A stretch of 33,429 nt of DNA from a virus, in the IMG/VR virus record IMGVR_UViG_3300042899_000082, positions 1 through 33,429 of that record. One strand, written 5' to 3'. Shown in pieces: positions 1 to 33,429 of this stretch. Positions within the stretch are counted from its first letter, which is position 1. The number at the start of each line of letters is the position of its first letter. The position numbers were made by a program, and so were the translations under genes. The notes under the pieces are model-generated. The model saw only the letters and a list, made by a program, of their open reading frames with translations, was not told where the DNA came from and did no database searches.

Positions 1-138
1 CCCCTCCAAACGGGAACCACCCTCGGGAACCACCCTCTAGACCCTATGGTGGCTATGGGAACCACACACCGTACCGATAGGTACGGGGTGGTACCAGCCC
101 AAAACCTAGAACAATTTGACCTAGACCAAAACTACTAA
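1..138 (+). CDS. PrimPol-helicase, 3' end (continued from 31464)
   Basis: Reading from base 1 in frame 1 gives an open frame of 45 codons that ends with TAA at 136-138. It is the same frame as the end of the gene that starts at 31464, and the overlap lets the two be joined. The complete protein is then 656 residues. This tail lies beyond the recognisable ATPase core and has no domain I know. Its DNA is dense in short repeats and holds a perfect hairpin (69-86), so the sequence may be conserved as DNA rather than for the protein. Confidence 0.85.
   Translation, partial: PLQTGTTLGNHPLDPMVAMGTTHRTDRYGVVPAQNLEQFDLDQNY
12..65. repeat. Iteron-like short direct repeats
   Basis: The 9-mer GGGAACCAC occurs at 12-20, 25-33 and 57-65. 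The first two lie within an exact 13-base tandem repeat (CGGGAACCACCCT, 11-23 and 24-36). CTATGG also occurs twice (44-49 and 53-58). The cluster lies in the last codons of the replication gene and just upstream of the packaging module. It could be an origin, a packaging-recognition or a regulatory region. Nothing here decides between these. Confidence 0.6.
69..86. repeat. Perfect inverted repeat CCGTACC-GATA-GGTACGG
   Basis: A 7-bp perfect stem (69-75 pairing with 80-86) closes a GATA loop, inside the 3' end of the replication gene and 50 bases before its stop. No T-run follows, so it is not a classical terminator. A related palindromic core (CGGTACG / CGTACCG) forms the stem of the terminator after the capsid gene. 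It may be a protein-binding site or an RNA hairpin. Confidence 0.6.
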
Positions 139-154
139 CACCCACCCCAAACCC

Positions 155-460
155 ATGCCACCCATCACCCGACCCTGCCTATCCTGCAGGCAACTCACAA
201 CCCAACCAATGAGGTGTGACCTATGCGAAGCCAAACACCAGTCCAAACGCAACAAGGTACGAACCCACTACCAAGGCGACTACAAGACCCGAGCAGCTTG
301 GGTACGAGCCAACGCAACAACTTGTCACATCTGTGGCGAAGGAGAACGAGGCTCATCTGATCCTTGGACTGCTGATCACATCTACCCTGGCGAGAGTGAC
401 AGTTTGCTCTTGGCAGCTCATCGCTCCTGCAATTCTTCAATCGGGAATCGGACTCGATGA
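155..460 (+). CDS. HNH endonuclease
   Basis: A 101-residue protein with two CxxC knuckles near the N-terminus (CLSC, CDLC), a third CHIC pair, then a DHI motif and a terminal H-x3-CN. This Cys-flanked DH...H...N pattern is the HNH nuclease fold. Small HNH proteins encoded next to the terminase genes assist DNA cleavage during packaging in several HK97-like phages, and the position just upstream of the small terminase fits that role. It starts 16 bases after the stop of the replication gene. No clear ribosome binding site is visible. Confidence 0.85.
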   Translation: MPPITRPCLSCRQLTTQPMRCDLCEAKHQSKRNKVRTHYQGDYKTRAAWVRANATTCHICGEGERGSSDPWTADHIYPGESDSLLLAAHRSCNSSIGNRTR

Positions 461-577
461 ACCCCCACCGGCAGTCTCGGGGGGTGGGGCAAAACTCAAA
501 ACCTTGTCGCGTCAAAGTACCCCTGCCGTGCATCGCAGATGCATGGTCGGCTGCGCACCCCCGACTAGGCTTGGCGC
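461..577. other. Intergenic gap before small terminase, with hairpin
   Basis: This 117-base gap holds a G-run followed by a hairpin TGCATC-GCA-GATGCA at 529-543. No gene is convincing here, although a longer out-of-phase frame passes through. Its place between the HNH gene and the small terminase is where cos or pac sites are often found in related phages. That is positional inference only. Confidence 0.4.
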
Positions 578-1120
578 ATGGGCAGACCAAGGACGGGAAC
601 TGGTGGTGGAACGAAGACGGTTCCCATCGAGCAGAAGCGTTTGAAGGGTTCCCGTATTCGGAACGGTTTGCAGGCACAACCCATGTCATCAAGCGCACTT
701 GCGCTGGTGGATATGGCTGTTGTGCCTTCGGTGCCAGAAGGGTTCGGTCTGGTTGGCACGTCTTACTGGCAGGTGCTGTGGACTGGTGGTCGTCGGCATT
801 TGTCGGAGCTGCACGACACACCGTTAATGACCAGGCTGTGCAAGAACTTCGACAAGATTGCCGAACTGGAGTTGTGGCTTGGCAACGATGTCGAACGCAG
901 GTGGTACACCAGTCCGAATGGTCAGGTGGTGACGCATCCGGCTGTGAAACAGATCGAGCAGATGGATGCGCAGAACACGGCTTGGATGAGTTTGATGGGT
1001 TTCACACCTTCGGATCGAGCGAGACTTGGACTCCAAGAGATAAGGGTGGCAAATGAACTTGATCAATACAGGCAACGCAAGTCCAGCGTGGTCGACACCG
1101 AAGCTGTATCCGAGGTCTGA
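578..1120 (+). CDS. terS: Terminase small subunit, P27 family
   Basis: A 180-residue protein. It recognises the phage DNA and hands it to the large terminase for packaging into the prohead. The start MGRPRTGT and the C-terminal segment with FTPSDRARLGL are typical of P27-family small terminases, which carry a near-identical S-x-R-A-R-L-G-L block. The middle (W-x-L and Y-x-W stretches, residues about 60-110) also fits. The last 68 bases overlap the start of the large terminase, so the two are translationally linked. The ribosome binding site is weak. Another frame spans the same region (457-1056) but has no family resemblance. Confidence 0.82.
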   Translation: MGRPRTGTGGGTKTVPIEQKRLKGSRIRNGLQAQPMSSSALALVDMAVVPSVPEGFGLVGTSYWQVLWTGGRRHLSELHDTPLMTRLCKNFDKIAELELWLGNDVERRWYTSPNGQVVTHPAVKQIEQMDAQNTAWMSLMGFTPSDRARLGLQEIRVANELDQYRQRKSSVVDTEAVSEV

Positions 1121-2516
1121 CGGCCAACAAGTCACCGACTTTGCTGAGACATTTTTGCATGTGAGCAAGGGTGTGAGGGCTGGTGAGGGGTTGAGGTTGA
1201 CGGGTTGGCAGAAGGGTTTGCTGGATTCGTTGTATGAGCGTCGTGCTGATGGGTTGCTTCGGTACCGTCGAAGCATTGTGGGTTTGGCTCGGAAGAACGG
1301 CAAGTCGCTTCTTGGTTCGGTTGTCGCACTGTATGGCTTGATCGAGGGTGAGCCTGGGGCTGAAGTGTATTCGGCTGCTGGTGACAGGATGCAGGCACGG
1401 ATTGTGTTCAATGAAGCGAAGTGGCAGATCAGTCAGTCACCTGCGTTGTCTGGTATTTGCAAGGTGTACCGAGATGTGGTGGAGGTTCCGTCAACTGGTG
1501 CGATCTATCGAGTGTTGTCGGCTGACGCAAAACTTCAACAAGGCCTAAATGCTTCGTGCGTCATATTTGATGAGGTTCACGTACAACCAAACGAGGAACT
1601 TTGGAACGCCTTGAGTTTGAGTATGGGCGCACGTAAAGACCCTCAGATCATCGGTATCACTACAGCAGGGTATGACCCTGACTCGTTGTGTGGCCGTCTT
1701 TACAACTACGGCAAACGTGTCATCTCAGGCGATCAAGAAGATGAACGGTTCGGGTTCTTCTGGTGGGAAGCTCCAGAGGGTTGTCTGATTTCGGATCGTG
1801 ATGGTTGGGCTGCTGCGAACCCGAACCTAGCTGAAGGGTTGCTGGACATCGAAGACATGGAAGTCAGCATGAACCAGACGGCTGAAGTTGCGATGAGGCG
1901 TTACCGTCTGAACCAATGGGTCAGGACGGACGGTGAATCGTGGCTACCTCCTGGAGCCTGGGACTTGTGCCGGTCAGATATGCAACTGAAACCTGATCTG
2001 CCCACCTTCGTTGGTGTGGATATGGCGTTGAAACATGACTCGATAGCAGTCGTGATTGCACAACCACAGGATGGTCGTGTGGTTGTTCGAGCCAAGATTT
2101 GGCATCCTGACGCTAACGCAATGGATGTGTCTGCTGTTGAACAACACATTCGTGACATCAACGGGCAGTTCAATGTGGTGGAGAACGCTTATGACCCTGC
2201 GTTCTTCCAGCGTTCGGCTGAAGTGTTGTCTGAGAATCATGTGATGGTGGAGTTCCCCCAGTCAGCTGCACGAATGATTCCAGCATGTGGCAACTTGTAT
2301 GAGTTGATTGTGAATCAGGTGATCGCACATGATGGTGATCCGATGTTCGCTGATCAAGTGTTGTCAGCTGCGCAACGATCAACCGAGTCAGGTTGGCGAT
2401 TGTCTAAAGGTAAGTCGAAGCGTAAGATTGACGCTGCGATTGCGTTGGCCATCGCATCAGATCGTGCGACATCCAAACAGGAAGTCGCACCCACACCTGG
2501 TTTCTTTGTAGTCTAG
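1053..2516 (+). CDS. terL: Terminase large subunit (HK97-like)
   Basis: A 487-residue packaging motor with ATPase and nuclease. A Walker A-like GLARKNGKS is at residues 77-85 and Walker B CVIFDEVH at 169-176. The RNase H-like nuclease half begins around GVDMALKHDS (321-330, first metal Asp 323), with AYDP further on and a conserved DAAIALAIA near the C-terminus. The order and length match Terminase_1 family proteins of HK97-like siphophages. The chosen ATG lies inside the small terminase gene and is preceded by AAGGGTGG. Confidence 0.95.
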   Translation: MNLINTGNASPAWSTPKLYPRSDGQQVTDFAETFLHVSKGVRAGEGLRLTGWQKGLLDSLYERRADGLLRYRRSIVGLARKNGKSLLGSVVALYGLIEGEPGAEVYSAAGDRMQARIVFNEAKWQISQSPALSGICKVYRDVVEVPSTGAIYRVLSADAKLQQGLNASCVIFDEVHVQPNEELWNALSLSMGARKDPQIIGITTAGYDPDSLCGRLYNYGKRVISGDQEDERFGFFWWEAPEGCLISDRDGWAAANPNLAEGLLDIEDMEVSMNQTAEVAMRRYRLNQWVRTDGESWLPPGAWDLCRSDMQLKPDLPTFVGVDMALKHDSIAVVIAQPQDGRVVVRAKIWHPDANAMDVSAVEQHIRDINGQFNVVENAYDPAFFQRSAEVLSENHVMVEFPQSAARMIPACGNLYELIVNQVIAHDGDPMFADQVLSAAQRSTESGWRLSKGKSKRKIDAAIALAIASDRATSKQEVAPTPGFFVV

Positions 2517-2520
2517 GGAG

Positions 2521-2673
2521 ATGACAATCTTCCTGCTAGAACTGTTCGCTGTTTCACTCATCGGTTTTGGAGTATTCTTGGTGTCGGTACCCATCGGGCT
2601 GATCTTCGTCGGCTTCACAGTTCTATTGTTCGCATTCGCATTTGAGCGTGGGCAGAGGAAGGTCAAAAAGTAA
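2521..2673 (+). CDS. Small membrane protein between terminase and portal
   Basis: A 50-residue hydrophobic protein. Residues about 3-42 are almost entirely apolar and can form one long or two short membrane helices, and the end is basic (ERGQRKVKK). The ATG lies 4 bases after the terminase stop and the TAA abuts the portal ATG. GGGAG sits directly before the start, which is closer than usual. Tiny membrane proteins at this position occur in other siphophages, without a known function. Confidence 0.6.
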   Translation: MTIFLLELFAVSLIGFGVFLVSVPIGLIFVGFTVLLFAFAFERGQRKVKK

Positions 2674-4218
2674 ATGTTGTCACGACTTCTGAACCAAGGC
2701 ACCGAGGATCGTGCAATCTCATTTCAATCGTTGTTTGCTTCAGGTGACGGATTCGCTACTTCAACAAACTCTGGAACCACAGTCACCCAAATAGATTCAC
2801 TAAAGATTGAAGCAGTGTACGCCTGTGTGCGTCTCATCTCCGATTCAATTTCAACTTTGCCTGTCGATACTTACATTCGGGTCGGTGCAGAACGCCGAGC
2901 ATTCCGTCCTCGACCACAATGGTTGGACATTCCTGAAACTGGTGTGACACGCACCGAACACTTCCAACAGGTGCTGGTGTCGTTGCTGTTGAACGGCAAC
3001 TCGTTCACACGAATCGTTCGTGACGACCAAGGCATTGCAGCTCTAGTGGTGTTGAACCCTGAGAAGGTTGAATGCAGTCGTGACCAAGTAACACGCAGAC
3101 CGATCTACATCTACGACCAACGTGATGTGATTCAGTCTGACGACATGGTTCATATCACCGAACTGCGTTTGCCAGGCGAGTTGCGTGGCCGTTCCAAGAT
3201 TGATTTGGTCAAAGAGAACCTCGGTTTGGCGAAAGCGTTGGAGGAGTTCGCTGCACGATTCTTTGGTCAAGGTTCAAGTGCGTCCGGCATCATCGAGTTC
3301 CCAGGCAACCTGACCCGTGAACAAGCGAAAGATTTGGTTGGATCGTTTGAAGAAGGTCATCGAGGTTTGCGCAGGTCGCATCGTCCAGGTGTGTTGTTCG
3401 GTGGAGCGAAGTTCACGAAGACAACTGTTGACAACGATTCGGCACAGTTTCTAGAATCACGCCGATTCGCCATCGAAGAGATTGGTCGCATCTTCAGGTG
3501 TCCACCATCAATGCTTGGTGTGACTACAGCTGGAGCGATGTCTTATGCGTCGGTAGAACAGAACGGCATTCACTTTGTTCAGCACACGTTGCGTCCGTAC
3601 ATTTCCAAGATTGAGGATGGCTACCAGAAGTTGTTGGACAGTCGAGCATTCCTCAAGTTCAATGTTGACGGCCTGCTTCGTGGCGACCAGGCCTCACGAT
3701 ATGCAGCGTTCTCAACAGGTCTGCAATCAGGCTTCTTGTCAATCAACGACATCCATCGCATCGAAGACATGGCTCCGACTGAGGGTGGGGATGTGTATCG
3801 GGTTCCTTTGGCGAACGTGGATATTGCTGCTGCAAACTTGTCTGAGCTAGATCGCAAGTCGGTCATTGCTCAGCGTTTGATTTTGTCTGGGTTTGATCCT
3901 GCTGAGGTGATGGCTTCGTTGGAGTTGCCGAAGATTGCGCACACTGGTGTTCCTTCAACACAGTTGCAAGCGTTGTCAACAATCAATCCTGCTGATCCTG
4001 CATCAGTTTATGAAGTGAAGTCGCAGGATATGAGTATCAATATGCCTGAAGTGGTGTTGAACTATACGCCTCCGGCTGTGAATGTTCCTGCTCCGATCAT
4101 CAATGTTCCTGAGACTGTGGTTCGTGTCAACATGCCCCAGTCGAAGCCAACGATCCGCACCGTTGAGCGTGACGCTGATGGACGCATCTTGACGATCACT
4201 GAAAGGGTTGAAGACTAA
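2674..4218 (+). CDS. Portal protein (HK97 family)
   Basis: A 514-residue dodecameric portal, the gate through which DNA enters and leaves the head. The N-terminal block with EAVYACVRLISDSISTLPVD (about residues 48-67), followed by LNGNSFTRIV and MVHITELRLPG, is characteristic of phage portal family HK97. The C-terminal 80 or so residues are Pro/Val-rich (NVPAPIINVPETVVRVNMP), ending in a charged segment; an extension of this kind is common in actinophage portals. The start abuts the previous stop, and the stop overlaps the next ATG by one base. Confidence 0.95.
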   Translation: MLSRLLNQGTEDRAISFQSLFASGDGFATSTNSGTTVTQIDSLKIEAVYACVRLISDSISTLPVDTYIRVGAERRAFRPRPQWLDIPETGVTRTEHFQQVLVSLLLNGNSFTRIVRDDQGIAALVVLNPEKVECSRDQVTRRPIYIYDQRDVIQSDDMVHITELRLPGELRGRSKIDLVKENLGLAKALEEFAARFFGQGSSASGIIEFPGNLTREQAKDLVGSFEEGHRGLRRSHRPGVLFGGAKFTKTTVDNDSAQFLESRRFAIEEIGRIFRCPPSMLGVTTAGAMSYASVEQNGIHFVQHTLRPYISKIEDGYQKLLDSRAFLKFNVDGLLRGDQASRYAAFSTGLQSGFLSINDIHRIEDMAPTEGGDVYRVPLANVDIAAANLSELDRKSVIAQRLILSGFDPAEVMASLELPKIAHTGVPSTQLQALSTINPADPASVYEVKSQDMSINMPEVVLNYTPPAVNVPAPIINVPETVVRVNMPQSKPTIRTVERDADGRILTITERVED

Positions 4219-4601
4219 TGGCACACGGAATCAGCGCATACTTGGGCAACGCTTGGATGGATGCGTTAGGGAATGCCACATCGTTCTCGGTTGCTCAGCC
4301 GTACATCAAGTTGCATACGCAAGACCCTGGCACTGCTGGCACAGCATTTCCTGCAACCGAGACAACTCGCAAGGCTGTGTCGTTCAGTGCAGCTTCTGCT
4401 GGTGGTTTGACATCTGATGCAGATATTAGTTGGACGAATATCACAGGCAACCAAGATGCAACGCACTTCACCTGTTGGGACAACATCAGTGCAGGCAACT
4501 TCTTGTTCTCTGGATCAATCGTTGCTGGTGCCTATACAGCAGGCGACACCTACACAATCAGTGCAGGCAATCTCACCGTCTCATTGACGCTCGCATCGTA
4601 G
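4218..4601 (+). CDS. Gp80-like structural protein (decoration or minor tail)
   Basis: A 127-residue beta-rich protein with no signal peptide. The YIKLHTQDPGTAGTAF stretch, the ETTRKAVSF segment and the ending CWDN..AGNFLFSGS match a small family of actinophage virion proteins, often annotated as tail fibre-like, minor tail or head decoration protein. In HK97-like actinophages it usually sits near the portal. The exact place in the particle cannot be told from the sequence. It overlaps the portal stop by one base (TAATG). Confidence 0.65.
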   Translation: MAHGISAYLGNAWMDALGNATSFSVAQPYIKLHTQDPGTAGTAFPATETTRKAVSFSAASAGGLTSDADISWTNITGNQDATHFTCWDNISAGNFLFSGSIVAGAYTAGDTYTISAGNLTVSLTLAS

Positions 4602-4608
4602 GTTAGTG

Positions 4609-5295
4609 ATGGCCGTTCAACGGTTCGTCCTCGACTCAACCACACTCGACAATTCAGGCTTCGGTCTTGGTGGTGGTGCAGCGTTCATTCTTGACACTTC
4701 AACGCTTGACGGCGCAGCTGTTCTTGATGGCGGTCAGTTCCTAACTGTTGCCACAGGCTCATCGTCTTTGGGTGGGCTTAGTGCTTCAGCGTCTGCCCAA
4801 TCAATTTTGTTCCCTGTTCTGACTTCATCGCTTGGTGGATTGGCTGCGTCTGCGACTGCGCAATCCGAGATATTCCCTGTTCTGTCTTCAAGTTTGGGTG
4901 GGCTAGATGCCACTGCTCAAGCATCATCAACACTGTTCCCTGTTCTCAATTCTTCACTCGGGGGATTAGACGCGACGGCTTCAGCGTCAGCGGTCATCTT
5001 CCCTGTACTCGATGCACCGTTGGATGGGCTGGTTGCTTCAGCAACAGCAACAGTGATCCCACCCGAACCACCCGTCATCCCTCCTTCTGGTTCACGCTGG
5101 TGGAAGCAACCTGCCTCACCAGTCGCAAAGCATGAGCTACCAGAACAGATTGTTGTTGAGGTACCGAAACCTCGACGACCTCTATTGGTGTCGGCTCAGG
5201 CTGGGTCACGGCTTGGTGGGTTTGATGTGGGTGCGTTGGGTTCGGTCACGTTCTCCACCCTTGATGATGATGCTGAAGTATTGTTGTTGGTCTGA
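4609..5295 (+). CDS. Structural protein with 21-residue tandem repeats
   Basis: A 228-residue protein of unknown family. The N-terminus carries two copies of an LDSTTLD / LDTSTLDG motif. Then come four exact-length 21-residue repeats of the form SSLGGLxAxAxAxxxxFPVLx (DNA 4762-5013) and a degenerate fifth copy. A Pro-rich linker and basic region follow, and a last diverged unit (SRLGGFDVGALGSVTFSTLD) is near the C-terminus. The composition suggests a fibrous or beta-solenoid virion part. A GTG at 4606 could serve instead of the ATG. The LD-x-S-x-LDG motif reappears at both ends of the minor tail protein (16875-18125). Confidence 0.7.
   Translation: MAVQRFVLDSTTLDNSGFGLGGGAAFILDTSTLDGAAVLDGGQFLTVATGSSSLGGLSASASAQSILFPVLTSSLGGLAASATAQSEIFPVLSSSLGGLDATAQASSTLFPVLNSSLGGLDATASASAVIFPVLDAPLDGLVASATATVIPPEPPVIPPSGSRWWKQPASPVAKHELPEQIVVEVPKPRRPLLVSAQAGSRLGGFDVGALGSVTFSTLDDDAEVLLLV
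4762..5013 (+). repeat. Four tandem 63-bp coding repeats
   Basis: Four in-frame units of 63 bases encode SSLGGL...FPVL. Protein similarity is higher than DNA identity, so the array is old enough for synonymous drift. A degenerate fifth unit follows directly. This is a coding repeat and not a CRISPR array, since there are no unique spacers. Confidence 0.8.
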
Positions 5296-7163
5296 TGCCT
5301 TATTTCATTACAGACAAATCACCTGATTGTTCAGGTTGGGCAACCGTCAAGGAAGATGGTGAAGTCATCGGTTGCCACACCACGAAGCAGGATGCGATTG
5401 ATCAGATGGTTGCTGTGTCGATTGCTGAAGACATGGAACCTGGTGGTGAGCGTGCATTGCCGGACAACTATCGTCCTGCGTTGGCTTCTGATGTTCCTGA
5501 AGGTCGAGCATGTGGGAACTGCCATTATTACAACGAAGACATGATTCAAGAAGATGGCAGAGATTTGAAGGCGTATTGCATGAAGTGGGATGCGTATGTG
5601 AATGGTGGTTGGTATTGCAACGCTTGGGAATCTGAAGAACACGAAGAAGAAGAAGTCATGGATGATCTAGTGGAAGATGTAGAGGACGATGAGATTCGTC
5701 AAGTGTCGTTGGATGTTCCTGTGTATATTCGTACAGCTGCACGCAAAGGTTTGGACTATTACGGGCAAGGCTTGGCTGGTGACGGTTTGGTGGATCGGAC
5801 TGTGCGTGAAGCACGGGAGATGGCACGTGGCGACATCACAGAAGACAAAGTGATTCGCACGAACGCTTGGGGTGCGCGTCATCTTGTGGACTTGGATGCA
5901 CCAAAGAACTCTGACCCTGATGACAAAGAGTTCCCTGGTGCCGGTGCTGTTGCGTTCTATCTGTGGGGCATCAACCCACTTGACCCTGAACCTGCAATGA
6001 ATTGGTTTATGTCGAAGGCTGAAGCAATCAAAGCTGAACGGGCTGATGCTCCTGCCCCACCGAAAGATCAGATCACGGGATCAGATAAGAATCCTGTTGG
6101 GTCTGCTAAAGCTCCAGCGAGTGGCAAGACGATTGAACTATCAGAAGCCATTGAGACAGGTTTGGCAAACAAAGCCAAAGAACACAACGATGAGGTTGGT
6201 GACAATGCTGGCAAACGTGCGACGGTTGGTATGTTGCGCACAGTGTTCCGTCGAGGTGCTGGGGCGTATTCAACTTCGCATCGTCCAGGTGTGACACGGG
6301 ATCAATGGTCTTATGCACGGGTGAATGCGTTCTTGTATTTGTTGCGCAACGGCAGACCTGAGAATGAAAAATACATTGGCGACAATGATCTGTTGCCGAA
6401 GGCTCATCCGAAGTCATCTAGATCGCTTGGCTCATTTGGTACTAGCATTGGCGACATGGAACAAACTGTTGAAACACGTCGCATCACATCAAATGACTTT
6501 GAACTTCGTGCCGATCCAAAAGGTAACGGGATGTCGTTCACAGGTTATGCAGCTGTGTTTAACTCACCTTCGGAGCCGTTGCCATTCATTGAACGAATCG
6601 CACCAGGCGCATTCTCACGCTCACTCAAATCAAAGAACAATGTGCGCATGTATATGAACCACGATTCAAGCATGCTTCTTGCCACAACCCGTGCGAAAAC
6701 ACTGCGACTATCTGAAGACTCCAAAGGCTTATTCGTTGACGCATCGTTGCCTGATACCTCCATTGGTCGTGACCTGTCGGTCTTGATGCAACGAGGCGAT
6801 GTGAACTCGATGTCGTTTGGATTCACCGTTCCATCTGGTGGAGACATGTGGTCTGATGATGGTCAGTCCCGTGAACTCCGTCAAATCAAACTCTACGAAG
6901 TCAGCGTTGTCACAGGGTTCCCAGCCTATGCAGCCACAACAGCAGCAGTACGATCACTTGATGCCCTTGCTACTCGCACAGGTATTGACGCAGATCAACT
7001 CGCAGCTGCAATCACGAACCTTGAATCAGGTCAAACATTGTCGCAAGATCATGCGATGTTGTTGCGTGAAACTGTTGCCAAACTTGAACCTGTGCAGGAT
7101 TCTGCACCGGCTCGTTTGGGTGTGATGGCGAAGCACCTTGATTTGTTGAAGTCCATCGCCTAA
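5295..7163 (+). CDS. Multidomain prohead protease with N-terminal Cys cluster
   Basis: A 622-residue protein, far longer than a stand-alone HK97-type protease (about 200-230). Residues 1-50 form a small domain with WATVKEDGEVIGCH. Residues 73-111 carry C73-x2-C76-x18-C95-x12-C108 ending GGWYCNAW, closely resembling high-potential iron-sulfur proteins. An acidic linker (112-135) follows. Residues 140-240 are an alpha-helical domain with GARH and LWG motifs, and 280-372 contain the RRGAGA and NDLLPKAHP blocks seen in other phage proteins. The protease domain starts around 412 (SFTGYAAVFN), with His456 and Ser507 (MSFGF) as probable catalytic residues. It would cleave the scaffold part of the capsid protein. 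An internal ATG at 6456 (Met388) could yield a normal-sized protease. Confidence 0.88.
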   Translation: MPYFITDKSPDCSGWATVKEDGEVIGCHTTKQDAIDQMVAVSIAEDMEPGGERALPDNYRPALASDVPEGRACGNCHYYNEDMIQEDGRDLKAYCMKWDAYVNGGWYCNAWESEEHEEEEVMDDLVEDVEDDEIRQVSLDVPVYIRTAARKGLDYYGQGLAGDGLVDRTVREAREMARGDITEDKVIRTNAWGARHLVDLDAPKNSDPDDKEFPGAGAVAFYLWGINPLDPEPAMNWFMSKAEAIKAERADAPAPPKDQITGSDKNPVGSAKAPASGKTIELSEAIETGLANKAKEHNDEVGDNAGKRATVGMLRTVFRRGAGAYSTSHRPGVTRDQWSYARVNAFLYLLRNGRPENEKYIGDNDLLPKAHPKSSRSLGSFGTSIGDMEQTVETRRITSNDFELRADPKGNGMSFTGYAAVFNSPSEPLPFIERIAPGAFSRSLKSKNNVRMYMNHDSSMLLATTRAKTLRLSEDSKGLFVDASLPDTSIGRDLSVLMQRGDVNSMSFGFTVPSGGDMWSDDGQSRELRQIKLYEVSVVTGFPAYAATTAAVRSLDALATRTGIDADQLAAAITNLESGQTLSQDHAMLLRETVAKLEPVQDSAPARLGVMAKHLDLLKSIA

Positions 7164-7290
7164 CATTTGTTCACTGCATCGTTGACGGAGCCGTCAACCG
7201 TGTTGCTGTATGTGGAGCCACATCAGGTTGAGAAGTAGTAACTCCCTGCGTATCCCCAATCCATCAACAATCCGAAAGCAGAAAACAATC
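7164..7290. promoter_or_regulatory. Leader region of the capsid gene with hairpin
   Basis: A 127-base gap before the major capsid gene. It contains a perfect inverted repeat GTTGACGG-AG-CCGTCAAC (7181-7198; realistic stem 7 bp). TTGACG inside it could act as a -35 element, but no good -10 follows. The hairpin may instead protect or start a processed capsid mRNA. An open frame runs through from 7210, but its residues do not look coding. Confidence 0.35.
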
Positions 7291-8469
7291 ATGAAAGAAT
7301 ATCTAGACCGTCAAGTTGAGATTCGTCAGCAAGCCTGGCACCAAGCCAAAGCAATCATCGACGTGGCCACAGCCGAAAAGCGTGACCTCTCAGCAGAAGA
7401 AGAGCAGACATACAGCCGTCTCAACGACGAACTGAATGAGCGAGCAGCAACCATTGCCAAACTCCGTGAAGATGAATCACGTGAACTTCGCATGGACGCA
7501 GCAACCCGTGAAATTGCAGACCAAGTTCGTCCTGTTGCTTCGGCACCAGTTAACGAAGATGTTGCAATGATCCGTTCGCTCATCAAGGGCGAATCACGTT
7601 CGGCTAATTTCGAGCGTCGTGATGTCCTGAAGTCGAGCACTGGTTCACCAGTACCGACATCGTTCTACAACCAAGTGATCATGAAGGCACGTTTGATTGC
7701 GCCAGTCTTGGCAACATCAACTGTCCTCAACACTGCTGGTGGCGAGAACCTTCAGATTCCACGTTTGTCAACTTACTCAGTTGGAACTGTCAACTCAGAA
7801 GCAGCAACAATGGGCGAAAGCGATCCAGCGTTTGCAGCATTCATCACACTCGGAGCATTCAAATACGGTTTCTTGACACAAGTGTCGCAGGAACTTCTTG
7901 AAGATTCTGGTGTTGACATGCTGAGCTTCTTGGCTGATCAGGTCGGTAACGCATTGGGCTTCGCTGTTGGTTCAGCGTTGACTGTCGGAACTGGCACACT
8001 TGAGCCAACAGGTATCGTGACAGCTTCTGCTGTTGGTGGTACTTCAGGCACAGCAACTGGCTTCACCGCAGACAACCTCATCGACCTTCTCTACTCTTTG
8101 GATGGTGCAGCTCGCAACCTTCCAGGTGTTGGTTGGATGATGACTGGTCAGTCGATTGGTCGAGTTCGCAAGCTGAAGGACACGGCCGGGAATTACGTAT
8201 TCCAACCTTCGTTGGCAATGGATTCCCCAGACATGCTCTTGGGCAAACCACTGTATGAGAACCCGTCAATGGCTGAAGCCACCACAGGCACCAAGTCCGT
8301 AATCGTTGGCCACTTGCCTTCGTTTTACGTGCGTAGTGTTGGTGGCATCAAGTTGGATCGTTCCGATGACTTCGCATTCAGCTCAGGTCTCGCTACGTTC
8401 CGAGCAACATTCCGTGTTGACTCGAACTTGCCACAAGTAACACACGTCAAGCATCTCCTCCAGCCGTAA
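7291..8469 (+). CDS. Major capsid protein (HK97 fold)
   Basis: A 392-residue shell protein. Residues 1 to about 90 are charged, helical and coiled-coil-like, as in the scaffolding delta domain that the prohead protease removes. The HK97-fold part begins near residue 110 (SSTGSPVPTSFYNQVI) and shows the family landmarks AAGG-like TAGGENLQIPR, the long central region, GWMMTGQSIGRVRKLKD and an FRATFRVDSNL ending. The start at 7291 is preferred over 7210 because the extra 27 codons look non-coding and the delta domain begins naturally here. A strong terminator follows. Confidence 0.94.
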   Translation: MKEYLDRQVEIRQQAWHQAKAIIDVATAEKRDLSAEEEQTYSRLNDELNERAATIAKLREDESRELRMDAATREIADQVRPVASAPVNEDVAMIRSLIKGESRSANFERRDVLKSSTGSPVPTSFYNQVIMKARLIAPVLATSTVLNTAGGENLQIPRLSTYSVGTVNSEAATMGESDPAFAAFITLGAFKYGFLTQVSQELLEDSGVDMLSFLADQVGNALGFAVGSALTVGTGTLEPTGIVTASAVGGTSGTATGFTADNLIDLLYSLDGAARNLPGVGWMMTGQSIGRVRKLKDTAGNYVFQPSLAMDSPDMLLGKPLYENPSMAEATTGTKSVIVGHLPSFYVRSVGGIKLDRSDDFAFSSGLATFRATFRVDSNLPQVTHVKHLLQP

Positions 8470-8513
8470 GGCTGAGGGGCTTGTTCCCTTACATCCCATA
8501 ATTCCCCTAGGCT

Positions 8514-8550
8514 TAGGGTCGGTACGAACACGCAGGGCGTACCGACCCTA
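8514..8550 (+). terminator. Hairpin terminator after capsid gene
   Basis: A 13-bp perfect stem (8514-8526 TAGGGTCGGTACG pairing with 8538-8550) closes an 11-base loop, followed by TTTCTATTT. It is the strongest terminator-like structure in the window. By ending or thinning transcription after the capsid gene it would let capsid mRNA outnumber the sugar cassette downstream. Confidence 0.75.
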
Positions 8551-8578
8551 TTTCTATTTCCCCCCCCTGCGATCTGCG

Positions 8579-8598
8579 AAGGAGAAGGAAGTGAAGAA
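8579..8598 (+). promoter_or_regulatory. Tandem Shine-Dalgarno sites for two overlapping starts
   Basis: AAGGAG (8579-8584) lies 6 bases before the GTG at 8591, and AAGGAA (8585-8590) lies 7 bases before the ATG at 8598. The two starts are in different frames, so each has its own correctly spaced ribosome binding site. Confidence 0.55.
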
Positions 8599-9904
8599 TG
8601 CTGGTAATAATCCGAAACACAATGGTCGAACTACCACCCCTAGAAGCCGAGATGTTGTTGCATCGGGGAATAGCACACTTGCCCGAAGTGGCAGACCTGC
8701 CGATGCAGACTCGCTACGAATCCTTTGGTATTCCAACGCTCCCTTCGTCCCCACCGGCTACGGTACGCAAACAGCGCAAGCCGTCACAAGGCTCGTCAAA
8801 GAAGGTCACGAAGTAGCAATCCATGCCATGTACGGACTCGAAGGAGTTTCGTCAAATTGGAATGGAATCAAAATGTACCCACGTGGGATGGCACCATATT
8901 CCGATGACGTGATGGTTGCTCATGGAATGGACTGGGCGAATGGCAATCCAAAGTTGCCTTCGTTGTTGATGACTCTGTTTGATGTATGGCCGTTGAAGTC
9001 AAAGTCGTTGGAGATGGTCGCGAACATTGCGTCTTGGGTTCCGATTGACCATGCGCCATGTCCAGCTGATGTCGTTGAGTGGTGCGCTCGTCCAAATGTG
9101 AAACCAATTGCGATGTCTAGGTTTGGTGAGCAGATGTTGAATGATGCCGATGTGGAATGTTTCTATGTTCCTCATGGCATTGAGTCAGTGTTTAACCCTG
9201 ATGCAAAGTTTGTGAATGGCGACAAGACATTCACGGGTCGGCAGTTGATGGGCGATGTTCCTGATGACAAGTTTGTAGTGATGATGAACGCAGCGAACAA
9301 GGGTGCTAGTCCGTCACGCAAATCGTTCGCTGAGAATATGTTGGCATTCGGTATCTTCGCTCAAGATAAACCTGACGCGATCCTGTATCTACATACTGAG
9401 AAGGATGGTGCGATGGGTGGGGTCAATTTGATTCATCTGTTGCATGCGTGTGGGATTCGTGAGGATCAATACAAGATTGTTGATCAGTACGCTTATCGCA
9501 CTGGGTTCCCTCAGCAGGCATTGGCTTCAATGTACGCATCTGCTGATGTGCTGTTGTCTGCGTCTATGGGCGAAGGGTTCGGGTTGGCTGTGATCGAGGC
9601 TCAAGCCTGTGGCACCAGAGTCATCGTCTCGGACTTCACTGCACAGCCTGAGTTGGTTGGGTCTGGGTGGGCTGTGGAGGTGCAACCGTTTTGGGACAAT
9701 GCGCAGCGTTCTTGGTTCTGCACTCCTCAAGTTGGTTCCATTGTGGATGCCCTGAGACACGCCTACGACGCTCCTAGAGGGGTTGATCAGGTGGCTGTGG
9801 ACTTTGCACAGGCATACAACGCAGATCGCGTGTGGGATGAACATTGGAAGCCTGTGATGAAGGGACTTGCTGAATGGTGCCGTGCATCATCATCCCCGTC
9901 CTGA
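8591..9904 (+). CDS. Glycosyltransferase family 4 (GT-B fold)
   Basis: A 437-residue sugar transferase that would move an activated nucleotide sugar onto an acceptor. After a low-complexity N-terminal stretch of about 41 residues, the fold starts with LRILWYSNAPFVPTGYGTQ. The signature GEGFGLAVIEAQACGTRVIVSD is the E-x7-E nucleotide-sugar motif of GT4 enzymes. The GTG start is the only usable one before the domain; the next in-frame ATG lies inside it. The first 226 bases overlap a second plausible frame (8598-8816). It opens a three-gene sugar cassette. Substrate and target (capsid, tail or host surface) are unknown. Confidence 0.85.
   Translation: MKNAGNNPKHNGRTTTPRSRDVVASGNSTLARSGRPADADSLRILWYSNAPFVPTGYGTQTAQAVTRLVKEGHEVAIHAMYGLEGVSSNWNGIKMYPRGMAPYSDDVMVAHGMDWANGNPKLPSLLMTLFDVWPLKSKSLEMVANIASWVPIDHAPCPADVVEWCARPNVKPIAMSRFGEQMLNDADVECFYVPHGIESVFNPDAKFVNGDKTFTGRQLMGDVPDDKFVVMMNAANKGASPSRKSFAENMLAFGIFAQDKPDAILYLHTEKDGAMGGVNLIHLLHACGIREDQYKIVDQYAYRTGFPQQALASMYASADVLLSASMGEGFGLAVIEAQACGTRVIVSDFTAQPELVGSGWAVEVQPFWDNAQRSWFCTPQVGSIVDALRHAYDAPRGVDQVAVDFAQAYNADRVWDEHWKPVMKGLAEWCRASSSPS
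8598..8816 (+). CDS. Small overlapping frame, phage post-capsid type
   Basis: 72 codons in a different frame from the glycosyltransferase that contains them. The N-terminal half (MVELPPLEAEMLLHRGIA) resembles the small proteins often encoded just after the capsid gene in actinophages, which share an E-x-E-x-L-x-x-RG-x-A pattern. The C-terminal half is Ser/Lys/Pro-rich and looks less coding. It has its own Shine-Dalgarno site. Over the same stretch the glycosyltransferase N-terminus looks like low-complexity filler, so this frame may be the older gene. Confidence 0.45.
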   Translation: MLVIIRNTMVELPPLEAEMLLHRGIAHLPEVADLPMQTRYESFGIPTLPSSPPATVRKQRKPSQGSSKKVTK

Positions 9905-10539
9905 ACAGGTATGACTTACTAGAACGGGCGATCCGCTCGATTGACTATCCCGTCGAGCAGCTCATCATCGTTGACAACGGCGATGGGTATGACGCTGACC
10001 TGTTGGCTTGGACTGCGCCTTGGCAACACATTCAAAACTGGTACCTGTGGAGGATGCCAACGAACCTTGGTGTGGCACCTTCATGGAATCTTGGTATCAA
10101 AGCAACACCTCGGGCTGACGGCTGGATTCTGTTGAACTCTGATGCGTTCTTTGAACCAGGTCAACTAGAAGTGTTCCACAAGGACTGTGAACCTGATGCA
10201 ATTACCTTGACGACTGGGATGCCTGGTTGGTCGTGTGCGTGGGTGGGTGCTGGTGTGGTTGAGCGTGTTGGGTTGTTCTCGGAATGTTATGTGCCTGCAT
10301 ATTTTGAGGACAACGATTTTGAGGAACGTGCGCGTCGGATCAATGTTGAGGTGAAGGTTTCGCAGGCAAGGATTGTGCATGACAATTCTTCGACGATTAG
10401 GTCGGATGAATCTTTGGCTGGGAAGAACAGCAAGAGTTTCCAATCAAATCAGGAGTTGCATCAGTTGCGTTGGCAGTCTGGGGTTCCTGATGCTGGTCAT
10501 TGGGATTTGAAGCGTCGAAGGGACTTGGGGTGGGATTAG
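9874..10539 (+). CDS. Glycosyltransferase family 2-like (GT-A fold)
   Basis: A 221-residue enzyme starting directly with IIIPVLNRYDLLERAIRSI and VEQLIIVDNGDG, the nucleotide-binding strand of GT2/GT-A transferases. LGVAPSWNLGI and LLNSDAFFEPG (the DxD-like metal region) follow at about 65-95, then a YFEDNDFEERAR acid-rich block typical of these enzymes. It overlaps the end of the GT4 gene by 31 bases, which suggests coupled translation and a shared glycan. It is short, so it probably lacks extra acceptor-binding domains. Confidence 0.83.
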   Translation: MVPCIIIPVLNRYDLLERAIRSIDYPVEQLIIVDNGDGYDADLLAWTAPWQHIQNWYLWRMPTNLGVAPSWNLGIKATPRADGWILLNSDAFFEPGQLEVFHKDCEPDAITLTTGMPGWSCAWVGAGVVERVGLFSECYVPAYFEDNDFEERARRINVEVKVSQARIVHDNSSTIRSDESLAGKNSKSFQSNQELHQLRWQSGVPDAGHWDLKRRRDLGWD

Positions 10540-11177
10540 AAGATTTCAAAGGTGTGCATGATGGTGAGACTGTGTATGTGTTTGGGTCTGGTGCAACGCT
10601 GAACTATCTGGCACCGAGTTTCTTTGATGATAAGATTTGTGTGGCAACAAACTTCTGTGGTTCTGTGTTTGGTTTGAGCAAGTATTACGTGTTCAGCCAC
10701 TATCACGCTGACGCTGTATCAGAAGCGCAGTTAGATGAGACGGTGGCTGTGTTCACACCGTTGCGCGAGCATGGCACCGACGCAGAGTTCTTAGGTTTCA
10801 TGCCAAAGGTTGTCACGTTTCCAACCACCACTGGTCGTCCTGGCGGATCGTTTGACCCTGCCGGCAAGGACTGGCCGACGCTTGATAACTCGCTGGTCAT
10901 CGGGTCATCTGGGATTCATGGTGCAATGCACTTGGCTGCGTATATGGGTGCGAAGTTCATTGTGTTGGTCGGTGCTGATTGTGGTGAGTTGGGTGGTGCT
11001 GAACGGGTCGAAGGGTATGTGAAGGGGGATACTCCTTGGGGGTTGTATGAGATGCACCTTCGAGACATGAAGCAACGCCTGTTTGAGATGTATGGATGTC
11101 AGGTCTATTCTTTGAATCCATTTATCAACTACAGTTTGGAAGGTACTGCGTATCGTGGAGCAGCATCAATCAACTAG
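10530..11177 (+). CDS. DUF115-like Rossmann protein of sugar cassette
   Basis: About 215 residues starting with GTG at 10530, with AAGGGA 8 bases upstream. A TTG at 10500 would add ten residues. VYVFGSGATLNYL forms a Rossmann-type glycine loop, and the C-terminal half has SGIHGAMHLAAYMGAKFIVLVGADCG, as in DUF115/MptE-like proteins. Members are linked to flagellin or surface glycosylation, and similar proteins often accompany glycosyltransferases in phages. It overlaps the GT2 stop by 10 bases. The activity is unproven. Confidence 0.65.
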   Translation: MGLEDFKGVHDGETVYVFGSGATLNYLAPSFFDDKICVATNFCGSVFGLSKYYVFSHYHADAVSEAQLDETVAVFTPLREHGTDAEFLGFMPKVVTFPTTTGRPGGSFDPAGKDWPTLDNSLVIGSSGIHGAMHLAAYMGAKFIVLVGADCGELGGAERVEGYVKGDTPWGLYEMHLRDMKQRLFEMYGCQVYSLNPFINYSLEGTAYRGAASIN

Positions 11178-11192
11178 AATCGGATCACTATG
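11175..11192 (+). promoter_or_regulatory. TAGAAT-N9-ATG start signal
   Basis: The TAG stop of the preceding gene is the first half of TAGAAT, five of six matches to a -10 element, exactly 9 bases before the connector ATG. The spacer CGGATCACT resembles that before 18138. There is little Shine-Dalgarno, only GGA. Confidence 0.35.
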
Positions 11193-11816
11193 GCAATCAC
11201 CAACGGCTATTCGACACGCAACCAAATCAAAGCAGCGTTGCGCATTGGTACGGCTGACACGATTGATGACGAACTAATTGACAACTGCGCTGGAGCTGCA
11301 TCACGTCTGATTGACGGATATTGCAATCGTAAGTTCTGGGTTGTTGGCTCTGCAACTTCTCGGGTGTTTCAAGCTGAGGATTCGTTCTTTTGCTCAATAG
11401 ATGACATGTCCGGAACTGCGCTCACTTTGCAAACTTCCACAAACGCTGACGGCATATTTGATACAACTTGGGCTGTGACCGATTATCAGTTAGAACCTTT
11501 GAACGGCGATCTTGATGGCATCACTTGGGCGTTTGACAAGATTCGTGCAGTAGGTGATTACCTGTTCCCAACTGTGAATGCCAACTATGGTTCTCAAGCA
11601 TTGGTGAAGGTGACAGCAAACTTCGGTTGGCCGTATGTCCCTGAACCAGTAACCCAGGCAACAATCATTCAGGCATCACGTCTGTTCAAACGATACGACA
11701 GTCCATTGGGTGTCGCAGGATTCGGTGACATGGGTGCTATCAGGGTGAGCCGTGCGCTTGATCCTGACGTGGCACAGCTCGTCGAGCCGTACCGGCGCAT
11801 GCGTCTGTTCGCATGA
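11190..11816 (+). CDS. Head-tail connector (gp6-like adaptor)
   Basis: A 208-residue protein that would form the ring under the portal. The N-terminal helices (TRNQIKAALRI...DDELIDNCAGAASRLIDGYCNRKF) and the ending ALDPDVAQLVEPYRRMRLFA are typical of the phage gp6-like head-tail connector family, whose members show an AS..I...CGR.F-type block and a late V-x2-L-x2-Y-R-R. It begins the connector module after the sugar cassette. The stop overlaps the next ATG (ATGA). Confidence 0.85.
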   Translation: MAITNGYSTRNQIKAALRIGTADTIDDELIDNCAGAASRLIDGYCNRKFWVVGSATSRVFQAEDSFFCSIDDMSGTALTLQTSTNADGIFDTTWAVTDYQLEPLNGDLDGITWAFDKIRAVGDYLFPTVNANYGSQALVKVTANFGWPYVPEPVTQATIIQASRLFKRYDSPLGVAGFGDMGAIRVSRALDPDVAQLVEPYRRMRLFA

Positions 11817-12226
11817 GTTCAGTAACTACTGTCTCCCAAATCAAAACTGGTTTGGCAGCGAACCTATCAACTGTGTCAGGGCTTCGCGCTTACGCCTACC
11901 AGCCAGACAATGTGAATACCCCGTTTGCTTGGCCGTTGCTGGATTCGATCCAATACAACGGGGCTATGGGTGGGGGTTTGATTACCCACAGGTTCACGAT
12001 CAGTGTTGTGGTGGGTCGTTCGGCTGAGCGCACTGCACAAAATCTGTTGGATGGATACCTGTCATATAAGGGTGCTACTTCTATTCGTCAGGCGATTGAG
12101 TCGGATCGTACCTTGGGTGGTGTGGTGCAGGATTTGATTGTTGAGTCAGCGAATAACATCTCTACCCTTGAAGCAAATGATGCAATATATTTGGCGATTG
12201 ACTTCGTTGTCACGGTGTACGCCTGA
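11813..12226 (+). CDS. Probable tail terminator or completion protein
   Basis: A 137-residue protein. The N-terminus SQIKTGLAANLSTVSGLRAYAYQPDN and the mixed alpha/beta pattern (FTISVVVGRS..RTAQNLLDGYL..IRQAIESDRTLGG) fit the tail terminator proteins that cap the tail tube next to the connector. Their usual place is between adaptor and major tail protein, as here. The call rests on position and general pattern more than on a diagnostic motif. It starts in the ATGA overlap with the adaptor. Confidence 0.6.
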   Translation: MSSVTTVSQIKTGLAANLSTVSGLRAYAYQPDNVNTPFAWPLLDSIQYNGAMGGGLITHRFTISVVVGRSAERTAQNLLDGYLSYKGATSIRQAIESDRTLGGVVQDLIVESANNISTLEANDAIYLAIDFVVTVYA

Positions 12227-12320
12227 CCCCTTGCCGAGTGTTGCTTAATGCGTGTAGTGTTATCGCATCGGCTCAGCCGAGCAGACATCAACTCGAACGC
12301 CGATAGGCAGGAGCAGAATC

Positions 12321-12743
12321 ATGGCAAAGCAAGTTCTTACAAACGTGGCAGTCACCTTCGGTACTGCCAACACCGATATTTCGGGATACGTCACAAGCAT
12401 CACTCTGTCAACGACAGCTGCTGAAGTAATGACTTCGGCGATGGGGTCGTCAGCGATGACTCGAATCCAGGGAATGATTGACTCCTCGGTCACGATTGAG
12501 TTGCAACAGGACTACCCAACGATTGAGAAGTTGTTCTGGGATGCGTTCTCTGCTGGTACTGCTGTACCGATGACAGTGAAGCCAAACGGCACTGCTGCTG
12601 CTTCGTCTAGTAATCCTTCGTATGCGTTTTCGGCGCTACCTACTTCATGGACACCCGTAAATGGTGCCATAGGTGACCTGGCCACCGTCTCAATCACGTA
12701 TCCAATCTCTGGTGCAATCACCAAGACAGGCACTGGCGCATAG
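12321..12743 (+). CDS. Major tail (tube) protein
   Basis: A 140-residue beta-rich protein that would polymerise into the tail tube. The VAVTFGTANTDISGYVTSITLSTTAAEV opening and the following TIELQQDYPTIEKLFWDAF are like other short actinophage tail tube proteins. Its place directly before the frameshifting chaperone and tape-measure genes is diagnostic. AGGAG lies 8 bases upstream of the ATG. The 94-base gap before it suggests separate expression, as expected for an abundant protein. Confidence 0.83.
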   Translation: MAKQVLTNVAVTFGTANTDISGYVTSITLSTTAAEVMTSAMGSSAMTRIQGMIDSSVTIELQQDYPTIEKLFWDAFSAGTAVPMTVKPNGTAAASSSNPSYAFSALPTSWTPVNGAIGDLATVSITYPISGAITKTGTGA

Positions 12744-12782
12744 TTCTTTAGTAATCCAATCCCTTACCTGCGGAGGTAGAGA

Positions 12783-13073
12783 ATGAAAATAGCACTCAGT
12801 TTGACTAGTGCATTAGATGGCAAGCAACGAACAATCATGGCTGCGTTCCCAGACTTTATTGCGTTTGAAAACAAATATAATCGCAGTGTTGCCAAGTTTG
12901 AAGCTGAACTCACATTGACCGATCTTGCATACCTTGGATGGCATGCAGAGAAACGGTTGAAGAAAACTGGGTTGGACTTTGAATCATGGTGCGATGAGAT
13001 TGAAGCACTCGAAGTGGGAGACAGCGCAGACGCAGTGATCGTCCCTTTGGAGATAAGTCAGCCCACTGGGTAA
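12783..13073 (+). CDS. Tail assembly chaperone, short product (G-like)
   Basis: A 96-residue product of unshifted translation. Its start MKIALSLTSALDGKQRTI and LTDLAYLGWHAEKRL block fit the chaperones that bind the tape measure during tail assembly in lambda-like and actinophage systems. CGGAGG precedes the ATG by about 7 bases. A slippery heptamer at 13043-13049 near its 3' end leads into a second frame that encodes a typical GT-type extension. Confidence 0.88.
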   Translation: MKIALSLTSALDGKQRTIMAAFPDFIAFENKYNRSVAKFEAELTLTDLAYLGWHAEKRLKKTGLDFESWCDEIEALEVGDSADAVIVPLEISQPTG

Positions 13074-13192
13074 TCGCATTCCTGTCCGTCGAGACAGGGA
13101 TTGCGCCTTCAGTTTTGCTGGCAGAAGAACCACGAATGCTGTTCACAATGTTGGCGTACCTTCGATGGAGAGCTATTCATCTAGGCAAGTAG
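12783..13192 (+). CDS. Tail assembly chaperone, -1 frameshift fusion (GT-like)
   Basis: A shift of -1 at CCCTTTG (13043-13049) continues into a frame open to TAG at 13190-13192, giving a fusion of 136 residues. The added part begins GDKSAHWVIAF and includes IAPSVLLAEEPRMLFTML, which matches the C-terminal half of actinophage GT chaperones (HW-x-I-A, P-x-x-LLAE-x-P). The second frame has no start of its own near its beginning. The zero-frame codons are GTC CCT TTG, so both tRNAs can re-pair at CCC TTT. The ratio of short to fused product normally sets tail assembly. Confidence 0.88.
13043..13049 (+). other. Slippery heptamer CCCTTTG for -1 frameshift
   Basis: The heptamer fits the X XXY YYZ form in the correct phase of the upstream gene. 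A hairpin CCTGTC-CGTCGA-GACAGG lies at 13081-13098. That is about 31 bases downstream, further than usual, so it may or may not stimulate shifting. Confidence 0.85.
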
Positions 13193-13204
13193 TATTCGTG
13201 CATG
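13190..13204 (+). promoter_or_regulatory. TAGTAT-N6-ATG start signal
   Basis: The TAG stop of the frameshifted chaperone forms TAGTAT, followed by TCGTGC and the next ATG. This is a -10-like hexamer with a spacing that would suit leaderless transcription. No Shine-Dalgarno is present. It closely matches the signal at 14689-14703. Confidence 0.35.
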
Positions 13205-13912
13205 GCAGTTATTAACCCAGGCACAAGTCGTGCAGGAACATTCCGTTCAAACATTCAGAATGACTCACCAGTCTCGGCACCGGTGCAGATTCTTGGTATC
13301 ACCGAGTATCTTCGTGCTGCTTCAAAGTCATATCCTGAGTTCAACAAGTATGCCCGTATCGCATCAAAACAAGTTGCCAACTTGATAGTCGTTGCAGCCA
13401 AGTTTGAAGCAGCTTCAGTGACACGTAATCGTCAGGCTATGGAAGTGATGAAAGGTATGGTCGCAACCAGTGACCGTGTACCAACTATCAAACTGTTGGA
13501 AAACTCTGTATTCCAATCTCGTTCACGCAAGTATGGTTCTTCATACAACATCAAAACCCGTCGAAGGATAAGGCGAGCAGTGACCAGAGGTGACGTGTTC
13601 TTCGGTGCTGAGTTCGGTGGAGGCTCACATGGCTCAGGCAATCTAACTTCGGCTGGGGCTAAGTCTCGCGCTGGGACTGAGATGTTCCGTAGGGGTGGGG
13701 GTAGGACAACCCAGTTTCTTCGGCATCGTGGGCAGTCTGGTTATTTCTTTTGGCCTGCTGTTCGCAAACATAAGGGTGATATTGCTGAAGCCTATTTGGG
13801 AGCGATTCAAAAGGTCTTGGATGGCTTGGCAGCTAAGGGAGCAGCGCAAGCGATAGAACGTGAGACGGTTGGTTTCGGCCCTCTGTTGAGTGATTCTATG
13901 AAAGTTATTTAG
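13202..13912 (+). CDS. Putative HK97 gp10-like neck/tail protein
   Basis: A 236-residue basic protein. The N-terminal third is helical (YLRAASKSYPEFNKYARIASKQVANLIVVAA). Residues about 110-185 are Arg/Gly-rich (RRRIRRAVTRGDVFFGAEFGGG). The C-terminal QSGYFFWPAVRKHKGDIAEAYLGAIQKVLD resembles the final segment of gp10-like tail-completion proteins. It lies between the chaperone and tape-measure genes instead of next to the adaptor, as gp10-like genes usually do. The family call is tentative. Confidence 0.5.
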   Translation: MAVINPGTSRAGTFRSNIQNDSPVSAPVQILGITEYLRAASKSYPEFNKYARIASKQVANLIVVAAKFEAASVTRNRQAMEVMKGMVATSDRVPTIKLLENSVFQSRSRKYGSSYNIKTRRRIRRAVTRGDVFFGAEFGGGSHGSGNLTSAGAKSRAGTEMFRRGGGRTTQFLRHRGQSGYFFWPAVRKHKGDIAEAYLGAIQKVLDGLAAKGAAQAIERETVGFGPLLSDSMKVI

Positions 13913-13962
13913 ATAGTTGACTTTGGCTGTGGTTTCGCTACCCTGTAGATAGGGAGGCGTTC

Positions 13963-14691
13963 ATGGTTGTCTATTTTGATTCGGTTAAGTCTGTCCAGCC
14001 GAAGCCGTTCGCATCGAATTGGGATGACCTCAAAGAGCGTTTGATGCATCATGAGGAGAATGCCCACAAGTCTGATGGTGCGTTGTGGTCGCCTGTTGAG
14101 TATCACCAAGGTAGGACTAGAGGCAACACTGCTGTTCGGTTCATTGAAGCGTTGGTGGTTGACATGGACGGTGAGTCGTTTGCCAATGCCAATCTTGATG
14201 GGTTTGAGTATCTTGCCTATTCCACATATTCGCATCGACTAGATGATCCTCACTATCACTTGGTTCTGCCGATGGCTGAGCGTGTGCCAGCAGGATTGTG
14301 GCGAGCGATATGGGGTGAACTGCATGAACGCCTCAACCTTCAAGGCGACCCTGCGACCAAAGACCCTGCTCGTATCTTCTATCTTCCACAACATGCACCA
14401 GATCAACCTTGGGAGTTCCACGAACAATCAGGCAGATTCATTGACACAAACTTTGAATACGAACCTCTACCAAACCCAACACCTGCGTCACCACGCCAAT
14501 CGGCTCAACCTCGACGTAGGCGCACTGTTCGTGTTGAGATGGATAATGCTTGGTGGGATGCTGCAAAACCCATGACACAGTATTCACACCTTGAAGGTCA
14601 TGCGTTGTGGAAAACAATGGCAGATGATTTCCGTGTGATGGTTGCCGAGTACCGAGAAGCCGTGCGCTTGGCAAGTCAGGATGTCATCTAG
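13963..14691 (+). CDS. Stand-alone primase-like (AEP-type) protein in tail module
   Basis: A 242-residue protein that does not look structural. EALVVDMDG (Asp67, Asp69) fits the hhhDhD first motif of archaeo-eukaryotic primases. YSTYSHRLDDPHYHLVLPMAERVPAGLW (residues 86-113, His97/His99) and KDPARIFYLP (133-142) match the order seen in RepB-like and VirE-associated primase domains, where T/S-x-SH, P-x-y-h-LPL and D-x-s-R-x-yLP blocks follow each other. The C-terminal third is an Arg-rich linker and a helix. A strong AGGGAGG precedes the ATG. The neighbours are tail genes, which is unusual for a replication-type protein. It differs in family from the PrimPol domain at 31464. Confidence 0.6.
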   Translation: MVVYFDSVKSVQPKPFASNWDDLKERLMHHEENAHKSDGALWSPVEYHQGRTRGNTAVRFIEALVVDMDGESFANANLDGFEYLAYSTYSHRLDDPHYHLVLPMAERVPAGLWRAIWGELHERLNLQGDPATKDPARIFYLPQHAPDQPWEFHEQSGRFIDTNFEYEPLPNPTPASPRQSAQPRRRRTVRVEMDNAWWDAAKPMTQYSHLEGHALWKTMADDFRVMVAEYREAVRLASQDVI

Positions 14692-14703
14692 AATTGTTGC
14701 ATG
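14689..14703 (+). promoter_or_regulatory. TAGAAT-N6-ATG start signal
   Basis: The TAG stop of the primase-like gene forms TAGAAT, followed by TGTTGC and the tape-measure ATG. TTGGCA at 14668-14673 resembles a -35 box, with a short 15-base spacer. There is no Shine-Dalgarno. Confidence 0.4.
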
Positions 14704-16875
14704 GCTGGCGAACGCACCTTTGTTGTCAAGTTCATTTCCGATGTTCAAGGTGCGCTTAAAGGAATTAAAAGGGTTGGCGATGATCTAGGTGGGATGGGGA
14801 GCAAACTTGCTTCTATATTGCCATCATTTAAGACTGTTGCTATTGCAGGCACGGCAGCCTTTGGTGCGGTTGCAGCGTCATCGTTCAAGTTGGTTCAGAT
14901 GGCTTCCAATTTGGAAGAATCACAATCCAAGGTCAACACCGTGTTCGGTGATTCAGCCGGTATCATCAACGAGTTTGCTGATACTTCTGCTCGCACGTTC
15001 GGTATTACTAAGCAAGCTGCATTGGAAGCCACTGGAACATTCGGTGCATTGATTTCAGCATTCGGTCTTGGTCAAGGTCAAGCATCAAATATGTCGGTCA
15101 CATTGGTTCAATTAGCAGCCGACTTGGCTTCGTTTAATAATACGGATATTGAAAGTGCGATTGGTGCATTGCGTTCAGGTTTGTCTGGTGAAACTGAACC
15201 ATTGAAGAAGTATGGCGTTGTTCTATCTGATGTTCTCCTCAAAGAAAAAGCATTGGAGATGGGATTATATGACGGCAAAGGTGCATTGGATGTAAAGTCA
15301 AAAGTTCAAGCGTCTTATGCGTTGATCTTGGAACAAACAGCAATTCAACAAGGTGATGTTGCTCGAACCTCGGAAGGGTTCGCCAACCAGATGAAGTTCT
15401 TGAAGGCTTCGTTGAGTGATGCTGCAACCGAACTTGGCACCATTCTGTTGCCATACTTCAAAACTTTTGTCTCGTTCCTCAACGACAACATCATTCCTGG
15501 TGTGATGGCATTTGCTGAAACTCTTGGTGAGAAGGGCGTTGGTGCTGCGATGGTTGCTGGTGTAGCAGCAATGGAGAACTTTGGAATCACTGCGGTGAAT
15601 GTCCTTGAAGGTGCCTATGTTGCACTGCTTAACTTCACCCACGATCTATCCAAGACTGTGCGTATTTTGGCTGATGCTGCTGCACTTGGCTTCGGTTTAC
15701 AAGGAAACATTGTTGGTGCAGGTAAGTCATTGGCTGTTGCTGTTGCAATGTCTAAAGTGCAGGATGCAACGAATACGGCGTTGGCTGGTGCTGGCGCAAT
15801 GTTCGATGGTTTCCGTGCCAAGGTTTATGCTGCGCAGTTGCAGTTGGCTCAGATGAATCGTCCAGCAGGTGGTAGTGCTGATGCAATGGAGCGTCTTGCC
15901 GGATCAGTCAAGAAGATCGTTCCAGTGATGACTGAGGCTGAGAAGGCTGCTGCTGCGTTGGCTGCTGGGCTTGGTGCCGGTGGTGGTGGTGGTGTGGCTA
16001 AGACTGTTAAAAACGCAACTGAAAGGTTCAAGGAATACACGGATGCGTTGAAGTCAACCAACTCTGCACAAAAGGCGTTTGATAAAGCTCAGAAGGAGTC
16101 AATCAAATCTGGACAATCTTTGACTAAAGCCAATACTGATTTGGCTACAGCTCAGGCTGCGTTGGATAAGGCTGTTGCTGGGTATGGTGCCGATTCTCCA
16201 CAGGCTAAGAAGGCTGCGAAAGATTTAGAGCAGGCTCAGCGTGGGTTGGAACGTGCAGGATACAACGTGGAGGGTTCGTTGTTTGCGATCAAGGATGCTG
16301 AGGAGGCGTTGAAGAAGGTTCGTGCTGATCCCGAGTCAACACCCCAAGCGATTCGTGAGGCTGAGATTGCGTTGGCTGAGGCGAAGTTGTCGAGTGCTGA
16401 TGCGATTGATGCGCAGACTGAGGCGACTGATGGTTTGACTAAGGCAACTAGTTTGTTGAGTGATGCTGTTAATGGTGCGTCTATTGGTTCCGATATTTAC
16501 AAAACTTTATCGGATGCCTTGACTGATGCGAAGAAGAAACAGGCTGATGCTAGTGAAGCTGTGGCTGATGCGATTGACCGTGAAGCTGAAGCATTAGAAC
16601 GGTATAGCGATGCGTTTGATAAGGCTGGTCAGTTGGCTATCAAGTATCCAAAGATTTCTGCTGCAAATCCGATGTCTCCGTTTGCCAGTGGTATCCCTGC
16701 AACCGTGACAGGTAATGCGATGTCTTCGTTGCGTCCTGAGCAGATGTCGGGTGGGACGACTGTGGTTGTGCAGGCTGGTCTTGTTTCTTCGCCGGATGAG
16801 ATTGCTGAGCAGATTAGTGATTTGATGAGTCGTCGTGCGCGTCTTAATGGTGGCGATCTAACGGCGTTCTTCTAA
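14701..16875 (+). CDS. Tape measure protein
   Basis: A 724-residue protein, the longest reading frame and third-largest by family importance after head genes. It sets tail length and acts during DNA entry. Residues about 35-70 include an apolar stretch (ILPSFKTVAIAGTAAFGAVAAS). SAFGLGQGQASNMSVTLVQLAADLASFNNTDIESAIGALRSGLSGETEPLKKYGV (from about 120) is the classic conserved block of TP901-type tape measures. A Gly-rich hinge near 425 is followed by long Ala/Lys/Glu coiled coils (450-640). At about 1.5 angstrom per residue, a tail near 0.1 micrometre is expected. No lytic domain is visible. Confidence 0.95.
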   Translation: MAGERTFVVKFISDVQGALKGIKRVGDDLGGMGSKLASILPSFKTVAIAGTAAFGAVAASSFKLVQMASNLEESQSKVNTVFGDSAGIINEFADTSARTFGITKQAALEATGTFGALISAFGLGQGQASNMSVTLVQLAADLASFNNTDIESAIGALRSGLSGETEPLKKYGVVLSDVLLKEKALEMGLYDGKGALDVKSKVQASYALILEQTAIQQGDVARTSEGFANQMKFLKASLSDAATELGTILLPYFKTFVSFLNDNIIPGVMAFAETLGEKGVGAAMVAGVAAMENFGITAVNVLEGAYVALLNFTHDLSKTVRILADAAALGFGLQGNIVGAGKSLAVAVAMSKVQDATNTALAGAGAMFDGFRAKVYAAQLQLAQMNRPAGGSADAMERLAGSVKKIVPVMTEAEKAAAALAAGLGAGGGGGVAKTVKNATERFKEYTDALKSTNSAQKAFDKAQKESIKSGQSLTKANTDLATAQAALDKAVAGYGADSPQAKKAAKDLEQAQRGLERAGYNVEGSLFAIKDAEEALKKVRADPESTPQAIREAEIALAEAKLSSADAIDAQTEATDGLTKATSLLSDAVNGASIGSDIYKTLSDALTDAKKKQADASEAVADAIDREAEALERYSDAFDKAGQLAIKYPKISAANPMSPFASGIPATVTGNAMSSLRPEQMSGGTTVVVQAGLVSSPDEIAEQISDLMSRRARLNGGDLTAFF

Positions 16876-18125
16876 TGGCTAAGGCAACCAAGTGGGGTTC
16901 AACATATAAGGTGTTGTTGGATGTGGGGTTCTTGGCTGATGCATTCACATTGGATTCCAGTTTGCTTGATGGTACTGATGTGTTGGATGGGTCAACAGAC
17001 TTTGTTGATGTCACCGAGTATGTGACGAACATCAATATCAATCGTGGTCGTTCAACTCAACTTGATAACTTCCCGTCATCCAACTGCACCATCATTGCCG
17101 ATGATCGTGCAGCTGCACGATACTTTGATCCGTTGAATACAGCGTCGGAATGGTATTCAGGTGGCACGGTTGGTATCGCACCACGACGCAAGTTCCAGGT
17201 GTACGGAGGTACAGCCGGTACCACAGCAATGTTCTCAGGGTTTGTGTACGACTTGAACATGGATTATGCCGAACCAAACCTGTCAACAGCAACAATCGTT
17301 GCCACTGATGCACTCGGCCAACTTGGTCAAACTGTGCTGACCGCATTCAACCCTTCTTCACAGTTGACCTCTGCGCGTGTGTCAGCGATCTTGGATCGTC
17401 CAGAGGTGGCGTTCTCGACTGCGTTGCGAAACATTGAGACAGGTATTGCGACGTGTGGAACGGTTGCGTATGACGATGCAACGAATGTTCTTACAGCATT
17501 GCAGGATGTGGCTATCGCTGAGGGTGGGCGTTTGTTTGTTAATCGTTCTGGGTTGGTTGAGTTTGATGCTCGGATTGCTGTGTCGTTTGGGACGGCTGTG
17601 GCTTCGTTTGGTGGTACGGCTGGGTTGCCGATTCAGTCTTTGTCAAATGTGTATGGGGCTGAGACGGTGTTGAATCGTGTCGCTGTGCAGATTGATGGTG
17701 GTACGGCTTCGTCGATTGCGTCTGGTACAGCGTCACAGGCTGAGTATGGGATCAAGGCGTTATCGTTGACGGGGGTTCCGTTGGCTACTGATGCTGCTGG
17801 GTCGGCGTTGGCGTTGTCGTTGTTGACTAGGTTCCAAGACCCTGTGGTCAGGTTCTCGGAGATGGATGTGTTGTTGAATGCGTTGACTTCTGCACAGCAG
17901 GCAACGATGGCAGGGTTGGAGATAGGCGACATCCTGTCGGTGACTAAGACTTTCGCTGTTGGCACACCGGCAACGGTCACACAAAATGTGGTTGTCGAAT
18001 CCATACGGCACAGCATCAACCCGTCACGACATACAGTCACTGTTGGGTTGGGGCAAGTCCAACTGATCTTGCCGTTCGTCTTGGATACCTCACCGTTGGA
18101 TTCAACCCTTTACGGTTTGACCTAG
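16875..18125 (+). CDS. Minor tail protein (tail tip)
   Basis: A 416-residue beta-rich protein directly after the tape measure, where distal tail and hub proteins lie. NININRGRSTQLDNFPSSNCTIIADDRAAARYFDP (about 55-90) matches a widespread actinophage minor tail family. The N-terminus carries FTLDSSLLDGTDVLDG and the C-terminus FVLDTSPLDSTLYG, both related to the motif at the start of the 4609 protein. The ATG overlaps the tape-measure stop by one base (TAATG). This is the only obvious large tail-tip protein here, so it may combine distal-tail and hub roles. Confidence 0.8.
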   Translation: MAKATKWGSTYKVLLDVGFLADAFTLDSSLLDGTDVLDGSTDFVDVTEYVTNININRGRSTQLDNFPSSNCTIIADDRAAARYFDPLNTASEWYSGGTVGIAPRRKFQVYGGTAGTTAMFSGFVYDLNMDYAEPNLSTATIVATDALGQLGQTVLTAFNPSSQLTSARVSAILDRPEVAFSTALRNIETGIATCGTVAYDDATNVLTALQDVAIAEGGRLFVNRSGLVEFDARIAVSFGTAVASFGGTAGLPIQSLSNVYGAETVLNRVAVQIDGGTASSIASGTASQAEYGIKALSLTGVPLATDAAGSALALSLLTRFQDPVVRFSEMDVLLNALTSAQQATMAGLEIGDILSVTKTFAVGTPATVTQNVVVESIRHSINPSRHTVTVGLGQVQLILPFVLDTSPLDSTLYGLT

Positions 18126-18140
18126 AATGGGAACACTATG
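18123..18140 (+). promoter_or_regulatory. TAGAAT-N9-ATG start signal
   Basis: The TAG stop of the minor tail gene forms TAGAAT, followed by GGGAACACT and ATG. Spacer length and pattern agree with 11175-11192. GGGA may also serve as a weak Shine-Dalgarno. Confidence 0.35.
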
Positions 18141-18347
18141 GCAGGCTTAGGACGCAAAACATTCTCACCAGGCGATGTGCTGACATCAAGTGATGTCCAA
18201 GGATATTTGATGGATCAAAAGGTGATGGTGTTCTCAGGTACAGCAACACGTGACTCAGTCATCCCAAGCCCATCAGCAGGCATGACTTCATACTCAACTG
18301 CATACAACTTCATCGTGTACAACGGCACCTCTTGGGTGTCGGTATAG
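18138..18347 (+). CDS. Short tail-fibre N-terminal module
   Basis: A 69-residue protein that is almost only a domain: GRKTFSPGDVLTSSDVQ (about 4-20), a YLMDQ segment and a VYNGTSWVSV end. The next gene starts with the same module (about three quarters identical by eye) and then adds a glycine-rich adhesin. This looks like a tandem partial duplication. The short copy could be a spare attachment module, a trimer-capping subunit or the remnant of a fibre that lost its tip. The module resembles N-termini of other tail-tip fibres that dock to the baseplate. Confidence 0.7.
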   Translation: MAGLGRKTFSPGDVLTSSDVQGYLMDQKVMVFSGTATRDSVIPSPSAGMTSYSTAYNFIVYNGTSWVSV

Positions 18348-18362
18348 AATAGGGGCATCATG
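18345..18362 (+). promoter_or_regulatory. TAGAAT-N9-ATG start signal
   Basis: The TAG stop of the short fibre gene lies in TATAGAAT, followed by AGGGGCATC and the ATG of the glycine-rich fibre. AGGGG is also a fair Shine-Dalgarno. Confidence 0.4.
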
Positions 18363-19376
18363 GCTGGATCAGGACGCAAAACATTCTCACCTGGAGACGT
18401 ACTCACAAGTAGTGATGTTCAGAACTACCTAATGGATCAATCCGTCATGGTGTTCGCAGGTACAGCTGCACGGGCTTCAGCAATCCCATCACCATCAGCA
18501 GGCATGGTTGCGTACTCGACTGCAACATCGTTGCAGGTGTACAACGGAAGTGCATGGGTTGACTTGTCAACAGGATACGGTGCTGCTACAGGTGGCACAA
18601 GTTCATCAATTACGGATGGCGGAATAAGTTACACACTTTTAACTTTTAACTCAACAGCAACATTGACAGTTACAAAGGCTGGTTTGTTTGACATTTTATG
18701 CATTGCTGGCGGTGGTGGTGGTGGCAAAAATTCAACCCACGGCGCTGGTGGTGGTGGTGGTGGCGGTGTTACTAAAGCAACCGTTTATTTAGATGCAACA
18801 ACATATAGTTTAGAAGTTGGTGGCGGTGGTGCCGGCTCAACAACAAATGGTATAAGTGGAACGGTAGGTTCAGCGTCGTTTTTCCCTGCAGGTTATTACA
18901 TTGCTAGTGCTGGTGGCGGTGCTGGCGACGCTCAAGGTAGTTCAAGTAATATCATTTCCCGTGGTGCGTCTGGTGGTGGCAGTCGTGGTCTTACTGGCGG
19001 TGGTGGCGGTGAAGCAATCGCAGGCACACAAGGTAAGGCTGGCGGTGCTGCTGGCGGTGGGTTCAATGGTGGTGGCGCTGGCGGTGGTGGAAATCAAGCA
19101 GTTGGTAGTGATGCTGTCAGTGAAAGCGTCGGCGGTAATGGTGGTGCAGGTTTAACCACAACTTTTAACGGTGCATCAAATGTGTTTGGTAGCGGTGGTG
19201 GTGGACAGGGAAACACAACAGGTGGCACAGGTGGAACGAACGCAGCAAACGGCGGTACATCTGCATCAACACCTGCAAACGCAACAGCCAACTTTGGTGG
19301 TGGTGGCGGTGGCGCAAAAGGTGGTAGCGGTTCAAACGGTGGTTCGGGAGTAATTATGGTGAGGTTCAAGGTTTGA
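18360..19376 (+). CDS. Glycine-rich tail fibre / receptor-binding adhesin
   Basis: A 338-residue protein. Residues 1-70 are the docking module shared with the preceding gene. Residues about 80-115 are a beta segment (ITDGGISYTLLTFNSTATLTV..AGLFDILCIAGG). Residues 115-325 are runs of glycine with Ala/Ser/Asn (GGGGGG repeats), which may form packed polyglycine-II helices as in the receptor-binding tip of phage S16. The ending GGSGVIMVRFKV is the usual terminus of Gly_rich_2-type phage proteins. It is probably the main host-recognition protein. The adhesin part is less G+C-rich outside the Gly codons and uses other codons than neighbours, suggesting acquisition. Confidence 0.82.
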   Translation: MAGSGRKTFSPGDVLTSSDVQNYLMDQSVMVFAGTAARASAIPSPSAGMVAYSTATSLQVYNGSAWVDLSTGYGAATGGTSSSITDGGISYTLLTFNSTATLTVTKAGLFDILCIAGGGGGGKNSTHGAGGGGGGGVTKATVYLDATTYSLEVGGGGAGSTTNGISGTVGSASFFPAGYYIASAGGGAGDAQGSSSNIISRGASGGGSRGLTGGGGGEAIAGTQGKAGGAAGGGFNGGGAGGGGNQAVGSDAVSESVGGNGGAGLTTTFNGASNVFGSGGGGQGNTTGGTGGTNAANGGTSASTPANATANFGGGGGGAKGGSGSNGGSGVIMVRFKV

Positions 19377-19377
19377 T

Positions 19378-19629
19378 ATGGCACATTTTGCGCAAGTAAC
19401 TAACAATTTTGTTACACAAGTTATTATTGTTGACAACTCTGATTGTGCTGGGGGTTCTTTCCCCGAATCAGAACTAGCAGGTCAAACATATATTGCATCA
19501 CTTGGCATTGAAGACGAATGGTTGCAAACAAGTTACAACAACAACTTTCGTGGAAGATACGCAGGCATCGGCTACACCTATGATGCTGATCTAGATGAGT
19601 TTGTTGCACCAGTAGTTGAGCCTGACTGA
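19378..19629 (+). CDS. Small aquatic-phage tail-tip protein
   Basis: An 83-residue protein of the form MAHFAQV..N.VTQVIIVDN.DC, with W.QTSYNNNFRGRYAGIGYTYD towards the end. Proteins with this pattern are frequent beside tail fibre genes in cyanophages and pelagiphages, where they are taken to be fibre-associated. The role is not established. It begins one base after the adhesin stop. Confidence 0.7.
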   Translation: MAHFAQVTNNFVTQVIIVDNSDCAGGSFPESELAGQTYIASLGIEDEWLQTSYNNNFRGRYAGIGYTYDADLDEFVAPVVEPD

Positions 19630-19630
19630 T

Positions 19631-21049
19631 GTGTTCCGTTCTCGTTGGCTGATTGTTGCGCCTGCGCTTCTAGCTTCGATCTTTAGTTTCATTCCGTCAG
19701 CGTCAGCTGAGCCGGCACCAGGGTTGTCCACGTCGTACTACACGATTGATGTCGTTCCTCCTGTCATGTCTGACAGTGTGTATCCATTGTGTGGTTCGGA
19801 GGTTGAGAACAACATCAATCGAAGCTATGACGGTGAGCCGTATCTAGATTGCACAGGCGATCTGTTTATGGTTCACATGACTGGGTTCATCACGATCCCT
19901 GTGCATGAGACGATTGAGTTTTGGTTGGCTTCTGATGATGGTGGCATCATCAATATCGACGGCAATGAGTGGGGCAACTGGGGCGATCAGGGTTGCTCTG
20001 CCACTGAGTCTGGTCAGATAGACATTAGTGCAGGCAGTCAGCCACTCGACTTGTGGATGTACGAGAACGGTGGTGGAACATGCGTGATGTTGGCTTGGAA
20101 CATTGATGGTCAAGGTTTTGAGATAGTTCCCGATGAAGCATTCACCACCAACTATCAACAACCACCAAATACAACTATCCCTGACACAACTATGCCGGAG
20201 ACAACCACAACATGGACTACCAGTACCACGACAACTTCTACGACTGTCGAACCAACAACTGTTCCTGCTACAAACCCCTCGACTACTTCGACACCTCAAA
20301 CAACTTACACATACCCACCAGAGACAATGCCACCAGCACCACCTGCAACGGTTCCTCCACCACCCATAACGATGCCAGCCCCACCAGAGACCATCCCTGA
20401 ACCACCAGCCACCCTGCCAGTCGTATTACAACCATTCATCCCCCCCATGACCCTGCCCGAATTGCCGACCTACGCTACCGTTCAGCCACCTCAAACGCTA
20501 CCGTTCGTCACACCCCCAGCCACGATGCCCCCACCCCCAGCCACCCTGCCCTTACCCCCGACAACGGCACCACAGCCACCACAAGCCCCTGAGACGAGCC
20601 AACCAGCCAAAGACGCAGAACTCCCACCCATCGCAGACAAAGCCGTTGTCGAAGCCCTAGCCAACATCGAGGAAGCAACCCCAGCCGAAGTCCAAGCCGT
20701 CGTCACCGAGCTACTCGCCTTCGCACTGACCACCGACCAAGCCGTCTCTGTTGCATCCGAACCAGCCGTGTTGGAAGTGTTGACGAACGCTGAAGCCGAA
20801 CAAGTATTTGAGCAGGTTGCTGTTGAAGAACTGTCAACCGAGCAGGCGACTGAGTTGGTGGCTGCTGTGCAGGAAGCACCAACGAAAGTGCGTAAAGCAT
20901 TTGAGGCTGTGTTGAATCTGTTTGAAGGTTTCGCTGATGATTACACGATGACAAATCAGACTGTGCCTATCAAAACTCGTCGTGCGCTGATCGCCTTGGG
21001 TGCTGTATTCTTGGTGTCAGCCCCTGCACCAATCCGAAGGAATCGATGA
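19631..21049 (+). CDS. Secreted PA14-like surface protein with mucin-like linker
   Basis: About 472 residues from the GTG at 19631; a TTG at 19616 would give 477. A signal peptide (FRSRWLIVAPALLASIFSFIPSASA, AxA cut before EP) is followed by a PA14/GLEYA-like beta domain: STSYYTID start, then TIEFWLASDDGGIINIDG and LDLWMYENGGGTCVMLAW. A Thr/Pro linker of about 160 residues resembles glycosylated stalks. Then comes an acidic helical region (ELLAFALTTDQAV..) and a C-terminal membrane helix before RRNR. It looks like a host-surface protein, encoded between fibre and holin genes. Possible roles are receptor masking, superinfection exclusion or a virion decoration. Confidence 0.7.
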   Translation: MFRSRWLIVAPALLASIFSFIPSASAEPAPGLSTSYYTIDVVPPVMSDSVYPLCGSEVENNINRSYDGEPYLDCTGDLFMVHMTGFITIPVHETIEFWLASDDGGIINIDGNEWGNWGDQGCSATESGQIDISAGSQPLDLWMYENGGGTCVMLAWNIDGQGFEIVPDEAFTTNYQQPPNTTIPDTTMPETTTTWTTSTTTTSTTVEPTTVPATNPSTTSTPQTTYTYPPETMPPAPPATVPPPPITMPAPPETIPEPPATLPVVLQPFIPPMTLPELPTYATVQPPQTLPFVTPPATMPPPPATLPLPPTTAPQPPQAPETSQPAKDAELPPIADKAVVEALANIEEATPAEVQAVVTELLAFALTTDQAVSVASEPAVLEVLTNAEAEQVFEQVAVEELSTEQATELVAAVQEAPTKVRKAFEAVLNLFEGFADDYTMTNQTVPIKTRRALIALGAVFLVSAPAPIRRNR

Positions 21050-21216
21050 TGAAGTTGTGGGGTGAGTTCCATGCACTGCTGTGGACTATTGCTGCTTCTG
21101 TCACCACGATTCTCACGTTGTCTGGGGCTATCCAACGGGTCGTGATCTGGCTCACTGTTGGCGCATTAGTTCTGCACTTGATCGGCGCACTCAACAAGAA
21201 AGAAGATAAGTCATGA
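21049..21216 (+). CDS. Small membrane protein, holin-like
   Basis: A 55-residue protein with two apolar stretches (about 8-27 and 31-46) and a charged tail NKKEDKS. The start lies in an ATGATG that overlaps the previous stop; the first ATG is at 21046. It sits before a second membrane protein and the endolysin, so it may be a holin or antiholin. It overlaps the next gene by ATGA. Confidence 0.65.
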   Translation: MKLWGEFHALLWTIAASVTTILTLSGAIQRVVIWLTVGALVLHLIGALNKKEDKS

Positions 21217-21446
21217 AGAAGTTCCAAGATGTCGCAGGTCGTATCGTTGCTGTGTTCCTGTCATCGGCACTCGCAATCGTTGGTGGTTCAGCAGTGATCG
21301 CACCAGAACTTGAGATATGGAAGTCGGCTGTGTTGGCTGGGTTTGCAGCTTGTGCCACTGTCGTGCAGAAGTTGGCTCAAGCATCCCTTGATGGCAACCT
21401 CACGATGGAAGAAATCAACGACGCATTCGGCGCAAAGAAAAAATAA
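21213..21446 (+). CDS. Holin-like protein
   Basis: A 77-residue protein with a first membrane helix IVAVFLSSALAIVGGSAVIA (about 11-30) and a second apolar segment (WKSAVLAGFAACATVVQKLA). The C-terminus is charged (TMEEINDAFGAKKK). This layout resembles holins of other actinophages. Its place 3 bases before the endolysin start supports that. Holins make the timed membrane lesion that releases the endolysin. Confidence 0.75.
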   Translation: MKKFQDVAGRIVAVFLSSALAIVGGSAVIAPELEIWKSAVLAGFAACATVVQKLAQASLDGNLTMEEINDAFGAKKK

Positions 21447-21449
21447 CTC

Positions 21450-22028
21450 ATGACCAAGATGCCTTGGCCTGTAGTCCCTATCAAGTGGTGCGAACACCTA
21501 AAAGGCAAGAAGCCTTCGCAGGTGTCGCTCACGATGTTGCGACCCCTGAGCAACGGTGGTGGTCAACTGCATCATTGCGCTGCTCGCGCTTGGGAAGCAA
21601 TGAAGCATGCAGCTAAGGCTGAGGCTGGGATCAATCTGAAGCCGACTAGTGCTGGTGACACGTATCGAAGTATTGCTCAGCAGAAGGCTGGGTTCCTGCA
21701 ACGGTTTCAAGTGGAGCCGATTGAAGGCGCACAGACCCGAACCTATGAGGGCAAGAAGTGGTATCTGAAGAAGGGCATGGCTGTTCTTGCAAGTCCTGTT
21801 GATGATCCTGCGAAGTGTTCACGTCACATGATGGGCATCGCCGTCGATGTTGCAAACGCATCTGGGAAGGTTCTTGCATGGCTGTTGGAGAATGAGCAAC
21901 GCTTCGGGTTCAGTCACGAAGTTGTCAACATGCCTGGTGCAGAACCTTGGCATTTGCGCTGGACAGATTCAACACCCAACCAAGCTGTCCTCGATTACGA
22001 GGCAGCGAACCCGAAGCCTGCCGCATGA
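21450..22028 (+). CDS. Endolysin, M15 (VanY-type) peptidase
   Basis: A 192-residue peptidoglycan peptidase. The zinc ligands are visible: His126 and Asp133 in SRHMMGIAVDV, and His168 in EPWHLRW, with Glu165 as base. This is the D-Ala-D-Ala carboxypeptidase / L-Ala-D-Glu endopeptidase family M15. There is no signal peptide, so export depends on the upstream holins. No separate wall-binding domain is evident; the first 60 residues could be one. The stop overlaps the next gene. Confidence 0.88.
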   Translation: MTKMPWPVVPIKWCEHLKGKKPSQVSLTMLRPLSNGGGQLHHCAARAWEAMKHAAKAEAGINLKPTSAGDTYRSIAQQKAGFLQRFQVEPIEGAQTRTYEGKKWYLKKGMAVLASPVDDPAKCSRHMMGIAVDVANASGKVLAWLLENEQRFGFSHEVVNMPGAEPWHLRWTDSTPNQAVLDYEAANPKPAA

Positions 22029-22288
22029 TGGATTGGGGCATCGTTCTTGCTGCGTTGATCACGGCTGTAGGTGGGGCTATGACAACGCTCATGTTGGTGA
22101 TGCGTAAAGAAAACACGCAAGACCACGCAAGGGTTGTGGATGCCTTAGACATGCTTAGTGGAAATGTGGACAAGATTGGGACTAAGTTGGATTCACACAT
22201 CGACTGGCATCTCAAGGGGACTACCAATGGCGAAACTATTGCAGGAAATAAAGTCGCAAAGCCTAAGAGGAACCTCAAAGCTCGATGA
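22025..22288 (+). CDS. DUF2746-like membrane protein
   Basis: An 87-residue protein with one N-terminal membrane helix (WGIVLAALITAVGGAMTTLMLVM) and a helical, charged outside with KLDSHIDWHLKG. This is the layout of DUF2746 proteins, found beside lysis genes in mycobacteriophages. It begins in ATGATGG overlapping the endolysin stop. A longer frame from 21947 has no extra sequence likely to be coding. It may be a second holin or a regulator of lysis. Confidence 0.7.
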   Translation: MMDWGIVLAALITAVGGAMTTLMLVMRKENTQDHARVVDALDMLSGNVDKIGTKLDSHIDWHLKGTTNGETIAGNKVAKPKRNLKAR

Positions 22289-22451
22289 GATAGTTGCTCA
22301 ACTCTCTGCCGAAGATGGCAAAGACTTACGCGAAGCAATGGCAGACCCCACGATCAGACCCATGCAGATAGTGCATGCCTTGAAGAAGCGTGGATTCAAA
22401 ATGTCTCCATCGGTAATCACCCGACATCGAGACAACAATGTCACTCGCTGA
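22227..22451 (+). CDS. Small helix-turn-helix-like protein
   Basis: A 74-residue protein starting at the ATG at 22227 with AAGGGG about 6 bases upstream. It ends ALKKRGFKMSPSVITRHRDNNV, which looks like the turn and recognition helix of small phage DNA-binding proteins (RG..MS.S.I.RHR pattern). It overlaps both the DUF2746-like gene (62 bases) and the next gene (14 bases). The function is unknown, and DNA binding is inferred only from the C-terminus. Confidence 0.6.
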   Translation: MAKLLQEIKSQSLRGTSKLDEIVAQLSAEDGKDLREAMADPTIRPMQIVHALKKRGFKMSPSVITRHRDNNVTR

Positions 22452-23412
22452 CGACTTACGCGAAGCAGGTCAACCAGCATGGCCAGTGATCCAACCTGGC
22501 AAACGATACACAGTCCCCACCCTCAACCCACAACCAATCAAGCATGGCGAATACCAGACGGCTGTGATTCTGCCTGACATGCAGATCGGATACTTCCACA
22601 ATGCAGCAGGCTTGGAAGCAATCCACGATGAGCAAGCGATTGAGGTTGCGTTACGGATCATCAAAGCATCGAAGCCTGCACAGATCGTTTTGGTTGGCGA
22701 CAACTTAGACCTGTGCGAGTTTGGCAAGTACCGCTACACCCCAGCCTTCGCAAGAACGACCCAAGCTGCGATTGATAGGGCAACAGAACTGTGCGCACAG
22801 TTGCGCAAACTGGCACCCCAAGCCGTGATCACATGGATCGCAGGTAACCACGAAGAACGCCTCGGCAACTATGTTCTGGACTCGGCTGCTGCTGCGTTCG
22901 GGTTGCGACGTGGCAACATTCCTTCTGAGTGGCCTGTGATGTCGGTGCCATATTTGTGTCGTTTAGATGAGTTCGAGGTGGAGTATCTGCCTGGATACCC
23001 AACGGGTGCGCATTGGATCAACAACAATTTGAAGGTCATTCACGGCGACAAGGTTGCTTCTGGTGGTTCGACTGCGCACAAGTATCTGTCATCTGAAAAG
23101 GTGTCTGTCATCTTTGGTCATGTTCACCGGCGTGAATGGGCTGAACGGACTAGGGATTATCACGATGGTGCGCAAACGATTATGGCTGCATCACCAGGTT
23201 GTTTGGCTCGTACTGATGGTGCCGTGCCAAGCACTAAAGGAAGTACCGATTGTGATGGTCGTCCGTTGTTTCGTTCAGAGGATTGGCAGACAGGTATCGG
23301 TGTTGTCACGTATGAACTTGGTGACGGCAAGTTTGTGTATGAGCAGGTTGCGATTAGCAACGGTTGGGCGAGGTGGCGTGGTGTGGATTACTTCTCGACA
23401 GGTGGGATGTGA
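22438..23412 (+). CDS. Metallophosphoesterase (calcineurin-like)
   Basis: A 324-residue hydrolase with the metal-binding motifs in order: LPDMQIG (Asp47), VGDNLD (86-91), GNHEE (136-140), HGD (202-204) and GHVH (227-230). The first motif is D-x-Q rather than the common D-x-H, as in several phage homologues. The family includes nucleases, phosphatases and nucleotide hydrolases. DNA processing is likely for a phage enzyme but the substrate is not shown. It overlaps the HTH-like gene upstream and the next gene by one base. Confidence 0.85.
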   Translation: MSLADDLREAGQPAWPVIQPGKRYTVPTLNPQPIKHGEYQTAVILPDMQIGYFHNAAGLEAIHDEQAIEVALRIIKASKPAQIVLVGDNLDLCEFGKYRYTPAFARTTQAAIDRATELCAQLRKLAPQAVITWIAGNHEERLGNYVLDSAAAAFGLRRGNIPSEWPVMSVPYLCRLDEFEVEYLPGYPTGAHWINNNLKVIHGDKVASGGSTAHKYLSSEKVSVIFGHVHRREWAERTRDYHDGAQTIMAASPGCLARTDGAVPSTKGSTDCDGRPLFRSEDWQTGIGVVTYELGDGKFVYEQVAISNGWARWRGVDYFSTGGM

Positions 23413-23675
23413 TGAGTCAGCCAATGGTGCTGGTCACTTGGGCTGATGCTCATTCGGGTTCGGAAAGTTGGACTCCCGTTGATGCACTTGACAAGGACGA
23501 GATGATCGTGTCGACGTGTGGGTTCTTGTTGGCGACTTGTGATGGGGGCAAACCTGACCACATCACCATCTATCAGTCACGGACGATGGAGGATGATGTT
23601 GACCATGTTTTGCACATTCCCGTAGCTATGGTGCGCCACATGGCTATCTGTACCCCTGAAACCCTTACAAAATAA
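23412..23675 (+). CDS. Conserved small phage protein, function unknown
   Basis: An 87-residue acidic protein: MSQPMVLVTWADAHSGSESW, then VSTCGFLLATCDGG..DHITIYQS and VDHVLHIPVAMVRHM. Small proteins with such GFLL..HI.I.QS..D..V..VL.IP patterns recur in phages beside replication or late genes, without known function. It starts in the TGATG overlap with the phosphoesterase and is the last gene before the early promoter region. Confidence 0.6.
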   Translation: MSQPMVLVTWADAHSGSESWTPVDALDKDEMIVSTCGFLLATCDGGKPDHITIYQSRTMEDDVDHVLHIPVAMVRHMAICTPETLTK

Positions 23676-23689
23676 GGCTCAAAAAATAT

Positions 23690-23730
23690 CTGAAACAATG
23701 CTTGCATTTGTCTTACAATGCCCCTAGATT
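23690..23730 (+). promoter_or_regulatory. Promoter region of the early operon
   Basis: Two sigma-70-like promoters overlap. CTGAAA (23690-23695)-N18-TACAAT (23714-23719) has a near-consensus -10. TTGCAT (23702-23707)-N17-TAGATT (23725-23730) has a good spacer. An A-rich stretch lies just upstream. A small hairpin TCAAGG-AAACA-CCTTGA follows at 23738-23754, then AAAGGAGGG before the first gene. The region separates the late genes from the early/replication genes. Confidence 0.6.
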
Positions 23731-23773
23731 GAAGTCATCAAGGAAACACCTTGAGTCTCAAAGGAGGGACATC

Positions 23774-24001
23774 ATGAAAGTAGCAAGCAAAAGAATATGG
23801 GTTGACCTTGGTGGTCGTTGTGTATGCGATGACCATCTTGGATACGAAGGCAGATATGTTCTTGCCGAACGACCAACAGCAAAAAGAATCCAAACAGGTA
23901 TGACCGTTTGGGAGAAAATGACCAAGACAGAAATCTTAGAAATCAGCGTTGAGTTCTGTGAAGGTGGAACCATCTGTGAAGAGTGCCGAGGTGGACGATG
24001 A
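23774..24001 (+). CDS. Small Cys-rich, zinc-ribbon-like protein
   Basis: A 75-residue protein beginning at ATG 23774 behind AAAGGAGGG, a strong ribosome binding site. It has CVCDDH near residue 20 and CEGGTICEEC at the end, giving a C-x-C-x2-H and a C-x5-C-x2-C pair that could bind zinc. It has no membrane helix. As first gene after the promoter it is probably expressed early. The function is unknown; binding host proteins or DNA is possible. Confidence 0.65.
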   Translation: MKVASKRIWVDLGGRCVCDDHLGYEGRYVLAERPTAKRIQTGMTVWEKMTKTEILEISVEFCEGGTICEECRGGR

Positions 24002-24276
24002 CCCCTACAGCACCACAAGACATCAAGAACATCAACACGATGTTTGAAACAATTCAACCATTAATGGAGAATCTATACGGTCGTTGGTTAGATGAACAAG
24101 GACTTGAAGACATCAAAGACTACGCAAAAGTTATCCAAGTTGAACTTGACAAATATGGATTCACCATTGTTGTGATGAAGAAAAAACCATTCGGATTCAC
24201 CTTCAAAATCAATGACACAGAAGCAATTTACCAACTCACAATTACCACAACTCAATACAAATGGAAGAGGGCATAA
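23998..24276 (+). CDS. Hypothetical early protein
   Basis: A 92-residue protein that I do not recognise. It starts in an ATGA overlap with the previous gene. The first 50 residues are helical (NTMFETIQPLMENLYGRWLDEQGLEDIKDYAKVI...), and the rest is a beta hairpin pattern (YGFTIVVMKKKPFGFTFKI..AIYQLTITTTQY). There are no cysteines or membrane segments. Confidence 0.6.
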   Translation: MTPTAPQDIKNINTMFETIQPLMENLYGRWLDEQGLEDIKDYAKVIQVELDKYGFTIVVMKKKPFGFTFKINDTEAIYQLTITTTQYKWKRA

Positions 24277-24452
24277 TGGAAACATACATCGACAACCAAG
24301 GCAATATCGTTTGCTCAATCCACATGGATGCAAGCGTCATGAACAAGCACGACCAATGTGACGAATGCTTAGATGATGCACACGAAGCAGAAATCCTTAA
24401 CGAGTGTCAAGAATGTTTGAATGGCACCCATATTGCGGTTCAACTCGTATGA
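24276..24452 (+). CDS. Small zinc-finger-like protein
   Basis: A 58-residue acidic protein starting at ATG 24276 (GAGGG just upstream; ATG 24261 is a longer option). It has C-x2-H (CSIH), CDEC and CQEC pairs, a pattern that could hold one or two zinc ions. It overlaps both neighbours by 1-4 bases. The function is unknown. Confidence 0.6.
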   Translation: METYIDNQGNIVCSIHMDASVMNKHDQCDECLDDAHEAEILNECQECLNGTHIAVQLV

Positions 24453-24604
24453 CCACCAAGTATCCAACGCTCACCATACGCATACCCCAACACACCATTG
24501 ATTGGCTAAATGCTGAGGCAAAAGAATATGACATGACCAAAGCAGAGATTGTCAGACAAGCCCTCAACCTCTACTACAAGACAAAATACTCACTCAACGA
24601 CTAG
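24449..24604 (+). CDS. Ribbon-helix-helix (CopG-like) regulator
   Basis: A 51-residue protein. YPTLTIRIPQHTIDWLNAEAKEYDMTKAEIVRQALNLYY is the RHH pattern: one short beta strand for DNA binding, then two helices with the TKAEIVRQAL turn. Such dimers repress promoters, often their own. No toxin partner is adjacent, so phage transcription control is more likely than a toxin-antitoxin pair. It starts in an ATGA overlap. Confidence 0.8.
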   Translation: MTTKYPTLTIRIPQHTIDWLNAEAKEYDMTKAEIVRQALNLYYKTKYSLND

Positions 24605-24647
24605 GGTGAAGGTTGGCTCGTTCGCACCCATTGGTCGCAGAACAGCC

Positions 24648-24673
24648 CCTCACCCTTCCTCCTTGGGGTGAGG
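24648..24673 (+). terminator. Candidate terminator after RHH gene
   Basis: CCTCACCC (24648-24655) pairs with GGGTGAGG (24666-24673), an 8-bp G/C-rich stem with a 10-base loop, followed only by TCATATA. It lies in the 105-base gap between the RHH gene and a secreted protein gene. The lack of a T-run leaves termination uncertain. Confidence 0.45.
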
Positions 24674-24709
24674 TCATATATCCACTCACCTGCGAAGATC
24701 GGACAGACC

Positions 24710-25243
24710 ATGAGACGCATCACAGCAACCATCGTCACCACACTCACCCTCATCATCGGCATCGGAACTGCACACGCAGTCCAAGCCCCCGAACCCACCC
24801 ACAGCCCTTCCGTCACCCGTACAGAAGTGATACCAAGAGAACGCCAACCAACCATCGTGTTTCGACATGGTGACATCTCTTGGTTGCCACAACTTGCACA
24901 GCAAGCAGGATGGCCACAAAAGACTTGGCTCAGGCTAGGTCAAATAATCCTTCGTGAGTCGGGTGCCTGCGCCTATCGAAAAGGGGGAGACATCGTGAAC
25001 AAGAACTGTGAAGTGATTGGTCATGATGGTTCAAATCATGCGTCCGATTCTGGGTTGCTTCAAATCAACGGGGTGAACTACAACCCGAAGCGAAACAAGT
25101 ATGCGCCTATCTGCACACAGATGAAGATATGCACCCAAGAACCGTTGCTTGATGCACTCACCAATCTCAAGGCTGGACTGCTCCTGTTCAGGGCAACAGG
25201 TTCTGATTGGTCGCCTTGGATAGTTCCTGAAGGTGGTTGGTGA
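24710..25243 (+). CDS. Secreted lysozyme/transglycosylase-like protein
   Basis: A 177-residue protein with a signal peptide (MRRITATIVTTLTLIIGIGTAHA, cut near residue 23) and an SLT/lysozyme-like core: GQIILRESGAC (Glu83 as probable acid) and SDSGLLQINGVNY (112-124), then a Cys-containing segment and a final ATGSDWSPW. This E-S-x and S-x-G-L-L-Q-I-N pairing is shared by goose-type lysozymes and lytic transglycosylases. It is separate from the late endolysin and has its own export signal, so it may act on the wall early or be shed. A longer start at 24668 is not needed. Confidence 0.78.
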   Translation: MRRITATIVTTLTLIIGIGTAHAVQAPEPTHSPSVTRTEVIPRERQPTIVFRHGDISWLPQLAQQAGWPQKTWLRLGQIILRESGACAYRKGGDIVNKNCEVIGHDGSNHASDSGLLQINGVNYNPKRNKYAPICTQMKICTQEPLLDALTNLKAGLLLFRATGSDWSPWIVPEGGW

Positions 25244-25260
25244 GTATCCACCACCATGCA

Positions 25261-25300
25261 ACAGCATTGCTCTACAGTCGAACATGACCCAAAGGAGGGT
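25261..25300 (+). promoter_or_regulatory. Candidate promoter and strong RBS before membrane gene
   Basis: TGCTCTACAGT contains a -10-like TACAGT (25273-25278), then CGAACATGACCC and AAAGGAGGG, as before the first early gene. A similar GTGCTACAGTC occurs at 26258-26268 upstream of the RecB-like gene. No clear -35 is visible for either. Confidence 0.3.
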
Positions 25301-25305
25301 ACACA

Positions 25306-25578
25306 ATGGAACCAATGACAGATAGAAACAAGGCAGGCTGGATCATCGCATTCACACTGATTGGATGGATGTTCTTCTTCCTTCCAGGAGGTGAAGACAT
25401 CAACCAGCCACCACAAGGAGAACCTACGCAACGGGCATGGACAATTTGGATCATCATTAACGTGATCCTTCTAGTCAAAGTTCACCTGTTGATTAGTCGT
25501 GAGCATCGTGCAGCTAAACGATTCAATCGTGCGATGCAACGGGCAAGAAAACTGCACCCAACGTGGCGCAATGACTGA
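25306..25578 (+). CDS. Two-helix membrane protein
   Basis: A 90-residue protein with membrane segments WIIAFTLIGWMFFFLPG (about 12-28) and AWTIWIIINVILLVKVHLLI (about 44-63), a short polar loop between, and a very basic C-terminus (REHRAAKRFNRAMQRARK). The function is unknown. It is the first gene of a run that continues with the WhiB regulator, which it overlaps by 8 bases. Strong AAAGGAGGG lies upstream. Confidence 0.65.
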   Translation: MEPMTDRNKAGWIIAFTLIGWMFFFLPGGEDINQPPQGEPTQRAWTIWIIINVILLVKVHLLISREHRAAKRFNRAMQRARKLHPTWRND

Positions 25579-25870
25579 GGTTCATGTTGTTGAAAGTTGG
25601 TCTGAAGGCGCACATGTGTTCAGACCGACACAACCACAATGGATGATCCAAGCCAAATGCAAAGGTCAAACAGAACTATTCTTCAACGAAGGCAACAGCA
25701 TCTATGTTCGTGCAGCCAAAGTTATTTGTGGCACCTGCCCTGTTCGACGTGAATGTTTAGCATTCGCCATGAAGAACGACGACCAAGGGATTTGGGCTGG
25801 TACCTCAACGAACGAACGTGAACGCATCAGGCGTTCGTTACGCAAGAACATTAGAGTCTTGACATCATGA
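25571..25870 (+). CDS. whiB: WhiB-family transcriptional regulator
   Basis: A 99-residue iron-sulfur protein. The four cluster ligands are Cys30, Cys53, Cys56 and Cys62 (AKC...ICGTCPVRREC), in the family spacing C-x2-C-x5-C. GIWAGTS (73-79) is the G-I/V-W-G/A-G beta turn and the tail is basic (RERIRRSLRKNIR). WhiB-like proteins are confined to Actinobacteria and their phages, where they bind the principal sigma factor and redirect transcription. The phage may use it to reprogram the host or switch its own genes. It overlaps both neighbours. Confidence 0.95.
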   Translation: MTEVHVVESWSEGAHVFRPTQPQWMIQAKCKGQTELFFNEGNSIYVRAAKVICGTCPVRRECLAFAMKNDDQGIWAGTSTNERERIRRSLRKNIRVLTS

Positions 25871-26256
25871 CATCACCACAGAAGCGCAAAGGATCAGCAG
25901 CAGAGTTAGCGGTGGCTAAGTGGCTCAACCGTCTCGGCTGGACTGGTGCCGAAAGAAGCCGATGTGGTTGGACTGACGATAGAGGCGACATCGACGGCAT
26001 ACCAGGTGTCTGCATCGAGGTGAAGAATGAGAAGCGTATTGACCTGCCAGGTTATTTGCGTGAGCTTGAAGTGGAGATGAAGAACGCTAAGGCTTGGGCT
26101 GGTGCCGTCATCGTCAAACGGCGTGGCTCAACCAATCCTGCTGACTGGTATGCGGTGATGCCTGCACAGAAGTGGGCTGAATTGTTGCTTGAATTAGACC
26201 GACCAAACAACCCCACAACACCCTTAGAGCAGTATCCTCATCGGCACACAAGTTAA
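25867..26256 (+). CDS. Holliday junction resolvase-like PD-(D/E)XK nuclease
   Basis: A 129-residue nuclease-like protein. KRKGSAAELAVAKWLNRLGW is the usual N-terminal helix with Glu. DDRGDIDGIPGVCIEVKNEKRIDLPGYLRELE contains the D...E-x-K active site (Asp in GDIDG, IEVKN). The layout is that of archaeal-type Hjc and phage resolvases that debranch DNA before packaging. TAGAGT lies 9 bases before the ATG, like the stop-linked signals elsewhere. It overlaps the WhiB stop by 4 bases. Confidence 0.82.
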   Translation: MTSPQKRKGSAAELAVAKWLNRLGWTGAERSRCGWTDDRGDIDGIPGVCIEVKNEKRIDLPGYLRELEVEMKNAKAWAGAVIVKRRGSTNPADWYAVMPAQKWAELLLELDRPNNPTTPLEQYPHRHTS

Positions 26257-26306
26257 GTGCTACAGTCACACTTCCAATAATTCCCAAACATCAAGGAGAC
26301 CCTGCA

Positions 26307-27437
26307 ATGTCTGATCAATTCTTAACTGAAGAAGCACCAAAGGATCGTTGGGGACGGTACCTCGTCCAGCAACCTGAAGGCAAACCTCGGGGCTACACAC
26401 GTGTCACAACGATTGCCAAAACACTTGACGACACAGCATCACTTGCTGATTGGAAAGTGCGTATGGCAATCACAGGTTTGGTGCAACGACCAGACTTGTT
26501 GGCACAGGCATCAACTGCCATTGATGATCGCACTCGACTCAACAAGATTGCCAACGATTGTGTTGAAGCATCAGGTGGATACAGCCGTGCGAACCTCGGT
26601 ACAGCACTTCACGCCATCACCGAGCAGATAGACCTCGGATTAAAGCCTGCGATCCTGCCAGGTTTACAAGCCGACATTGATGCATATGTTGCAGGTGTTG
26701 CAGCTTACGGAATAAAGATGCACGACGAGTTCATCGAAGTGCTACTCATAAACGACGAACTTGAATACGCAGGCACAGCAGACCGAATCGTCACCCTCAT
26801 GGACGGACGCTTAGTCATCTTTGACCTAAAGACAGGCACCGATCTGTCGTACTCATATGGCAACATCGCTGTACAGCTCGCCATGTATGCCAACGCTGAA
26901 TGGATGTACAACTGGAAAACAGGCGAACGCCAACCGATGCCAGACCTAGACAAAACTGTGGGCATCATCTGCCACCTACCAGCAGGCGACGCAACCGTAT
27001 CGTTCCACGAAGTCAACCTCGTAGCAGGATGGGAAGCAGCCAAACAATCATTCACCACACGCGAATGGCGCAAACGCAAAGACCTATTCAAGCCCTACAC
27101 ATTCAGTGACAAACCACGAACCGTGACCCCACCCAAAGCCGTACCAACCAAAGTTGTTGAGACCACTAAGTCTTTGACAGCCCGTGCAGGTTGGATGAAG
27201 GCACGAATCCAAGCCCTGACGGTACCGGCACAGAAGATGTTGGTGTTGTCTTGGCCTGTTGGGGTGCCACACTTCGACCAATGCACCAACGAACACTTTG
27301 ATTCGTTGATCCGAGTCATCGAGTTGGTAGAGGCTGAGCATTCGGCACCGTTCTTTGAACCTGACCCAACAACACGAAAGCCGAAGAAGCGCAAGATTGC
27401 AGGCTTCGACAACCCAGACGATGCGTACCCAGGATGA
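26307..27437 (+). CDS. RecB/Cas4-like PD-(D/E)XK exonuclease
   Basis: A 376-residue protein. GYTRVTTIAKTLDD (28-41), LGTALHAITEQ (with His), ELEYAGTADRIVTLMDG and LVIFDLKTG are the motifs of phage RecB/Cas4-family nucleases; the D...E/D-x-K lies in ADRI and DLKTG, and the following QLAMYAN is typical too. The role is DNA end processing in recombination or replication. The C-terminal 100 residues form a separate helical part of unknown function with a Lys/Arg-rich end. AAGGAG is well spaced before the ATG. Confidence 0.85.
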   Translation: MSDQFLTEEAPKDRWGRYLVQQPEGKPRGYTRVTTIAKTLDDTASLADWKVRMAITGLVQRPDLLAQASTAIDDRTRLNKIANDCVEASGGYSRANLGTALHAITEQIDLGLKPAILPGLQADIDAYVAGVAAYGIKMHDEFIEVLLINDELEYAGTADRIVTLMDGRLVIFDLKTGTDLSYSYGNIAVQLAMYANAEWMYNWKTGERQPMPDLDKTVGIICHLPAGDATVSFHEVNLVAGWEAAKQSFTTREWRKRKDLFKPYTFSDKPRTVTPPKAVPTKVVETTKSLTARAGWMKARIQALTVPAQKMLVLSWPVGVPHFDQCTNEHFDSLIRVIELVEAEHSAPFFEPDPTTRKPKKRKIAGFDNPDDAYPG

Positions 27438-27865
27438 TCGACCCAATCGAAGGTCGTGCATACGACGTGCGCAACGAAGACATCCAAGCGTTGAACTACA
27501 TCAAGACACAAATCCAATCCCTTGATCACGAACGACGCAACGAATACGCAACCTTGCTTATTGATGCCCAGTCAGCTAAACGGAACATCAATCTGAGCGC
27601 AAACAAATCTCACAGACGATACGAAATTGCTAGAGGCATCCTGCTTCTCATGCAAGACGGACAGTTTGACCGAGACTTGGTGAAGGGCATCTGCTCCCAC
27701 ATCACCAAAGAAACATACACAAAGGCAGGCGAAGCACTAGGTCATCTGAATGCTAAACAGGCAGAGCAGTTCGCTCAAATCTGCTACGGCATCACAGTCG
27801 ATCAAGTGACAATCCAATACATCCCAGAACAGAACTCGTTCAGAGTTCAGGAGGTTAGGCAATGA
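27434..27865 (+). CDS. Hypothetical replication-module protein
   Basis: A 143-residue protein with no motif I recognise. It is mainly helical (IQALNYIKTQIQSLDHERRNEYATLLIDAQSAKR), with a KSHRRYEIARGILLLMQDGQFDRDLVKGI centre. It overlaps the RecB-like gene (ATGA) and the SSB-like gene, so it is probably part of the recombination set. Confidence 0.65.
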   Translation: MIDPIEGRAYDVRNEDIQALNYIKTQIQSLDHERRNEYATLLIDAQSAKRNINLSANKSHRRYEIARGILLLMQDGQFDRDLVKGICSHITKETYTKAGEALGHLNAKQAEQFAQICYGITVDQVTIQYIPEQNSFRVQEVRQ

Positions 27866-28263
27866 CAGACATATTCCTACAAGACGGAGGATCAAAATAT
27901 CCTGCGCTCAAGTTCGAGACACCAGGCGACACCCACACGGGCAAAGTTTTGGAAGTCAAGAAGTTGGAAGATCGTGACCCATCGGGCAACACGAAAACTT
28001 GGGACAACGGAGACGTGCGATACGTGTTCGTGTTCACCATCAACACCGGCACCGAGATTGGCAACCTTTGGGCGCGTGGTTCAATGGTCAAAACAATCCG
28101 TGAAGCAGCACAAGCTGCAAACGTGACATCAATGGTCGGCACCAATCTGACTGTGAAATACACAGGCAACGGCGAACAGAAAACGAAAGGATTTAACGCA
28201 CCGAAGTTGTACAAAGCCAAAGTTGAGGCTGGAACAACTGACGATTCATCCGCGATGTGGTAA
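27862..28263 (+). CDS. SSB-like / OB-fold protein
   Basis: A 133-residue protein. The centre (HTGKVLEVKKLEDRD..DVRYVFVFTINTG.EIGNLWARGSMVKTIREAAQAANV) fits an OB-fold strand pattern, and the acidic, aromatic tail TDDSSAMW resembles the C-terminal tip by which SSB proteins bind partners. It follows RecB-like and resolvase-like genes. No direct family match is visible, so single-strand binding is an inference. A strong inverted repeat follows. Confidence 0.55.
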   Translation: MTDIFLQDGGSKYPALKFETPGDTHTGKVLEVKKLEDRDPSGNTKTWDNGDVRYVFVFTINTGTEIGNLWARGSMVKTIREAAQAANVTSMVGTNLTVKYTGNGEQKTKGFNAPKLYKAKVEAGTTDDSSAMW

Positions 28264-28284
28264 CTACCACACGATGACACAAGT

Positions 28285-28328
28285 TTGCTGGGTGGGTATA
28301 CGCCCTCCCGTCGATGCCCACCCAGCAA
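28285..28328 (+). terminator. 12-bp inverted repeat, terminator or attenuator
   Basis: TTGCTGGGTGGG (28285-28296) pairs perfectly with 28317-28328 around a 20-base loop. The GGGTGGG part can also pair with CCCTCCC inside the loop (28303-28309, one mismatch), giving two exclusive folds. No T-run follows. It lies in the 86-base gap between the SSB-like gene and a row of small genes. Confidence 0.5.
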
Positions 28329-28349
28329 TTCAGTACCAATAGGAGCAAC

Positions 28350-28484
28350 ATGACAAAGCAAGACCTACAAAACGCAATCCAATTCTTAGAGAAGATGGTC
28401 ATCGGGGTAGCAGACCAAGACCGATTCTTCGCCACATTAGAAGCACTCAAAACCGAACTAGCACGAAGGAACAAACCCAAATGA
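28350..28484 (+). CDS. Small helical protein
   Basis: 44 residues, mostly helical (DLQNAIQFLEKMVIGVADQDRFFATLEALKTELARR). AGGAG lies 5 bases upstream of the ATG and the stop overlaps the next start (ATGA). It opens a row of small, tightly packed genes. The function is unknown. Confidence 0.6.
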   Translation: MTKQDLQNAIQFLEKMVIGVADQDRFFATLEALKTELARRNKPK

Positions 28485-28696
28485 CACCAGACACCATCAA
28501 CCTGATAGCAGAACTCGAACAACGAGTCTCCGAACTATCAGCAGCACTCGAACTCGTCACCGAAGACCGAGACAACCTACGCGACGCAGGCAACAGCCTC
28601 ATGCACGAACTCGAAGCATGTCGCACAACACTTGTCCAAGCCCACTCAGACATCTCACGCCTCCGTGTGTACCTAGCCCAAGGTGCAGAGTTGTAA
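28481..28696 (+). CDS. Small coiled-coil protein
   Basis: 71 residues with a heptad-like pattern throughout (LIAELEQRVSELSAALELVTEDRDNLRDAG). It overlaps both neighbours. It could be a scaffold or a regulator of the replication proteins. There is no recognised family. Confidence 0.6.
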   Translation: MTPDTINLIAELEQRVSELSAALELVTEDRDNLRDAGNSLMHELEACRTTLVQAHSDISRLRVYLAQGAEL

Positions 28697-28857
28697 TGGG
28701 AATGAGCGACTACGACATTGACATGAAGCACTACCAGTTCCAAGTGCTAGAGCTATGCAACGAAATAGCGAAACTCAACTCCCACATCCAAACCCTAGAA
28801 ACCACCTTGGCAACAATGTCTGGTGAACTACACGCACTAAGAATGGACACACAATGA
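28696..28857 (+). CDS. Small coiled-coil protein
   Basis: 53 residues, heptad-like (FQVLELCNEIAKLNSHIQTLETTLATMSGELHAL). It starts in TAATG at the stop of the previous coiled-coil gene; ATG 28702 is also possible. The two proteins may pair, since they are adjacent and of the same type. Confidence 0.55.
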   Translation: MGMSDYDIDMKHYQFQVLELCNEIAKLNSHIQTLETTLATMSGELHALRMDTQ

Positions 28858-29033
28858 GAATGTTCAATGTTGGAGACAAAGTAATCCTTGATGACGAATC
28901 AGGTGTCATCGAATCAGTGATAGTTGGTGCCGAAGGAAATCTTTACGATGTGCGATATACAGCAATGAACATAATGATCGCATCAAATGTGCCAGAAGAA
29001 GACATCCAACCTTGGCAAGCAGACGAACAATGA
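28854..29033 (+). CDS. Small beta-rich protein (KOW/SH3-like)
   Basis: 59 residues: FNVGDKVILDDESGVIESVIVGAEGNLYDVRYTA, a short barrel-like pattern of the KOW/SH3 type with a G-D-x-V start. The end is acidic (PEEDIQPWQADEQ). It starts in an ATGA overlap. The function is unknown. Confidence 0.6.
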   Translation: MRMFNVGDKVILDDESGVIESVIVGAEGNLYDVRYTAMNIMIASNVPEEDIQPWQADEQ

Positions 29034-29458
29034 TTATTGCCCTGCGTGACACCAGCCGTGATGACTGCGAACTGTATTGGCATTGGGTCAACGACCCTGA
29101 AGTGCGCAAACATTCTCACAACACTCGCACTATTGAATGGGAAGAACATTCATACTGGTTCAACAAGCAACTAGACCGAGATAACGTGCGAATGTTTGTT
29201 GCCTACGACTGGAGTTCAATCGGTGCTGCACCAGTCGGGCAAATACGATTTGAATACTCAAACAAAGAATGGAACCTGTCGTACTCTGTTGACTCAGAAT
29301 ATCAAGGGCAACGGATTAGCAAACAAATGATTCAACTCGGACTTCAAGAACTCACCATCATCAAAGCAGAAGTCAAACCTGACAACACCATCTCCAACCA
29401 TGTCTTCACCAGCCTCGGCTGGACTAAGACCGGCACAACCTACAGGAGTCCACAATGA
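29030..29458 (+). CDS. GNAT-family acetyltransferase
   Basis: A 142-residue protein. IALRDTSRDDCELYWHWVNDPEVRKHSHNTRTI is the typical beginning of RimJ/PseH-like GNAT enzymes. The acetyl-CoA loop is represented by SEYQGQRISKQMIQLGLQEL (Q/R-x-x-G-x-G/R variant), followed by KAEVKPDNTISNHVFTSLGWTKTGT, also characteristic (NxxS...F...GF). Targets could be host proteins, a modified base or a sugar. It overlaps both neighbours. Confidence 0.82.
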   Translation: MIIALRDTSRDDCELYWHWVNDPEVRKHSHNTRTIEWEEHSYWFNKQLDRDNVRMFVAYDWSSIGAAPVGQIRFEYSNKEWNLSYSVDSEYQGQRISKQMIQLGLQELTIIKAEVKPDNTISNHVFTSLGWTKTGTTYRSPQ

Positions 29459-29556
29459 CCTTGCCTGGACTCAGCCGACTCAACCCCTGCCCATGCCGAC
29501 AGCCCATACCGGCACAACCCAACTGTGGTGATCGAGGTGTTGAAGATGATGATTGA
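29455..29556 (+). CDS. Tiny Cys/Pro-rich protein
   Basis: 33 residues with CPCRQPIPAQPNC, three cysteines in a Pro-rich context, and an acidic end (GVEDDD). It starts in an ATGA overlap with the GNAT gene and overlaps the next start. It is too short to be certain. The tight overlap in a row of overlapping genes is the main support. Confidence 0.4.
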   Translation: MTLPGLSRLNPCPCRQPIPAQPNCGDRGVEDDD

Positions 29557-29767
29557 AGACCCGATAGCAGAGTTTATTGAAGCAGCAGCAGACGGACTAT
29601 GCACTGCCTATGTGGTGGTGGCAACCGTCGAGCGGATTGATGGTTCGCAGTCGTTTTGGATAACAACCCTGAATAGGCAGACCTCATCCACTACGCTCGG
29701 ACTCCTAGTATCAGCGACCTCAGCTGAGCAGTATCGAATAGCAAAATCATTGACCGAAGGAATGTAA
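29546..29767 (+). CDS. Hypothetical small protein
   Basis: 73 residues from ATG 29546, with GAGGTG 6 bases upstream; a GTG at 29525 would add seven. It starts MMIEDPIAEFIEAAADGLCTAYVVVATVERI, and beta strands follow. The function is unknown. Confidence 0.55.
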   Translation: MMIEDPIAEFIEAAADGLCTAYVVVATVERIDGSQSFWITTLNRQTSSTTLGLLVSATSAEQYRIAKSLTEGM

Positions 29768-29789
29768 TCAAAGCCCCAAGGAGGCGACA

Positions 29790-30032
29790 ATGGCAACACA
29801 ACCTAAACAGCACAGATACCCAGCAATCAACTTGCTGAACACATTCACACCAGGTACCAACGACCAGCAGATAGGAGACATGCTTGGCATCAGCCGATCA
29901 TGTGTTATCAGATGGCGCACAGTAGGCAAAACACTCTACGAATATCAAGCAGACAACTATGCAATCAAACTTGGATTCCACCCAGCCGAGATATGGCACA
30001 ACTGGCTAGACGACGCAATGAGCATCGCATGA
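29790..30032 (+). CDS. HTH DNA-binding protein
   Basis: An 80-residue protein with TNDQQIGDMLGISRSCVIRWRTVG, a helix-turn-helix, then YQADNYAIKLGFHPAEIWHNWLDDAM, a pattern seen in other phage transcription or excisionase-like proteins (A-I-x-L-G-x-HP-x-E-I-W). AAGGAGG lies well placed upstream. It could control the methyltransferase and primase genes next to it. There is no integrase in the genome, so excision is unlikely. Confidence 0.75.
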   Translation: MATQPKQHRYPAINLLNTFTPGTNDQQIGDMLGISRSCVIRWRTVGKTLYEYQADNYAIKLGFHPAEIWHNWLDDAMSIA

Positions 30033-31444
30033 AAGTCCTCAGCCTCTTCAGTGGTGTCGGTGGATTCGACATGGGCTTAGAGAACGCCGGTATGGAAACA
30101 GTGTTCCAATGTGAATGGGACAAACATGCCAACAGTATTCTGCACAAGCATTGGCCTGATGTCCCCAAATGGGATGACGTCTCAACACTCACAGGCAAAC
30201 ACATTCTTGCTCACGCACCTGTCGTTGATGTCGTTGCATGGGGTTCACCATGTCAAGACCTCAGTGTTGCAGGCAAACGAGCAGGCTTAGAAGGTGGAAG
30301 ATCAGGCTTATTTCACGAAGGAATCAGAATCATCAAAGAACTACAGGAGGAAACGAATGGACAATATCCAAGAATCTCTATTTGGGAGAACGTCGTCGGC
30401 GCACTCAACTCCAACCGAGGCGCTGACTTCGGGATCATCATTGACGAAATGGCAGAAGCAGGGGCGTTGGCAATCGAATGGAGTGTGCTGGACGCACAAT
30501 ACTTCGGAATACCCCAACGACGAAGGCGCGTGTTCGTCATCGCTATCTTTGATCCTGTCCTCGCCAACCGAAGTCCAAACCCGTTACTACCTGTCAGCGA
30601 AAGCTTGCCAAGGCATCTTGCGAAGAGCAAACCGAAGAGGAAAAGTATTACCAGCGAGACTTCAGAAAGCGTTGGAGCAGATGGTCAATGGGCAGCTGGA
30701 ACAACCCCTGACGGAGACATCCTCAGAACAAGCGTGACATCAAAATGGCACAAAGGTTCCGGTGGGCCAAGTGGTTCCGAGTATTACAACATGGTCGTTG
30801 AAGATCAACCAATCTTGATTGACCGTGCAGCATTCAATCAAGGTGAGAATGCGTTATATCAACCACACATCTCAGATGATCCAATATCACCGAGCCTCGT
30901 TGCACAAGGCCCACATGCAGTATTCGTGAAGTCAAGTCGTGCGCAAACCTCAGAAGATTCAGAAACATGGATACAAGGTGAAGTCAACCCGACGCTTAAC
31001 TCGTTTGATGTAGGTGACACCCGTGCAACCACAGCCATCATTGAAGAACCAATCTTCTTCCAAGCACACCAAAGTGGTGAAGCAAGAGTCAAAGAGAATG
31101 TGATGCACACATTGTCAGCGATGATGGGAACAGGAGGCAACAACGTGCCACTACTTGCCTTTGACACCCAGTTCGGTAGCAACGCCAACGTGACAGAAGA
31201 AGTATCACCCACTCTCAAAGCATCACAACAATCACCGAGCGTTGCTTACGGTTCTGAGCCAACGATGGCTGTGCGCCGGTTGACCCCACTCGAATGTGAA
31301 CGGTTGATGGGTTGGCCTGATGATCACACTCGATACAAAGCTGACGGCACTGAACAAGCCGACACCCACCGATACAAACAGTGTGGCAATGGTGTTGCTT
31401 CACCAGTAGCCCAATGGATAGCCAAGCACATTCTCAACATCTAA
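30029..31444 (+). CDS. DNA (cytosine-5) methyltransferase
   Basis: A 471-residue enzyme that would put a methyl group on C5 of cytosine. Motif I LFSGVGGFD (6-14), motif IV WGSPCQDLS with the catalytic Cys75, ENV (120-122), QRRRRVF (163-169), motif IX RRLTPLECERLMGWPD and motif X QCGNGVASPVAQWIA are all present. The target-recognition part is long (about 180-420), with several V/ISPTL- or NPTL-like blocks. The start in the ATGA overlap is used; a longer frame from 29900 has no motif. There is no restriction partner, so protection of phage DNA is the probable role. The target site cannot be read. Confidence 0.93.
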   Translation: MKVLSLFSGVGGFDMGLENAGMETVFQCEWDKHANSILHKHWPDVPKWDDVSTLTGKHILAHAPVVDVVAWGSPCQDLSVAGKRAGLEGGRSGLFHEGIRIIKELQEETNGQYPRISIWENVVGALNSNRGADFGIIIDEMAEAGALAIEWSVLDAQYFGIPQRRRRVFVIAIFDPVLANRSPNPLLPVSESLPRHLAKSKPKRKSITSETSESVGADGQWAAGTTPDGDILRTSVTSKWHKGSGGPSGSEYYNMVVEDQPILIDRAAFNQGENALYQPHISDDPISPSLVAQGPHAVFVKSSRAQTSEDSETWIQGEVNPTLNSFDVGDTRATTAIIEEPIFFQAHQSGEARVKENVMHTLSAMMGTGGNNVPLLAFDTQFGSNANVTEEVSPTLKASQQSPSVAYGSEPTMAVRRLTPLECERLMGWPDDHTRYKADGTEQADTHRYKQCGNGVASPVAQWIAKHILNI

Positions 31445-31463
31445 CTGAAAGTAACCCTGCGCA

Positions 31464-33429
31464 ATGAACACATTAGATACAGCACTCGCCTATACACGAT
31501 TAGGTATAAGAGTGGTACCAATCAAACCTGGACACAAATACCCTGGAATTGACAACTGGCAGAACCTAGCTACCGATGATACCGATGTGGTCACATCATG
31601 GTGGGCTGGTGACTACAAGACCTATGGCATCGGGATCGCTACAGGACGCACGAAGCATGGACAGATATTCGTGGTCGATGTTGACGACCGTGAAGAGTAT
31701 CGAGGCTCAGACACGTTGCATGACTTGGAGCAACGGTATGGGGCGTTACCTGAAACGGTCACAGCGATCACCGGCACAGGAGGTCAACACCTCTACTTCT
31801 ATTCACCTGTTGAGGTGCGCAATGATGCTGGGTCAAGGCTTGGGGTGGGTTTAGACATCAGGGGTGAGGGTGGTCAGGTGTTAGCTGCACCGACACTGCA
31901 TCCGAACGGCAGACAATACCAGTGGGTTGACGGGATGTCACCACTCGATAGGAAGCCATCAGACGCACCACAGTGGCTCCTGACGCTTCTCACCACCCAA
32001 CCTGCGATGATCAAACCCCAAGGCACCACAGACCTGTTCTTAGCTGACCCAACAACACCATCGGCTCGATACTGTGCGCAAACCACATGGGAGCAACTCC
32101 TGATCCCAGACGGCTGGACATTGGCAAAGACTGATCGTCATGGTGAACAGCATTGGACTCGACCAGGTAAAGACACCCGTGACGGCATCTCAGCCACCAT
32201 TGGTCACAACGGCAACGACGCACTCATTGTCTTCACCTCCACCATCCCTTGGCTACCCGAAGGCGGATACAACCGATTCGGATACATGGCAGCACGTGAC
32301 CACAACGGTGACTGGAAACAAGCAGCCAAACAATTCTTAGCCCACAACACCACCCCAGCCGACACCACCACCATCACACCCGATGAAATGCTCAGCATGC
32401 TTGTCGACTGGAAAACATTCTGGACACAAGAACACGTCGTCGAAGACTGGATAGCCAAACCACTCATCGCACGCGCACGACAAACAGCACTCTTCGCCGG
32501 AGCAAAGACAGGCAAAAGTTGGCTCACACTCAACGTCGTTGCAGCCCTAGCCACAGGCAAACCAATACTCGGACACCCACCCCAAGCCCAAACCCACTGC
32601 CTCTACCTCGACTATGAGATGGTAGAAGCAGACCTATACGAACGCCTAGAACAATTCGGCTACACAGAAGAAGACGACCTATCCCACCTTCACTATGCGC
32701 TCATCCCATCCCTACCCCCACTCAACACAGCTGAAGGAGCCTCAGCGATCATGCGACTGTGTGAGTTGACTAAGGCTGAGGTTGTTGTGATTGACACCAC
32801 AGGACGCGCCATCGAAGGTGAAGAGAACTCTGCTGACTCATACCGTGAGTTCGCTAGAACCACAGGGTTAGCCCTCAAACGCGCTGGTATCGCCTGTGTA
32901 CGCACAGACCACGCAGGCAAAGACGGAGGCAAGAAACACGGACAACGAGGCTCATCAGCCAAGAACGACGACGTGGACATCGTGTACCGACTAGACAAGA
33001 CAGACGACGGACTCATGCTCGTCAGAACCCACACACGCATCAGCTGGGTACCAGAGAAGATCGACCTCATCGTCGAAGACATAGACGACATCACCACCAT
33101 CCGACAACGCACCAGAGCAACCAAAGGCTGGACAGCCCAAGAGATAGCCCTCGCCAAACACCTCGACACATTAGGCATCCCAAAGAACGCTGGAGTCAAC
33201 GAAACACAACGCATCGCCAAAGAACTTGGTGCCAAACTCGGACGCAAATCTGTACTCAGCAGAGCCATCCAATGTCGCCAACTACCCACCCCAGACCCCC
33301 TAGAAACGGGAACCACCCTCGGGAACCACCCTCTAGACCCTATGGTGGCTATGGGAACCACACACCGTACCGATAGGTACGGGGTGGTACCAGCCCAAAA
33401 CCTAGAACAATTTGACCTAGACCAAAACT
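31464..33429 (+). CDS. Primase-polymerase/helicase replication protein (5' part)
   Basis: A replication protein of 656 residues once joined to 1-138. Residues 1-160 are a PrimPol (AEP) domain: NTLDTALAYTRLGIRVVPI start, VVDVDD (Asp72, Asp74), GTGGQHLYF (His109) and GLDIRG (Asp131). Residues about 335-600 are a RecA-like/RepA helicase: LFAGAKTGKSW (Walker A 346-352), LYLDYEM and VVVIDTTGR (Walker B, about 440-447), then DHAGKDGGKKHGQRGSSAKNDD. It would start and unwind DNA for phage replication. The C-terminal 60 residues look poorly conserved and their DNA holds the repeats at the contig ends. Confidence 0.93.
   Translation, partial: MNTLDTALAYTRLGIRVVPIKPGHKYPGIDNWQNLATDDTDVVTSWWAGDYKTYGIGIATGRTKHGQIFVVDVDDREEYRGSDTLHDLEQRYGALPETVTAITGTGGQHLYFYSPVEVRNDAGSRLGVGLDIRGEGGQVLAAPTLHPNGRQYQWVDGMSPLDRKPSDAPQWLLTLLTTQPAMIKPQGTTDLFLADPTTPSARYCAQTTWEQLLIPDGWTLAKTDRHGEQHWTRPGKDTRDGISATIGHNGNDALIVFTSTIPWLPEGGYNRFGYMAARDHNGDWKQAAKQFLAHNTTPADTTTITPDEMLSMLVDWKTFWTQEHVVEDWIAKPLIARARQTALFAGAKTGKSWLTLNVVAALATGKPILGHPPQAQTHCLYLDYEMVEADLYERLEQFGYTEEDDLSHLHYALIPSLPPLNTAEGASAIMRLCELTKAEVVVIDTTGRAIEGEENSADSYREFARTTGLALKRAGIACVRTDHAGKDGGKKHGQRGSSAKNDDVDIVYRLDKTDDGLMLVRTHTRISWVPEKIDLIVEDIDDITTIRQRTRATKGWTAQEIALAKHLDTLGIPKNAGVNETQRIAKELGAKLGRKSVLSRAIQCRQLPTPDPLETGTTLGNHPLDPMVAMGTTHRTDRYGVVPAQNLEQFDLDQN
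33297..33429. repeat. Terminal redundancy, right copy
   Basis: This is the right-hand copy of the 133-base end overlap. The two mismatches with the left copy fall in adjacent codons of the replication gene: CTA GAA here and CTC CAA at the left end. The effect is one silent change and Glu to Gln. They could be strain variation or low-quality contig-end bases. Confidence 0.93.

Follow-up and report, generated by a model that had tools for sequence, protein, structure and literature searches.

A single-domain AEP encoded in a phage tail module has the look of an acquired enzyme for DNA priming or gap filling

What does a primase-like protein do among the tail genes of a small phage whose replication module encodes another AEP? 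The question is raised by a gene lying directly before the tape-measure gene in a virus genome from IMG/VR (record IMGVR_UViG_3300042899_000082), of which we analyzed a stretch of 33,429 nucleotides, hereafter the window. The first-pass annotation, made from the sequence alone, had described the product as a stand-alone AEP-type protein on the basis of Asp67/Asp69 and the blocks YSTYSH, PHYHLVLP, and KDPARIFYLP, every one of which we found as claimed. It had also located the gene downstream of a gp10-like ORF and upstream of the tape-measure gene (Table 1), and this order is constant in the relatives wherever it is visible. The name “gp10-like” is a label of that annotation, since no PHROG or Pfam family matched this ORF. 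Here, we suggest that the tail-module protein, called the tail AEP below, is more likely an acquired enzyme that primes DNA or fills gaps than a part of the tail.

Table 1. Features of the tail AEP gene, its flanks, and the second AEP, in window coordinates
Feature	Position	Strand	Basis or remark
gp10-like ORF, left flank of the insertion	13202..13912	+	Adjoins the AEP gene upstream
-35-like hexamer TTGACT of the AEP gene's candidate promoter	13917..13922	+	Conserved motif, 16-bp spacing
-10-like hexamer TACCCT of the AEP gene's candidate promoter	13939..13944	+	TANNNT; conserved motif
Shine-Dalgarno GGGAGG of the AEP gene	13952..13957	+	Sequence; GGGAGG or GGAGGGG kept in relatives
Stand-alone AEP-superfamily protein, 242 aa	13963..14691	+	ATG start, TAG stop; ORF call, PHROG profiles, predicted structure
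AEP motif I, Asp67-Met-Asp69	14161..14169	+	Invariant in the 140-sequence alignment; 187/189 in the tail clade
His91 ... His97-Tyr-His99 block, motif II region	14233..14259	+	Kept in all 189 tail-clade sequences
Asp129-x-x-Thr-Lys-Asp-x-x-Arg137, probable motif III region	14347..14373	+	Asp129 invariant in the 140-row alignment, Arg137 nearly; block invariant within the tail clade
Variable C-terminal part (residues 166-242), made up of a basic linker and a long helix at 212-239	14458..14688	+	Model; poorly conserved; no family match
TAGAAT that overlaps the AEP stop codon and ends 6 nt ahead of the tape-measure ATG	14689..14694	+	Conserved in both clades
Tape-measure gene, right flank of the insertion	14701..16875	+	PHROG tape-measure profiles
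Replication-module PrimPol: Pfam Prim-Pol (PF09250) AEP domain and AAA_25 ATPase	31464..33429	+	Prim-Pol E 9e-41; cut by the window end

Identity and active site of the tail AEP

The gene is a genuine ORF with an AEP-superfamily product and not a chance reading frame, since the single protein matches the PHROG primase families 9765, 256, and 2135 (E-values of 2e-15, 1e-8, and 8e-5), an IMG/VR search with it gave at least 280 relatives, the order of its neighbors is constant, and the median dN/dS across the AEP domain is about 0.15. Searches of Pfam, NCBIfam, PADLOC, and PDB sequences with the protein alone returned no match, and no Pfam family, Prim-Pol (PF09250) included, was hit up to an E-value of 10. 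A model built on an alignment of 140 diverse relatives (18-97% identity) reached a pLDDT of 86, with residues 1-165 mostly above 90, whereas an earlier one built from only 21 close relatives (pLDDT 33) was left unused. The model contains the RRM-like core of AEPs, whose absence would have counted against the original reading, and its leading solved structural matches are AEPs throughout. The best of them is the AEP domain of the cyanophage S-2L PrimPol (6ZP9; Foldseek E 7e-5; Z 9.4 and rmsd 3.4 over 136 aligned residues, yet with 10% identity), followed by RepB' (Z 7.0), the archaeal PriS (Z 6.9), and CAPP, Prim-PolC, and LigD (about 6). In a viral library, the first match is a member of the same family from an uncultured Caudovirales phage (A0A6J5S580, 81% identity over 233 columns), deposited as an uncharacterized protein without function, and the next ones are largely VapE-type and other primase-helicases. 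We also weighed PHYH as an HUH endonuclease motif but rejected this reading, since the Asp motifs and the primase profiles fit an AEP and HUH Reps turn up among the Foldseek matches only as weak ones.

The tail AEP is a bare catalytic domain followed by a short tail. We could recognize in it no PriCT, zinc-binding, helix-bundle, or helicase domain. The VapE/VirE-type primase-helicases (e.g., those of Javan405, Emery, and phiCDKH02) have an N-terminal AEP domain with the same core, YST.SH, and Asp motifs, but the tail AEP lacks their VapE ATPase (PF05272) and has His99 in place of an Arg. The S-2L PrimPol, in turn, carries PriCT-2 and helicase domains and is the sole polymerase of its phage (PMC8065100). 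The organization closest to that of the tail AEP was found among stand-alone AEPs of large phages (about 305-330 aa, PHROG 9765), including those of Phage C48C1 (WJE87912.1), Vibrio phage V6Aob (XRQ87663.1), and our IMG/VR loci L132-L251. These proteins consist of one AEP domain without a helicase fusion, match the tail AEP with HMM E-values down to 2e-19, and share with it the pattern SP..Y....TR.N, DxD, YST.S, and D..TKD..R..Y.P. They differ from it by being about 70 aa longer, by Arg99 and mostly Ser91, and by an identity of about 20-27%; furthermore, where their surroundings were checked, they lie mostly in replication modules, unlike the tail AEP. In a tree, the tail clade forms a single group beside the stand-alone AEPs, with a support of 89 and a long stem. 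The sets compared comprised, beyond the hits obtained with the protein itself, a sister clade at about 58-62% identity, 120 stand-alone AEP loci of large phages, and 120 VapE-type loci; the mixed alignment of distant AEPs had no stretch conserved enough to serve as a scan pattern.

The acidic residues expected of a catalytic AEP are in place. R53, D67, D69, Y86, S90, and D129 are invariant over the 140 aligned sequences (18-97% identity), and motif I, of the form hhhDhD/E, reads ALVVDMD. The two tail-clade sequences that depart from Asp67/Asp69 (L045 and L421) come from the same contig and read VVEDEEE instead of VVDMDGE, probably through a local sequence error; we do not take this change in one contig as evidence. 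A loss of Asp67/Asp69 in homologues, which would likewise have told against the original reading, was otherwise not seen. The other tail-clade residues H91, H97, H99, D129, T132, K133, and D134 are kept in all 189 sequences, about 107 of which were retrieved by a pattern that fixed residues 87-103 and left the Asp residues free. Asp129 is the probable acidic residue of motif III, although the residue before it is mostly Gly and not a large hydrophobic one; Asp129 and Arg137 were fixed in the retrieval pattern of L132-L251 and free in that of the VapE-type set. Motif II, usually written sxH, is less clear, with His99 (in PHYH) and His91 (in YSTYSH) as candidates, neither of which is strictly sxH. 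The expectation that the His residues would be conserved was borne out within the tail clade and failed outside it, where position 99 is Arg in 125 of the 125 other AEPs compared and position 91 is Ser in most stand-alone relatives. Motif II is known to be family specific, with Arg or Lys replacing the His in the DR0530-like family (Kazlauskas et al., PMC5862659), from which, by this published description, His99 sets the tail clade apart. Hence, it is a His that distinguishes the tail clade from its nearest relatives.

Insertion into the tail module

The position of the gene could reflect a function in the tail or simply the place where it landed. In every relative with the respective side visible, the gp10-like gene lies upstream and the tape-measure gene downstream, and the gap to the latter is exactly 9 bp in the 61 closest relatives in which that side can be seen. 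A scan for the motif of the head-tail connector gave 112 usable contigs. Among the 40 whose connector is at least 79% identical, the AEP gene is present in all 20 that reach far enough; among the 72 with an identity of at most 63%, it is present in none (0/72), and 35 of these extend at least 4 kb past the connector. We inspected eight of these AEP-less contigs and found the gp10-like gene in contact with the tape-measure gene or separated from it by no more than about 10 bp. The same is seen in a cultured phage, the Pontimonas phage phiPsal1, whose head-tail module is syntenic with that of the window (40% identity for the capsid protein, 44% for the neck protein): its gp017 and tape-measure gene share one base, with no AEP gene between them. 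Given its presence in 20/20 close and 0/72 distant relatives, with abutting flanks in the latter, the simplest reading is that the ancestor of the AEP-carrying clade acquired the gene.

Like a moron, the cassette stands between two genes that adjoin each other in relatives, but an own terminator, another hallmark of morons, is missing: the tape-measure ATG follows the AEP stop by 9 nt, with no terminator-like site. We conclude that the AEP cassette was probably inserted once, in a moron-like manner, and then kept. The collection genome_contigs held no close relatives of the tail AEP, so that no prophage copy was found there, and loosening the pattern retrieved a single distant relative. We found no cultured carrier of the gene either, phiPsal1, the nearest cultured comparison, representing the empty site. 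This phage infects Pontimonas salivibrio and is the nearest cultured relative that we found; the window itself encodes a WhiB transcription factor (25499-25867, Pfam E 5e-17), which points to an actinobacterial host. Two glycosyltransferase genes (8591-10536) lie between the capsid and connector genes, in relatives and in phiPsal1 as well.

Candidate transcription signals of the AEP gene and of its neighbors

The gene had been described as co-expressed with the tail genes, and hence late, and as having a strong ribosome binding site of its own. The latter is present (Table 1); the former has become doubtful. The sequence TTGA[CT][TA]-N16-TANNNT occurs in 125 of 126 distinct upstream sequences from two clades, always with a spacing of 16 bp; since TTGA and TA...T were preset by the search expression, the evidence is that 125 of 126 pass with exactly this spacing. 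The motif ends 16-20 nt before the AEP ATG and is followed by the strong Shine-Dalgarno sequence. Its -10-like part varies among relatives (TACCCT, TACTGT, TAACCT, TATCCT, TAGCCT, TAGGGT). We consider it a candidate sigma-A-like promoter, conserved and belonging to the AEP gene. A scan with the Escherichia coli sigma-70 consensus did not list it because TACCCT is too far from TATAAT, and the case rests on conservation. The only other match to the motif on the window's plus strand (7138-7166, spacers of 16-17 bp) lies upstream of the major capsid gene. A hairpin hiding the Shine-Dalgarno sequence (CCCT/AGGG) was also considered and dropped, as the variants TACTGT and TAACCT leave AGGG unchanged.

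The tape-measure gene has a different start signal. Four of the five TAGAAT sequences on the plus strand sit 6-9 nt before late-gene starts (binomial p about 1e-7); these four (11175, 14689, 18123, and 18345) precede the connector gene, the tape-measure gene, and two further late genes, mostly without a Shine-Dalgarno sequence. TAGAAT looks like a candidate -10 element of leaderless late transcripts. With its own promoter-like motif and Shine-Dalgarno sequence, as opposed to the TAGAAT of the tape-measure gene, the AEP gene should probably not be counted as just one of the late tail genes. One could argue instead that it heads a distal tail operon and is not a moron, the promoter serving the tape-measure and later genes and the AEP being carried along as a late gene. 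The 9-nt distance speaks for this, and since no terminator precedes the tape-measure gene, the AEP promoter could also drive the tail genes. Yet the tape-measure gene, like other late genes, is immediately preceded by TAGAAT, and the AEP-less relatives, where the flanking genes overlap, need no such promoter. We regard this alternative as the most serious one, and as doubtful.

Possible functions beside a second AEP

As the first-pass annotation had indicated, the replication module encodes an AEP of another family, a Prim-Pol/AAA_25 protein; we saw no other replicase candidate in the genome. Both AEPs, with a PrimPol that looks intact, are present in eight long contigs of the clade (G001-G003, G009, G011, G012, G021, and G022); one of them, of 31.6 kb (G003), has no ORF recognized as another polymerase in a comparison with the window's genes only. 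Two outgroup contigs (G016 and G017) match neither the AEP profile nor the window's PrimPol. The joint presence of the two AEPs rests on one evolutionary contrast. The head-tail module of these outgroups is the same and their replication region different. In phiPsal1, RepO and a replisome organizer are annotated, without a primase-polymerase.

The account that explains most of these results, and to which we give about an even chance as a whole, is that of a catalytically competent single-domain AEP that entered in a moron-like manner, is transcribed by the host RNA polymerase, and works inside the cell as a primer maker or gap filler assisting the PrimPol. A moron-like cassette would have entered the lineage, the tail position being its landing site and not its function. 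The host RNA polymerase would then transcribe the gene from its own promoter, independently of the late tail genes, and the protein would stay in the infected cell, where it would add nucleotides to phage DNA, making primers or filling gaps in support of the Prim-Pol/AAA_25 protein. According to published work, AEPs generally rely on an accessory domain to start a primer (PMC5862659, PMC8065100, PMC12205980). Because we recognize no such domain in the tail AEP, we doubt that it could prime de novo by itself, and gap filling, or priming jointly with the PrimPol, seems more likely.

A moron could also be directed at the host or related to superinfection, acting on host nucleic acid, nucleotides, or defense and not on phage replication. 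The insertion between genes that abut in relatives, with a promoter sequence and a Shine-Dalgarno sequence of its own, would suit such a role. However, defense-related models gave no match to the AEP, we noticed no integrase, which makes lysogenic conversion unlikely, and the stand-alone relatives with checked surroundings are mostly in replication modules. Several of them (about 310 aa) adjoin genes for DNA polymerase, UvsX/UvsY, or a DnaB-like helicase; not all do, as L242 lies beside a glucosyltransferase gene. We therefore favor a role in DNA replication and hold host-directed roles to be unlikely. The loci L132-L251 make up a large family of these stand-alone proteins (about 310 aa), several encoded beside T4-like DNA polymerase genes; the members tested had no Pfam or NCBIfam match. 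They are possibly the primases of their phages.

Could the protein instead travel with the virion? Conjugation transfers plasmid primases such as TraC1 and SogL, and phage N4 injects its virion RNA polymerase. Precedents for injection have been reviewed, and AEP primases are among the proteins deployed with the DNA of mobile elements (PMC5512222). The tail AEP could accordingly be packaged in the lumen of the head or tail and enter the cell along with the DNA, which it would prime or repair on arrival. The support for injection is positional, namely, the location directly before the tape-measure gene in every relative with that side visible. Against it, the promoter-like signal is unlike that of the tail neighbor, no packaging signal came to notice, the protein has a single domain and is not a multidomain polyvalent protein, and relatives with the same tail module have no AEP. 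Virion delivery is thus quite improbable, and we see little chance for its more specific form, in which the protein, expressed from the tail operon, is packaged next to the tape-measure protein and injected to start or repair DNA synthesis before the phage's PrimPol is made. Finally, the missing accessory domains and the fixed position in the tail operon could suggest an AEP fold exapted as a noncatalytic nucleic-acid-binding or tail-assembly factor, but this is very improbable, given catalytic Asp residues kept clade-wide while about 40% of the other residues vary, a low dN/dS, and tail modules that are complete without the AEP.

With these results, a family deposited as uncharacterized gains a probable enzyme class. 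The history of the tail AEP offers a clean gain event, with filled and empty sites and one empty site in a cultured phage. Phages of about 32-34 kb carry two AEPs of different families, one of which is a bare catalytic domain outside the replication module, apparently with its own promoter. This makes the system a test of whether an AEP core without an accessory domain primes or fills gaps, and of whether two AEPs divide primer making and polymerization between them.
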